From Ornithodoros turicata (lineage: Eukaryota > Arthropoda > Arachnida > Ixodida > Argasidae), in the NCBI RefSeq assembly GCF_037126465.1, contig NC_088202.1, positions 99,789,962 through 99,853,961 on the forward strand: a stretch of DNA of 64,000 nt, given 5' to 3'. Below are positions 1 through 64,000 of this stretch, piece after piece. The notes below the pieces were generated by a model. The model was not told the origin of the DNA and did no database searches. It saw only the letters and a list, made by a program, of their open reading frames with translations. Each line of letters starts with the position of its first letter. Position 1 is the first letter of the stretch. The position numbers and the translations under genes were made by a program.

Positions 1-2726
1 TTTGCATATACTCGTAGTTCCACTCATCAACTTGCATTCCTTGTCGTTTCGAAGCCTAGAGACGGGGGCTTTGAAAAAGTCCTCTTTAGTAGCAGTGTCT
101 ATTTAAAGCCATGCCAAGCACAGAGGCTCCCTAATGGGAAGGGGACGGCGCGGATTGCAAGAGTCAGCTGAATATATTATCGAGCGCATTAATGCTTTCC
201 GTAAGAGGCGCCCGGCCTTTGCTGTGGAAACAATATTCAGCGGCTGCTAGAACCGTGGCAGGCAGTACTGACGCTCACGTCCTGGTCACCGTGCATACTT
301 GGCGTGCGGTGAATCGTCGTAGAGGTCCTTGTAGTCGTCTTGTTTTTGCTGAAACACTGTGATACAATGAACTGGAGTTGTCACGGTGGTGACTCAGCTT
401 AATGTACATTCTGCCTTGTCGGCTGGTGAGTCAACTTCCTTTAGTGTGCTGTGTGATCCTATTCTGTTCTGGTTGTTCATCTCATGTCTGTAAAGTGGCT
501 CTTTGTCGTCCATGTTGTGCCGTTTTGCTCGGTACGGCTACGGCAGCACATTGACAAAATTGATCACGTTTTCACATCTCTTTGCTCATTGTTGTGTGAA
601 AAGCGATTGCGCGTTTTGGGTAAATGTGCCGAAGGTTCGTGACGTATGTTTGGGAAGTTTAAAATTTCGCAATTTCACATAAATACTACGCTACATGTGT
701 TGTAAGAACAAGATTGCGCCGCAAATTATTTCAATTCAACTTCAAACGCGCACTGAGAATATCATGTCCTCCATACCCGCTTACCTTACGATGACATGTT
801 GAACACACGTAAAATAATTCAGCACGAATGCAATTTTTATTGTGTATAGAGGAATCAACTGATGGGGCCTTAGGCCGACCTTGCACACCGTTGAGGCTAA
901 ACCAGATTGAAGTGACGGTGTATCTAATTCGTTTGTCGTCGTCGCCTATGCTCTGCTGTACTTTGCGATAAGTTTGGCGTGGCGCGGTCAGTAATCCTGA
1001 TTAACTGTGTTGCTGTCGCACCCGGTGATCTACTCCGTGTGTTGCTATGCCAACGGCGCTCCTGTATCCTATTAGGTACAGTACGTGCTTATTGTTCCTT
1101 TTCGCTCTCATTAAGGTGTTGCGGCAGTTCGACGTTGGTTTCTCCTTCCCATTGCAAGGTATGCTCCAGATAGGGAGGTCCTAAGAGATGTTTGTGTTAA
1201 ATGCCATTTGTTTTTGTCCCTGGAAGTCAACCCTACGTTGTTTGGGACACTTGTACACCAATAATGCACATTATTTATCCTTTTCCACCAACGTTTTTGG
1301 ACCATATATAATCACATTGGCACTTCAAGTCTGGTGCGATGATACTCCTTGTCCAACTGCCGTTAGGGGACTCGTTGGTGTAATACCCATACCGGTACCG
1401 CATAATACCATAGCGGAGACGATTATTCCACGGGTGAAGAAAGTGAGACGGAATTTCAAGGAATTGTTCAACCCTTTTGTGTCACTCTAACTGCCCTTGA
1501 TACTTCTCATAACTGCTTCCTCGGTACATTCTTGACTCGTTGATGTTAGAAAATGTTCAACTCGTCTTGATATCTGGATAAATGAAATTATCATCCTGGT
1601 AGTTTACTAAACTTTGCCTCACTCCTTCTGCGTGCAACCTTTGTGAGACGGAGAACGCCTCAAAGGTCTGACACGCCGTCCGCTGCACTTCGTTGCCATG
1701 AGTAGGCACTCGGAGCACGAAGATACAAGACGCCTATAATGGACTCCGTGCCCTTCACAAATAAACGAAAAGAACCTGAAATGAGGACAGACGGAGATGG
1801 ATAACCTCAGATCGCGCGTGATGCATGAGACGACTGCGTGTAGTTTTATCGTCACTTATCCGTATCCCCCATCAGTCACCAGCTTAGCGCCACTTCCATA
1901 CTTGCGCGTCAAATGATGCACCCAGACGTGTTGGCCCCTTCCTGAGCAACTACGTAACCTAGTTTACTGAAGTAACGAAATGGTTTCGGCGCGTTGGTAA
2001 CATGTTTCTTTATGTGGCTGTAAACCCCTTTTTGAGGAATGTGAACTCCTCCATGTGTCACCCGATGTCATGAAAAGAGAACTTGTTGAATCCACAATTA
2101 TTAAAGGGTCAAAACAGTGTATCAGTACGGAATCTGTGTGTGTCACACACAGAGAACTAGATAAGATTAGATGTGCTTTAGGGGGCGTGTTCCAAGACAT
2201 GTATAAGGAAGGTTTTCGCTTGATAAAAATTTGTTGGAAGTTAGGGCTTGTCCGTGTCTAGCCCCTTCTGTCCCTGTCTTGTCGCACTTATAACTATGGC
2301 TAGTTTACTTGTCCCATTATTACGTACGAGCGCTTATTGAAACGATTTGACTATGTTCTTGCTAAGGCAGTTCCGGAGTGACAATTCGTCACGGCAAAGT
2401 CTGATAGGTTTGAGCGGTCTGTGTTGCATTGTCGTTATCAACCTGATTGGTAAGTTGCAGTTTGGAATGTAAAACCGCTCGCCAGAATTGTAACATATGG
2501 TTTCAATATAACTAGAACGGAGCGTGTGTCGCTCTCTGTTATTTTCCTGCCGCGGGTTCAGAATTCTCTTCATTCATGTTAAGGTGTTCCGCTATGGAGA
2601 AACTATTTCATGCTCAGTACGGATTTCAATCACGGTTTTCTACGTCGTGTTTCATCACAACCGATCCCAAGGATGTAAGACACATATCGTACACCAGGCG
2701 AGTATATCCCTTACAAAAATGGCAAG
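1..2726. other. No recognisable gene
   Basis: Only short open frames under about 100 codons occur here, on both strands, with no recognisable domain, splice-linked exon series or tRNA-like structure. I see no terminal repeats or element ends. The stretch is left unassigned. Confidence 0.5.
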
Positions 2727-2777
2727 AGAGTTTCTGTTGAAGGTTTATTGAACTTTTATTGAATCAACAGAAACTCT
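2727..2777. repeat. 14-bp perfect inverted repeat (hairpin)
   Basis: AGAGTTTCTGTTGA at 2727-2740 is exactly repeated in inverted orientation at 2764-2777, leaving a 23-base loop. The surrounding 2.70-2.95 kb also repeats the word ATTGA many times on the plus strand. This could be the core of a foldback element, but I cannot find its outer ends. Confidence 0.6.
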
Positions 2778-3220
2778 GTTAAGAGACAGCTCCTAATGTG
2801 TTTTCACCATAGGAAGTCAAAAGATTCTCTTATGAGTATGCTCAATTCAATTTCTATTGAGTAGTGTCAGACAAGATTCTATTGAGTCTTCAATGAGTTC
2901 AATCTTCGGTATCGTCATATATTGTGCAGTTTTATTGACTTCTCATGTATAGTCATCTACCTCATTGAATATTGTGAAAGACATTCCTGGAACACGAATA
3001 CTCACAAAATATTTTATGGAAGGTGGTCATGTACATGTTATCAAGAAGTTGGGCATAAACAAACATCTCAAATAAACCAAGAACACAAACATAGTGTCTA
3101 CAGAGTACCCACAAATTTGCAGACTATTTAGAAAGTATGTAGTAGCCCCCACCACATCATCTACGTGCTTGGCATGACAAGGATAGTACGTTCCAAAAAC
3201 AATCATGCAAGCTGAAACTC

Positions 3221-3977
3221 TCAAACAGCTTCAAAAGTCAGCTTGTCATGCAATGTACAAAGGTATACAGACGTATCATCACATAGACAAATGCACTTCA
3301 TGAGACGATCTGCAGGTAGCTGCATAAGTTCGAGGTGCGAAATGCCAAGACCACCCAAACCACGCAAATGGTTTAGGGATGCTTTAGGTACCGTTGAAGC
3401 AGTGACTTGGGTGGGTCGACCTTGAAGCATCACGGGTGCAGTAGTTGCTAACATTGGTGTCCCCTTATCCACCTGACATTCACAGGAATGACCATTCACA
3501 GACAAAAATCAGGGAGAAAACTAGAGCAACTGTGTGAGAGCCCATGAGCTGTTAGTCATCGTAGTACTGTCATGAATGGCCAGGTAAACCAAGAGGCAGC
3601 CATATTATTTTCTCGACATAAGTTGATTTTTCTTCTTTCTCTAACTCATATTTTAATAACCCACGCCACAGCTTAATATACTCCACCCCGCTCTGACGGA
3701 ACGACTGGAAGAAATTCATGAGAGCTGTTCCACTTTCAGCGTCACAACAACAACAACTGCTACATGCATGACGATGGGATGAGGTAGCAATTTGTCCCTG
3801 ATATTTCAAAGGTGATGTGGAGTTGTCGGGTGTCACAGTGACTGCAGACAGTTCTCTTATATTAATACCACCCTCCCGTCCCCTTGACAAGTTCATGCAC
3901 GAGCCGACCTCTTTGTGAGTCTTCCGGTATAAGGAACAAGGAAGTGACGTTTGACGTGGCTGGAAACCCCGTTTCAT
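3221..3977 (-). other. Unassigned open frames (94 and 135 codons)
   Basis: Two minus-strand open frames lie close together, 3570-3977 (135 codons) and 3221-3505 (94 codons). I recognise no domain in either. The longer one has a short Cys run and a charged C-terminal half; the shorter has spaced Cys residues. They might be pieces of one broken mobile-element or host frame, or chance. There is no codon or splice evidence to decide, so no function is proposed. Confidence 0.15.
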
Positions 3978-6900
3978 TCATCAAGCAGTCCTTCAGGAGC
4001 AACCATGCGCAATATTTTGGCTGTGCGCTGTATCGTCACCGCGCAATGAAATGTACAAGAACGCCTGGAACGAGCAGCCATCGGCCGGACCTGATCTCAT
4101 GTGACGTCAGCAGACCCTGAATTGCATCAGGCCCGCGTGGGGGGAAATAATCTTGGGTAGATGAGCGGTCTGCCATTCCGGGTTACAGCTAGCCGGCGAG
4201 CAACCGCCAGCTCTCATTCGTCTGCTACTGCTAACTGCTACGCCGCTTCGGCCGCGTCGGGATACGTCACGAGTCGCCTCTTGATCGCCTTTCCGACCGG
4301 GACTGCGAACGTCATGGAGTGACGTCGACTTCGCTCGCTCATTTACACGCTTTTTGATGGACTGGAGGGTTTGTAGAGGGTGCGCACACGCACCCTCCAT
4401 TGTTGCACGACACGTCGCTCAGTGAGAAAAAAAAATGTAGGGACATTTTATTGCTTCTTTAAGTGCCACACTTCCCGACTGCGCTTTCACATTCGTTGCG
4501 TCATCTCTCGACTGTACGAAAACAGGCGGCGGAAAAATACACACACACAGCGTGTTTACGACAACTACCTTCCGCGCCCAGTCCGGGAACCGTGTTCGAG
4601 ACATGGCACCGGCTTTGCTGTCTGCCTGGATGGTTTTCTCCCCGCTTTCTGTGAGGCTCGGTTCGGCACGTGTTGCAGCAGCTCCGTATGAAGTCGGCCT
4701 AGGTCCCGCGGTCACCCCCTCCCCAAAAACAACCAGCAGTCAGACAGCTCGATGAATAACGAAACCACGTTTGTTTCGGTTAATCTTGTAAAGTCCCACT
4801 GTGTTTACAGTCAGTGATGTAGTGAAAAAGAGAAAAGAAACAAAACAGCCATCGTGCAATTTTCCTGTATTCATTTTGAACAAACACCGTCGAGCGCAGT
4901 GGGCCGTTTTGAAGTCCTCCTCCCCCTCTGTTTTTTCTTTTTTTTTTTTCAATCAGCACTCCTTGTGGGCTCCTGTGGGCTCATTTGATGCATTTTGTCT
5001 GCTCCCATTGGAAACACTTGTCTACGGTTGACACATTTCTATTAAGTTTATAATAAAAAAAGAAGGTAAACGCAGTGCATTGCTATTGCTTTTTGTGTAA
5101 GTGCTTGCGGAAGTAATGTATTTTCACGGTAAAGGGCGTTTTGAAGAGACACACTCTGCCCCAGCGTCCTTTATGTATCGGACATTTTTCAAATTACGCT
5201 AAATTACGCTTTCGGAGAGCACGTGTGCGTTATAAATTGCTGAGCGTCACACACCGAAACATATGCTAGGTGTGTTCGCTTGTCGGGCGGTGCCCTCCCG
5301 ACAAGGGACACCTCAACTTGTTGACCAAGCTCGAACGATAAGCGACACGTTAACTCTGCCTCGTTCCGCCATTTTAAGCGAAGAAATACGGAAATATAGA
5401 ACAGGACGTTGTTCCATATTTTATCATGATAATAACGTTAGCCAACATCGTAACGACCGAGGGGCATCGTTACTAGCCGAGCATTCATATCATTTGCAAG
5501 GTTTCTTTTCATAAGTAAAAAAGAAAAACAGGAAATGTAATACAGGCTAGGGGCCAAAAGACACAGCTGACGCGGCATGTTTATGTACGTTTCGTGCGCG
5601 TGTTACTTTATCCGAAGCCATATTTTCATTGCATGGAAGACACGTAATACTACGAGTGTTAGCTAATCACGAATATGGACATATATGCACTGTCATAGTA
5701 TATCCTTAGAGTAATATCAAATGTCACTAGCTTCCCGGATACCTCCATCCTCTATAGATTAGATAGATAGATTGGAAACATTGGCTGACATAATATCGAG
5801 CATTCCCATATTGACATGCATACGGATTCGAAGGAACCCAGCCGTGTCGCATCAACACGGCTTACACGAAAAACTTCCAGAATGCGGAACGTCGTTCGAC
5901 CAAAATACCGAAGACGATCGCGCGCGCGCATATTGGCACACCCGCTGCACCTTTTGCACCCGGGGCGAGCTTTGCTTCACCCCTCGCACGCAGTCGTCTC
6001 GTCCTGATCGAGCGTATGGATCAGAAGGGAAGACGTCTGAAGATATAGAAAAAAGAACCCCTAGGCGGAGAGAGATGCGATTCGTGCCGAAGTTTAGAAT
6101 ACTAAAAATCAACTCAAAACTCTGAGAAAAAGGGGAGCATTTGGCTGTGTATTTCATATGTACGTATCCATCTATATAAGAAATGTGTCTTCTTTCGGCA
6201 TAATAGAAGCACGTATTGATGTAAGGAAGAGGAAAAGGTTCCGACAGAACAGATGAGAAATAAAAGCGACGTATAAGAGGCGGAAGGGTGGAGGGGGGAA
6301 GAGGAAGCAGGTTGTTTAGAGGAAGACGCTATATCTGGTGATACTTCAGAGATGGTGTGTGTCTTCGATCGATTGCGTGTTCTAAAAGGAGGAACCCGCA
6401 GTTGGTTCGTTTCTAGCTCAGCACGGAATGTGGAAAGAAAGGGGAGAAAAGGTATGTCCCTACTCTGAGGGGGCGTTCCAGGGTGTTTCGTGTAAGATTA
6501 GGGCGACCAGGAGGGACCATCGCCAGACGAGCGAATAAGGTATTTGTCATTCGATGGGGATAGAGATGAGTGTCTGTCTGGTTATGTCGATTGCTGACAA
6601 TGAACGTGGGAGGGACGGATATTGACGGTGCGCAAGATCCTTCGAGTAGGGATCGTTACGTACGCAAAAAAAAAAAAAAGTAGCGCTGAAACTTCTATCT
6701 GCTTCTGTAGATAACCAGAAGCAGGGCGGTGGAAGCATTGGGAGAAAGAAATGGGACCATTGAACAGCTCACTTTGAAAGAACGTAAAGGTAATAGGTAA
6801 TTGTAGTAGATTTACACTCCTGCGTTTAACTGCTCCAGCTATGGGTGTGCTTCAACAATGAGACGATGCTTTTTTTTTTTCAGAATGACTCGCTTATGTT

Positions 6901-7576
6901 TGCTTTAACCATATTTTGAAGTGGCTGTACTGCTTAATGACATACACCGAAATGTAGTTACGTATTCGTACTGGGCACCTCACATTCGTGCGGTTTGCCT
7001 CTGCACTGACCTCTACATTGGAATGTGGTCTCTTTCAAACGTAGACGTTCGAAAAGCTCTGTTGTTGACGCGTTTGGGTTTATTCTATGAGTTACTCGGG
7101 TTATTCTCGGATTGCTCGGTGAATGTCGTGTGTTGCACGGCAAGGTTAAATAAGGTGAGATACATCTACAAGTAAATGAGTAGGGTGCAGACTTCATGCG
7201 CGCTCTGGGTTATTCAATGCGCGCAAGACACTGTGATGACAGTAGAGGTCTTCTGAGTAAAGCGCTTTTCTCTCTTTCTTTTTTAGGTAAGTCCTTGCCC
7301 TTGCGTATGACGGCAATCCTGGCATGATATCGTAAGGCCGGTAAGGAATGGCAGTACCACTCGGTGAGCTGACCTGTCCACATGACCCGCAAAAGCTATG
7401 GTATCGTTACAAATACAAGTGTAAGGCGGCAGAGAACGGCAGCGAACGAATCACTGCCCGATGGAGTGAAGCAAAGGTCGGGAGACTCCGATAATTCGAA
7501 CGGTGACATTTTTGTGCCCCATAGTTAGTGTCACTAAATGGAATTTTGAAGCTGCACCTACACACATGCGACTCGT
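3978..7576. other. No recognisable gene
   Basis: The stretch holds short unrelated open frames, a poly-A run near 6668 and a (GATA)-like tract near 5755-5772. I found no domain, terminal repeat or RNA gene. Confidence 0.5.
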
Positions 7577-8218
7577 TTGAGAGTAGGGATGACGCCCTGG
7601 CCTCTGATTCGCCGGTTTTCTAGGGATTTGCGCGAACTACATAATACATTTTATGTTCGCGGCAACTCCACGGAACTATGTTGTTCCGTATGCACTTTCC
7701 TTCCTTGCAAACTACAAGGAGAGAAAATTAGCTCAACGTCTTGGAAATGGCAAACGGAAGAAGCGAGAAAGCTACGTCGTCCTACGTGCCCCCTTACTCG
7801 CGGGCTCAGCAGATATTGCTCGGAGGCACACGCGGTACAAACTTTCCGCTGCGATTCCTCCCAAGCATCTACCGCCCAAGCAAATAATTACGCAGCGCAA
7901 AATGGAAACGACGGAACGACCGCACTCTGGCTCCGTCGCATCATAACGGCGTACAGCCGCTGCCGTGTACGCTTAAAAAAAACGAAGCACCCAGCTCAGA
8001 AATTTTACGCACCACGTCATTTAATTAAGGATTTCGCTCGCAACCCTCCGTTTGTTTCTCTGCAGGAGCGGTTCTTTTTGCGCTTAAGAGGACAGCGACC
8101 AACATTAGAGAGAGAAGGAATTACGAAGAAGAAACAATATACCGGCATTTTTCTTACTCTTTCGGGGTGCAGGGGGTGGAATGAACGTATGGAAATTATT
8201 TTGCGTCACGCGTTATGA
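7577..8218 (+). other. 213-codon open frame, unrecognised
   Basis: This is the longest open frame outside the mobile elements. Its translation is rich in Arg, Leu and Thr and shows no motif, signal peptide or repeat that I recognise. A second frame (7653-7946) overlaps it, and no splice-site pattern or related sequence is present nearby. It is probably a chance frame in slightly GC-richer DNA, but it is recorded because of its length. Confidence 0.12.
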
Positions 8219-10619
8219 ATTGCATCGGTGAAACATTTCCGATGATAAAGGGCAGCAGGTGTTGCTGTTACCATGAGGCTGCCCATCGTGTCGTGGGGAA
8301 ACTCTGTTGGTTGGTGCTGGCTGATGCGGGGCATGCTATTCCGTTTTTGTGTCCTGTCTCCTGGGCCCGGGAGAAATTACGCATGCTCTAGGTCCTGAAA
8401 CAAGCTTCACTGAAACCGTACATGTTCCCCATGACTGCGGACCAGCCACTTCGTTTGAGTCTTGTTCTAATAGAGGAAATGCTGCACGACTGTTACGTGT
8501 TTACTTCGTCAAGTTACTATGATAAGTAATTACGGATTTTTTAGTTTACTGGATATTTATGATAATTATACGGTAAATAGCTTCCGGACGACTAAGGCCT
8601 GGTGGCAGTCACCCTTGTGGTGTTGGCCCCGCGACTATGAACAAGTTTCACCCTCTTGACAAAAAAGTGCTAGATGACGCTACCTTTGGTTCGAGAGCTG
8701 CGATACAGTTACTCAGCATGGCCTGGTGACTAGTAGAATGCATACGCATGACTCTTCATGATTTCACATTCTGACTTGAAAAATGTGGACGTCCCGATAT
8801 TTATGCAGAAACTTCTAAGAACAATCGTCAACCTGGTCGCGCGTAATCACGGAGGAATTCAGCGCCGAGGAACATTTCATGCATCACGCGGTAAGTTGAT
8901 AAGTGAATTTTTGAAAAAAATATGGCGAAATTGAATTCGGCACCCGACCAATTCTGCAACTCTAAAAAAAATAATAATAAGATAGAACAAATGGAAAGAA
9001 AAGAAACGCGTCGTAACACACGCACTACGCTGCTTGCTTCCCGTGATGCCTATATACGCAGTCGGAACAAACTTTGGATGAGCAACTCATTGGATGCTAC
9101 CGTGTCACCCTCCTGTTACCACTCCTCCTCCCCCTACCCATGAAAAAAAAAAAGGTAAAATGTTGGACTATGATGGGAGCTGGATGAACTTCATGTTGAC
9201 CACCGCATCGAAGAAAGCAATCTTACTAATTGGCGTGCAGCCAATTATAACGTATACGGAGCGGCGAACGATATGTCTTTACGTGTAGTTAATGTCATGT
9301 TTACATGTAGTTGTTTGTAAAGGAATGCGGCCGTGTGGCACACTTGTCCGAGATTTTTCAGCGGTCAGGTTTTGTCATATTTTGAACATTTCGTAGACAA
9401 GCGAAACAAATATTCTATTCAGTTAATGTCATGTTTCAATCTCATCATTGCACAGTGCTCTTGCTAACCTTCCCGTATTGCCTTAGAGTTTAGACAAATA
9501 TACTGGACAGTACGAGTTCGCCTTGCCGCAGTACTGGAATTTTATGCGACATAGATTCCAATAAAAAGCTATCCACAGTGAAGTAAAGTTGCGGAGTGCA
9601 CACTATTATTAGTACCACTCTTTCACAATGGGGTATGAGCATATAACATTGCGTATAAAACGATCGCGCTAAACTTATCACAAGTATTACGCAACCGCAA
9701 GCAATTTAATAGAGTTGGCACGTGTTTGCCGCCCGGCTCTACCTTGTCGAGTGCCGCTAACGAAGTTTTGAGCACTGCGTGCAATTTAAATACCCTATTC
9801 ATTTTCCTGTCGCAAGTCTCACACCTGTTCGCTTGTCTTTCGGGTTAGTCCGTTGCACATAATTAAAATACGCGAAAACTCGGTTCTCATAAATAATGGA
9901 CGGCGAGTTTGAGAATATGCTGAGTGGGACGCTAATGGTTGCAAGCTGGTAATTCCATCTGAGTGCGGTGAAAGTTTGGCATCGTGAGAGCCGTGTCATA
10001 ACTTTTTAACGCTCGCAAATGGCGGGGCCTCGTTGGCTTACAGGAATGCTATTCCAGCGAACCCAGCAGGGAGCATATATGAGTGGAAGATGTGCTATGT
10101 CAGGTCTTCCGTTAGAGTTTTGCAGTGGAGAGTCCATCGGAGCGTGTTTGTGTCTCAGAGATTGTGTCTCATTATAGAGATTAGTTTTAGCGTTGTTGCG
10201 TGTGCATAATGACGTAAGATTTGTGCTGTAGTCTTGTGTGCGTAACAGGCTCGGGGAAACGAATACAGAGGAACCGTAAAGTTTCGTTTCCGTTTATATA
10301 ATCGAGATAATTAAAGCTAAGGGGGCTGGATGGTTAAAGTATGAAAAGGAAGGAGTACTCGTACTCATGTCCTCCTGCAGGAAGATAGAATTGTAGGCTT
10401 TACTGTGTCATTTTTGAGGTACATTTGTAGGATATACTATAGACTTGAATGAGTTTACTTAGAGCACTGCCCACAGGGAATGGTTTTGGGAAGGCAAGAA
10501 TGCTGGTGTGCTTGGGTAGCTGCAGCAGTGGCTGGGTAGCAGTCTGAAACTCGCGGAAGCCCATCTTACCGTTGTTGGGCTCACCGGGGGTTGGCGAATT
10601 CATTCATGATGAGGAACCT
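8219..10619. other. No recognisable gene
   Basis: Only short open frames and A-rich runs (for example 8966-8975 and 9140-9151) are visible. I could identify nothing here. Confidence 0.5.
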
Positions 10620-10760
10620 TCACTTACATCATTCACCGTCACATCAAGAAGAATGATGTGATGTTGAGTGATGGCCTATGATATGATGTGATGCTGAATT
10701 CGATGTTCAATAACGGGTTACCAGGTTGATGGGCTGTGAGTTGATGTCGAATGATCGGTG
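10620..10760. repeat. Degenerate GATGT/ATGTGATG low-complexity tract
   Basis: The words GATGTGATG, TGATATGATG and related forms recur irregularly. Such pentamer tracts form the 3' tails of I-like LINEs elsewhere in this window (compare 40374-40399), so this may be the decayed tail of a LINE whose body is no longer recognisable. A similar short tract (ATCACATCACATCACA) sits at 11325-11341. Confidence 0.4.
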
Positions 10761-10953
10761 TTATATCGAGTTATATCCGAGGTGCCATTTACTCCAAATA
10801 TAAGTGAGGCCGCCTCCGAAGCCTACCTTGGCCTTTCCTCCGTGTCTTTTTTTTTTTTTTTTTTTAATAAACATATCCCCCCCCCCCTGCTTTGGGCCAC
10901 CTAACGGCGCATACCGAAAACACATGACAATGGGTTATGATGTTCATGTTAGA

Positions 10954-10980
10954 AAAAATCTTCCCGGGAACAGCACCGCA
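10954..10980 (+). repeat. 27-bp dispersed direct repeat, copy 1
   Basis: The stretch AAAAATCTTCCCGGGAACAG followed by CACCGCA is identical to 25419-25445 on the same strand, 14.5 kb away. The flanks diverge immediately on both sides. It is probably the conserved end or core of an unrecognised dispersed repeat family. Confidence 0.6.
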
Positions 10981-12564
10981 AAGGATACTGTCCCGACGAC
11001 GACGATGCGTTGTGAATTTGTCGTCAAAGCATGCATTTCCCTCACCTCGTTTCCTGGAGACGGACGCTGCGGGTGTTCAAATGTTCATAATATGAGAAAA
11101 CATATGACGACCTATGAATAAAGAATGGACAGTTTTCACAAGCGACCTTGACATTCGGGGGAGGGGTACGGGATTCGGCCCTCCCTTGCCCCGCTCTCGG
11201 TACGCCCATGTGCGATGCTGAATGTATTTCTACATAAGTGCCGACCTTTGGACCTCACTGATGCGGGCAGCGTCAAGAAGATGAGATGTTTGTCGTGACT
11301 TAAATCCCATTTTTTTCCTTTTCTATCACATCACATCACAAGATGAGATGAGAGAAGGAGATGGAGATTGAAAGTTGATTAGGATTAGTACGAAGTAATC
11401 TGTAGCTAAAATTGTTTCCGCTTGCTTCAATGTTCACGCCCAATTATATGGTAGCGTAGAATGTGACTGGCCAGAAAGACTTCGTTGCTGTCTCTGCCAA
11501 GTCACTAACTCCGATTTTGAGGAGTTAATCTTCGTTGTGTTAAACGCACCTACTAGCCAAGTTAGCCGATGTGTTAAATAAAATAACCCTTGTGCGACAG
11601 TTGCTTTGAAATAGAATTGCGCACGTTGTGATGATCGCGTAACAGTTAACTGATCCATGAAATACTCGGCGTGTATCCATTGATGTCTACCCCGCGGTCT
11701 ACACTCTAAACGTCGTAACGTGTACGTACAGTTTTAAAAAGAACCAAGGAAAGATTAGCTATGCAAGAGGCTTGCTATTCCCTAAAAAACGGAAGGCTGC
11801 TCCAGCACTAGTCGCTATACGCTTATGGTTCGTTGTCTAACTTGGATCAAGACACCAACCTAGAATGAAATAGTCCCCTATTGTAACCGCTGCTTCAGAC
11901 GATTTTAGCCTACACAAAATACCACCTGAGAGAACACAAGCGTGCCCGTGTGCAATGGACGTCAAAACATGTCCACTAACCAAGTATGCCCGTCTAACCT
12001 AAGCCATTTGTTGTCTAAGTTATCCGTGCTTCCAGTGCCGGTAGGACTTCCATCGTTGTCTACCACGCTTAGCCCAATAGGCATTTGTGTGTCCACCTCA
12101 CGGCGCTGGAGTCTTCGGAGTTCTGGTCCACTAGATGCGGCGCCGTCGCCCGGAGCTCCAAATCGCGGATCCGTGTGGCTAAGGTGCTCGAGGACCAACT
12201 CTTATCCAATGCCAATGATCAGCGTGCGGGATGGGGAGGATAGTCATGCCTTTAGTGCCTAGGTAATTGATAAGCCTACAAGACTATAATCGAGTCCTGT
12301 GACTTAGCTACACACTGTTATATAATGTACTCGTGTCAGTCTTCTCACAGTCTAATCTCACAGTTCTCACAGTGTTCTCATACTCCTGTGTTGAAAGCGC
12401 ACTCCTTGTCTAAACAACGACAGCGCTGAAGTTGCCTTTCTCACAATGTACCCTAAACCGTTAGCACAGCCCCATCGCGTCATTGGAATGTCAGTTAGTA
12501 ATGACGGCGTGCAATTCGCAAATGTGGATTGAGGTGCTCCGGCTTGTCCCAACCACTCTATCTA
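10981..12564. other. No recognisable gene
   Basis: Overlapping short open frames lie on both strands at 11942-12262, in a GC-richer patch. No domain is recognisable in either orientation. Confidence 0.45.
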
Positions 12565-12665
12565 TGAAAGGGCATGAAAGCCCTGGACCGGCAATCCAGA
12601 AGATGTGGGTTCGAGTCCTACAGCTGGCTACCCTTTCAGTGACTTTCATCTTTCATCGCTCTATC
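12565..12665 (+). mobile_element. tRNA-like SINE fragment
   Basis: A good RNA polymerase III B box (GGTTCGAGTCC) lies at 12608-12618 inside a T-arm-like hairpin. It is preceded by an anticodon-arm-like hairpin with CTGGA/TCCAG stems near 12582-12598. The unit is closed by an outer 8-bp inverted repeat, TGAAAGGG at 12565-12572 and CCCTTTCA at 12631-12638. The D-arm and A box are poor and about 9 extra bases separate the T-arm from the outer stem, so this is not a functional tRNA. It fits a tRNA-derived SINE or its decayed 5' part. Confidence 0.45.
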
Positions 12666-14154
12666 TAGTTTCCGTTCAGAACCGTTGCACAAACGCTTCC
12701 ATATAACCTGCTGTAACTGGTAGGAAGAAATCCCAAAGGTGTCTTGTGCAACAGGAACTTCGCACTTAAGTTCCTGCGTACCTATCCAGAACAGTGTCGT
12801 CGAAGTAGCAAAACCTACGCGTCCCGCACTCTCAAAGGTCCTTAGCGAGCCTTTCACAGAGCGTTCCATCTCGAGATAACAGCGACGTCGAAGAGTAGAG
12901 CAAACATGGCAGTTGGAGAAGTATACACATAGGGATTGATGAATGCTTCACGAGCATAGAATCGCTTTGGGCTTTGTGTCCCACGCAAGAAGAAACTTGC
13001 AGCACAGCGTCACATCGCTTGAACTTCATATGGCTCGCGTTAAATGGGGCGTGTAGTCTGGTTGCCGCAAAAAAGGAAGGCTAAGTGCTCCCGACAAAGG
13101 GGACAGGAAACAGCTAAGGTGGACCGTATGGTGAGCAGATACGTATATGTGCTCCTCGTGGAAAAAAAAAAAATTCAGGCTCACTGAAAGCAACCTGACC
13201 CTCACGGTCGTTTCATAAGGCTTTGGAACAGCGCACTTCGGTTTATTACTGTAAAAGCGATAAAAGAGGACAAGGAAGATGAGGTAGGAAATACAAAGAG
13301 AGTACTTATACTCACACTGCAAATGCGGTGCATCTACGTCCCTTGCTACCCTTGTTGATTTTATGGCCTCGGATCGCCATGTCATGTCCAAGGTCTTTAC
13401 GGGACGCGGCTATTAGTATGTAGCTTTTTATCGCTACTTTGCACTAATATGGTATTTATTAGGCTGACATCGTGACATTGTTAGATCGTTCATCAGTGCA
13501 AAAAATCGGATGCGATTGTCGATTGTCGTGCGTTACTTTAATGGCTTAAGTCCATTTCTGTGCACACGAATAGTGCTAGAACTGAGAAATATTTATTCTG
13601 TTTTCAATAATAAAGGGATCACGTAAAGCACGCGGCTTGTTTCGGAGATCAGTTGAGAATAAAAAGAACGTTTGGTACTTGAACCCTACGCTCGAGAACC
13701 TTTTATTTGCTAATTGTATTTACTTTGCTTTTTTTTGTTTTTTCAGTTTTTGGAAGCACAAATGTGCGCACTTTTATTACATCACGTTTAGTAAGCATGC
13801 CTTCCAACCCAACGCGAAACCCAACGCTTCCCCTACAGCTTAAAAATGGCGGAATAGGGTATTTATAACCTACAGGAACGAGTGAGTTTTTCGTAATTTA
13901 AAGAAAAATCTGGAAGCCTCAGATTTTTGACGCCGAGACGTCAGCACTTCATGTATCATTGAGGGAAGTTTCAGCGCATGCCGTGCCAGCGGTATTTTTT
14001 ATGGAGTGGAATAAATGCCCTACTATATTATGGGTGACTCTGTACTTAAATCCAGGAACGTGGCTTAATGTCTCCGTGATTGTTCGGTGTTGAAAGAAAA
14101 ATATGGGGATGTTGGCTCAATCTCCACGTTTGGCTGTCTACTTCAAACCCTGGT
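12666..14154. other. No recognisable gene
   Basis: The stretch is AT-rich towards 13.4-14.05 kb, with short open frames only. I found no domain or element ends. Confidence 0.45.
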
Positions 14155-14321
14155 TGAGGACGATGGTCTTCCTCCACACGGGTCCTGATCGGCGATGATG
14201 GAATGTCCCTACGGGCAGATGGTCGTGGCCTCACGCTAGGACGGGGCCGGGAGAACTGGCTGTCAGGTGCAGTGGCGCGCGGCAGCAGACACGTCTTCAT
14301 CGTCGTCTACGGGCCGCCACA
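14155..14321 (-). repeat. 3' LTR of the small LTR element (internally deleted)
   Basis: This copy aligns throughout with 14985-15251 but lacks 95 bp (15091-15185 of the other copy). The missing stretch ends at a second copy of CGGGAGAACT (15081-15090 and 15176-15185), of which one remains here at 14248-14257. That is the signature of a deletion between short direct repeats. The two LTRs also differ at several single bases, so this insertion is old. Confidence 0.6.
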
Positions 14322-14962
14322 TCACTCCCGCCCCTCAGACGCGGAGCTGCGCTTGCGGTTGAGGGTTGAGGTTCGCGTCGATACTAAGACGGGAGGAGTG
14401 ACGACGGCACGTGGACGAGGGAAAGCTTGGCATACGGCTTGAGTTCGTTGCAGCGGATGTAGCAGGATAGCGGGCGTGGACGTCCGTCGGCGATGTAGTG
14501 CGCTGTGCGTCGTGTCAGGTGGTAGCAGGACGATGGGGGCAGCGTGAGGCATTTCCGCGAGCGTCTTCCGGAAAGCGCTGCCGAGCTGACGCATGTGCGG
14601 CGTCAGGACGTAAGGACAGCGACGTACCGAGACCGGTAGTGGAGCGTGTTGCTCATTGAATGGTTGCTGGTGATGCGAGGGGTGCCATCGTGAAGTACGT
14701 GGAGGCCTAGAGAAGAGTGCGGGACCACGGTGTACCGTGGCCGGTACGGGGCGTTGAAGCCGAAGGGTGCCGGGTCAGAAGAAGCGAGCGTAGCCTTCTA
14801 TTACGAGCCCCGGTGGAGACACGTGATCGGTGACTCACTATAGGCGGGCCCTAGAACCATCGTCTGGTGTCTTGAGCACGTGTGCTGACGTTGCTGCTGG
14901 TTGATAGTGGTCGTTGTGAAATTTTGGATGGTGGAAAGCCGAATTCTACACCGGACTAAGGT

Positions 14963-14982
14963 GCTCGTTGTCCGGGTCACCA
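14963..14982 (-). promoter_or_regulatory. Putative primer-binding site of the small LTR element
   Basis: Read on the minus strand, TGGTGACCCGGACAACGAGC starts two bases after the LTR end. It has the TGG start complementary to the CCA end of a tRNA. The tRNA identity cannot be settled from the sequence alone. Confidence 0.45.
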
Positions 14983-14984
14983 AA

Positions 14985-15251
14985 TGTAGAGGACGATGGT
15001 CTTCCTCCACACGATTCCTGACCGGCGATGATGGAATGTCCCAGCGGGCAGATGGTCGTGGCCTCACGCTAGGATGGTGCCGGGAGAACTTCTTCTTCCT
15101 CCAGCTCAGGCCAGAGCAATGGCCGTTATCCACTGAGGGCGATTGGCCAGGGCTAGTCGTGACGTGAAACTCGCCCGGGAGAACTGGCTGGCAAGCGCAG
15201 TGGCGCGCGGCAGCAGAGGCACGTCTTCATCGTCGTCCACGGGCCGCCACA
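14985..15251 (-). repeat. 5' LTR of the small LTR element
   Basis: This is the full-length 267-bp copy, TG at 14985 and CA at 15251 on the plus strand. It contains an internal direct repeat CGGGAGAACT at 15081-15090 and 15176-15185 that explains the shorter partner at 14155-14321. Confidence 0.6.
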
Positions 15252-16597
15252 CGCTTATAGTGACGTGACCAATGTATATCTAAACAGGTAGCGCAACTCC
15301 CATAGGCCCCTGTGTCTTCCGAATGACTCCACGACAGAGACAGTCAGCGCCATCCATCCGTTGCGCGGACTACTACGATAGTAAATAAATGGCGTCAGAG
15401 GTGACGTCAGCAGTGCCAATAATAAGTAGTGCATAGTTAGCCATGGTACGCTTGCGTTGTATTCCCTTTTCCTCACCCAGGCAACAATACCAGACGAGAA
15501 CACAGAAAAATAAATCATATGAGGTTTAATGAAACATATCAATTCGAAATACATATAGCTATCACCGATATTGACAACTCCAAACAGAAGGGCATCGTGA
15601 TGACCACACAGAAATTAGGAAGGTTCACGTAAGGTCCATTTCTCACCTAGAGCTATACGTACACGTAGTGATTAGACGTTTGCATTTATTCAATGAGTGG
15701 CCATTATAGGTTCATTGCAACAAAACATGATATCGTTGGTGCACAGCTGGTTCCTGCTAACACTGACGCTATCATGTCCACTCGTCCCATGATCTTTTTT
15801 TTTCCGCGGGGCGAGAAACAGGAGATGCATTGTATTCGTCTGTTCACACGTGTTAATCTTGGTCTACAGCTCCGAGATGTGAACGTCGCTTCCTGTTTAA
15901 CTCAAAAAGTGTACGAACTCCGTATTACAATGCACGGGCACACCGCACGGATACAGAGATCCACGGATAGGCACGCCCACTGTGACACATGCGCAAAGGA
16001 GAAGGATACGGAAATGTTCTCGGGTGGTAGATGATTTCATATATGGGCACGAGTGGGGCAACAGAAAGTTTTTTCTACATAGAAATTATGAATAACCTAC
16101 TAGTACACACACAACCCATGCCCACGTTGTAAAGTTTTTTTTTGTTTACGACCATACCTCTACTACCAACACACAGGATCGCTCGCGCCTCATGGTGGTA
16201 GCCTTGGCGATGGGTCTGATTTGGTATTTTTGCTTGTTTTCGCTACAAGTTTAGATATACCTTGACGTGACGACGTGACCGCGTTTCTGTTGAAGGCACA
16301 TGCTCTGTCCGTGACTTACTTTACTTATAAATTATTTTCATCAAAGCTAAGTTTTTCATAAACAACTATGGTGCACGTAACTGAGCCAGAAGCCAAAAAG
16401 GGAGGTAAACAGTACTTCCCTCCACTATGGGTCGGTTTATTGACCTTGACTTCGCTGCTCAACGTAAGTAAATCGAAATGTTTTCTGAATAGCTACGCTA
16501 GTAGTATGTTCCTGTAGAGTCGTGTTCAACCAAAGAACAGCACGCCCGCTCTACAGTTGTTCCTATTGGCTGCATAGACAGCCGCATCACTTTACGT
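15252..16597. other. No recognisable gene
   Basis: Only open frames up to 113 codons are present, with no recognised domain. Around 16400-16425 a short inverted pair, GGGAGGTAAAC and ACTTCCCTCC, is visible but too short to interpret. Confidence 0.4.
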
Positions 16598-16610
16598 CAC
16601 GACAAGTAGA

Positions 16611-16867
16611 CCCTTCTCGGTAGCTCACTCGGTAACGTGTTAGCTTGCAGAGCTCAAGGTCGCGGGTTCAAACCGGGCCGAGGACGGTAGCAATGTGAGG
16701 GAGGTAAACATTGCTTCCAGCACCGTGTGTCGGAGAGTTCCGGCGCATGTCAAAAGAACCCCAGGTGGTCGAAATGATCCGCAGTCCTACCCTGCGGCAC
16801 CTTCAACATGCCGCCATACTATAGGCAGACAAACCTTACGTGTAACATCACGGCACCGTTATCATAC
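16611..16867 (+). mobile_element. tRNA-derived SINE with intact 13-bp target duplication
   Basis: The head has an A box (TAGCTCACTCGG, 16621-16632) and a B box (GGTTCAAACC, 16665-16674), spaced as in tRNA. The body carries the words AACCCCAGGTGGTCGAAAT and ATCCGCAGTCCTACCCTG, shared with 42622-42833. CACGACAAGTAGA flanks it exactly at 16598-16610 and 16868-16880, a target-site duplication made by LINE-type target-primed insertion. Borders are therefore precise. It is non-coding and would rely on a partner LINE. Confidence 0.85.
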
Positions 16868-17399
16868 CACGACAAGTAGAGCGCCCAGACCGAAAGTATT
16901 GATGCCGCATGGGCGGCACCTGTTCGAGTTACAGTATAATTTCTCCGGTGAAGTAGTTCTTAGGTTTGAAGGGCTATATTTTGTGCCATTCTTAGGTTGA
17001 ACACAGGTATAGTTCTTTCTGACTTGTGCGACGAATTTAAATGGTTCTCGGAGAAGACGTGTTTCACTGCTCGATCCGGATTGGATTTGCGTGATTCAGG
17101 TCTTCTAGGTGCTCCTTCTTAGCCTCCGAGAAAGCTTGGATCCGGCTAGAACTCCAATGAACACAAACACTCATACATACGTTGGATGAATGTGAGGTGG
17201 GCAAGCTTTTTGGGTAGAAGTGAGGGGATGATGGTGGAAAGGGTACTTTAAAAGATCTGTCGCCACTCTGGTGGAGCACAAGAACTCCGCAAGAACACGA
17301 AGGCCTTGCATCTGGCGGGTAGCGTTCGACCACGGCCAGGTCGAACGCCGCTGGTCAATACATCGCAGACCAGTTTCTAATTAGTATACGCTCTTGGTG

Positions 17400-18000
17400 A
17401 TTCTGCCCATAAGTCAAGATGATGTAGTAGAGGTCAACATGCCCTCCATGGGTGGGAAAGAGGAGGTGGAGCCGAGACAGTGTTTGAAGGCAGGTGTAAG
17501 GGCAACGTTCAGCGTCATGCGGTGGAAGAGTGCTGCGAAAGGCCGCGATAGTCGCGGGAAAAGTTGTAAGAGAAAGTGTGGGGTCTATACCACAGAGAGA
17601 AGAGATTGGTATGCATCGTGTTATTGTGCCTGCATCTTGAGGCCGGTGGGGGTCGAAAGGAGGTGTCTACGGTCGCCCGAAGACAACATTATCGGGAAAA
17701 GAGCTGCGTGCTGATGGGCGCTCAAAGCAGCTCTGTCTCGCAGAGACTGCCTGGACTAGCTGAGACTGCCAGATGTGGGCATCGACTTTCGCCAGTCTCT
17801 TGGCCGGAAGCTCGTTGTTTTTCGCTGGTAGGTGCCCGTCGAGTCCCTCCGTTCTGGATTTCAATGCTCTGTACTGAATTCGCGTGCTCGCAGCAGATCC
17901 CCCTGTCGAATTTGCTATTAGAGCACGAAGTAAGCTCCTTACATTACACTTCACAGTGTTGCCGTTGCGGAATGGACGTGACGGGAATACGATTGCATTA
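17400..18000 (-). pseudogene. I-like LINE remnant: RNase H end and C-terminal tail
   Basis: On the minus strand, near 17750-17800, a segment reads GHLPAKNNELPAKRLAK, which resembles the closing RNase H motif (PGH..I.GNE.ADRLAK) of I-clade LINEs. Further on, near 17490-17550, another frame reads LFHRMTLNVALTPAF, which matches LLHRMRLNVAFTP in the LINE C-terminus at 47390-47869. Frameshifts and stops separate the pieces, so this is a decayed copy of the same LINE family. The Cys/His knuckle that should follow is lost. Confidence 0.4.
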
Positions 18001-18100
18001 TACTTGTTATGCGTCATGTTGTTCTCAAGAGGTGGACAGCCCATGGTAGCAGCCCAAATAAAATGAGTGATACCAGAGAGAGAAAAGCACCAGCTGTGCA

Positions 18101-21100
18101 CGCGTTGCCATTCGACATGTATTGATTCATTTAGTACGCATGATGGTTATCGGGTCCACTAACGTCGTCTACAAACTTGTTCGTCTAAGGATGAAATAGG
18201 CCTTCTGTTTTTTGAAGTCTGTATAATAAACGCGAAAACATGAGACTAGTGCCGTGTACGACCATAGCGGCCACGCAAGGCACGACGGTCACTGGAAACT
18301 TTGTATCCACAAAAGTGAGGTCGTCAATTAAAAACTACTGTGCACGAAGATTCAATGAGAAGATTACAGGCTCTCGGCACTGGCTATGCAGCTTCCTTCA
18401 CTTTTCACACGAAAGCATGTTGGCAGCACTCGCGTATTGACGAACATGCCGGTAGAAGTGTTCAATGAAGCAAGTGGTGGAAAACTGACAGCGACAGCGT
18501 AAACTTCCATATCATCGTCATCATGTATCTCTCTCTTTCCATTTTTTCTTTCTATTTCTCTATTTCTATTCCACGGAATAATTGTCTTCGTTAGCTTCGT
18601 TTTTCAAGTTCCCTGGATAATTTCGCTTTCTCGCAAACACTCTAGCGCAAACAGTTCTCGTGAGAAAAAAAAAAAAAAAAAGATTTATATTTACTCTGCT
18701 TGCTGCCACATGATCTCTCTGTTTCTTGAGCCGTCCCAAGTATGCTTGCAGTAATAAAACAGACTAGTCCAGAAAAGAGAACGAGGGGGGGGGGGGCAGA
18801 AAGAAAAAGACGCTGCAGATGGCCACCTATCGTTAATACACGCAACATGCAAAATACCTGCCGTTTTACGTGCTTTCCTGCTGTTGTTGAAAGGATGACC
18901 GATCAACACATTTCGGAGAATGTCGCGCACACGAAGTACGTCTGCGTGCTCGACACCATTACATGAGCCCCATTCAAACCCATCACGCAAACTGGGCGGG
19001 AGGAAGCGTCCGAAAAAGTGAAAACGGTGCCACACGTCTGGGCCGTAATTATCCCCTGTGCGCTCCAGGGACGGACGCGTAAAACTACCTCGCGGGAACG
19101 TAAAACTCACGCAATCTTGGCTTGCTTCTCTAATTGGTTGATGACACTGCGGGCGCAGTGGCATGTTGCCATGCAGCCGCAAGCATTATGTCTCTTCTTC
19201 TCTTGCTATAAAGGAACATTTGTAGGTCGCAGTGTGTAGTTGAGGCATAGTTCGCGTATTCGAACCCCCAAAATAGCAATTGTAGCTTGGCTTTTGCGTC
19301 AGATTGACAAATGAAATCTATTATTCCCGCATAAACCCGTCTAGAGCTCCCCCTCCGGTTGAATGGATTCCTTCGCACCACTCAGGGTGGATGCTTTTCT
19401 GCAATCTAGCTGACACTAAACTGACCGCCTAGAATGACGGTAAAGTATATCAGTTAATCCGTACGACTGTCCTGACGTCCTGGAATGTCGATTGACTATT
19501 CTGCGGGTCATATTTTGGAAGCGCGCTATGGTAATTCTTCAGAATGGTTATAAACAGTTCAAAACAACCTATATACAACATACATGCGTGTATACATTAA
19601 TATACGACATAGTTTCAAAAAGAACGCAATAAGCGATAAAGCACACAACGCTCCTAATTAAAAGAAGGAAAGAGAGGATGGAGACTAATTGAAGTTTGAT
19701 TTTCGAATCGCGTGCTGAACGATGGCTGCTCTGCAGTTTAAAGATTGCCGGCTGGCCCCTTTTATGCGAGGTGACGTTAGCGAAAATAGATTTCATCTTG
19801 CGTTGCGACTGAAAGCAGCGTTTGCCTTTTCTCCCAATAGCGCGGATCTCCTGGTGACGTCCTTCGCAGACTCATTCTAATACAAACGTGCTGCTCCCCG
19901 TATAATGTAATAATACCGCCTGCGCATGAGCCTCGCGAAAAATCACCTGCTTTGGGGGAATGAGGTCATATCCAATTCTCGTGAGTGTTGATTTTGCGTT
20001 CGCTATTGACCGTGCTTCACCGTGTTATCTTTTCATTACGGCGGGGATTCTCTAACCTAGAACTACCTAAATTTTAGGGCCTTGTGTGTTTTCTTTACAA
20101 CTACTACCGCTCCCCAGCTGTTCCACATTCTGTGGTTCCGTAATTTAACCAATGAAAGGAATGGAAAAGGAATATATAAGATATAGGGAATCGGTAAAGA
20201 TAAAAGGATAAGCCTCAGGTCGGAGTCTGCCAATATCTAGAACAGAGATTGCCGTCTTTCCTGCTCGAATTGCCGGCGGCTCTATTTTGAAGCACGTACG
20301 CGAGGCGAACGTTAAGAAAAGAAATACGGTACTCTCGAACCCAAGTCGATTTTCAGAAAAAGAAAAAAAAAAGTAATCATTGGAAACTCTCGAACCACTT
20401 TTGTATTTAAAAAATTGACTGTAGTCTTTGGCGCACTGCCAAACGCGTACGAAACGCGATATCATTGCAGCAGTCGAGGACGGTGCCTGCACTGCGTGCG
20501 TCGGTTGCGTTGACGTGAGTCCGTTAAAGGCTGGTTTAGAGTCCGACGCAGTCTTCGCCCATCGCCGCCCGCGTTCCACATGGACAGCCAGCGTTCGCTA
20601 CGCCACTCTTCCTCATCCTAACAAGTCATAGTCTGACGCGATTAGGCGCAGCACAACGAAAACACTATCGGAGGTTTTTACATTTCGTTGTGGGAAAGCA
20701 GTCATATCTGGCAAATGTACCCGCGTGTTGGAATCCGACTAAAGACAATCCGTGTTCCCATCGTTGGCACTGTTATGTTTATGCTACTGTAATACGGTTG
20801 GTGCCCCCAAAACATGGACACTGAATTGAAGAAGAAAGTCACACGTCTTCCCAGCTGTTCTCCTTCTTTTGCTTGTTGGCGAGCAACAGCTGCGTGAAAT
20901 GGGAGACACTTTATTTTCTTGGATAATGTGGGAACAAAAATATGTTATAAAATTACAGATTCAAAGCACTGTTGTGGCTCAGCATTACATACATGATATT
21001 TGTGTTCTCATCTGATGCGGTCTGTCGCCCGAAATCATTTTATACCTGCTGAAAGATCTTTCAGCATCTACAGAGTTCATAGGAACTTTATAGGAAGGAG

Positions 21101-22040
21101 TTTACAATACATGCCCTGGGGAAGTTACATTTTTAATGCACCCCTTTTTGTTCTTGGGCTGTAGCCATTATTTAAAAGTCTTAACTTCTTGAAGGCAACC
21201 TCCCAGATATCAAATCAAAATCCCCCACAGGTACTGCTAAACCGCATACGGGAGGGACGCCGCCCCTTCTTCAGGTGAAGTATACACAATAAACTTGGGC
21301 TAATGTTATTCTAATTTGTCTTTTTTAATTTTTAATTTCCGGATCGGGCTGACAAACATGTTTCCGAGAGCCTGGCTCGGTCGGGTGACGCAGCTAATTG
21401 CACACAATGGAGGACTATTAGTTCATATGATCAAGGGCTTGCGTCATTCCTGTGCATAAGCGGGAATAGCAAGTCGGCTTCTGGAGCCAGGCTAACATTT
21501 CCCCTCTTTCTTTGTTTTTCTTTTTTTGCCAATAAACCTATCAATAGAACCTTCTCAAAGCCACGTGAGATTGCTTCTGACTCCTCACAGCTTTCACAAT
21601 CACGTTCGCGAAGCTTGGTGAGAGGAGAAGGGACTCAGGGGAGTCTGTCGACGGCATCCTCTACCTCCACAGAAACTTGTAGTGTATTGACAACGCGCTT
21701 GCCCGCCTGCGCTGTGGATTCAAATTTGGTCTTGTGCTATTGCGGTGTGAAACCGCTAGTTCTTGTATGTTTGTAGCCTCGTGTTCTGTTCTTAAAAATC
21801 TACTTATATAGATTTCTTCGATAAGCGCGAGGAAGGCGTAAGTCACAATGCTAGGCCTGACCCTATTGGCTGAGTCACCGAGCCGTGCCGCATAAAAACT
21901 GGGACACCCGGGACATTTTTCAATGCGGCCGGGCCAGGTCGGGCCCGGAAACGTCGGCCCGCGCAGAGCTCTTAAGCTAGGTTCTCACTGCCAGGCACAC
22001 GCTCCCGTTGCTGAAAACGGCGACCGGAGAACGGCAAGGA
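18101..22040. other. No recognisable gene
   Basis: The stretch contains short open frames, a poly-A run at 18665-18681, a G run at 18784-18796 and a perfect 18-bp palindrome GCTGAAAGATCTTTCAGC at 21048-21065. The 21.0-21.3 kb part looks like a dispersed repeat but shows no diagnostic ends. Confidence 0.45.
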
Positions 22041-22290
22041 TGTTAGAATTTGTTAGAAGGGTGGTAGAATTTCTATATAAAGGTGTAGAGGGGAAAGAGG
22101 GGACCCAACTAACCTGTTATTGGCTTTTATCAGGTGCTATGTACCGCGAGCAGTGATTTTAGTCATTCTTGTTATCTTCCTTGTGCAGTAAAGCTGTGAG
22201 TTCAGCCTGAGTTTGTGCCTCTCGTCTCCTCGTCCAATTGGCTGAAGTTTACCACGTATGGCAAGGGTGTCCACATTAATGGCGCCCGAC
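22041..22290 (+). mobile_element. Candidate 5' LTR plus primer-binding site
   Basis: A TG...CA-bounded stretch (TGTTAGAATT at 22041, ending CCACA at 22275) holds a TATA box (TATATAAAG, 22074-22082) and an AGTAAA poly(A)-like signal near 22190. Four bases after its end comes TGGCGCCCGAC (22280-22290), very like the tRNA-Lys primer-binding site used by many LTR retroelements. No second copy and no gag-pol frame follow within the window, so this would be the 5' remnant of a truncated LTR retrotransposon. The start is chosen on the TGT and the primer-site spacing and could be off by some bases. Confidence 0.45.
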
Positions 22291-25176
22291 GGTTGTTGTA
22301 ATCTCGAGCTATCTCGACGAGAACGAGACTTGCGCCACTTCCGTCTCCATTGTCCGGCCAGCTGCCCAGCTCTCCGTTTCACGAACAGGAAGCAGACGCT
22401 TTGTTCTCCTTCGCCACGATTGGTTGGTCATCACCCGTCCGACGGCGTCAGTCGCGCAAGGAGCGACTGCCTGGACGGCGTTAGAGAACGGGCCTGCAGC
22501 ATCCTCCAAGTGACGTCTTTGCCGTTGCGGGCGCCGTTCAAAACTCCCGCCGCAGCCGAGGCGATGCGATAGAGCGAGAGGGCATGTAGCGAGAGTGAGG
22601 GGGGTGGGGGGGCATCTCTGCTTCAGGCTACTACCAAAGTCAGGCTACTACGTCAGTGAAGCACAGCAACATTGACGGCAGTGTAACATTAGCGCTTTCA
22701 TAAAAAAAACAAAGAAGAAAGAGTGAATGTTACGTTACATCAGAGTAATCTCAGTGACAAATAAAGATTTTACACTGGCGAAAGACTTGGGTATACTCTT
22801 TTTTTTTTCTTTTCTCAGTGTGACAGTAACAAAAATTGAATACGAAAACTTGCATAGCTATATCCTTTCACTCCGTAATACTGTGACGCGTACGTTTGAG
22901 AAGTTCGCAGTGGGCTCCACAGATTGAGACTTCATTTCCACAAGTCAGAGATAAAATGCAGTGAGGTGCTTTCGCAACCGTCACGACGCTCTTCAAAACG
23001 AGACGCCCCTCCAACGGAGTTCCCTGACGGTAGTTGCTGTCAGGCAGTTTTCGAACAATGCGAGGCTCTTCGAATAAAAGTCAAGTGCCGTATCTCCGTA
23101 ACGACAGTGGTCTCTGGAACGCGGGAGACACCGCGCATGCATATTTGAAAGACGGAAAAATTTCCCCCATGCTCCGCACGCTCGTTTCAAATGGGGAAAA
23201 TAGAGAAAAGTTCAACCACGCTCGACAATACGCGACGAGCAAAAGGCCCTTCCGTAAATATTGGATGGACCCTATTTCGAATTGACGTAAACGCATTCCG
23301 CTGTCTCGACGTGCTTTACACTGTAGCGCGCTCACTGACCAGGGGACCCGAGATAATTTCGTTTTATGTTATCGCTTTATGCCTTTTACATTCCGTCATT
23401 TCTCCCTATGTTCTTATCTCGGGGCGCTCGACTATTTTTCATTCCAAATAGCTTCCGTTTTTGGCGATTTTCTCGTTCTCGCCCGAGCGCAACTTGTAAC
23501 ATAACTCAATTTTTCCTTGCCTGTAGGCAGCCGGAGGTAATCATTCCTCGGCTTTTTCCTGGAGCTCCTCGCCGTCGTCTTCAGCATTTTTTTATTGCGA
23601 AGGAAATTCCGTTTAGCATCGTTCCGCCTCAAGTCGAATTGCTATGGGAGAGGAATTATTGCATAGGCGAATATCATTTTGCCGACTTCCAACGTAAGCA
23701 CACTACGACGGCTAAGCTATCGTTCCTTTCCTTTCTTGGAAGCAGGGGAGCTGTTTGATAATTTCTGGTGAGGGTATATTTCTTGTCTTTACGGAAGGAT
23801 AGAGAAATTGCGCGCCCAAATTAAAGCCGTCGAGCTTCTACTCCCTGTGTGTTCCTCTTGGTCTTTTCATGACGCACTGGGTGTATCAAAACATTGCTAA
23901 AACGATATTGTTAAACAATATTTTTATACCCGCCTCTTCATGGAGGGCTCGACAGGGGCGTCAAAGAATAAGAGAAAGCCATTCTTATTCGCCATTTCTT
24001 CGTTCATATTGTTCGTCCGCCATTATTATGGGTATAGGGGCAGCGCGCCGTGACGTGCTTTATTAGGGCTAACAAAGTTGAACGGTAGTTAAGAATAATG
24101 CTGATGCTGAAGAATGCTGTGAGCCTTAGCACCGGCGTCGTTATCGCATCACTGTGAATGGCAAGCAGTACGAGGCCACACGCGCAATCCAACCTGTTTC
24201 ACTGCAAGAGTATTGGATAAAACTTATTGGTTTTGGTAGAAAGACGTTACAAAACGACGCATAGACACGGCAGTCGCGTTGTTTCCTAACGGTTCAACCG
24301 CCGATCATGGACACCACTATTTTTATGCTGATGTGTATGATGTATGTATGATATGATATGTATGTATGGTGTATGACGTGTATTATGACTCATTGTGGCA
24401 GGGCGAAAGGAGACACACAAGACTAAACAGGATAAGGCGCTCGAATTAGTATTTTGTCCCCTTTCGCGCTGTGAAAATGAGCCAAAACAGTTTGCTTCTT
24501 GTTGTTTGAGAAAATTTATTAGACGACTCATACTATAGAACACACTTGCTTCTTTGTTGTAACATGACGTTTGCAATGACATCAGCCCAGGACCTGTCCA
24601 GAATGCATTGCTTTGCCCTGGCACGCTATTGCCCATGGAGTAATATGTGGTAGGGCATCCCTGTGATGGCGTTGGACTGGGCGGATTTTTTGTGTGGCCG
24701 CACTTGGCTTACTCCGTTCGTGAAAGTAGACATTGTGTACCTTTTAGAGTAATTCGACTGATGGTGCCACAATGGTTTGCGTTGCGTCTCAGTGGAGCGC
24801 AGTACTAAAACGGTGGTGCGCGACGAAAGTGCAGCGTGCTACTAACTGCTAACGCATAGCATACGCAAGCGCCTAGCGGCTATACTGAAACTGCCTCTTA
24901 ATACTGCTCATACGAGAAAAGTAAGGCTAATTGCATCTCGTACATGAGATTGTTTGGCGAAGTATTTTTATTGTTTCAGTTAATAAGTATTATTTCAAAA
25001 AAATAATAAAATAAGAACTAAAGCGCCGAAAAATTCATGGTGCTCAATCGGTGGCCCAAACAGGTCGTTTTCAAACGGGACCTCATTATACTGCATTCCA
25101 CGTGGCATGCCTGCGTAGTTGAAGCAATAACTGTGCTGGTTAGCACGGTGGCCCGTTGTTTTCTGTGTCTTAGGCC
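22291..25176. other. No recognisable gene
   Basis: The first 300 bases are GC-rich and could be the leader of the LTR element at 22.04 kb. The rest has open frames up to 130 codons (23366-23758) without recognisable domains, and a TATG/TGTA-rich low-complexity patch at 24330-24385. Confidence 0.4.
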
Positions 25177-25350
25177 CAGTTTCACCAACGGCAGTTAACA
25201 TTTGAACCGAGGTTAGACTTATCTAAAGCTGGTGTTAATCGTTAATTGGAAATCTCGCTATCCCGCGTTGGTGAAACAGGGTTGATAATTCGCACCAAGT
25301 TTAGAAACGTCTGGTCTCGGTTCAAATGTTAAACCGCGTTGGTGAAACCG
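25177..25350. mobile_element. 174-bp MITE-like element with long terminal inverted repeats
   Basis: The left end begins CAGTTTCACCAACG and continues with TTAACATTTGAACCGAG. The right end is its near-exact inverse (CTCGGTTCAAATGTTAA ... CGTTGGTGAAACCG). An internal copy of GCGTTGGTGAAAC lies near 25265-25277. The short length, inverted ends and lack of coding capacity fit a MITE. I could not define a target-site duplication, so the superfamily is open. Confidence 0.65.
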
Positions 25351-25418
25351 TACCTGTTCTTCTCGTCGCTCGAGCATGGAGCTCGCGTAGTAATTTAAAA
25401 ACATATACATATTTTAGG

Positions 25419-25445
25419 AAAAATCTTCCCGGGAACAGCACCGCA
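25419..25445 (+). repeat. 27-bp dispersed direct repeat, copy 2
   Basis: This copy is identical to 10954-10980 on the same strand, with unrelated flanks. See that entry. Confidence 0.6.
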
Positions 25446-27267
25446 TGTACAGATGCTTTCTAGGTCCTAGTTTCATGGCCCGCGATGTAACCATCTTTCC
25501 TGTACAGAACTGAATTTGCAGCGGAGAGTTCACCCCTCTCCCTCGTAGTCCTCGTCGGGAACACCAGCCCTGTACCATGCCGGACTACTAGAAATCTGTA
25601 AGGCACGAATCTCAGCATTGCCGGGCATGGGGTCGTTATTAGCGATGTAAGCCAATTATCGTGAGATTGGCCCGCCATCTGGGACAGAAAGAAGAAGGTC
25701 TTGTGGTGCTTGGTAGTGCCCCGTGTGCAGGAGGCCGATATCCGCGACTTATCGGGTAGGAAGAGGCGCATCCTAATTGTATTTACCCAGGCTTCCGGTC
25801 CGCTAGCGCGTACTCGCAGAAATGAACTAATTATTGCAGCACATTTCTTGATAAACTTGGAGGCTGTCGTTTTCCTCGTACAATCCAATTAGCGGAAGGC
25901 AGGAGCCGTACCCTTGCACAGAGCACTTATAATTGCGTTCCCATTTTCCCCACTTTTCGTCGCTCGCTTCGTCAGTTCGACTTCCGCGCAAAAATCAGGA
26001 AATAATTTCTTGACGTTTATGCGGAGGGGTGAGTAGTTCAGTTGTATATGGAGGAGCTAGGGAGCAATTTTATGTGCTGACTCGACTACATATTCCTTAT
26101 TGCTCGTGTGAGTGCCAGTCTGGGTAGTACGTTGTATATAAGCTAATTGAGGGGGAAGGGTTTCGAGTGGAAATTAGTTCAGATGCGTTATCTTTTTATG
26201 CAGATTCTAATAAAAGTTGAATAAAAACCACTACACATATGCGAAGCAACATGAGAATACTACTGTAGATTACGAACGCCAATGTTTATCTTTCATTCGC
26301 TGGACTAATTTAGCTAAAGTGACTCCCTGTGCCTCCAATAAGAAAGCCGAAATAAAATCGGTGGTTCTCTAACACTTATTATCGTTGCTGGTTTCGACTC
26401 TGCAACTTCGTTCTTCGTGCTTCTTTGTCACTCAACTAAAGTGGTGCTATTCTCTTCGAGGACCATTTGATGTGCTTACCTATTCGCTTTCTCCCTAGTG
26501 AGCAAAACCGCTTACTTTCTGGACACTTTGGAGGTTATCAAGATGATGTCAACGCCAAAAAAACAAAAAAAAACAAAACAAAGGCGCCTTACGCAAGTTC
26601 GTAGCCAGGTTCGTGGCGAGTCTGCGCACACTTACTCTGCAACCTCCCCGCGCCATTGTGCATGACCCACTGCTGTGGCTGCTCCTTCGGTGGTGGAATG
26701 CAGAGCACTTGACATAGGAGCTTGTAACATAGGGGGTTGTAGTCAACGCTTTAGAAGCATCGCGTTAAGCGCACGCAATGACATGCAAGACGAAGGGAGG
26801 CTGTGTCCTCTGTTGTGTGCAGCGCTGCTTAGTATAGTCGCTGTACATGATCGCATCAGCTGATGATGGAACTACAGGACCAGCTGCTTAGGCAAATTAG
26901 GAGCGGGGAGTTTCGCGTCCGTGCATGGAATGGCGGTGCAGGAGTGTCAGATGCAACAAACAGTCTCGTGAACGCTGTAGCATCGCTGGAACAATGCAGA
27001 ACAACTGCATAGTCGATACGCCCGACAGGTGGTCAACATGTTCGCTCGCTGAAGGTAAGGCAGCACGTCGAAGAAATATTTAAAGTAGCATCGTATTGTG
27101 GTCGCAACCTAGTTCTGATGACATTTATGACCGCCACGTGATGGAGTTGGAGTGGGAATTAGGAAATAAAAATATGTAGATGGTGGCTCCTACAAAACAC
27201 AGGAGCCGGCTATACTCCAAAACACTTGAAAATAAAAATCAATAAGTCTAAAAAGTTAGGGGCGCCG
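25446..27267. other. No recognisable gene
   Basis: Open frames up to 142 codons (25460-25888, minus) show no recognised domain. An A-rich tract (AAACAAAAAAAAACAAAACA-like) is at 26558-26581. Confidence 0.4.
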
Positions 27268-27660
27268 CAATGTCCACAAGAAATGTCATTAAAGCAGCTG
27301 TCGCACGCTCGACCATTCTCCGAGGAGCTTCACTAAATCTAGAGGCCGATGGTCCAGGTGGAGGATGGTTGGTTGACGCGGAATCGCGCTTGCTAGCCAG
27401 AGGCGACCCGAATTTATGCTTCTGTCTTCCGAGTCGCACGCCACGTGCCATTGAATCATTAGTGCACCGCCTTCGACTAGACGTCCCTTCCAGCCGTGCC
27501 CTGTTGTTCAAGATGGGAAAGGTAAACTCACCGAACTTTCTCACGTGTGATAAAGTGGAGAACACTGAACATATATTAATTAACTGCTCCAGACACAATG
27601 CCCCACGTAATGACTTCAGAGCCGCCTTGGAAGGACAGGGACGTGATATTTCGCCTTAGA
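27268..27660 (+). pseudogene. I-like LINE C-terminal fragment with Cys/His knuckle
   Basis: The 129-codon frame from 27270 carries the tail module found after RNase H in I-clade LINEs: LVHRLRLDVPSSRALLFKMG, then a Cys/His cluster read as C-x8-EHILINC. It aligns with the tails at 32216-32866 (FHRLRLNVPYSARLLYRLG) and 39320-39754. In those copies the knuckle is C-x2-C-x7-H-x4-C; here the first Cys of the pair is replaced, so it is degenerate. The reverse transcriptase and RNase H parts are missing, as expected for a 5'-truncated LINE insertion. It ends at a stop at about 27658. Confidence 0.6.
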
Positions 27661-28837
27661 TCAAGCCAGCTCATTTACTTGCATTGTCCAGTGGCATTTT
27701 TGGACGAATCTTGACACAACGTTGCGTGAGGTGCAATCAAAGCCGTTTCCGATTTCCTTCCTGAGCAGTGTGCTCCCTGACTGACGTGCTTCAACATATG
27801 AGGCACCTTCACCATACTAATTTACATATGGCTACATTTGCTTGTCATCTGATTACTATCAGATTGGATCACTATGATGGTAATGGCAGTGGACAACTCT
27901 ATCACATTGGGAATGTTTCCCAGGTGTCTATGGAGAATTTTGTGCATGTGTATTTTCTTTTCTTTTTTTTTCGGACCACGCTAATAACCTTAATGCTCAG
28001 CGCATCGAACGAACACCTCGTAGAGCGCAGCATATATTCTTAACAGTTGGTTTTTGTTCTTGAGCGACTTTTTTCGTTGCTTTGGAATCGGAACGCACAT
28101 GTTAATACATCTAGCATATTATTGAGTTCCATAGTGCAACTGAATGGATGAAGGCAGTCGTCCTATGAAACATCCGCTCCGGAAAAGGCGCAGGTCGAGA
28201 GTTGTTTTGACAAAATGCCAATGGCATCGAAAGATTCCAAGATTTCAAGAGGATGGCATCGAACCGCTAATCCATACGCTGCTCACCTCTTGGTCGGTCG
28301 GTATGCGGAGCGCTCCAATATCTCTGATGGCAATGTCCCGCTGAACACTGAAGGTTATATAAGTAGAGCTGTGAGCAGGACGATTAAAATGGGAAAGAAT
28401 GTTGTTTGCTGGGACCGGGCTTGGTGTACTGTGTACGCCTAGCTTAAAATGAAATATAGTGACATCCGTACCCCGTGAGCGCCCTCTGACAGATTCAATG
28501 TACATGTTGAAAGGTGCTTTTGTACGAGGTTACTGCTTCAGTTGAAAATTATGTTTGGGACTTCGCGGAAGACAAATAATGTTTGTTTAACTCCATCTCA
28601 TAACTGGGCGCTAGGAGGAGTGCCCTTCCATGTCAGCCACGCAATAATACGTCACCGTAATTTCACAGCGAGGCGTAATCCCTTGATGCAAGAACATCTT
28701 TCAGTATGGGCCCTGCCGGCACGTGAGGCACACGACGGCGTGCAATGCTTCCCCTTCAATAAATCACTCTCAAAGAACACCCTTTGTAAGCATGGTTTCG
28801 CTATGCCTCATTGCACAGAAGGAAGAATCAAAGCCCT
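27661..28837. other. No recognisable gene
   Basis: Short open frames only. The first 100 bases may be the 3' untranslated tail of the LINE fragment at 27268-27660. Confidence 0.4.
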
Positions 28838-28841
28838 TATA

Positions 28842-29095
28842 CAGGGTGTTTGCTCTAACGTGTCGAGAAGTTATATTTAAAGCGAGCGATAAATTATTGC
28901 AAATTCGCATAAGCGAGCAAATTATTGAGCGATAAAAGAAAAGCAAGTGGTACTTTTCTGCTATTTGAATAAGAAACAGGTACTGCTTCACTAGTAGCAC
29001 CTGTTTCTTAGTCAAGTAGCTGAAAAGTAGCGCTCATTTCTCTTTTATCGCTCGCTTTATATAAAATTTCTGGACACGTTAGAGCAAACACCCTT
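28842..29095. mobile_element. Foldback MITE, family A copy 1
   Basis: The ends are inverted repeats (CAGGGTGTTTGCTCTAACGT at the left, its inverse at the right), and the middle is itself palindromic around AACAGGTACTGC/GCACCTGTTTCTTA. If the element begins CAGGG, TATA is duplicated at 28838-28841 and 29096-29099; a longer TTATAC match (28837-28842 and 29095-29100) is also possible. A second copy is at 62028-62248. It has no coding capacity. Confidence 0.8.
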
Positions 29096-29100
29096 TATAC

Positions 29101-30049
29101 GGATACGTCGTTCACGTATTTTGACTCCGCTTTCACCTACTTTGTACCGTCGGTATTGGGATACTGGGCCACAACTCACCGGGCGAATTTCCCCATTCGT
29201 CATCATCACTGGATTTGTTTCTGTTGTTGTTCGTTCAGGAACGTTTCTTTCGCCGAGAGAAATATTCCCGTTTCGAGTGTGGAAGTGTACTTCGCAGTGT
29301 TCATGATCCACTCCACAATCTGACACTATAGTGTGACAGAACGCACAGGATGTCGCTACAAGACAGGAAATACATTGGACGCGCTACTTATGCTAGACTT
29401 TTGATCTCTTCAGCACACGGCAAGGCCACGGCGTTCCTTGTTTCCTCCCCTTTTTTACGAGCCTCGGCTTCGAACCCGTACAGTCATTTGCTGGACTACG
29501 TAACTTTTCGCATACGAGGTCCCTTTCAGGATGTCGCGAATGTAATAGTGCAGTGCGAGCAAATGCAAGACGGGCCAAGAGGCGAGAGCTGCTGTTGCAG
29601 AGGAAAAAGTGGTGCTCATTAAGTTACTGTGCTGTGTGTGTGTACCGCACCACCACCCATCTCATCGTCATCATTTATTGTTGTTGTGCTACGTCTTACG
29701 AATTCTATAAAGTTGCTCGCGGAAATCAATATCTGCCTCACATATGGGGTGCTAATAACATGTGCATCATGTATTCCATCAGACGAGACTGCGAGTAGCA
29801 GCAACAACAGTTCGGTACATATGCATTTTGTTGCTCTAACCGAGGGCTGGAAAGGACAGCCCTGTCGCCACTTCTAATAGAAAGTGGAGTTGTATCTAGT
29901 ATTTTACCGTTCTAGTGTAGAGCAGGAGATGAAACATTCACCTCGTCAGTTTGTTTACTTGTTATGGACGTGACCTTTCACGTGGGAGCTTGGGGGGACG
30001 ACGTCACTGCTCTTACAACTGGTGTGTCTGAATATAATTGCACGGCTTT
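29101..30049. other. No recognisable gene
   Basis: Short overlapping open frames on both strands, none with a recognisable domain. Confidence 0.4.
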
Positions 30050-31125
30050 TCTTTATATTTTTTTATTTGGAATGCTACTGGCCCCCTCTTGGAGGCCCAA
30101 GTAGGAGTGGAACAAAACAAGAGCATCAGCCATACAACAATACACTACAAATGATCCTGAATACGCGACATAAAATCAGCAACAGATTCAGACGACGTAA
30201 CACTGTCCGGAAGGCTGTTCCAATCAGTTATTGTCCTCGGGAAAAAAGAAAATTTAAAAGAATCAATTCTACAACTAAACGGTGTGATATAAAACTTACG
30301 TGCATTGCGTGTAACACGCTGAGCAGGAAACGAAATGTACTCGTCTTTGTTACCATTTATTTTGTCGTGCAATATTAGGTACAACATTTTAACCTGTTTG
30401 CCTTGCGCCTACTTTCCAGTGTGTCCAGACCAGCCTGAGCATACAGATCAGAAACTGTACCGAGTGGCGTGTACCGATTAAAGATAAACCGTAATGACCT
30501 CTTCTGGACAGACTTAATTTTTGAAATATTACGACTTGTAAAAACATCCCACACTGCGCTTGCGTACTCTAGAATTGGTCATACGTAAGCCTTATACGCT
30601 ATTAACCTAGTGTCCCACGTGGTATGTCTCAAGTTACGTTTTAAAAACCCCAATTTACTCAGAGCCTTGCGGACAATGTTATCCACATGCGTGTTCCACG
30701 ACAGATCCTTCAATACGGTAACACCAAGTATCTGAAACTCGAAACTGTTGAAAGAATGTGATTGTCAATTGAATAGTCAAACTGGAGCACTTCCTTTTTC
30801 CGCGTAATGCTCATGCACACACATTTATCAGGGTTCAGCACCATCTGCCAAGAAGCACACCAAGTAACAGTTTTATGTAAGCATTCATTTAACAGTAATT
30901 GATCACGGACGGATAGAATTTCAGTGTATAAAATACAATCGTCAGCAAAAAGGCGACATTTAACCGGAATACCCCTAGTGATATCGTTGATAAAAACTAA
31001 AAACAGGAACGGTCCCAAAACAGAGCCTTGAGGCACCCCCGATAAGACAGAGTTACACGAAGAGCGTGACTGGTTAATTTGTACAAATTGTTTCCGATTG
31101 GAAAGGTAGTCCTTCAAGCCACTTT
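30050..31125 (-). pseudogene. CR1/Jockey-like LINE 3' half (reverse transcriptase fragment)
   Basis: The frame at 30710-31117 encodes reverse transcriptase motifs: a palm-domain GVPQGSVLGPFLFLVFINDI followed by the catalytic FADDCILY box. The region 30390-30710 continues in broken frames (for example ILEYASAVWD, QKRSLRFI), and the frame at 30145-30387 ends with SFFPRTITDWNSLPDSV, a C-terminal signature common in CR1/Jockey-type LINEs that lack RNase H. The endonuclease and the N-terminal half of reverse transcriptase are missing, so the copy is 5'-truncated. Several frameshifts make it dead. The 3' untranslated end runs to about 30050 and is A-rich on the minus strand. Confidence 0.75.
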
Positions 31126-32057
31126 AACTTCCTAGGGCGATTAACAGGAGACGCTCGAGCATGCTGTGTTCTGTCGTCCATTTTGGGACAAGCTGTATTT
31201 TTCAGCGAATTGAAGCGAATAGAAGGCCGTGTAAGCTTGTGTATGCGCATCCGTATCGTAGTCGGGCCGTTGCATGGTTCTCCTTATCCCCGGACCCGAC
31301 TGTATTCCGTTCGTAGCTAATCTCACAACTCCAGTCGACACTCTCTCGAAAATCAGGCGACACCCGCTTCAAAATCGCGGTAATAGCAGAAGAAACAGAA
31401 ACGATATAATACCGCAATTGGAGCTGCTGGAACGGTGACGGAAACGCTTAATACGTTCCTCCACACCACAAAGAGAAACGGAACGAGAATGACCGGCAGG
31501 TATTGGATTCCGGTAATGGCGATTACTGCAATAAGGTGACATTAGGTGCATTAAGTAGCGACTCTTGCGCTCCAAAGGGAGTAACTCTGTCAAACCCCAC
31601 AAGGAGCCTCCGCTTAACGCTCCAAATCCTCACAGCTTGCCGCCCACCCTCTATCGAAGTCCTTAAGCTTAGCTTGGCAGACACCAGGTACCGCAAACAC
31701 TCCATTTTTAAAAGCGGAGCATTTAATAAATTGATTTTGCGAAAGGCTGAGTCCATGCATGGTTCATTGTTGCAAATTTGTGCTGACCATTCGAGGTGGC
31801 GGTATTGTCTTTGTGCAGCGCAGGGCAGGCATCCATATCACCCTTCGCGCATTCCAAGCGCCAAAACACCATAACATCCGCCAAAACACGTCTCTCAGCT
31901 AGGGGAATGCGTAACTACGTCACTACACTTCCGTCGCTGGGCTTTTCGCTCCATCACTCCGTTTCTGAGATGGAGTCCCGGAGATTGACTGCTCGAGTCA
32001 CGCGCACTGGAAGTGCGCTGGGCCGTTTAATAGATGGATTCATGGTTTGTATGATTC
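31126..32057. other. No recognisable gene
   Basis: A 123-codon plus-strand frame (31503-31874) and shorter ones are present, none recognisable. The stretch lies between two LINE fragments. Confidence 0.4.
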
Positions 32058-33200
32058 TAGATGATGATGATGATGATTGAAAGAAAAAAAAAGGGGATTG
32101 TAGCCCTCATCACGAGGGCTGGCTACCCCAGATCACCTAAGGAAAGGAATGCCAGACACATCCACCCACACCCACTGGAGATGTCGCGAAGCGGCGACGA
32201 ACGCCACAGACAGGGTCATAGCCCATCTAACAGCTTGGTGTCCCTTAAAAACTGTGTAACGGCTCGCAAAGGTGGCATTTGAGTGCTCGCTGGCCATGGG
32301 CCCAGCACCTTCTGCACTCCGAAGGGTCGATTGTCAACCCGGCCTAACGCGGCTACAAGTCTGTCACGACACTCAGAGTATCTTTGGCACGTAACTATAA
32401 TATGTTCGACGTCTTCGATTGAGCCACAGACTGGACAATTAGGAGAGTCCGCCTTCCCAAGCCTGTACAGGAGTCTTGCACTGTATGGTACATTGAGCCG
32501 GAGCCTGTGAAACAATGACGTAAGCAGCCGTGGCATGGATGATGGGAGGACCAGGGCTAGTTCGGGGTCAACCCGGTGCAGAAGGGAAGATCCAGCCTCG
32601 CCACAAAACCATTGATTTTTTGACAGCTTATGGCTCAGAGACTTTAAGGCACTCTTGGCGTCCGCCTTCGTGAAGTAAACACTGCGGAATGTACTATTTC
32701 CATATGCTTTCCCGACGTTGTGATCAGCTGCATCATGTCCGGTGATGCCACAGTGGCCAGGTATCCACCGGAAAATCACGTCATGGCCAGCGATCACTGC
32801 TTTTTGGTGCGCTACTAGTATGTGATTCAGTACAGGAGCTGAGAGGTGGTGTGTTCCCGGTGTCATAAAAAGCGGTAAGCTTTAAAGCTTTTAAGCTGTA
32901 AAGCGGCTTTAGAATCACAGAAAATCACCCATTTTCCCTGGGAAGGCGCGCACGAGATATGCTCTATGGCTAGAAGAAGAGCGTGTAGCTGCTGCGTAGT
33001 GCTGTAGCTGCTGCGTGTGCTGCTGTCGATGAAGTACGATGCGATAGTCGAGCACTGCGCGCAGTATTCGACGCTGGTACAACGCAGGCACAGGCGGATC
33101 CTGTAGATATTATGGAGCCATCCGCATATACCGCCGTGTGATCATCCAGACGTTGTATGATTCTAGAGTCTCCACTTAACGCGCCCATTCTCTGCGTTTT
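32058..33200 (-). pseudogene. I-like LINE 3' end: RNase H and C-terminal knuckle
   Basis: On the minus strand the RNase H domain starts with YADGSI (about 33130), continues with WVIFCDSKAALQ (about 32910) and closes with WIPGHCGITGHDAAD (about 32750). At least two frameshifts split these parts. The 216-codon frame 32216-32866 then carries FHRLRLNVPYSARLLYRLG and an intact C-x2-C-x7-H-x4-C knuckle (CPVCGSIEDVEHIIVTC). A short 3' untranslated region follows and ends in a (TGATGA)-type tail at 32060-32077. RNase H plus knuckle plus trinucleotide tail is typical of I-clade LINEs. The copy is 5'-truncated at about 33.2 kb. Confidence 0.75.
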
Positions 33201-33536
33201 TTTCTTGTTCTTAGGACTCTATTCCCTGTAATGTGTGCCTTGAACATGCGAGAACATGTCTCGCCATAAGGTGCCTATTGATGCAACCGTCGCTGGCATT
33301 CCCAACCAGCATAACACATGATGCAAACACATGCAAAGAGATACCTACACAGATTCCTGGACGTAGCGCGTGGAGGCGATCGTACGATTTATTCATTTCA
33401 CACTAGCACTCATACTACTGACGGCGAGCAGTTACACCGCTACAACTGGTAGCGTCCGCATGTGAATGCGGCTCTAGAAGGAGGCTGGTTGCGCCCATCT
33501 AGAGATGCTGGTCTAAGAATTTTCGCAGGGCACCTA

Positions 33537-34060
33537 CACTGTAAGAAAAAAACAGGAGTAATTTGGAGTAATTTTGCTCCTTTGGGACTAAATGCACTGC
33601 CACAAAAAATAGTCCCTTTAGGGAGTAAATGCACGGGAGTAGATGAATGTCACAGAGTGGAGACTGCATTTCACGTTCTGTTGTAACAGTCCCATGTACA
33701 CAATTCATGTGCATGCATGAAAATACTTTGAATCAAACCGTCAACCGTGATATATCAGTGATATAAAATCTTGCGAACATACTTAACGCACAATTTGCGA
33801 AGAAAGTGTTAACTGTTTCTTCCTCTGTGTGTGGAAAATTTCGAAGATGGCAGGTTATACAGCCTTATGGCATCAAATTGACCAGGAGCACATATTTGCG
33901 TATACTGTTGCATTCGGAAGACCATTCGCGAAGTTCAGTGACAATTTGCAGTCCTGGGGAGTAAACGTCGGGGTTATGGGACTAAAATGGGGAGTAATTG
34001 CTGTCTAGGGGACTAAAAGTTGCAGTTACTCCCCATTTTACTCCTTTTTTTCTGAAGACA
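33537..34060. mobile_element. TIR element with GGAGTAA motif arrays
   Basis: The left end reads CACTGTAAGAAAAAAACAGG and the right end is a partial inverse (ACTCC then TTTTTTTCTGAAGA). Inside both ends the motif GGAGTAA and its complement TTACTCC, and GGGACTAAA, recur many times (33553-33640 and 33955-34045), while the middle is unique. The 1-kb element at 60707-61730 has the same terminal word but a different repeated motif. It is non-coding. Borders are approximate and no target duplication was found. Confidence 0.5.
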
Positions 34061-35329
34061 TGCTTCTTGTTTGTTTGTTGTTGTTTTTAATCCCGTGAGC
34101 TGTACGGGTCTCTCCGAAGGTTACTTGTACGGTATGTACTGTGCACGCGTCACTTCGAAGCACCATTTACGGAAAAGGGGGTGCTGACACTTGAAAGGAC
34201 TGTATACTTGCAGCTCCATGACAGCCGTTCCAGAATACTGCGGAAATTAGCGGAAATGAAAACGAAAGGATGGTAACAGAAATTGAAATATTTTAGTAAC
34301 GAAAATGGAAACGGTAACGAAAATACATAAATACATCTCTCATCCCTTCCTTATGTCTCCCATCGTCCCCGTCAATTTTATTTCCATTCGCTCCGGAATT
34401 CACTTCGACTAGTCACAGATGTTTATATATCCTTTCCGCGTTTCATTTTCGTTTTGTGTCCCTGAATCTCCACCTTTACTATGTGGATCTGCACGTTCCT
34501 TTCTGCCGGAATGTCCGAGTCTTCTAGGCAAGCTTATCGCGACGTACTCGTACATGTAACGCAACTCCCTTCCAAATCTGCCCGGGTTCCCTCCGTCATT
34601 CTCTTTGCCGGCATCGACCGAGTTCTTCCTTCCCTCGTCTGCCGGACGCAGCTTTGCCTCCCTCACAACGGGAGTGCTAGCGCCGGCAGCCCGTACTTTT
34701 CTCGGGCTCCTGTTCAACTGGTGCGTTTCTCTCATGTCTGTGCAGACGGTGTACTTGGCTGCAACAGTGCGCCTCGCGTAGCCCTGACGACTTTTCTGCG
34801 AGGTGATGGCTTCAGAAACGTCGGTCATCGCGTGACTCAGACCCGGTGATCAGTGTTGCACGAGCGTGTCTGTTGTTATCAGCTCGTTGGGCGCCCGACT
34901 GTCGTCGGTTTCTGTTCGCCTGCGGGCATCGTTTAGTTCCGCAGCTACGATTTCGTAAAACAAGAGGTAGGTCTATTGACGTTAGAATCTTGTACCATAG
35001 GACCATACGAACGCGATGTGGTGTGTTGTCATTCAGTGATTCCGACGAATGGCAGTGTGCTCACAAACACTAAGTGCTCAAGAATAACGGTGCGTTTTGT
35101 GCACAGATAGGTTGGGGTCACGTGTTGTATATCACGCCCGTAGAACTCCGTGCTAATTGAAATAAATCTCGAGGCCTCGCATGGGTCGCGCGTAACATAT
35201 AGTCATCGATGACAAAATATTGCTTGGAGGATTGTAAGGTGCGATGTGAATGTATGCGAATGTGTGTGATGTGAATGTATCATTGACAAGGATGAAGATG
35301 CAGGACTTTGTTCAAATTTACAGAGGAAA
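34061..35329. other. No recognisable gene; motif-rich patch at 34.23-34.33 kb
   Basis: Around 34230-34330 variants of GGAAATGAAAACG and GTAACGAAAAT repeat, a style seen in subterminal arrays of hAT-type elements. The rest has open frames up to 139 codons with no recognised domain. Confidence 0.35.
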
Positions 35330-35480
35330 GCTGGGCTCAGTAGCACAGTCGGCAGCATGCTACCTTGCTGAGCTCAAGATTACGGGTTGTATCGCGACCG
35401 AGGAAGGTAGCAATGTGGGAAACGCAAACGTTGTACTTCCAGCTCTTTGTGTTCGAAATTTCTGGCTCACGTAAAATTAT
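35330..35480 (+). mobile_element. Diverged tRNA-derived SINE
   Basis: The stretch aligns with the 16611-16867 SINE: GAGCTCAAGATTACGGGTT against GAGCTCAAGGTCGCGGGTT, then GACCGAGGAAGGTAGCAATG against GGCCGAGGACGGTAGCAATG, then a CTTCCAGC word. The B box is damaged (GGTTGTATCGC) and the 3' body is lost, so it is an old 5' fragment. Confidence 0.55.
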
Positions 35481-37080
35481 TTCGGCTAGTGTAATTTATC
35501 AAAAATGAACGCTGACCCGCCCTACGCGCAAAGCAACACGCAAGTATTACGATAGAGGTAATACAGCAGCATGTCTCATGTCGAGGAGCATTATGTGCAA
35601 CGAATCAGTCTGTCACATTCGTGTCGCAAGAGCGGCACTAGCGTTATCTCAGTCGGAAACAAGCCATGACGGAGTTAACAGACCATTTTTCTGGATATTG
35701 CGCTCTTGTGCATTGCATGTGAATGCTGAAAGTATATACACTATGCAGGCGGTTTCCCCAATCGTTGTAACACACATAAATTGTACGTAATTTCTTTGCT
35801 CGTCGACTGTGACATGTAGTCTTGTCCCTTGCGCTGTGTTACTGTGTCTTCTTACTGTGCTGACTCGCAAATAACACGACTAATCGACAGCATGCACAGG
35901 AGTTCGATGTCGCTGGGAAACGTCTGGCCTGTTATGAGTACGAATGAGAAAGATACTTTACGTAGAAACAGCAGGTGAAACAGGCTCTTGGGGACGACTC
36001 TATGTGACACTCTAAGGGCCCCTCTACCCATGCTGCAAACTGCTTGTATGCGACAACAGGCAGTTGGTACTCCAAAATCCAGTCTTCTACGTAGTTCATT
36101 TTTCGTTGGAACGTTCTGATACGCAATTGTGCATGCAGTGCATGCGTCAGAATATCAAATCAAAGGCCTGGCGGGTGTGAGGAATGACTGTGAACAGGAG
36201 AAGTCACGTACCTTGTTACTAAAACTTATTGCTGCTTCCATTAGGCTAATGCGATGGGCAGTCGTCACTAGATCCTGTTTCTCAGCATGTTTTAGGTTAT
36301 GCTTATGTTAATGTCCTCACGGCAAGCTTCTATCAACATACAAATTGGTAAATTCCGTGGCAGTTTAAGGAGCTGAGACGCATAGATGTGGTTCAATACC
36401 TCACATTGTACTGCACGCCAGTATAGTGACGAAGAAAAATTATATGTGTCGCTCTTGACAAGATATGGATCCTTCACCGCACGTCCGCGTCAAGTTCTCA
36501 CGTGAGAGGAGCGGAAGCTATATGGCCGTCCCCATTGGTAGGCGCAAGCACGTGACCTCTCCATATGACCGTGCTGCGCCAATGGCAGAGACACTTGCAG
36601 GGATGCCAGAGCTGGATGAGTTCGGACGTTCGTGGCACCGGTGCCGGTGCCGGTTTCCTCCCTTTGGTGACATCGAGGCAAATATTTTAACGTGCATTTT
36701 GCATAATTTAGGTAGAAGTGTCGCAACCCTTTTTTTTAATTTAATTCGCGATAGAAACACTTTAGCTGTCTTGTGCAAATCGGTGCGAGACGACGTTTCG
36801 TGCGACGTGTCATGTAGCTGAGACGTGACGTCCAATTAGTTGAATGAAGCTTCCACAAAAACTGCGTCAGCTTCTAGACTGAAGCTTCTCTCTCTCTGTC
36901 CAATCCAATTGTTTCAGATACCTCTCCAGATGCTTTGTTTTAATTAGGCAGAGACACGACCCAAATTCTTCGCTCCATAATTGCTCTATGATTTTAGACG
37001 CTTGTCTATAAAATGAGATGATCTCTTCCGTTCTTCTTCCTTAAATTCCCGTGGTCGTACGCGGTGTTGCAGGCTCACGC
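35481..37080. other. No recognisable gene
   Basis: Short open frames only, up to 118 codons. A GC-richer patch with tandem GGTGCC words is at 36634-36652. Confidence 0.4.
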
Positions 37081-37107
37081 GTTTATTTATTTATTTATTT
37101 ATTTTTT
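37081..37107 (+). repeat. (TTTA)n microsatellite
   Basis: About six tandem TTTA units run into a T-rich end. Confidence 0.85.
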
Positions 37108-37431
37108 TCATCATGATCTTTGACATGGAACTTCATTTTGCGGGAGACGTACGATACACATGATAGTTACGTCTCATGGGCCGAACATAACGATGTTTAT
37201 ACTGGGTTTTAGACACGATAGCGCTTTCCTTATGCACATCGTCTGCTCCAGGTGGAGATGCCATTTATAATACAGTACACAGTACGTGCAATACACAACA
37301 TACGCACAATACAGTGCAATTGTCCATATGTGCACGCTTTCATCAATGCAGGGGATGTGATCTTTCGTAATTGTGCTGATGGCTCAGCTGTAACCTGCGT
37401 TATCGCGGCTGTCACTAGAGGGTTTTTGTAT

Positions 37432-37493
37432 ATCGTATGCGATAGCATACGATGCAATACGTAGCAATAGCAATACGTATGCGATAGCATACG
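37432..37493. repeat. Two tandem hairpins, CGTATGC-GATA-GCATACG
   Basis: The palindrome ATCGTATGC-GATA-GCATACGAT at 37432-37453 is repeated as CGTATGC-GATA-GCATACG at 37476-37493, joined by GCAATACG-type words. Both have the same GATA loop. See findings. Confidence 0.7.
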
Positions 37494-39202
37494 ATTTACT
37501 AAAACAGGTAATTGTAAGGGACAGCGTTGGTGGTTCCGTGCACTGCTCGAAGCTCTCTTTCTGTTATGGGCGTGCGCAGAACCACCAACGTTATCGCTTT
37601 CGTACGCGAGGACGGTAGCGCAAGATGTGCTAAAATTCTGTATTCCTTTTAGCGTGGAGCGCAGAACGCACGCCGAAGACAGCCTTTGCTGAAATTAAAT
37701 AAAATGCCTACATCCTAGTATTCGTCCTACCAACGTACCGTGCAATCCCTTACCACATTTCTTTCCTATAGTTGAAAAAAAATAAAAATAAAAGCACCAC
37801 ATGCATGAAAAAAATCGCCTTTTTTTTCCGGACCGATCTCCGTGCCGCCAGCAGGTTTGCAAATCCCTCGTCGTACGTCGGTTCGCCTGTAGAGAAATTC
37901 TCGTTCCAAAATGACATCCCAGGAAGGCGGCCAAGCGGCAACTGCGAGTTGCGACTCATTTGCATAAACGTTAAGCAGATCGGATCCCCAGGGACCTTGC
38001 TGAGAGCGACGGCAGACCCAGGCCTCACGCTTTGCAAAACTCTGTCCCTGCCTTGTGCGTTGTGCTCTCCCGTCTGCACCGTCCAAGTATAAACGCGCAA
38101 GGGAAATACGCTCGAAACGTTAGGCATCCCTAGGTACACGAGAGTGTGTGTACCCTCTAGCTCGCATCTGCAGCTTCTACACATAAGCCCCGATGGTGGT
38201 TTCCCTTGTTTCCTTCGTACTCCCCTCGGACTTTTGCTCAGTTCTAGCCACAGATTTTTGGATAATGCTGTAGGAGTCTACGAAGAAGAAAAACGAGAAG
38301 AAGTACTGGGCTGAACTCAATTTTAGTTCGACTAGTTGAAGAAGGAAGTGCGAGCATTTTAATTAAGCGTGCTGTAATTAGCACTGCGAGGACGTGTGTT
38401 GCTTCATTCTTTTTCGCTGTTGTGCCGGACTAGAAATTGTCTCAACTTTTAATCGTAGCGCAAAGCCCTTTTTGTTCAACGCAGGTTGTTACTCTCATTT
38501 TGTTGCTTGGGCGGAGAATAGAACTTTGAGATTATTATTTTGCTGTTTATAACTTGATTACGAACGGCTGCCTTACGTTATGATTATTAATTCTGAAGAC
38601 GGTAACAAAGAAAGCGGTTTCTGTTAAGTATGTAGGCGGAACACGCACGAATGTAGAATTACAAAAAAAAAGAACCGAAAATTAGAGACGGGCTGCCTGA
38701 GCAAATGCACCTGTCGAGGGGCTTGCGTTTGATTAATTTTGCCTGGAGAAACAATGTTTCTCGGAAACATCAAAAACAACAGCAATGGTGCTCCCTAATA
38801 GAAAGAAAAAGTGCAAATATTGATTTGATGGAAAAAAGGTATAATTAGAGTTCGAAACTGTGCGGATCCATCCTTCCTTGCATCGGCATTGTAGGTTATT
38901 CCTTGAGCGTGAACCAGTGCAATTTATCTCTCCCAGTCTGACAAAATGCAAGAACCTTGTTTGTGGTGTGGATTGTGGTAACATTTACCTGGTATAAACG
39001 GTCGTCGGGGCAGTACCCTTTGCGTTGCTGTTCCCGAGAAGATTTTTTTCTTAAAAGACATTTCCCTGAGTCTGAGAGCTATGAACAAAGAAGAAACTCA
39101 AACGGTCCGTTTGTGTATATCCTTCGTACATCTGTCCCTGGACCCAGGGAATTGCTACCAACAGCCAGTAAAATCTTTGACATGTTGATGCTGTGATTCC
39201 TT
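37494..39202. other. No recognisable gene
   Basis: A small inverted pair (GCGTTGGTGGTTC near 37524 and GAACCACCAACG near 37578) and open frames up to 144 codons are present. No domain or complete element is recognisable. Confidence 0.4.
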
Positions 39203-40052
39203 CTGTTGTTGATGATGATGATGGTAGGAGGAAAAAAGGTGGAGATGTGGGCCCGCTCACCGCGGGACACGCTACTCAGGGTCTAGTAGAGAAAAAAAGG
39301 AACAGAAAAAAAAGAACGTCTAAAAAGACGAGAGCTCTGCTATGCTTTTACCGAAAGTGATGAGTGAGCGCTGTGCGCCCTGACGGTGAATCGTAGGCCA
39401 TTTGCCCAGCGCTTTCACGACGTCAAGGGGTCGGCTAGCAAGATGGTCCAGGGATCTCTGAAGCTGCAAACGTGCAGTGCGAAACCGCGCACATTCGAGA
39501 AGAATATGTTCCGAATCTTCACGCACATCACATGTTGAACACAACGCCGAAGGTTGGGCGCATATATTGAACAGAAATGCGTTGGCCAATGGAACATTGA
39601 GTCGGTGTCTGTGAAGCAAAACTTCGAGCGGTCGAGACATCCGTGGAGGGATTCGGTAAGACAGGTCCGGGTCAATTCTGCGCAGCAGCGACGTCGGCTC
39701 TGCGGAATTCGACCACTGACTCCGAACTGAACCACGCTGGATGACGCACAACATATGTTTCGCATCCTCAGAGGTGAAATATATGTTCTGCGCGGGACCA
39801 CGTTGGTGAGGATCACGTGCTTCTCAGTCAGTAGCATCATTCCCAGCAATGCCGATGTGATCGGGGACCCACTGGAGCTCGATTGTGTGCCCTTTTGCGA
39901 CAGCGGCATTGTACGATAAAATGATGTCGTACACTATGACTACAAGGCCACTGGAGGCCACAGGTGCGCGTAGTGATTGCAGGCCGCTCTTGGAATGATT
40001 CTTTCTGTTGAATTTGTATTCATGGTTTGGTTTGTTGCACGGATGGTACATT
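39203..40052 (-). pseudogene. I-like LINE 3' end, second subfamily
   Basis: The minus strand encodes the RNase H closing motif WVPDHIGIAGNDATD (about 39830) and, in another frame (39320-39754), the tail LLHRHRLNVPLANAFLFNI followed by the knuckle CSTCDVREDSEHILLEC (C-x2-C-x7-H-x4-C). The 3' end is a (GATGAT)-type tail at 39211-39224. It resembles 32058-33200 in layout but is clearly diverged in sequence, so it is another subfamily. A frameshift between the two domains and the missing 5' part make it dead. Confidence 0.7.
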
Positions 40053-40373
40053 GAAGTTGGAATATCTGCATGCCTCTTTTATTACGCCCTAGTATATAAT
40101 GTATCCAGGAGAGGTTCGTTGCTGGGGAACACGCAAGAGAAGAGTGCCTTTATCACTGCAGTGTGTTGCACATCTTTAACGTGATTGAATACAAGAGCAT
40201 TGGGAAGGTACGAGGGAGAAGTAGTGGCAGTGTGGAAGCACCGTCGTCAGCGTCACCTATCCAAGTGTAGCTCCCACGACCTTTCTTTTCCGGGCAAAGC
40301 CGTGGCTATGTCGATAGAGTGGAACATCCTATACACTCGCTGGTCCTTTCTGTGTAGTATTCAACTTGAGTCG

Positions 40374-41300
40374 TCATGATGTGATGTGATGTGATGTGAA
40401 TAAAGAAAAAAATGGGGATGTAAGTTTCGACGAAGTCAAATGTCAGTCGTCAGATGTTGTGATGTCCCATTGATTTAATTGTTCTGTTGTTGAATGGCAC
40501 CCTTTACCGTAGCTTTCCAAACAGCTTCGGTTCCTTCAGATAGTTTAACAGTGCACCCAGCACTGTTCTTTTACTGCTTGCGCCCTTTGGTAATAGAATG
40601 TCTTCCAGGTCTTCGTAGATCATGCCCGCCTCTTTTGTCGCCCGTACCAGGTGCTGTCCGTCTTACATTTTTCGTTGCATTCTGCGCATAGATCGGATTA
40701 CTGGGGGGGGGGGGGGGGGGATATATTTATTAGAACAAAGAAAAAAAAAGGGAGGAAAGGTCAACCAAACGTATGTGGATTACAGGATCTTATGCACGTA
40801 TTCTGGGGTAAAGGAACAGCTAGCTCTTATTCTAAGAACTAGCTGTTCTTTTGACTCAATTGTTACTGTGTAACATTGTAGGCTCTCTCCAACCGACCGT
40901 TTGATTGGTTACGGTGTGCGCGATTTCTTTCCGCCGTGTAATCTTGAAAGTACGAAACGTCCAGATGGGACTTCTAATTATTCTTTTGTAGTCTTTCGAA
41001 TATATAGTAGCAGTTTCGCCTGTCTTGCTAGTGTGTCGGCTTGTTCGTTGTATTTAATACCCACGTGGGAAGGTTTCGAAGGCTAATCCCTTTTGTGTGA
41101 TTTCCGCCACAGCTTCTCTGATCCCGCGTGTATGCGGTGTGCTGACAAAAGGCTTGGATTTGTAATGTTTGCAGGCTGGTTTCCGAGCCAGTTGGTATAA
41201 ACACCTTTTGTTTTTCCATTTCATTAGCTCTTTTCAATCCCTGTACGATCGCCTCGCGTTCTGCGTGGGTGAACATTTCTTGAAGAAATTTCCAGTGGCT
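40374..41300 (-). pseudogene. I-like LINE: RNase H end and 3' terminus
   Basis: Minus-strand frames read AEREAIVQGLKRANEMEKQKVFIPTGSETSLQ (41180-41300; helix plus TDSE-like strand, Asp lost), then SHVGIKYNEQADTLARQAK (about 41000-41060), both RNase H motifs. Another segment near 40520-40630 reads EDILLPKGASSKRTVLGALL, which fits the extreme C-terminus. A (TGATG)n tract at 40374-40399 is the 3' tail. An 18-base G run (40703-40720) interrupts it. I interpret this as the 3' part of the LINE whose reverse transcriptase and endonuclease are at 43020-46340, separated by later insertions. Confidence 0.6.
40703..40720 (+). repeat. Poly-G run (18)
   Basis: Eighteen consecutive G residues interrupt the LINE terminus. 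The length may be unreliable in assembly. Confidence 0.8.
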
Positions 41301-41394
41301 GGTTGGTGTAAAAAAGAAAAATATGGAGTTTTGGAGTATGGAAAAACTTGGAGTTTTCCACTCCACTCTAGGAGCATTCCACTCCACTCTACAG

Positions 41395-41437
41395 GGCACT
41401 AGCGGGTCACGGTGCTTGACATTGCAGCCCTTAAAAG
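41395..41437. repeat. 43-bp inverted repeat arm (partner 41568-41610)
   Basis: GGCACTAGCGGGTCACGGTG and the following 23 bases are the exact inverse of 41568-41610, which lies inside the Penelope-like reading frame. The 5' border of that insertion is therefore an inverted copy of its own coding sequence. Confidence 0.85.
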
Positions 41438-41439
41438 AT

Positions 41440-41935
41440 GTCCCCCAATCTCACTCTAGTCACTCTGTGTCGCACAACATTTATGCAGACGCCAAGGATT
41501 TCGGCATAAAGATCGTTTTTTCAAATGCTTTGAAGCTAAGCAAGTTAACACAATTTTCTTCTGTTTTTAAGGGCTGCAATGTCAAGCACCGTGACCCGCT
41601 AGTGCCCTGTAACCACTCTGTTGTCTATTCTATCCCCCTTGAATGCGGCTTTTGTTATGTAGGGCAAACGGGACGCTGCCTTTAATGACCGTTTACGGGA
41701 ACACCGGCGCAACAATGAACGGAGCTTTGTGTCGAGCGAACTCGTGCAGCATCTCCGTGAATGCAGAGGCTGTAAGCCGGTTTTCCCCGAGACCCACGTT
41801 TTGTGCAAAGAAAAGAACACTTGGCGCAGGTTGCTCAGGGAGACCTGTGAGATTAGTCCACGTGGCAACTGCGTAAGCAAGCCTTCCCTCCTTCCTCTTC
41901 TTCCTCTCCGGAGGTTTTTGAATATATAGAGCTTT
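41440..41935 (+). pseudogene. Penelope-like element, GIY-YIG endonuclease fragment
   Basis: The frame entering at about 41455 reads KLSKLTQFSSVFKGCNVKHR then DPLVPCNHSVVYSIPLECGF and CYVGQTGRC (about 41545-41680). This is the Cys-rich linker and GIY-YIG core (YSI...YVGQTGR) of Penelope-like retroelements. A 1-base frameshift at about 41685 leads to NDRLREHRRNNERSF and a C-terminal tail ending at about 41928 (DNA cutting in these elements uses this Arg/Glu-containing helix). The reverse transcriptase domain is absent, so the copy is 5'-truncated. An inverted duplicate of its own sequence borders it at 41395-41437. It sits inside an older LINE. Confidence 0.75.
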
Positions 41936-42620
41936 GGAACATTAAAATTATTGCTGTGTTCGAGAATTCTCGTTCTGTCGTCCCTCTTCCCTCCTCGTCT
42001 CGGGTTCCGCCTCTCTCATCATGCACCAGCTTGTCAGCGCCCTCTCACTTCTTTCCACTCTATGTTTGGCAAACGTATTGTGGAGGCTGCTGTTCTGTGC
42101 TCTCGTATTTTGTGGTAGATTGATTTGCATATACTATCTTATGGAGTCTCGGTATTCTTCGTGCTGCAACGAACTTTTCTGCGAGTCATTGTGGCACTGT
42201 ATTATTCTGGTTCTTGCTCGTTGTCGCAGGGATTACTTGGTTTGTCTTCATTCCCTCTTCTTCTCATGGAGCTTGTTTGTGTCCTAGTGTTTCTGCTTGT
42301 TCTGCTATCCATAATTCTACCACAATGAAGTAGCTGTTAATGCCTGGCACTGTGCCTGGACTGATTCTTTTCCTCAATTTGCCCAATGATGGATTGCTCA
42401 TGACCAAATCCCGCCCACCAACGCTCTATCCTAAAAGCATTCCTAAATTTTTTGGCCACCATAGGTCTTCGGTCCTCTCCTCACTGTGAGGAAATTCATT
42501 ATTATATTTCCTCATATTACCGCCAGCATTGGGGTATAGTTGCCCCTGACTATGAAACTGCCGAACAATCATTAGTGAAATAAAGTGGTGTTTTCCAAGT
42601 GGTGCTGTGAAGTCTGTTGT
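41936..42620. other. Probable 3' flank of the Penelope-like insertion
   Basis: There is no recognisable domain. Open frames at 42021-42328 are hydrophobic and probably chance. The position between the Penelope-like frame and the SINE suggests 3' untranslated DNA of the former. Confidence 0.3.
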
Positions 42621-42621
42621 C

Positions 42622-42833
42622 TCGTGGCGGGTTCGATCCCGGCCGAGGGCGGTAGCAATGTGAGGGAGGTAAACATTACTTCCAGTACCGTGTGTCGGAG
42701 TTTTCCGGCGCCCGTCAAAATAACCCCAGGTGGTCGAAATTATCCGCAGTCCTACCCTGTAGCACGTGCAACTTGTCGCCACACTGCGCAGACAAACCTA
42801 ACGTGTAACATCACGGTATCATTATTATTATTT
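42622..42833 (+). mobile_element. tRNA-derived SINE (same family as 16611-16867), 5' truncated
   Basis: A B box (GGTTCGATCCC, 42630-42640), the words GGCGGTAGCAATGTGAGGGA and TAACCCCAGGTGGTCGAAAT, and a (TTA)n end near 42822-42833 match the 16.6-kb SINE. The A-box region is missing or decayed. It interrupts the LINE between its reverse transcriptase and RNase H. Confidence 0.75.
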
Positions 42834-42975
42834 GTGGCAGTAGCGTCTGACTCAGTAGCCTGCAGCTGCAGTGTCTGTATACAGTTCGTCGTTGTTTGTT
42901 TTGGTAGAGCGGTCGCTTCCTGCCCTGCGCATGCGGTACGACGTTCCATAGCGCGACTGTGGAATGTGGCGATGA

Positions 42976-42998
42976 CCCCCCCCCCCCCCCCCCCCCCC
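42976..42998 (+). repeat. Poly-C run (23)
   Basis: Twenty-three consecutive C residues. Such long C runs are often length-variable and may be misassembled. Confidence 0.8.
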
Positions 42999-43019
42999 GA
43001 TTGTGTTACAGTTTTTCTA

Positions 43020-44116
43020 CAGTGTTGAAGACGTGCTCGAACCTTGCGGCTGCAATTATCATGTTTTCTCCATCTTGCATTGTGGTACAAGGTGAGGCCT
43101 AGTAGTGGATGGTCCTCTTTGGCATAGACTCTTTCCCGTTGATTCATGTTTCTTTGCGGTACTTGGAGCTTCCTTGCCTTTCGCTGGAATAACATGAGCG
43201 TCTGTTCTTTTATTTGTTTATTTATTTTTTCTTCTTGTGACATGGAGAGGTGAGCCGATAAGGTTCAGATTGGAAGTAACAGAATTTGTCGGGGGCCCGC
43301 GTTCAATTTCTCCCCTTGTTTTTCTTCTTATACTGTTCACTTGAGATCAATAGTGCTTTGTTCATCCCATTATTTTTGCTGCCATCACGTCATTATCCGA
43401 ACCCCTGGTGGGCTATGCTATTTACACCCGTTTGGCGGTACAAGTGAATTGGAGTAGCCAGCTCCACACTTGTGGAGCCAGAAACTCCATATTACATATT
43501 TTATTTAAATTCAGCCCTCTTGTAGATAACATTGTCTTGAGTATGCGGAGGAGACACGAAGGGACGAACTCACCAGCTGGCTTGCCTCTTACTGCTTTGC
43601 TCAATCCTGTTCATTGTTCTTCCTGTTGAAGTTCCATTTTGTTTTCCCCTGTGATCCATATGTAGTTGTCGTCTGCAGAGATTGACAGTTACATGCAAAA
43701 TCCTGTGGCGACTACTGTTTCTGGTAGGTTCGCTTCAACGATATTGAAAAGGAGGAGGCCAAATAAGCTACATATCGGTAGTCCCTTACGCGGAAACATG
43801 ATTTTACTGTAATGTTGGCCAAGCTTCGTTTCAGTCTCGAGCTGAGTGATGAGGGGGGAGGGGGCGGATATGTTTAATGCAAAGAGAAAAAAAAAAAGAG
43901 CAGGGAAAAGTGAGGGGAGGGAAGGGGGAGAAGGGAGTGATGAGGTTTATTATAGACATGTGCATTTTGCCCTGGATTCCAGTTTCGAGCAGGACGCTTA
44001 GGTAGCAGACGTCATTGTATGCTTTATTTAATGTCCTAAAATATAGCCAGTGTACGGAGGTCTTCTGCGTTTGCCTGGTGATTTGTTGACTGACAAACGT
44101 CGTGGAGTGTGTCTCC
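43020..44116 (-). pseudogene. I-like LINE reverse transcriptase, 3' part
   Basis: Minus-strand pieces in order are: LYFRTLNKAYNDVCYLSVLL then ETGIQGKM (about 43960-44070; motif A, first catalytic Asp lost); GLPIGSLFGLLLFNIVEANL (about 43770; motif B) with ISADDNYIW (about 43690; motif C, YADD changed to SADD); and LLGLTLYHNARWRKHDNC then SRKVRARLQHCRKT (about 43020-43130; thumb-like region). Frameshifts, stops and a T/C-rich insertion near 43870-43940 break it. The upstream half continues at 45072-46340 beyond a mariner insertion. Confidence 0.65.
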
Positions 44117-45071
44117 TACGAGGAGCGTTCAAGTCAAACCGGGACTTTACATTTTTCGCAAAAGTAAAATGAACTTACAGGCGAGAAATTAGTTTTATTT
44201 TTCAACGTAATCTCCAGCTGGCACTAATGCGCTTGTCCCAGCGTTTCACGAGGGCTTGGATGCCAGCAGCGTAGAAATCCTTACCGGCGCGTAGCAGCCA
44301 TGATCGGACCGCATTCTTGACCTCGTTGTCGCAGCTGAAGTGGCGGCCCCCAAGAAACGCCTTCAGTGTTCGGAAGAGATGGAAATCGGTGGGGACGAGG
44401 TCTGGACTGTAAGAGGGATGTGGCAGCAACTCCCAGCCAAGTTCCTGTACGGTGCGTGTCATGAGACGCGCGGTATGCGGGCGTGCATTGTCCTGTAGGA
44501 GGAGGAGTCCTTTGGTGATGAGGCCCGGCCGCTTTTGCTTCAGCGCCTTATGCACATCCCTGAGAACCTGGCAGTAATATGCACTATTGATGGTGGTACC
44601 ACTGGGCAGAAAATCAACTGAACAACGCGAGCCTTGTCCCAGAAAACCGTAGCCATGACATTACCCGCAGACGGGGTGCTACGGAACTTCTTGGGAGCTG
44701 GCGTGCCCGTATGCTTCCACTGTTTTGATGCGCGTTTAGACTCAGGAGTGAAATGGTGCACCCACGTTTCATCGCATGTGATGATCCGATCAAGGAACGG
44801 CTGTCCTTCAGTTTCGAAACCGTACTTAGCTCTTGGGAGATTTCCAATCTTCTCTGCCGGTTAAACACGGAGAGCTGCCTCGGGACCCAACGGGCACTAA
44901 CTTTCCGAAACTGGAGGTGTTCATGAATGATAGTGTTCAACGTTCCCACAACGGTTCGTCTTTCGAGCCAGTTCGAGACATGTTATCCGTCGTTCCTTGA
45001 GGAGGAAGTAGCGCGAGCCATTTGTACACTCAGGAGACAGAACGTCCCGGTTTGACTTGAACACCCCTCGT
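44117..45071 (-). mobile_element. Internally deleted mariner transposon, nested in a LINE
   Basis: Terminal inverted repeats of 29 bp (44117-44145 and 45043-45071, two mismatches) share TTCAAGTCAAACCGGGAC. Each end carries the TA target dinucleotide duplicated by Tc1/mariner insertion (44117-44118 and 45070-45071). The total of about 955 bp is shorter than the usual 1.3 kb, and most of the DNA-binding part of the transposase is deleted. It splits the LINE reverse transcriptase between 45072 and 44116. Confidence 0.9.
44202..45021 (-). pseudogene. Mariner transposase (D,D34D), broken
   Basis: The frame begins MARATSSSRNDG at about 45020, then jumps to HEHLQFRKVSARWVPRQLS, so roughly the helix-turn-helix half is gone. 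The catalytic core is recognisable across three frames: CDETWVHHFTPESKRASKQW (first Asp), LLQDNARPHTARL (second Asp, intact 117-codon frame 44202-44555) and YSPDLVPTDFHLF (third Asp, with exactly 34 residues between the last two). Two frameshifts, near 44800 and 44630, disrupt it. All three catalytic Asp codons persist, so inactivation is through frameshifts and the deletion. Position and ends are explained in the mobile_element entry. Confidence 0.85.
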
Positions 45072-46340
45072 ATGATAAGTTGTTCTGAAATCCTGTCATC
45101 GTTGATGGGAGGATATCTTTTATCTGCGTATGCCAGTTTAGTGTGTGTTGTGTCGTCTTTTCAAAATCCTTTGCCGTCCTAGATGTTGGAGCGATGGGGC
45201 TGAATGATTGTACTCCATCTTTCGTTCTTCCTCCCATTAGAATGCGTACCACGTGCTTTTAGCCATTCTTAAGGGATTTGTCTCGTGTTCCATACTGCGT
45301 TGTACTATCGTAGAAGCCGTTATTCGAGTAGCATGGGTAAGATTCCGGAGAGCCTCGTATATGTTATACCGTCAGAGGAGATTGGGTACTTTCGCTTTCA
45401 GTATGAATTTCTGCAGCGGTGCGGCAAATGGTAAATTCATGTGATTACGTGGCGTGCTTTTCGGGAGTCTCAAGTCTCGTTTCAGTTGGTTGTTGGCTTA
45501 TGCTTCGCCATCGGCTGCACATTGCTTCAGGAAAATACTCATCTACTTGTTAGGCGCTTCTCCTAGTTGATAGGGATATAATATCATATTGCCTTTCTTA
45601 TTTGTTGCACCACACATTGAGTTTATTATTCTCCATATTTTGTTGTTTGGTGTGTGCGTGTATGTCAAGCGTCATCGTGCATGCTTGCGAGTTGTGTAAT
45701 CGCAGCCACTTGATAAATCTTCTCAACACAGCCGAGATACGACATTACGACATTGCGGTTCCGTTTTCTGTGCGGTACTGCTTTGTCCTCGTCACCTCTG
45801 AGGGAGGGGGGGGGAGAGGGGGGGGAGGTTAGGGTACTTTTAATCTGGTATTGTGGGTAGTGAACAGGATAAGGTATGGCTACTGTTACTCCCTCGGGAG
45901 CTGTTTTGAGGTGTTCGACGTTATTGTTGGACGTAGTAGCCAAAACAGTTTTGAGTTTGTTCCTGGGCGCTCTTGCATTTCGTTTGTTCGGTTTAGTATA
46001 TGGATAAGTATAGGAAAGTGATCACTTCCCCACGTATCTGCTTCAACTTTTAAACATCCCACTACATCGTCATTACTTATTTCTTGTTGTTGCTTCAGTT
46101 TTCCCGAGCTTTTCGGATTCTCGTTAGTGGAGGATCAGATCGTTGGCTGTTTCGCTATGCATGCGAGTGGTTCATGAACGTTGGAATTCCGTCATTTGTC
46201 GTATGAGACGTCCCAGTCACCATTTCTACCTATGCCCCTGGCTGGGCTGTTGTGTCCGTGGTGGAGTGGGATATCGCCACAGATTAAGAGATGACCTGTA
46301 AATCTGTCTCTGATTCGTTATGTAAATCGGCTTTAGAATG
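45072..46340 (-). pseudogene. I-like LINE ORF2, endonuclease and N-terminal reverse transcriptase
   Basis: Minus-strand pieces include LLICGDIPLHHGHNSPARG (about 46230-46290) and DTWGSDHFPILIHIL (about 45990-46040). These correspond to the catalytic Asp and the terminal SDH motif of the apurinic-type endonuclease, with several core residues altered. Near 45110-45200, SPIAPTSRTAKDFEK and DILPSTMTGFQNNLS match the entry motifs (RPI.LTS..GK..E, LP..MTGFR..LS) of I-type reverse transcriptase. Stops and frameshifts are frequent. It joins the 43020-44116 piece when the mariner is removed. Confidence 0.6.
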
Positions 46341-46595
46341 TGTGCTTAGGCTCTTCGTGTCTTGTACAACCGTGATTCCTACCGTGGCTCCCACGACTTC
46401 TGAGTGTACCGTTGTATAACGGAGGGAAAGACTCCCTTCGCTTGTAGAAGAGGAACATCTTTGTGAAGCGCTGCACTACCTCCTGGAAACTTTCGCATGT
46501 TAGAATTATTGGACTATTATAATATATAACGGATCTGTTGTTTATTGGATTAAAAATAATTAAAGAAAACCAGTGCTGGGTAGGACGAGGACAGA

Positions 46596-46626
46596 GGATA
46601 AAAAGGACAAGGACCGGCACTGAACT
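46596..46626. repeat. 31-bp inverted repeat arm (partner 46885-46915)
   Basis: GGATAAAAAGGACAAGGACC and the next 11 bases are repeated in inverted orientation at about 46885-46915 with one mismatch. The SINE at 46915 inserted exactly in the partner arm. The 290-bp spacing would suit a foldback element, but the ends beyond the arms do not match. Confidence 0.65.
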
Positions 46627-46914
46627 TCTCGGGCACGGAAGAGGGAAGCTTCTTTATCAGGAGGCTAGGTTCATTCGAGAGGAAGGGGATAATTGTGTTA
46701 GTGTGGCATCCATTGATTTCACAAAGAAAATCGAAGAATTTTCAACGCACCAAACAACAGACAGGCATGAAGATATGGAAGAACTTGTTTCTGGTGTATA
46801 GCGCAATCTTTTGGACGGTTTTTGCGGGGTGAGAGGGGTGTCACGGGTTTGCTCGAAAAAAGAAGAATAAGCTTCACTTGGTTGCAGTTCACTGCCGGTC
46901 CTTGTCCTTTTTAT

Positions 46915-47193
46915 CCGGCCTCGGTGGCTCAGTCGGTAGCGTGTTCGCCTACTGATCCCGAGATCGCGGGTTCGAACCCGGCCGAGGACGCCAGCAACTT
47001 GGTGGCAGGGTACAAGTTGCTTACGCCGTCTTCCGCGAGGGACGTTAAATACGGGGTTCCGTGTGATGAGCTTTCATCGCACGTTAAAGAACCCTCAGGT
47101 GGGCAAAAGCAATCCACAGACCGACCGCTGTGGCGTCGCTCATGATCTCAGTTGTCTCGCGACGTAAACACCCAATTATTATTATTATTATTA
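46915..47193 (+). mobile_element. tRNA-derived SINE with 13-bp target duplication
   Basis: The head has GGCTCAGTCGGTAGCG (A box, 46927 onwards) and GGTTCGAACCC (B box, 46969-46979). The body includes GACGTTAAATACGGGGT and CACGTTAAAGAACCCTCAGG, and the end is a (TTA)n tail. TTGTCCTTTTTAT is duplicated at 46902-46914 and 47194-47206. It is the same family as 60374-60646 but distinct in body from the 16.6-kb family, although the tRNA-like heads are related. Confidence 0.88.
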
Positions 47194-47389
47194 TTGTCCT
47201 TTTTATCGGCTGTGCTGTCTGAGGTTTTCCCTGGGTTTTCCGTAGGCTTTCCAGACGAATGTCGGCACAGTTCCCCTTGAAGTCGGCCCAGGACGCATAC
47301 TAATCCCCCTGTCCCCCACTCCTTCCTGCTGTCCTCTCTCCGTCTGCCCACGTCTGTACGCCGCTCATAGCCAAAGTTGCTTCGCGGCG

Positions 47390-47869
47390 CTAACACGCAA
47401 TAAAAAACAAACAAAAAAAGACTGGGCGCTGCCCCACTGCCAATTGGATAGAGACTGAAAGATTATAATGGAGATGACAGGTGATCAAAGCACGGTGGAG
47501 AGGCCGGTTGATGACAGCGAAACTCAAAAACGTGGTGGAGACCTTGATGCGTATGAGCGGGACTGGGCCAGGGGCCCAGTACCTTGCCGACGGTAAAAGG
47601 GTTACTGCATGCATCTCGCGCTGCAAGATATCGCGTTCCCGCTGGTAGACGGTGCAGTTCATAAGTAGGTGGTGCAGGTCAGCGCGCACATTGCACGTGG
47701 CACAAACGTCTGACGGCGCACGGCTGGGGCGCTGCCCTACCACTGGGGTAAACGCAACGTTCAGCCGCATGCGGTGAAGAAGGCATGCGCAGTGTCGCCG
47801 AAGGCCACCAGGAAGCGACAGTGTGAGAGTCTGATCTACTGCGTGGAGCAGAGAGTAGGATGTCACCAA
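47390..47869 (-). pseudogene. I-like LINE C-terminal fragment, third subfamily
   Basis: The 159-codon frame carries LLHRMRLNVAFTPVVGQRPS and the knuckle CATCNVRADLHHLLMNC (C-x2-C-x7-H-x4-C). It is the tail of an I-clade LINE, related to the remnant at 17400-18000. Reverse transcriptase and RNase H are missing. The frame is intact over this part, so it may be younger than the others, but it cannot act alone. Confidence 0.6.
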
Positions 47870-48029
47870 TAATAATAGACCATAGAAGCTCCGTTCGTGT
47901 GGAGCCAGGTCTACATTCTTTCTGTTATTTGCGTTCCGTTATGTTCAGCCCCGAAACCAGTGAAAAGAAAAGAAAAATCAAGCAATCGCCGTCGCCATTG
48001 CACGTATTGGCACGCCAGAAGGTTGTCTA

Positions 48030-48741
48030 GATTTAGGTTGTCAGTATTTAAATACATTGTAATTAAAATACTACTTAAAATATAAATACATGTATTTATA
48101 TTTTGTATTTAAATACAGACTCGAAAAATGTATTTATAATTATATTGAAATACCAATTTTTGGGTATTTATTCTTGTAAATACTTTATAAATACTCCTAA
48201 ATACAGTATATACTGACTCGTATCTTAAAGTTGCCTTGCATTTGACCTTTCAGGAAGAAGGCTGAGTTTGGGCTATGCCGTGTTTGCGCTAACATGCGCA
48301 TGCGATAAACCATTTTAGATAGCAAGTTTCTCAGTGTTGTTGCGGACAATGGTCGCGACTACCCAATTACTCTGTTGTACAAAGCATCTTCGTCAAATTT
48401 AATACAAGCATTTGTTCGTCGGCACCTGTGCAGATGCTGTTCTCCTTTGTGAATTCGATTGTACGGCTGAACAGAAGATGCCTAAAAGATGCAGTCTTCG
48501 AGAAACTTCTAATATTAATTGCTGATTGGTTGTTATGATCATCGTTATTTCTGTAATTCCAGATAACATTTTCCTCACAGTATTTATGGTAGTAGTTACG
48601 GTATTTAAATACTGTATTTATATTTTGCATTTAAATACTCGTGTTGAAAAGTATTTATGAAGAGTATTTAAATACCCCTTTCAACAAAGTATTTTGTATT
48701 TATATTTAAATACTCAAAAAATGTGTTTATGCCCGTCCCTG
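48030..48741 (-). mobile_element. hAT-like element with TATTTAAATAC arrays
   Basis: Dense TATTTAAATAC/GTATTTAT words fill 48045-48200 and 48595-48725, flanking a unique centre. The right end reads GCCCGTCCCTG (48731-48741), i.e. CAGGGACGGGC on the minus strand, a hAT-style terminus. The 87-codon minus frame 48367-48630 contains FSRTIEFTKENSICTGADEQ MLVLN, loosely like the hAT C-terminal dimerisation segment (LFS.A..IFT..R..L...E.L..L). The left end is not clear. The transposase is reduced to this trace. Confidence 0.4.
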
Positions 48742-48749
48742 AGGTCACT

Positions 48750-48795
48750 GTAGGTACAATCATTGTACCTGTAGGTACAATCTTTGTACCTACAG
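48750..48795. repeat. GTAGGTACAAT inverted/direct repeat cluster
   Basis: GTAGGTACAAT-CATTGTACCT-GTAGGTACAAT-CTTTGTACCTAC alternates a motif with its complement four times within 46 bases. It is probably a subterminal array of another TIR element. Confidence 0.6.
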
Positions 48796-48959
48796 TTTCA
48801 TCGCACATATTTTATACAGCGAACCGGCTATACTCTATTTGCCAACCCGTTACACATGTCGGCTGTAACCTGAATCGGAACCTAACCGATAAGATTTTCG
48901 GTTCGATACTTTCATGACAAGTGTCTCCCTCGTGTGCCCTGGTAGGAACAGTTCGTGGT

Positions 48960-49760
48960 CTGTCTTTTCCAATATGCTTTCTACGGTTTGATTGGTCAGC
49001 AAAAGCGTAAGATATTATTGTTTCCATCTAGAGCTTATTCACATGCGTCGTGGTTATTTCTGCAACTCTCACATACGCGAGCAATATCCAACCCCATTGC
49101 ATTCGTTTTATTTCTTGCGTACTGGTGCTGCCTTCGAGCATGGAAATGTAACATGACCATCCTATTGCATCTCTCGCATTCCGTACGCGCCGTCTTGTAT
49201 ACCATCGCTGGAGTGCGCAGACAGAATACTCTCAGGCTGTCTGGGGCCTTGTTGCAAATGAACGTTAAGCCGACAGTTCTAGAGTTATATACTACTCGTT
49301 CCACGTCTGCTACTCGTCGTATATGACTCGATATACAGAACAACTAATCCTCGGGTATTTCTACGTCGGTGCTTTTATATGTGACATTTTTCTGAAGTAC
49401 GACGTATGATTTCGTTGGTATGTCAAGAATCGGCCCCCCGTCCATTGCAGCATTTGACTCCTACTCATTGCTCCTCTGGGTATTAAGGCGTATCTCCAAT
49501 ACTTGTGCCCGTAGGATGGAGTCTATGAATAGCCCGAGTGTCAGTCGGTTGACGTTTGCTTGGGATTGCTTGTTTAGCGGAGTGAACGTGATATTTCTTG
49601 CTGGGGGTCGCAGTGTCATATTTGTTCGTGGGATTGTTTGGTTGATGACATCCGTTGATATGACATTGTTAGGCCTCTTACTTTTGCGAAGAGGTATAAT
49701 GTTGTCTTCATCCTCAGTGTTTGAGATGTTCATGTCATGGTCAGATGTCAGGGTTAGTGT
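48960..49760 (-). pseudogene. LINE ORF1 (Gag-like) remnant
   Basis: The frame 49461-49733 reads RKSKRPNNVISTDVINQTIP, then ITFTPLNKQSQANVNRLTLG and QVLEIRLNTQRS. The next frame, 49035-49343, reads HIRRVADVERVVYNSRTVGL, then LRVFCLRTPAMVYKTARTEC and ERCNR. This is the layout of ORF1 of I-type LINEs, where an RNA-binding domain is followed by CCHC knuckles; most knuckle Cys residues are lost here. It may be the 5' part of the LINE whose ORF2 lies at 40.4-46.3 kb, but later insertions prevent proof. Confidence 0.45.
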
Positions 49761-50927
49761 ACTAAAAGGTGTCTAATAGAGACCGTACACCCCTTGGTCG
49801 TTTAAATGCGTCTTCACATGGTTGCTGAAGACATCTTTGCGCCAGAAAATTGCAAATCAAACTCAAACATGGTTGCTGAAGTTGATTTTACATTGCAATT
49901 TACATTTTACAAACTTACTGTCGCTTGTTGGCTGTGCAACTTCCACTCTGCCGCCACAGCGCTCACAAAAGCCCTGAGACGTCGTACAACCGTGCACTAC
50001 GTCGGGAAAAGCTGGGTGGGTGTTTCTTGTAGATGAGCATGAGCTGGAACGACAGTGACACACGTCCTGTATAGCTACGTTCTCTTTGTAAAGAAAGAAA
50101 GGAGAAGAGAGTTTTATCGACCATTGAACGTTACATACTGTAAATAGCGTCTGAAGATCCTACTGATGGATCCACGACACGGAAAGAGTAAATTCGAATG
50201 AAAAACAGAAGCACAGTGAATGGCTCGCCTGGAGGTATCAGTAACAGTAGATAAAGTCACGAAATTTTGAAAACTTTGGTAAGCACAAGAGAGAACCGTC
50301 GCCTCCTGTAGTATCCCTTAACCGCGTCATCACAATCATGACCCATGTTGTTGTTGTTGTGTATCCGCGTCATGTACATTCGAATCTCCAGAGATAAATT
50401 GGATCTGTTGTTGTGAAAGGGCATGTGTCGACCGCACTCCACTTTCTTGCTTTTCTTTCCTTCTCTCTTATTCTTTTTTTTTGTGTGTGTGACGAGATTG
50501 AGTACGGGGGCTTCCTCTCATACCATTGGCAAAACTGAGTAGAAAAATCCAGTCCCTACTGTTGAGGAGAACAACGGCAATCCATCACCACCTGGGCCAA
50601 CCGCCCGTTGCGGGGTGTAGCTCTGGCGGATAGCGCGAACAGTGCAGAACACAGTGCAGTCGTACAAAATAGGAAGTACGTGCGTAATTATGCTTGTTGG
50701 CTCCTGCGTTTTCACACGTTTAAATGACGATGGAATTGAACGAAAATAACTGCTTTCACTGCTGCACTCCTGCATGATGCGCCAGGTTGCAACAGTCATA
50801 AAGCCAGCTTTCCCACATAAGAGGGATTGCGTAGGGTAAGCACGCTTTACAGGAGACACTCTTGCATGTAGAAAACAGTAACAATAAAAATACAGAACAC
50901 TGAAGCTTTCCTTTAATGGATACAAGC
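49761..50927. other. No recognisable gene
   Basis: A repeated word (CATGGTTGCTGAAG at 49817 and 49868) and open frames up to 154 codons are present. No domain is visible. Confidence 0.4.
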
Positions 50928-50955
50928 TTTCATGCAGTGGACCGCATTTCGTCAG
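50928..50955 (-). ncRNA. Hammerhead-ribozyme-like core A
   Basis: On the minus strand CTGACGA (50949-50955) is followed by one A, a hairpin (ATGCGG...CTGCAT, 6 bp with one G-T) and GAAA (50928-50931). CTGANGA, stem II and GAAA is the conserved hammerhead core. The extra A before the hairpin is not canonical and I could not identify stem III and the cleavage site, so activity is uncertain. Hammerheads of this kind occur in the terminal repeats of Penelope-like elements. Confidence 0.4.
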
Positions 50956-51057
50956 TGAACAGCGAAGTAAAAAAATGAACAATAAAAATGATGTGAAGCC
51001 CAGGAAAGAATAGCAACGAAAAATAAACGAACGGAACGGTTAGAAGCATCAGTATAG

Positions 51058-51272
51058 ATGCGTATACGAAGAGGGGAGTCAAGTCCTGTAGATCACATAA
51101 ACAAAATACAGAAGCCGACACTGAAGATTTTTGTTTAAGTTTAATTTGTACAAGCTTTCGCGTGGAGGTCCACGCTTCCTCAGGTACGTGAGGAAGCGTG
51201 GACCTCCACGCGAAAGCTTGTACAAATTAAACTTAAACAAAAATCTTCAGTGTCGGCTTCTGTATTTTGTTT
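51058..51272 (-). mobile_element. Short insertion with near-perfect palindrome and 14-bp target duplication
   Basis: AAGCATCAGTATAG flanks the stretch exactly at 51044-51057 and 51273-51286. Within it, 51098-51185 and 51186-51273 form a 176-bp palindrome with a single mismatch (51183/51188). The minus strand of the left arm carries hammerhead-like core B. The 14-bp duplication suggests target-primed insertion of a Penelope-derived fragment; the alternative is a sequencing or assembly foldback, which the direct repeats argue against. Confidence 0.65.
51156..51183 (-). ncRNA. Hammerhead-ribozyme-like core B
   Basis: The minus strand reads CTGAGGA, one A, a perfect 7-bp hairpin (GCGTGGA-CC-TCCACGC), then GAAAGCTTGTAC. 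It has the same arrangement as cores A and D and the strongest stem II. The mirror copy on the plus strand (51188-51215) has GTGAGGA in place of CTGAGGA, so it lacks the invariant first C. Cleavage site not identified. Confidence 0.45.
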
Positions 51273-51301
51273 AAGCATCAGTATAGTTAAATTTGACAAG
51301 C

Positions 51302-51328
51302 TTTCGGACGGAGTTGGTCCTTCATCAG
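51302..51328 (-). ncRNA. Hammerhead-ribozyme-like core D
   Basis: The minus strand reads CTGATGA (51322-51328), one A, a 4-bp hairpin (GGAC...GTCC) and GAAAGCTTGTC (GAAA at 51302-51305). It lies 16 bases beyond the duplicated target of the palindromic insertion and therefore belongs to the older sequence into which that piece inserted. Confidence 0.4.
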
Positions 51329-51716
51329 GTGCGATACATCTAACAGATGGCACACATATTTATACTGATGTACATCAGAGAAAGGGGTAAAAATAAAACA
51401 GTAAAGTAAGACGGTATGACGCGCGTATGATGGGCGTAATGGTCTAAAGGTCCCTTGATGGATAAATAAATAATAATAATAATAGTATGATATGCCTTTT
51501 ACAGCACCTATGAAATGCTTATTTATTACTCTACAAGGAAGAACAACGTTGCTCTGGATAGGGCCAACGGCTGATGCAAGAGAGCAGATGGGTGCAAACG
51601 GAGTCTGACATATTGTATACTTTCCATGGAAAGCGGCTGAACGTATGTGTTGACGTTCGAGTTGCACGTGTCACACGTTAATTCACCCATTTTAAGCCAA
51701 TAACGGGAACTAGATG

Positions 51717-51747
51717 TTTCGACAAGCAACTGACTAAGTTTCGTCAA
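51717..51747 (-). ncRNA. Degenerate hammerhead-like core E
   Basis: The minus strand reads TTGACGA (51741-51747), a weak hairpin and GTCGAAAC. The first core C is replaced by T and the stem is poor. It lies on the same strand as cores A, B and D. Confidence 0.2.
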
Positions 51748-53384
51748 TAAGCTGCCTTTAGCTGCAGCTCGTAAAGTTATTCATGTCACCATGGTTATTC
51801 TTCCACTTGGTTCATCCAAGTTAATCGAACATTTTTATCGAGAGTTATCCCTCCTGTCACGTCGTCACTGGAGGTGGTGGGTGGTGGTGAAAGGGCTCGC
51901 CGTTGTCGGCTTCACAGAGGTGGGCAACGTCACGACTGACGCCCTGGGGGAATGTGCGTCCACATGAGAAAGCGGAAGAGACTGCGAACGAAATTTACAT
52001 CTTGTCTACACAAGCCAACGTACAGGATATGTTGTACTTTAAGTGTTTGCACGTCAACGCCCAAGCACGATAGCTTGAACTACGCATGCACGTGGATTTC
52101 TTCAAACGAAATGCTTCTTCTTATTTCTGTCCATGAATTAGTACGATTTAAATAATAGAAAGAAATGCACTTGAAGGAAGCCACTACCAGGCTCAAACAA
52201 CAGTGCGGTTTGAAGTAAAAGTGGAATCACCGAGTTATGGGATGATTCTTTTCGGTCCTTCCCCGCGAACCCTCCGATATTCGGACAACTTTCCTCCACG
52301 TAGGTTACTTAATATCGTTACTTAATATTGTTTTTCATGGACTTAATATCCATTAGAATCTCAACAGAGATCAAGCCACGTTTTGCCTTCCTCGTGGAAC
52401 GCTCTGCATTTAGGCACCTTCTATGATGCCATTGTTGGCGCGTGGCTCGTTTCAAATGTTCGTCGTTGGGATCTCGATGTCGTTACACTTTAAACAGTAA
52501 AAAAGAAACACCCGTGACTGACAACGTTTTCCCTCCCCCTTCGTCTATCTCTCTCTCTCTGAACGGTGTATTGTGTCTGCCGATTAGGGTCACATTACTA
52601 CCGTCACGAAGGTTTATTTCAGAGAGAGTCCTGTGGGAGAGTGAAAGCATTACGAGCGACGTCTGATTCGCAATTATTTTTGGTTGTTGTTCCTCACATT
52701 TACAAAAGATAATGCGCTGTAGGGCATACAACGAAGCAGCTAAACGCTGTTTTGCGTGCAGATGAACACACAATGTCCATTATTCACGCAGCCTTCTGGT
52801 CCACTGGCGGCGGAATCGCTGCTTGTCGCAGAGTCGTTTTCGATTCCGTGCACACGGCAATATCCTTCTTTTGTTGTCACATGCATTCATTATGAAGGAC
52901 ATCTTTCTGTACGTCTTTCTTTCGTCCGAAAGAGTGTCTTCTCCTGTATCGATTGCGCAGGCCCTCAAAGGTCGTTGGCGCATTCTGTCTGTCGCAGGAG
53001 GCCGCATGCACACCGCACGAGTTCTGATCTTCTAAAATAGCTGCGTCGGCGTCGCGAAAATCGGTGACGGGGCTATGTGGCATTAAGGTTCACGGCCACG
53101 CTGTCATCAGCTTGAATTATAGAGCAAATAGAATCGCGTGATTCATGATCGAGTGTACGAGGACACAGGCTCTTATATTGTGGATCACGCGCGTAATTTT
53201 TGGTCGAGTGTCGTTTGCAGGGGCTAAAATCGTCAGGACACGGTGACACATCTAATAACAGCTAAGTTGATTGTTTTCTTCTAACATCCCATCACATGAA
53301 AAGAAAAAAAGAAAGTGGTTTAACAGGCGATGGTGTCGTAATCATGCAAGTGTTTGCCTGTCTGATGTGACAGCATGGTGGTCA
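51748..53384. other. No recognisable gene
   Basis: Short open frames only, in ordinary-composition DNA upstream of the LTR element insertion site. Confidence 0.4.
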
Positions 53385-53389
53385 GAGGG
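53385..53389. repeat. 5-bp target-site duplication, left
   Basis: GAGGG here matches GAGGG at 59892-59896, immediately outside the two LTRs. Five bases is usual for Ty3/gypsy integrases. Confidence 0.85.
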
Positions 53390-54014
53390 AGTAAAGTTTC
53401 TCCTTTCCGTAGAGGGGTTCGGTGATGTGTTGCGAGTACGGTAGCCGCTTGCAGGAGACGTCCGACGAGATGGATAACTCAACAGCAACAATATTTAATA
53501 CAAATATATACAAGGCATATACATATCAAGGCAAAGGCTTACTGATTGAGAACTCGGGGGACATGAGGCGACAAGGTCCCAGACCTTCCGGTGGTGAAAG
53601 TCCCCGCTCGAGCTGTCGCAAATTAGCGGGTGTCCGCTTATAAAGACCACAATTGGCCGCTGCCCACCAACATGGTAGCGCCAATCAAAACATTCAAAAG
53701 AAAGCGAAACCAACTGTCTAATTGGTTACATTAACTAGGTTGGACACGTGAAATCCTCCGCCCCCACTTGGACTAAATCTGTTAATCCCGTCCGCCATCT
53801 TGGACATGTCGTAGTGTCCACAGTGCTTTCGGCTCAAGGGATTGCCTCTATAGGGCCACAAAAGCGAGCTGACCAAATGGGTCACGAGTGGCGGAGTTCC
53901 AAGAAGAGCAGCTGTCGCGCGAGAGCACAAAGAGTTATTCAACTGGTCGTTCAGTCTGGCGACGATGGAGGCGAAAATAAAAATGTTTTCGTAGTTACAG
54001 GTTTAACCTTTACA
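53390..54014 (-). repeat. 3' LTR (625 bp)
   Basis: On the minus strand the LTR starts TGTAAAGG and ends CTTTACT, so the ends are imperfect inverted repeats. It carries a TATA box (TTTATAAG, plus positions 53637-53645) and an ATTAAA signal (53494-53499). It appears identical to 59267-59891. Confidence 0.95.
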
Positions 54015-54025
54015 CCTCCCTCCTT
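54015..54025 (-). promoter_or_regulatory. Polypurine tract
   Basis: AAGGAGGGAGG on the minus strand abuts the start of the 3' LTR, the position where plus-strand DNA synthesis is primed. Confidence 0.8.
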
Positions 54026-54342
54026 AGATTCGTTGTGGGGCATAGTTGAACCACAAGGAATAAACTACAGACGGGTTAAACACACTAGCATAGAAATAAT
54101 CACCCGTGTACAAATTCATCACTCGTGTGACACTACTGAACATGCAATACAACGTGACAGTGCTTGCAACGACAAGCTCTGAAAATGGTACGTGTTGCTG
54201 TTGAAACGCATTATGTCAGTACATTGAACAGACACTAAAATTATGGCGGAAAAACACAAAAGTTCCTTAGAACAAAGTGGTGAGAGCGAGTGACTCTCGA
54301 GGTTCACACATACATTGCAACGCACCTGCTCTAGCCTAATTC

Positions 54343-57300
54343 CTACTCAAACCGCAACCGCGATAGAGCGTCCGCATTCCCGTGCGCGCTTCCCTTGCGG
54401 TGAACAATTTTCACATTATAACGCTGGAGTGCAAGAGCCCAGCGCGCGAGCTTCGAACCCTGTGGTGTCGTACAGGTCAGGTATGAAAGAGGATTGTGGT
54501 CGGACACCACAGTTACTTGTGCCCCGAACACCCAATGATCGAATTTCTTGAGCGCCCAGATGACCGCGAACGCCTCTCGTTCAATCGCCGCCCACCGAGC
54601 CTGCGTGTCCGAAAATCGGTGGCTTGCGAACGATATGGGCACTTCTTTGCCATTGCGGTCCTTTTGGGCTAGGCATGCTCCAGCCGCCAACGCTGACGCG
54701 TCCGTAAATACCCAATACGGTTTTTCGGGGTCAGGTGTTGTCAGTGCTACTGCGTCTTTTAAACTCGATTTGAGGGCCTGAAAGGAGGCTTCGGCTTCGT
54801 TATCCCACGGGATCTTGTTCGGGACCCTTTTCCCGGTCAGCCGCGTTAGAGGGGTCGCTATCTTTGCATAATCCTTAACATAGTCGCGGTAATAGCCGCA
54901 CAACCCAAGTACGCTCCTGAGCTCCTTTTTTGAAGTTGGACGCTTCAGCTCAGATATGGTTTTGATCTTTTCTGGATCGGGTGCGTGACTTCCTGATCCC
55001 ACAATGTGCCCTAGATAGCGGATAGAACTTCGCGCTATCTGACACTTAGATAAATTCGCCGTTAACTTCGTGGCTTTTAACGTGGTTAGTACCGCCTCCA
55101 AATGGTGCAGGTGACCCTCCCATGTTTCCGAGTACACGGCTATGTCATCAAGGTAAGCACAGGCATGCTCCTGGTGCTTCGCGAGGATGGCGTTTACTGT
55201 CCGCTGGAACGTCGCTGCTGCGTTTTTGAGGCCAAACGGCATCACCCGCCACGCAAATTGACCGAAATGCGTAACAAACGCGGTCTTTTCTTGGCTGTTT
55301 ACCTCAAGGGGAATTTGCCAGTATCCCCGGCGTAGATCTAGCAAGGTGATGAACCGCGCCCTTCCTACGCGAAAAACTAGCTCCTGTTGAAGTTCCATTG
55401 GGTACGCGTCATCTATTGTGTCAGCGTTAAGCGCCCTATAGTCCACGCAGAGACGGACTCCACCGTCTTTCTTAGTAACACAGACGACGGGGTGGGAGTA
55501 CTCAGTGACGATAGGATACACCAGCCCTTGTTCGAGCAATTCATTGACTTGCTGTTCTACTTCTTTCCGAAGCAATTGAGGTGTGCGGTAAGGATGGGAC
55601 CGTTTCGGGACGTGCCCCTCACGCAACTTTATAACATGCGCACCTACATCTGCAACTTTGGGGGCGTCCACGAACACTGTCGCGAATGACTGAAATAGTC
55701 GCCTGACCTGATTGGCTTCACTTTCCCCCAAATGCGAAGTTGCCTCGGCTGGCAAGACAGACTGCCCTTTGTCCCTTTTTGTCGGCGCGGGTTCCACATC
55801 CCCAAATTCCTCCTCTCCTTGGAAAATGACTCCTACGTGATTCACCCTGGCCTTGTAGGCCCTTAAATTGTTGGCATGAATCGTGCGCGTTTTTCCGTCG
55901 TCCGTTAGTACATCATACGAGTGCTGTCGTCGTTTCCCTATTACTTGGTAGGGGCCCTTCCACTTTGCCTGATGCTTTGCTGATCGGCTGGTATCGAAAA
56001 CAATAACCTGGTCGCCAGGTTGGAATTGTTTTTGCTTTGTTTTGCGATTGTGCTGCTCCACGTACCGCGCTTGCCGCTTTTCGGTAACTAGCCCTGCAGT
56101 TTCTGCCGCCGCCTTGAACATTTCTCTCAAATGTTCGAGATATTTGGTGGGCGCCTCTCGGAGCTGAACTGGGGGTCCTACCTGCCCTTCCCAGGTATTC
56201 TTTAGAATTGCTAGCGGGCCTGTTGGTTGTCTACCGTAGAGAAGTTGAAACGGTGACACACCCGTGGTGTCGTGCGGGACTTCTCTGTACGCCCATAAGA
56301 GAAAAGGGATGTACCTATCCCAGTTTCTGGGGTCGTCCCGTACCACGTGAAATAGCATGCGGCGGAACACACGGTTCCACCGCTCGACCGCCCCGTTACT
56401 TTCGTGGTGTTCTGCCGTCGAGAAGCGTGGGGAACACCCGATTCTCCTGAGGAACTCCTGGGTTAAGTGCGACGTGAAGTTGCTGCCCTGATCGCAACAG
56501 ATAGTTTCCGGGATACCTGTCCGCGAGAAGATTTCGAGCAGCGCGTCACACGTTTTCTTTGCGGTCGGGGACGTAAGGCAAATCACTTCGGGCCAACGAG
56601 TATGAAGGTCGGTGACACAAAGTGCGTATTTGTGCCCGCGTGCCGACGCGATCTCGAACGGGCCTACCACATCCACGTTCACTGCTTGAAATGGGTAGTC
56701 TGGTCGCGTGAGTGGCGCGATAGGTACCCTGTCTTTTGCATTCCTGTCCGCGTTAACCTGACATCCGTGGCATGTTGCACAGTGCTCTCGAACGTCCTTT
56801 TCAATCCCCGGCCAATAGAAAGTCGCCTTAATGCGATTTAGCGTTTTTCGCATTCCAAGATGGCCTCCCCACGGCGTATCGTGCGCGAGCTGGAGGACTT
56901 GTCGCCGTTTACCATCGGGTAAAACGAGCTGTTTTACTTTTTGCCCCGCTACTGTATCCCTGTGATAAAGGATACCGTCGTCAATGAGCATACCGTGAGC
57001 GCCTGCTTTACCCTGTTCCCACGCGTCCACGAGGCTCGTGTCCTCACGCTGGGCTGATCTGAATACGCTTCTCTCGCCGGCCTCAGCGTCGGTCCCTCCC
57101 GACGTGCTTTTTACCGCGTTCACCACCGCGATGTGTTCGGCACCGCCGCAGTCCGCGTCCTCTTGCAGGAATAACCCCGCTAAACCCGCGTCTAGCTCGT
57201 CTGTGTATTCTGCTTCCACGGTAGCCGCTGCGTTTAGCGCGTCCGGTTCCTCGACACTCCGAATGGCATCCCACGCTTCTAGTGATAGGAGGCAATCTAC

Positions 57301-58722
57301 ATCTCCGGCTAGCTTTTCGGTAAAAGCGCACTCTACTGGGACGACTTTGTTAACTTCTACCTGGTCGCTGCTTGTGCCTATCAGCCTGACGGGTAGTACG
57401 CCCAATTCCGCGGCTACCTTGTGTCCGAAGGCGGATTCGAGCCACAGCGGGCTTAGTGCATCACCTCTGCGCTCGGGAAAAAGATCCGCGCGAACAACGG
57501 TCACGTCCGCCCCACTGTCTATCAGTGCGCGAAATTTTTGTGTCCCACATTGCAATTGAACCTCGCGAATGGGGAGAGTCAGCTGCTCTTTATCTCCCGT
57601 AGCCGCTGGGCTGACGCGCGCCACCAACGTAGTATTCTCTACCTGTGCGTCATCAGATGCATTTTGGACTTCGTCGTCCCTAGCTATCACAACACGGTTC
57701 ACGCGTCTTTGTGCAGAATCCTTGTTGTCTGCTGCTTTAGGAGCTGTGTGGTCACCGTCTGGTGACCTTTTTTTGGGACAATTTCTTGCAAAATGTTTCC
57801 CTCCACATACGTAGCAGGAAAACCCGTTCTTTGTCTCTTGACGGTCTTTCCCGTTCCCTTTTTGTTGGGAGTTCTTATCATCTTTCCCTCTGTCTTTGTG
57901 GCTTTCTTTACGGCGGTCGGAAGCTCCCTTGTCTCTGTGGCCTAGAACTGCGCTTCCCCTGCCCTTAGCATCCTCGAATTTCTCCACTGCTTTTACAATG
58001 TCGCTTTCGGAGGGTTTGACGTCGGTGATCTGGAGCGTTACAAATTGTCGAGCCTCCTCTGTCAGCGAGTCTACGAACCTGTCAGCGATGATCAACGTTA
58101 TCAAGTCGTCGTAACTTTTGACCTCGCGTGCTTTAGCGTATGCGGCGATATAACTGCGTAGCCTGGCCCAGTAGTTCGACCATGTTTCGTCCCTCCCTTT
58201 GACTGCTTCTGAAAAGCGCTTCCTATATTCGCCCGGGGACAAACGGAGTGCTGCTAGCACGGCCTCCTTTACCGTTTGGTAGTCGTCTAGCTCGTCGGTG
58301 GTTAGCTTTGAGTACAAGTGACCTACCCTGCTTGCGATAAGCGGTAATATGAGGTGACTTTGAACCTCCTCGGGTACTTTGTAGGATTTGAAAACACCTT
58401 CTACTCCCTCAAACCACATGGGCACTTCGCGGTCGGCTGGTAGCGGAAGCAAAACGCTCTTAAGCCTTTTTGAAAAGTAGGCCAGATTTTCTTCGCGCGT
58501 TCGTGTAGTCGACGCTTCACTGTATGGCGAGCGGTCATCTCGAAATCGCTCAAGTTCTATTCTCCGTGATCGTTCTTTTTCCAGTTCGATCTGGAGCCGC
58601 AAGATTTCGACGCTAACGGTTTCGGTAGCGCCTGCGCCAGAAGCAGTGTTACTTCTGTTTTCGTCTGCCATTTCTGTGTCGAATTTTGCCTTCTTTTGCT
58701 TCGCCCTCAAGCGAGTAAGCAT
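54343..58722 (-). CDS. Gag-protease-integrase-RT-RNase H polyprotein of a Gmr1-like retrotransposon
   Basis: One uninterrupted frame of 1459 codons. Residues about 70-260 are a Gag-like region; the basic stretch 262-300 leads to a zinc knuckle C303-x2-C306-x3-H310-x4-C315, one residue shorter than the usual C-x2-C-x4-H-x4-C. The protease has LIDSGADVTVV (Asp402). The integrase has H614/H621/C651/C654, then D684, D744 and E780 with 35 residues between the last two, and a GPY/F-type module with WKGPY at 921-925. The reverse transcriptase spans about 1040-1245 with YLDD at 1190-1193; RNase H has FTDAS (Asp1341), Glu1383, Asp1408 and Asp1451. All expected catalytic residues are present. No frameshift or stop separates gag from pol, so one polyprotein is expected, cut by its protease. 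A second in-frame Met (residue 18) is an alternative start. Confidence 0.93.
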   Translation of the reverse strand: MLTRLRAKQKKAKFDTEMADENRSNTASGAGATETVSVEILRLQIELEKERSRRIELERFRDDRSPYSEASTTRTREENLAYFSKRLKSVLLPLPADREVPMWFEGVEGVFKSYKVPEEVQSHLILPLIASRVGHLYSKLTTDELDDYQTVKEAVLAALRLSPGEYRKRFSEAVKGRDETWSNYWARLRSYIAAYAKAREVKSYDDLITLIIADRFVDSLTEEARQFVTLQITDVKPSESDIVKAVEKFEDAKGRGSAVLGHRDKGASDRRKESHKDRGKDDKNSQQKGNGKDRQETKNGFSCYVCGGKHFARNCPKKRSPDGDHTAPKAADNKDSAQRRVNRVVIARDDEVQNASDDAQVENTTLVARVSPAATGDKEQLTLPIREVQLQCGTQKFRALIDSGADVTVVRADLFPERRGDALSPLWLESAFGHKVAAELGVLPVRLIGTSSDQVEVNKVVPVECAFTEKLAGDVDCLLSLEAWDAIRSVEEPDALNAAATVEAEYTDELDAGLAGLFLQEDADCGGAEHIAVVNAVKSTSGGTDAEAGERSVFRSAQREDTSLVDAWEQGKAGAHGMLIDDGILYHRDTVAGQKVKQLVLPDGKRRQVLQLAHDTPWGGHLGMRKTLNRIKATFYWPGIEKDVREHCATCHGCQVNADRNAKDRVPIAPLTRPDYPFQAVNVDVVGPFEIASARGHKYALCVTDLHTRWPEVICLTSPTAKKTCDALLEIFSRTGIPETICCDQGSNFTSHLTQEFLRRIGCSPRFSTAEHHESNGAVERWNRVFRRMLFHVVRDDPRNWDRYIPFLLWAYREVPHDTTGVSPFQLLYGRQPTGPLAILKNTWEGQVGPPVQLREAPTKYLEHLREMFKAAAETAGLVTEKRQARYVEQHNRKTKQKQFQPGDQVIVFDTSRSAKHQAKWKGPYQVIGKRRQHSYDVLTDDGKTRTIHANNLRAYKARVNHVGVIFQGEEEFGDVEPAPTKRDKGQSVLPAEATSHLGESEANQVRRLFQSFATVFVDAPKVADVGAHVIKLREGHVPKRSHPYRTPQLLRKEVEQQVNELLEQGLVYPIVTEYSHPVVCVTKKDGGVRLCVDYRALNADTIDDAYPMELQQELVFRVGRARFITLLDLRRGYWQIPLEVNSQEKTAFVTHFGQFAWRVMPFGLKNAAATFQRTVNAILAKHQEHACAYLDDIAVYSETWEGHLHHLEAVLTTLKATKLTANLSKCQIARSSIRYLGHIVGSGSHAPDPEKIKTISELKRPTSKKELRSVLGLCGYYRDYVKDYAKIATPLTRLTGKRVPNKIPWDNEAEASFQALKSSLKDAVALTTPDPEKPYWVFTDASALAAGACLAQKDRNGKEVPISFASHRFSDTQARWAAIEREAFAVIWALKKFDHWVFGAQVTVVSDHNPLSYLTCTTPQGSKLARWALALQRYNVKIVHRKGSAHGNADALSRLRFE

Positions 58723-59266
58723 TAACTATTGTTCGACACCCTAGTTTTCCCGCTCGGCTCTGTTCGCTCGACCAAACCAGTCGGTATCATGTGAACCCAC
58801 TGACACTATCGGACACTAGAAAGATCGTCCTGCCACACCGGAACTCTGAGATACACAATAACTAAACCCTACGCGGTAGCTATCTACTCGTGAACCTCAA
58901 GAGCAACCAATTCTCACCTACCTCGTGAAATTGTTTCGAAGCTCTTCCGTGGATGACGTTTTCTTTCACCCTGTGCCGACACTTCAGTGTCCGTTGTTTC
59001 TCACTTTCGTCGCCGTCGTCGAAGCTGTGCTGGCTCCCCTGACGCGGTCACGTTCACACACTGCACACCCGGTCCTCGTTGACTAGTTGTGGCTCTCCGT
59101 TGATGACCTGGACTTGTCCGCTCAGTTTCCTGGACAGTCCGCTGCTTTTGCTGCCTTGCTTGACTTCGATGCGTACCTTGATTCTTGCTGTTCTCCTGGA
59201 GGCATTCACTCGTCCGTCGAGATGCTTCAGCTCTCCGTAGATGGACACATCCTGTCGTGCTGCGCC
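58723..59266 (-). other. 5' leader of the LTR element
   Basis: This 544-bp stretch between the 5' LTR and the gag start has no long frame. It should hold the primer site (adjacent to 59266) and packaging signals. Confidence 0.7.
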
Positions 59267-59267
59267 A
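59248..59267 (-). promoter_or_regulatory. Primer-binding site
   Basis: The minus strand reads TGGCGCAGCACGACAGGATG, the T being the last LTR base. It would pair with a tRNA ending ...CTGTCGTGCTGCGCCA. A discriminator G before CCA is a feature of eukaryotic tRNA-Ser, so a serine tRNA primer is possible, but this is inference. Confidence 0.6.
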
Positions 59268-59891
59268 GTAAAGTTTCTCCTTTCCGTAGAGGGGTTCGGT
59301 GATGTGTTGCGAGTACGGTAGCCGCTTGCAGGAGACGTCCGACGAGATGGATAACTCAACAGCAACAATATTTAATACAAATATATACAAGGCATATACA
59401 TATCAAGGCAAAGGCTTACTGATTGAGAACTCGGGGGACATGAGGCGACAAGGTCCCAGACCTTCCGGTGGTGAAAGTCCCCGCTCGAGCTGTCGCAAAT
59501 TAGCGGGTGTCCGCTTATAAAGACCACAATTGGCCGCTGCCCACCAACATGGTAGCGCCAATCAAAACATTCAAAAGAAAGCGAAACCAACTGTCTAATT
59601 GGTTACATTAACTAGGTTGGACACGTGAAATCCTCCGCCCCCACTTGGACTAAATCTGTTAATCCCGTCCGCCATCTTGGACATGTCGTAGTGTCCACAG
59701 TGCTTTCGGCTCAAGGGATTGCCTCTATAGGGCCACAAAAGCGAGCTGACCAAATGGGTCACGAGTGGCGGAGTTCCAAGAAGAGCAGCTGTCGCGCGAG
59801 AGCACAAAGAGTTATTCAACTGGTCGTTCAGTCTGGCGACGATGGAGGCGAAAATAAAAATGTTTTCGTAGTTACAGGTTTAACCTTTACA
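59267..59891 (-). repeat. 5' LTR (625 bp) with promoter
   Basis: The minus-strand TATA box CTTTATAAG lies at 59514-59522, so transcription should begin roughly 25-30 bases further on, leaving a long U3. The ATTAAA signal (59371-59376) lies downstream in R/U5. It appears identical to the 3' LTR. Confidence 0.95.
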
Positions 59892-59896
59892 GAGGG
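59892..59896. repeat. 5-bp target-site duplication, right
   Basis: GAGGG, matching 53385-53389. Confidence 0.85.
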
Positions 59897-60361
59897 GATT
59901 ACACGTCCAAGGCAAGACTCCATAAGGAACTGTGCTGGCATTTGCCTTTTGAGCGCCTGAGAAACCCCCAGGGAAATACTAAGACAGCACAGACGGTGTC
60001 GGGATTCTAGTTGGGTCACCTCCCCGTGTCGGCGCGCAAAGCGGTTCACCAAGTTGATTTACGTAGTTGTCCAATACGCAGAAAGCGTACAGCCACACAG
60101 GGGACAGCATCTTACGGGCGTTGCTGCCTATTAGAGCATACTGTTAGAGCGCACTACTGTAACAGCTCCCATGTCGCCTCTCCAGCGGTATCCTTACGGA
60201 CTTACAACCGCCTCGGGTCCCGAAATGAAATATCAAGTGTAACCATTATTGAAATATATCGTTGGTCATAGTAGCACTTGGAGGGCGCAATCCTCGTCCA
60301 TTTTTGCGCTTAAATCGCTATTGTGGACGGAAATATGTAAAAAAAAAAAAAAAAACATTAT
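59897..60361. other. No recognisable gene
   Basis: Flank of the LTR element, with short frames and a poly-A run at 60340-60355. Confidence 0.45.
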
Positions 60362-60373
60362 GCATATAAGTTC

Positions 60374-60646
60374 ACCGGCCTCGGTGGCTCTGTCGGTAGC
60401 GTGTTCGCCTTCTGATCCCGAGATCGCGGGTTGGAACCCGGCCGAGGACATTAGCAACTTGGTGATAGGGTATAAGTTGCTTAGACACGCCGTCTTCCGC
60501 GACGGACGTTAAATACGGGGTGCCGTGTGATGAGCATTCATCGCACGTTAAAGAACCCTCAGGTGGGCAAAATCAATCCACAGACCGACCGCTGTGGCGT
60601 TGTTCATGATCTCAGTGGTCTTGCGACGTAAACCCCCAATTATATA
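60374..60646 (+). mobile_element. tRNA-derived SINE with 12-bp target duplication
   Basis: It matches 46915-47193 almost throughout: GGCTCTGTCGGTAGCGTGTT in the A-box region, GGTTGGAACCC as a B box with one change (60429-60439), and GACGTTAAATACGGGGTGCC in the body. GCATATAAGTTC is duplicated at 60362-60373 and 60647-60658. The mutated B box suggests that it no longer transcribes well. Confidence 0.88.
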
Positions 60647-60706
60647 GCATATAAGTTCGTCAGAAAAAGTTAAACCTGCTACTCTGCGTTCATGGGTCGT
60701 TTGCTG

Positions 60707-61730
60707 CACTCAGAGAAAAATCTATACCTTTAGAGGTATAGATCGCCTGCTCAATAACTTAGCCCTTCTTAGGTATTATTTTATACCCTGCTTACAGGTA
60801 TAAAAAAAATAGTCCTCAACAAAGGGCTATATGTCATACCTTTAGGGGTACAGCTCTATACCCCTGTGCGAGTCTGCACGAGTACCATCATGGTATTAAA
60901 TCATAGGCATATACATTTTTAGAGGAGGGAACTAGAAATATCACCTTTGGAGGGAAGACAAGTTTTTGACATACACACACGTACTACAAATACACGCAAA
61001 CGCATATGGTTGTTAAGTAGAAAGCAAAGCTCGTGCACATTACTCCCCATGTAAAAAAAAAAACACACGCAAAGATGGAGTTAAAAACTAAAGAAAAATT
61101 TCAAGGAGCAAGATCGCTCTGCGCAGTCATCAAGTCACGATATATCACGATGACAGACATTGACAGAGCAACAAATACTGATGTACCGATGGCGACTTGA
61201 CAACGTGTGGAGCAGTTTTCTTCTGGTACGCAACTCTAAGGGTGAGGACATCTAGATTCAACATTCCGGCAATGTAAATATCATACAGCCATAAACTAAC
61301 CATGTGGATTCAGATAGTACTGTAATAATATCTGTGTTTCTTAATCAAACATCCATTTAACTCAGCTGGTACCGTCATCAAAAACAAAATACTAATGATG
61401 TGATACAGCACGTTGCGGAAGTAAAGACTGTATAAAAAAACCGTAAAGGTATAAAGAAACAGAAGGTATAGCAGCTTCATCTATACCGTGAAATGCATAG
61501 CCTCGTGATCTATTCCTGGTACAGGATATAAACGCGTGTTGGTGAGGTATAAATATGGTACGTTAGCATTCCTTTATACCTCATTCATACCCTTGAGAAG
61601 CGTTGGAGGTATAAATAGGAGATTTGTTCCTCTTCTATACCATCCAAAGGTATATATCTAAAGCAGAAGGTATAAAAGGGGTACAAGAACACATTATTAT
61701 ACCTTATTTATACCTTTTTTTCTAACAGTG
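60707..61730. mobile_element. 1-kb TIR element with TATACC motif arrays
   Basis: The left end reads CACTCAGAGAAAAATCTATACC and the right end is GGTATAAATAAGGTATAATA inverted, then CTAACAGTG. The motif TATACC/GGTATA occurs more than fifteen times within about 200 bases of the left end and 300 bases of the right end. The centre (60.95-61.4 kb) is unique and has no long frame. The terminal word resembles that of 33537-34060. Target duplication not found. Confidence 0.6.
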
Positions 61731-62023
61731 TGGTAGCAAATGAGCCACGTGCTGCCAAAAGGAAAGGAGGTGTGTCCTGTTGGTGTTGTGCACTAAAATG
61801 CGCTTCACCAGCATTGGCATGATACGACACGATAAAAGACGAGAGGCCTGTGTCCGTAAAAAAAGAAGAAGAAAAAGAAATGTTTAAGAGCATCGACGGT
61901 CAAACGCTGTAATGATGAATTCGGCCAAGGCCACGGTAGCACTCAGAAACTCAAAAGATTTGCGGTTACCTTGTCTATGAACAAAGGTAAACACGCTCGT
62001 TGTCGTTGATGTATTGGCAGGAC
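61731..62023. other. No recognisable gene
   Basis: Short spacer between two transposon-like elements. Confidence 0.4.
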
Positions 62024-62027
62024 TATG

Positions 62028-62248
62028 CAGGGTGTCTCACGTAACGTGTCAATAAATTTTATTTGAAGAGAGCAATAAAAGAAAAAACGACCGCTACTTT
62101 TCTGCTACTTGAGTTACAAACAGGTGCTACATCAAAAGTATCAAAGTATCACCTGTTTGTAACTCAAGTAGCAGAAAAGTAGGGGTCGTTTTTGCTTTTA
62201 TTGCTCTCTTTAAATAAAATTTATTGACACGTTACAAGAACCGCCCTG
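62028..62248. mobile_element. Foldback MITE, family A copy 2
   Basis: The ends are CAGGGTGTCTCACGTAACGT and an imperfect inverse. The inner part is an almost perfect hairpin (TTTCTGCTACTTGAGTTACA ... TGTAACTCAAGTAGCAGAAA). TATG is duplicated at 62024-62027 and 62249-62252. It shares ends and inner stem sequence with 28842-29095. Confidence 0.82.
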
Positions 62249-62252
62249 TATG

Positions 62253-63559
62253 CTGTTCGTCACACATCCTTCGTGTGCATTATTCCTCGTGTTACACTTC
62301 CTGAAATCGAGCTAAGAAGTGATATAGGCGGTACGAGTGACTTAATGGGTGCCACATGAACGCGTACTTGTAAAGTATATTCCTACGGTGCATAATACTA
62401 GAGAAATAGGATTACGAAATGAGCAGCTTTTGATAGCAGATGCCTCATGGCGAGAGGCAAAATCGGCCTGTCTGCCAGCTGCTGTTCTGCGGTTCTGTGC
62501 TTTCGGGACATGCGCTTGAGTGCGTCATTCGGTTGACACACAAGAACCTGATTATCGCTTCGAGCGACGAGCAAAAAGACTGGAGAAATCATTTAGCAAT
62601 GAGTTTCTATATGCTGCGTTTCTGAATGAAATGCAAGGATAAGGTGCTGCCTGTTCAGTCCGCTTGAGCGTACAATACTGCATGCAGTCATCCGTATTCG
62701 GTTGTGTTATGCACCGGGTGCGAGCACATTTCTTTATGAAATTTGTTCGCCGTCTTGTAGGCATGTTGCTCGAAGAGCGTATCGATAGATAGCGAGGGAA
62801 GCGTTCTGTGCCCATGAGATGCACATCGCAAAATCAGAAACCAATGACGCACAAGATGAAAATAATGAATGAACGGCGGCTCATGAGTGCGTCTCTCTCG
62901 GATGAACTCTGAATGCATTTCAGCCTATAATCCACGAGTGTAGCAAAAAATAGATCACGTGAAACCCCGCGCAAGGGAGTAGAGAAGAGGTGACTTTGGG
63001 TAGCCAGCCGAGAGCGGCGGCACGCTGCTTGTCAGGTGAAGGAGTGAGGGTGGTTGACATTGACAGTTGTTGATTAATTTCTTTGAAATCTGTGTTCAGA
63101 GGTATAAAAAGCATCATATCATTCCAGATTTGCGATAGGGGCCAATATTACGCCTGTGCTTGTGCTAAACATCATATAAAACTTTCGTCCGAAGAATTTT
63201 GTCAATACATGCTAGGCCTATAGCTTATCATTCACTAGTATGCTGGTACGAGCTAGCTGTGCACTATAGTAAAGTGACTGTTCGTCAGTGATCTTTGTCG
63301 CACGTATAGCTCGCTACTGTACCTGACAGTGCGACATTGACTACACTACCGTTCTTTCGTTTGACTTGAACCTCATAGCCACTGCAAAGATATCACACGG
63401 GGTTAATAAAGTAACCCAGTCACTAGCGTTTTTTTTTTCTTTTTCTTTTTTAATTCTTTAACGGTGAATATCGTCTCTACTGTTATCTTTGGTGTTGCCT
63501 TTTTTAGAAATATGATGGTTTTCTTAGGTAACCAGTACTGTCCAAAAACAGATACAAGG
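62253..63559. other. No recognisable gene
   Basis: Only frames up to 90 codons, none recognisable. Confidence 0.4.
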
Positions 63560-63840
63560 AAGATTCGACAAATGGGATTCGTTACAAGTTAAGTTACTGC
63601 GTTAAAATGTAACGAAATCACTAATGAAGTTACAAGATATGACAAAGAACCTCGAGTTCTCTAATTAATATTGAAAAGTAACGAATTAATTTCAAGTTAC
63701 TTGGCCAGTGATGGAAAGTGTTTGAAGTACGAAGTACTCAAGTAGTACTTAAAGTACATTTCAAATCGTGTACTTTGTTATGTACTTAAAGTACTTGTTC
63801 CCAGTACTCTCCCATCAAGTACTCAAGTACCCAAACTTGG
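63560..63840. mobile_element. hAT-style subterminal motif arrays
   Basis: GTTACAAG/AGTAACG words fill 63575-63705. After CCAGTGATGGAAAGT (63703-63718), AAGTACTT/AAGTACTC words fill 63725-63830. CCAGTGATGG is a frequent terminus of hAT-type elements, so two elements may abut here. The window ends before the rest can be seen. Confidence 0.4.
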
Positions 63841-64000
63841 ACTCCAGACAAAAATGGTCCACAGGAAAATGTACCGAAAACGATTTTTGTGATTTTAAAG
63901 AGCATATTTCAAGGAGAAAGTCTATTGTTGAGAGACTTCAAATATTGACAGAAATCTAGTGCTTCTATATTTATGTTTCAGGAATGGAACGCAAAGACAC

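What the first reader, a model, noticed from the sequence alone, without database searches (positions are those of the whole stretch)
53390..59891. Intact Ty3/gypsy retrotransposon with integrase upstream of reverse transcriptase (Gmr1-like) in a probable tick
Seen directly: a single frame has protease Asp402, integrase H614/H621/C651/C654 and D684/D744/E780, then YLDD at 1190-1193 and RNase H at the C-terminus. Known: Ty3/gypsy and retroviral elements place integrase last, and only the Gmr1-like group keeps gypsy-type domains in copia order; it was first described from deuterostomes. Inference: this is an arthropod (probably chelicerate) member, possibly a distinct lineage, or evidence of horizontal transfer or deeper ancestry of this order.
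Basis: partly seen in the sequence, partly recalled or inferred. Interest (0 to 1): 0.88.

Follow-up and report, generated by a model that had tools for sequence, protein, structure and literature searches.

The report
Tick retrotransposon with integrase moved forward
This is a complete copy-and-paste mobile element, very likely from a soft tick, whose integrase lies ahead of its reverse transcriptase; it groups with a known but unusual animal-wide family (Gmr1-like), and near-identical copies with matching ends and duplicated target sites suggest that it likely jumped recently with its parts in this order.

Summary
[quoted passage not shown] The host is very likely Ornithodoros turicata, by three exact contig-length matches. 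It is not a rearranged single copy: the 30 best-matching loci read from the same genome (of 101 matches) are IN-first, as are all 115 of the 120 listed database relatives that hold both domains. Of 20 other integrase places sampled in the genome, 14 are RT-first, none IN-first, 6 undecided. RT and combined IN+RT trees separate IN-first from RT-first elements (96/93 and 100/99); IN alone does not resolve it. Tick, scorpion and spider elements form a branch apart from frog, mollusc and sponge ones. The predicted Gag capsid has a SCAN-type fold, as expected for Gmr1-like elements. Of ten near-identical copies, six (window included) have identical LTR pairs. It is a Gmr1-like element, a known kind; crustacean members were printed in 2013, and no tick or arachnid report was found in the searches made. 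Horizontal transfer is not supported; a deep chelicerate lineage is.

The parts
53390..54014 (-). 3' LTR, 625 bp
   Evidence: 100% identical to 59267-59891
59267..59891 (-). 5' LTR, 625 bp; TGTAAAG...CTTTACT on the coding strand
53385..53389 (.). target site duplication GAGGG, one side
59892..59896 (.). target site duplication GAGGG, other side
59250..59267 (-). candidate primer binding site TGGCGCAGCACGACAGGA (its first T is the last base of the LTR); resemblance to a tRNA-Ser 3' end is recalled, not tested
   Evidence: GGCGCAGC follows the 5' LTR in all 8 of the 9 other copies whose 5' LTR was found
54015..54025 (-). candidate polypurine tract AAGGAGGGAGG beside the 3' LTR
   Evidence: last 8 bases the same in 8 of 9 other copies, one change in the ninth
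54343..58722 (-). single Gag-Pol ORF, 1459 aa
57958..58245 (-). Gag capsid C-terminal lobe, residues about 160-255, predicted SCAN fold
57778..57816 (-). Gag zinc knuckle C303-C306-H310-C315, spacing CX2CX3HX4C (one residue shorter than the usual CX2CX4HX4C, recalled)
   Evidence: sequence; Pfam zf-CCHC only E 0.66
57313..57555 (-). aspartic protease, D402 in IDSG
   Evidence: RVP matches 18 of the 26 rows of alignment A3
56323..56925 (-). integrase H2C2 zinc domain and DDE core, residues 600-800
   Evidence: Pfam PF17921 and PF00665; residues checked
55843..56025 (-). integrase C-terminal GPY/F-like module, residues about 900-960 (WKGPY at 921-925), between the IN core and RT
   Evidence: motif name recalled; SH3_Tf2-1 in 14 of the 26 rows of alignment A3, but no family above cut-off in the window's own stretch
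54346..55602 (-). reverse transcriptase and RNase H, residues 1041-1459, YLDD at 1190-1193

Best explanation
This is a complete Gmr1-like Ty3/gypsy LTR retrotransposon, very likely of the soft tick Ornithodoros turicata, coded in one 1459-aa frame in the order Gag, protease, integrase, reverse transcriptase, RNase H, and it likely still moves by reverse transcription and integration with its parts in that order. Shown by sequence: identical LTRs, 5-bp target duplication, candidate primer site and polypurine tract, the catalytic residues, one open frame, and ten near-identical copies in the genome, of which six (this one included) have perfectly matching LTR pairs at different target sites. Inferred: the RNA runs from LTR to LTR; the single polyprotein is cut by its own protease, so that the place of integrase in the chain matters little for its work; Gag with a SCAN-type capsid lobe would build the particle; a tRNA would prime DNA synthesis; the freed integrase would insert the copy with a 5-base stagger. 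The order is likely inherited from one ancient rearrangement shared by sponge, mollusc, frog and chelicerate elements.
For: Anatomy. Same order in relatives: of the best 120 of 3655 proteins, 115 hold both domains and all 115 are IN-first; 4 hold only RT and 1 only IN; 109 of 110 further proteins IN-first, 1 a tandem gene model. Same order in the host genome: 30 of 30 loci returned, the best of 101 matches, the window's own included. Controls with the opposite order: 116 of 120 relatives of a conventional element RT-first, 2 tandem models, 2 with one domain missing; of 20 host-genome integrase places picked from 150 listed, 14 RT-first, 0 IN-first, 6 without a usable RT. Trees: RT-RNase H separates IN-first from RT-first rows at 96/93, IN+RT at 100/100 and 100/99 with ten conventional elements of the same genome; the window is sister to an O. 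turicata element in RT, IN and combined trees. IN-to-RT spacing: median 238 aa in the 203 of 230 proteins that could be measured. Gag SCAN-type fold. Copies: ten places at 98-100% aa identity in RT-RNase H, nine with no stop in the match and open frames of 1457-1480 codons, one with a TGA. LTR pairs of the ten: six identical, one with 1 mismatch, one with 2 mismatches and 8 gap positions, one with a truncated 5' LTR, one whose 5' LTR was not found. Target duplications: GAGGG, GAGGG, CCCCC, GCATC, ACAAC, GGCTC, GGTTA, exact in 7 copies; an eighth agrees at 4 of 5 bases.
Against: IN alone (201 columns) does not recover the IN-first rows as one group once more outgroups are added (8% of bootstrap trees; rows L005, L006 and L007 fall among them), although the tree that holds the conventional rows together has the higher likelihood (3.75 units, p-AU 0.63). 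The SCAN match is under Pfam's cut-off by sequence and no Foldseek match reaches E 0.001. No transcript, protein or movement was observed. The primer tRNA was not identified: the genome pattern search did not complete. Solo LTRs and older copies were not counted, since the LTR search did not complete.
Confidence: 0.92

Rival explanations
1. The IN-first order arose independently in chelicerates by rearrangement of a conventional gypsy element, so this is a look-alike of Gmr1, not a relative.
For: IN-only tree is unresolved; the branch to the chelicerate elements is long (1.15); Gag SCAN is weak by sequence.
Against: RT tree 96/93 and combined trees 100/100 and 100/99 keep the IN-first rows together; IN-RT spacing is nearly the same in the tick- and spider-rich part of the list (median 243, n 79) and in the rest (median 237, n 124); the window capsid matches three SCAN-bearing Gags, one from a frog, at E 5.5e-6 to 1.2e-4 in a search of 120 proteins.
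Confidence: 0.05
2. A conventional element rearranged in this copy only, or a misassembly.
For: None found.
Against: 30 of 30 loci read in the same genome have the same order; intact LTRs, target duplication and a single open frame; proteins of other ticks share the order.
Confidence: 0.01
3. A Ty1/copia element, for which this order is normal.
For: The order itself.
Against: IN scores 82.8 bits with PFV integrase and 62.4 with Ty3, but 21.9 with chain 7z0h_W (listed as Integrase; that it is Ty1's is recalled); the best RT-RNase H match is Ty3, 225 bits; Pfam hits are the H2C2 and RT_RNaseH families.
Confidence: 0.01
4. The element entered ticks recently by horizontal transfer from another phylum.
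For: Very young copies; related elements in frogs, molluscs and sponges.
Against: Its neighbours are tick, then scorpion and spider, elements (100/98 and 100/100); two tick lineages each hold soft- and hard-tick members; the best of the 120 listed relatives is an O. turicata protein at 67%. Ten of 28 rows of the clade carry no host name, so transfer from an unnamed source is not excluded.
Confidence: 0.03

Closest known systems
Gmr1-like clade of Ty3/gypsy (Gmr1 of Gadus morhua; Goodwin and Poulter 2002, not read, known through PMC3587641, PMC2582038 and others, passages)
   Same: Gypsy-type pol with IN upstream of RT; RT and combined trees put it with other IN-first elements; capsid with a SCAN-type lobe
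   Different: Falls in a separate chelicerate branch; SCAN recognisable by predicted fold rather than above the sequence cut-off; not compared with the Gmr1 sequence itself
Crustacean Gmr1-like elements GyRex4, Gychoro2, GyMaja1, GyLiva4 (PMC3587641, passages read)
   Same: Arthropod hosts, Gmr1 clade
   Different: GyRex4 and GyRex5 are partial RT/RNase H and IN pieces; here a complete element with LTRs, target duplication and copies. No sequence comparison was made
Unnamed predicted protein P0003 of O. turicata (LOC135398463)
   Same: Same order, 67% identity over 860 aa, sister in RT, IN and combined trees
   Different: A different family, on a contig of the same length as C6 of what is very likely the same genome
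Tick clades Mag, CsRn1, Squirrel, Toxo (Ixodes scapularis genome, PMC4748124, passages read)
   Same: Ty3/gypsy in a tick, GPY/F integrase
   Different: Described with two ORFs, TG..CA ends and 4-bp duplications; here one ORF, TG..CT ends and 5-bp duplication. The passages seen do not mention domain order or Gmr1
Ty3 of yeast
   Same: RT-RNase H 225 bits, IN 62 bits
   Different: IN after RNase H

Membership tests
Gmr1-like Ty3/gypsy | IN upstream of RT in a gypsy-type pol | tested here: met
Gmr1-like Ty3/gypsy | RT-RNase H groups with other IN-first elements, apart from conventional ones | tested here: met
   96/93; IN+RT 100/99
Gmr1-like Ty3/gypsy | IN alone groups with other IN-first elements, apart from conventional ones | tested here: inconclusive
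   84/68; two changes, p-AU 0.63
Gmr1-like Ty3/gypsy | Gag capsid with SCAN-type C-terminal lobe | tested here: met
   Met by predicted fold and by similarity to SCAN-bearing Gags; Pfam's own cut-off is not reached (15.3 of 27 bits)
Gmr1-like Ty3/gypsy | Direct similarity to the Gadus morhua Gmr1 sequence | not tested
   No record named Gmr1 appeared in the 120-row listings
LTR retrotransposon | Paired LTRs, PBS, PPT, target duplication, RT and IN | tested here: met
   the primer tRNA itself is untested
Conventional Ty3/gypsy | IN after RNase H | tested here: not met
Ty1/copia | Copia-type IN and RT | tested here: not met
   Chain 7z0h_W (Ty1 IN, recalled) 21.9 bits against Ty3 62.4 and PFV 82.8; best RT match Ty3

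The most novel reading that the evidence does not exclude
Ticks, scorpions and spiders carry their own deep branch of integrase-first gypsy elements, separate from the vertebrate, mollusc and sponge Gmr1 branch; the domain swap happened once before these branches parted, and the branch is still multiplying in a soft tick.
Probability: 0.5. Interest if true: 0.55.

Novelty: new member of a known kind. Interest (0 to 1): 0.4.

Why it matters
Gmr1-like elements are the exception to the usual gypsy order and the reported source of the vertebrate SCAN domain. A tick family with several near-identical, freshly inserted copies suggests that this order is compatible with integration today, extends the group to chelicerates with a complete element, and offers a SCAN-type capsid far from vertebrates. 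It extends a known group rather than making a new kind.

Tried and rejected
Chimera, copia membership, misassembly and horizontal transfer were considered and set aside (see rivals). IMG/VR scans gave nothing. The bacterial genome scan gave nine contigs with gypsy-type RT; by tblastn L001 and L002 are IN-first, L003-L007 RT-first, L008 and L009 show no IN. The AU test on chelicerate plus RT-first rows (p 0.48) says nothing about independent origin, because in an unrooted tree that split only means that the remaining IN-first rows hold together.

Rows used and dropped. One search took 51 of the 120 proteins, 8 of the 120 and 7 of 9 contaminant loci. Eight partial or tandem models were dropped before the trees. 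One search added 6 of the 110 new proteins and 3 host loci, and thinned seven rows; the IN tree used the matching set. Searches left out L007 and rows without both domains (Ty3, L011); one search also left out L017, L028 and nine thinned rows, and of the 20 sampled host loci used the 8 with long enough pieces of both domains. In one search the tandem model P0138 was first counted as IN-first; one search shows it to be RT-first twice over.

Paper searches: in open-licence PubMed Central papers only. One search (Gmr1, retrotransposon, tick, gypsy) found none; (Gmr1, spider, gypsy) only the crustacean paper; (Gmr1, arthropod, LTR retrotransposon) found five, four of them already seen, the fifth about a legume. 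Of the papers only passages were read; Goodwin and Poulter 2002 and Emerson and Thomas 2011 were not read.
Full report
What is there. The window holds, on its minus strand, a complete LTR retrotransposon at 53390-59891. The LTRs are 625 bp and identical, and GAGGG flanks both sides. One frame, 54343-58722, codes 1459 aa. Pfam and residue checks give Gag with a short-spaced zinc knuckle, protease (D402), integrase zinc domain and DDE core, a WKGPY module, RT (YLDD 1190-1193) and RNase H, in that order. In Ty3 the same comparison puts RT-RNase H at 599-1009 and IN at 1088-1282.

Host. The window lies in a 1.07-Gb genome of 379 contigs. Contigs C1, C2 and C6 are 235,596,939, 150,342,175 and 74,607,816 bases long, exactly the lengths given for contigs that carry proteins named Ornithodoros turicata (P0016 and P0031; P0017; P0003). 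Two further O. turicata lengths (84,440,111 and 42,056,132) are not among the contigs whose length I saw (list), which do not include all large contigs. The host is thus very likely this soft tick; the identification rests on these lengths.

Not a freak copy. An RT-RNase H search of the host genome scored 100 of 13,639 candidates, so counts are lower bounds; it listed 101 matches, ten places at 98-100% aa identity, nine of them with open frames of 1457-1480 codons and one with a TGA. The 30 best loci, the window's own among them, all have IN upstream of RT. Conventional elements lie in the same genome: of 20 integrase places that I picked across the 150 listed H2C2 matches (150 of 9557 candidates scored), 14 have RT before IN, none the reverse, and 6 showed no usable RT in the 6-kb stretch. 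Of the first eight loci, six have RT upstream of IN, one RNase H upstream, one is undecided.

Relatives. The IN-RT-RNase H part found 3655 proteins at E 1e-10 or better among 7983 scored; the best 120 were listed. Among these 115 hold both domains, all IN-first; 4 hold only RT and 1 only IN. Named genera are those of ticks (Ornithodoros, Amblyomma, Dermacentor, Ixodes, Haemaphysalis, Rhipicephalus), a scorpion (Centruroides), spiders (Araneus, Argiope, Stegodyphus, Trichonephila, Parasteatoda), a frog (Rana), a mollusc (Ylistrum) and a sponge (Amphimedon). A second IN-first set gave 110 new proteins, 109 IN-first and one tandem model. A control set drawn with a conventional element gave 116 of 120 RT-first, 2 tandem models and 2 with one domain missing. 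Both IN-first lists were ranked by similarity to an IN-first query, and the 30 host loci likewise, so agreement within them is expected in part; the two RT-first samples show that the measure can come out the other way.

Trees. RT-RNase H: IN-first against RT-first 96/88 and 96/93 with tick conventional elements added. IN: 84/68, unresolved with more outgroups. Combined: 100/100 and 100/99 with ten conventional elements of the host genome. In the RT, IN and combined trees the window pairs with an O. turicata element (99-100% bootstrap), so RT and IN share one history. Tick, scorpion and spider elements form a clade at 100/99 to 100/100 (92/96). It also holds rows without a host name (10 of 28), so its limitation to chelicerates is likely, not shown. 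Two tick lineages each hold soft and hard ticks. The IN-to-RT spacing is 238 aa at the median in the 203 of 230 proteins measured; eleven lie outside 225-265. That the split is the root of the IN-first group is assumed from placing the root among RT-first elements.

Recent movement. LTR pairs of the nine other copies were sought: five are identical, one has 1 mismatch, one has 2 mismatches and 8 gap positions, one has a truncated 5' LTR, and in one the 5' LTR was not found. With the window six of ten pairs are identical. Seven copies have exact 5-bp duplications and an eighth agrees at 4 of 5 bases. The identical pairs differ from the window's LTR by 2 to 6 bases and sit in different flanks, so they are separate insertions. 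With a recalled neutral rate near 3e-9 per site and year, each would be under about one million years old; the rate for ticks was not tested, and gene conversion between LTRs could also keep pairs alike. Solo LTRs were not counted, because the LTR search of the genome did not complete.

Verdict. A Gmr1-like element, complete and probably recently active, very likely in a soft tick: a known kind in a host group for which my paper searches found no report. Crustacean and annelid members are in print, and a mollusc study names the group's odd order. The deep chelicerate branch and the single ancient origin of the order are the parts worth a specialist's time.

Noticed in passing
window 44205-44660 (-): Remnant of a mariner-type transposase (Pfam Transposase_1 E 2.1e-7, DDE_3 7.8e-5).
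   Followed up: no
window 51098-51273 and 62025-62251: Two near-perfect palindromes (176 bp at 98.9%; 106-nt arms at 91%), MITE-like or foldback repeats.
   Followed up: no
window 60375-60643 and 46915-47179; 42624-42816 and 16659-16853: Dispersed direct repeats at 92% and 87% identity.
   Followed up: no
window 32219-32881 (-): 221-aa open frame with a weak RNase H match (E 4e-4, under the cut-off), perhaps a non-LTR element remnant.
   Followed up: no
L001-L009: Contigs filed under bacterial or archaeal MAGs carry gypsy-type reverse transcriptases, so these bins likely hold eukaryotic contamination.
   Followed up: partly
window 57778-57816 (-): Gag zinc knuckle is one residue shorter than the usual spacing (CX2CX3HX4C).
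   Followed up: no
target sites of copies: Three of seven exact duplications are runs of G or near it (GAGGG twice, CCCCC); too few to call a preference.
   Followed up: no
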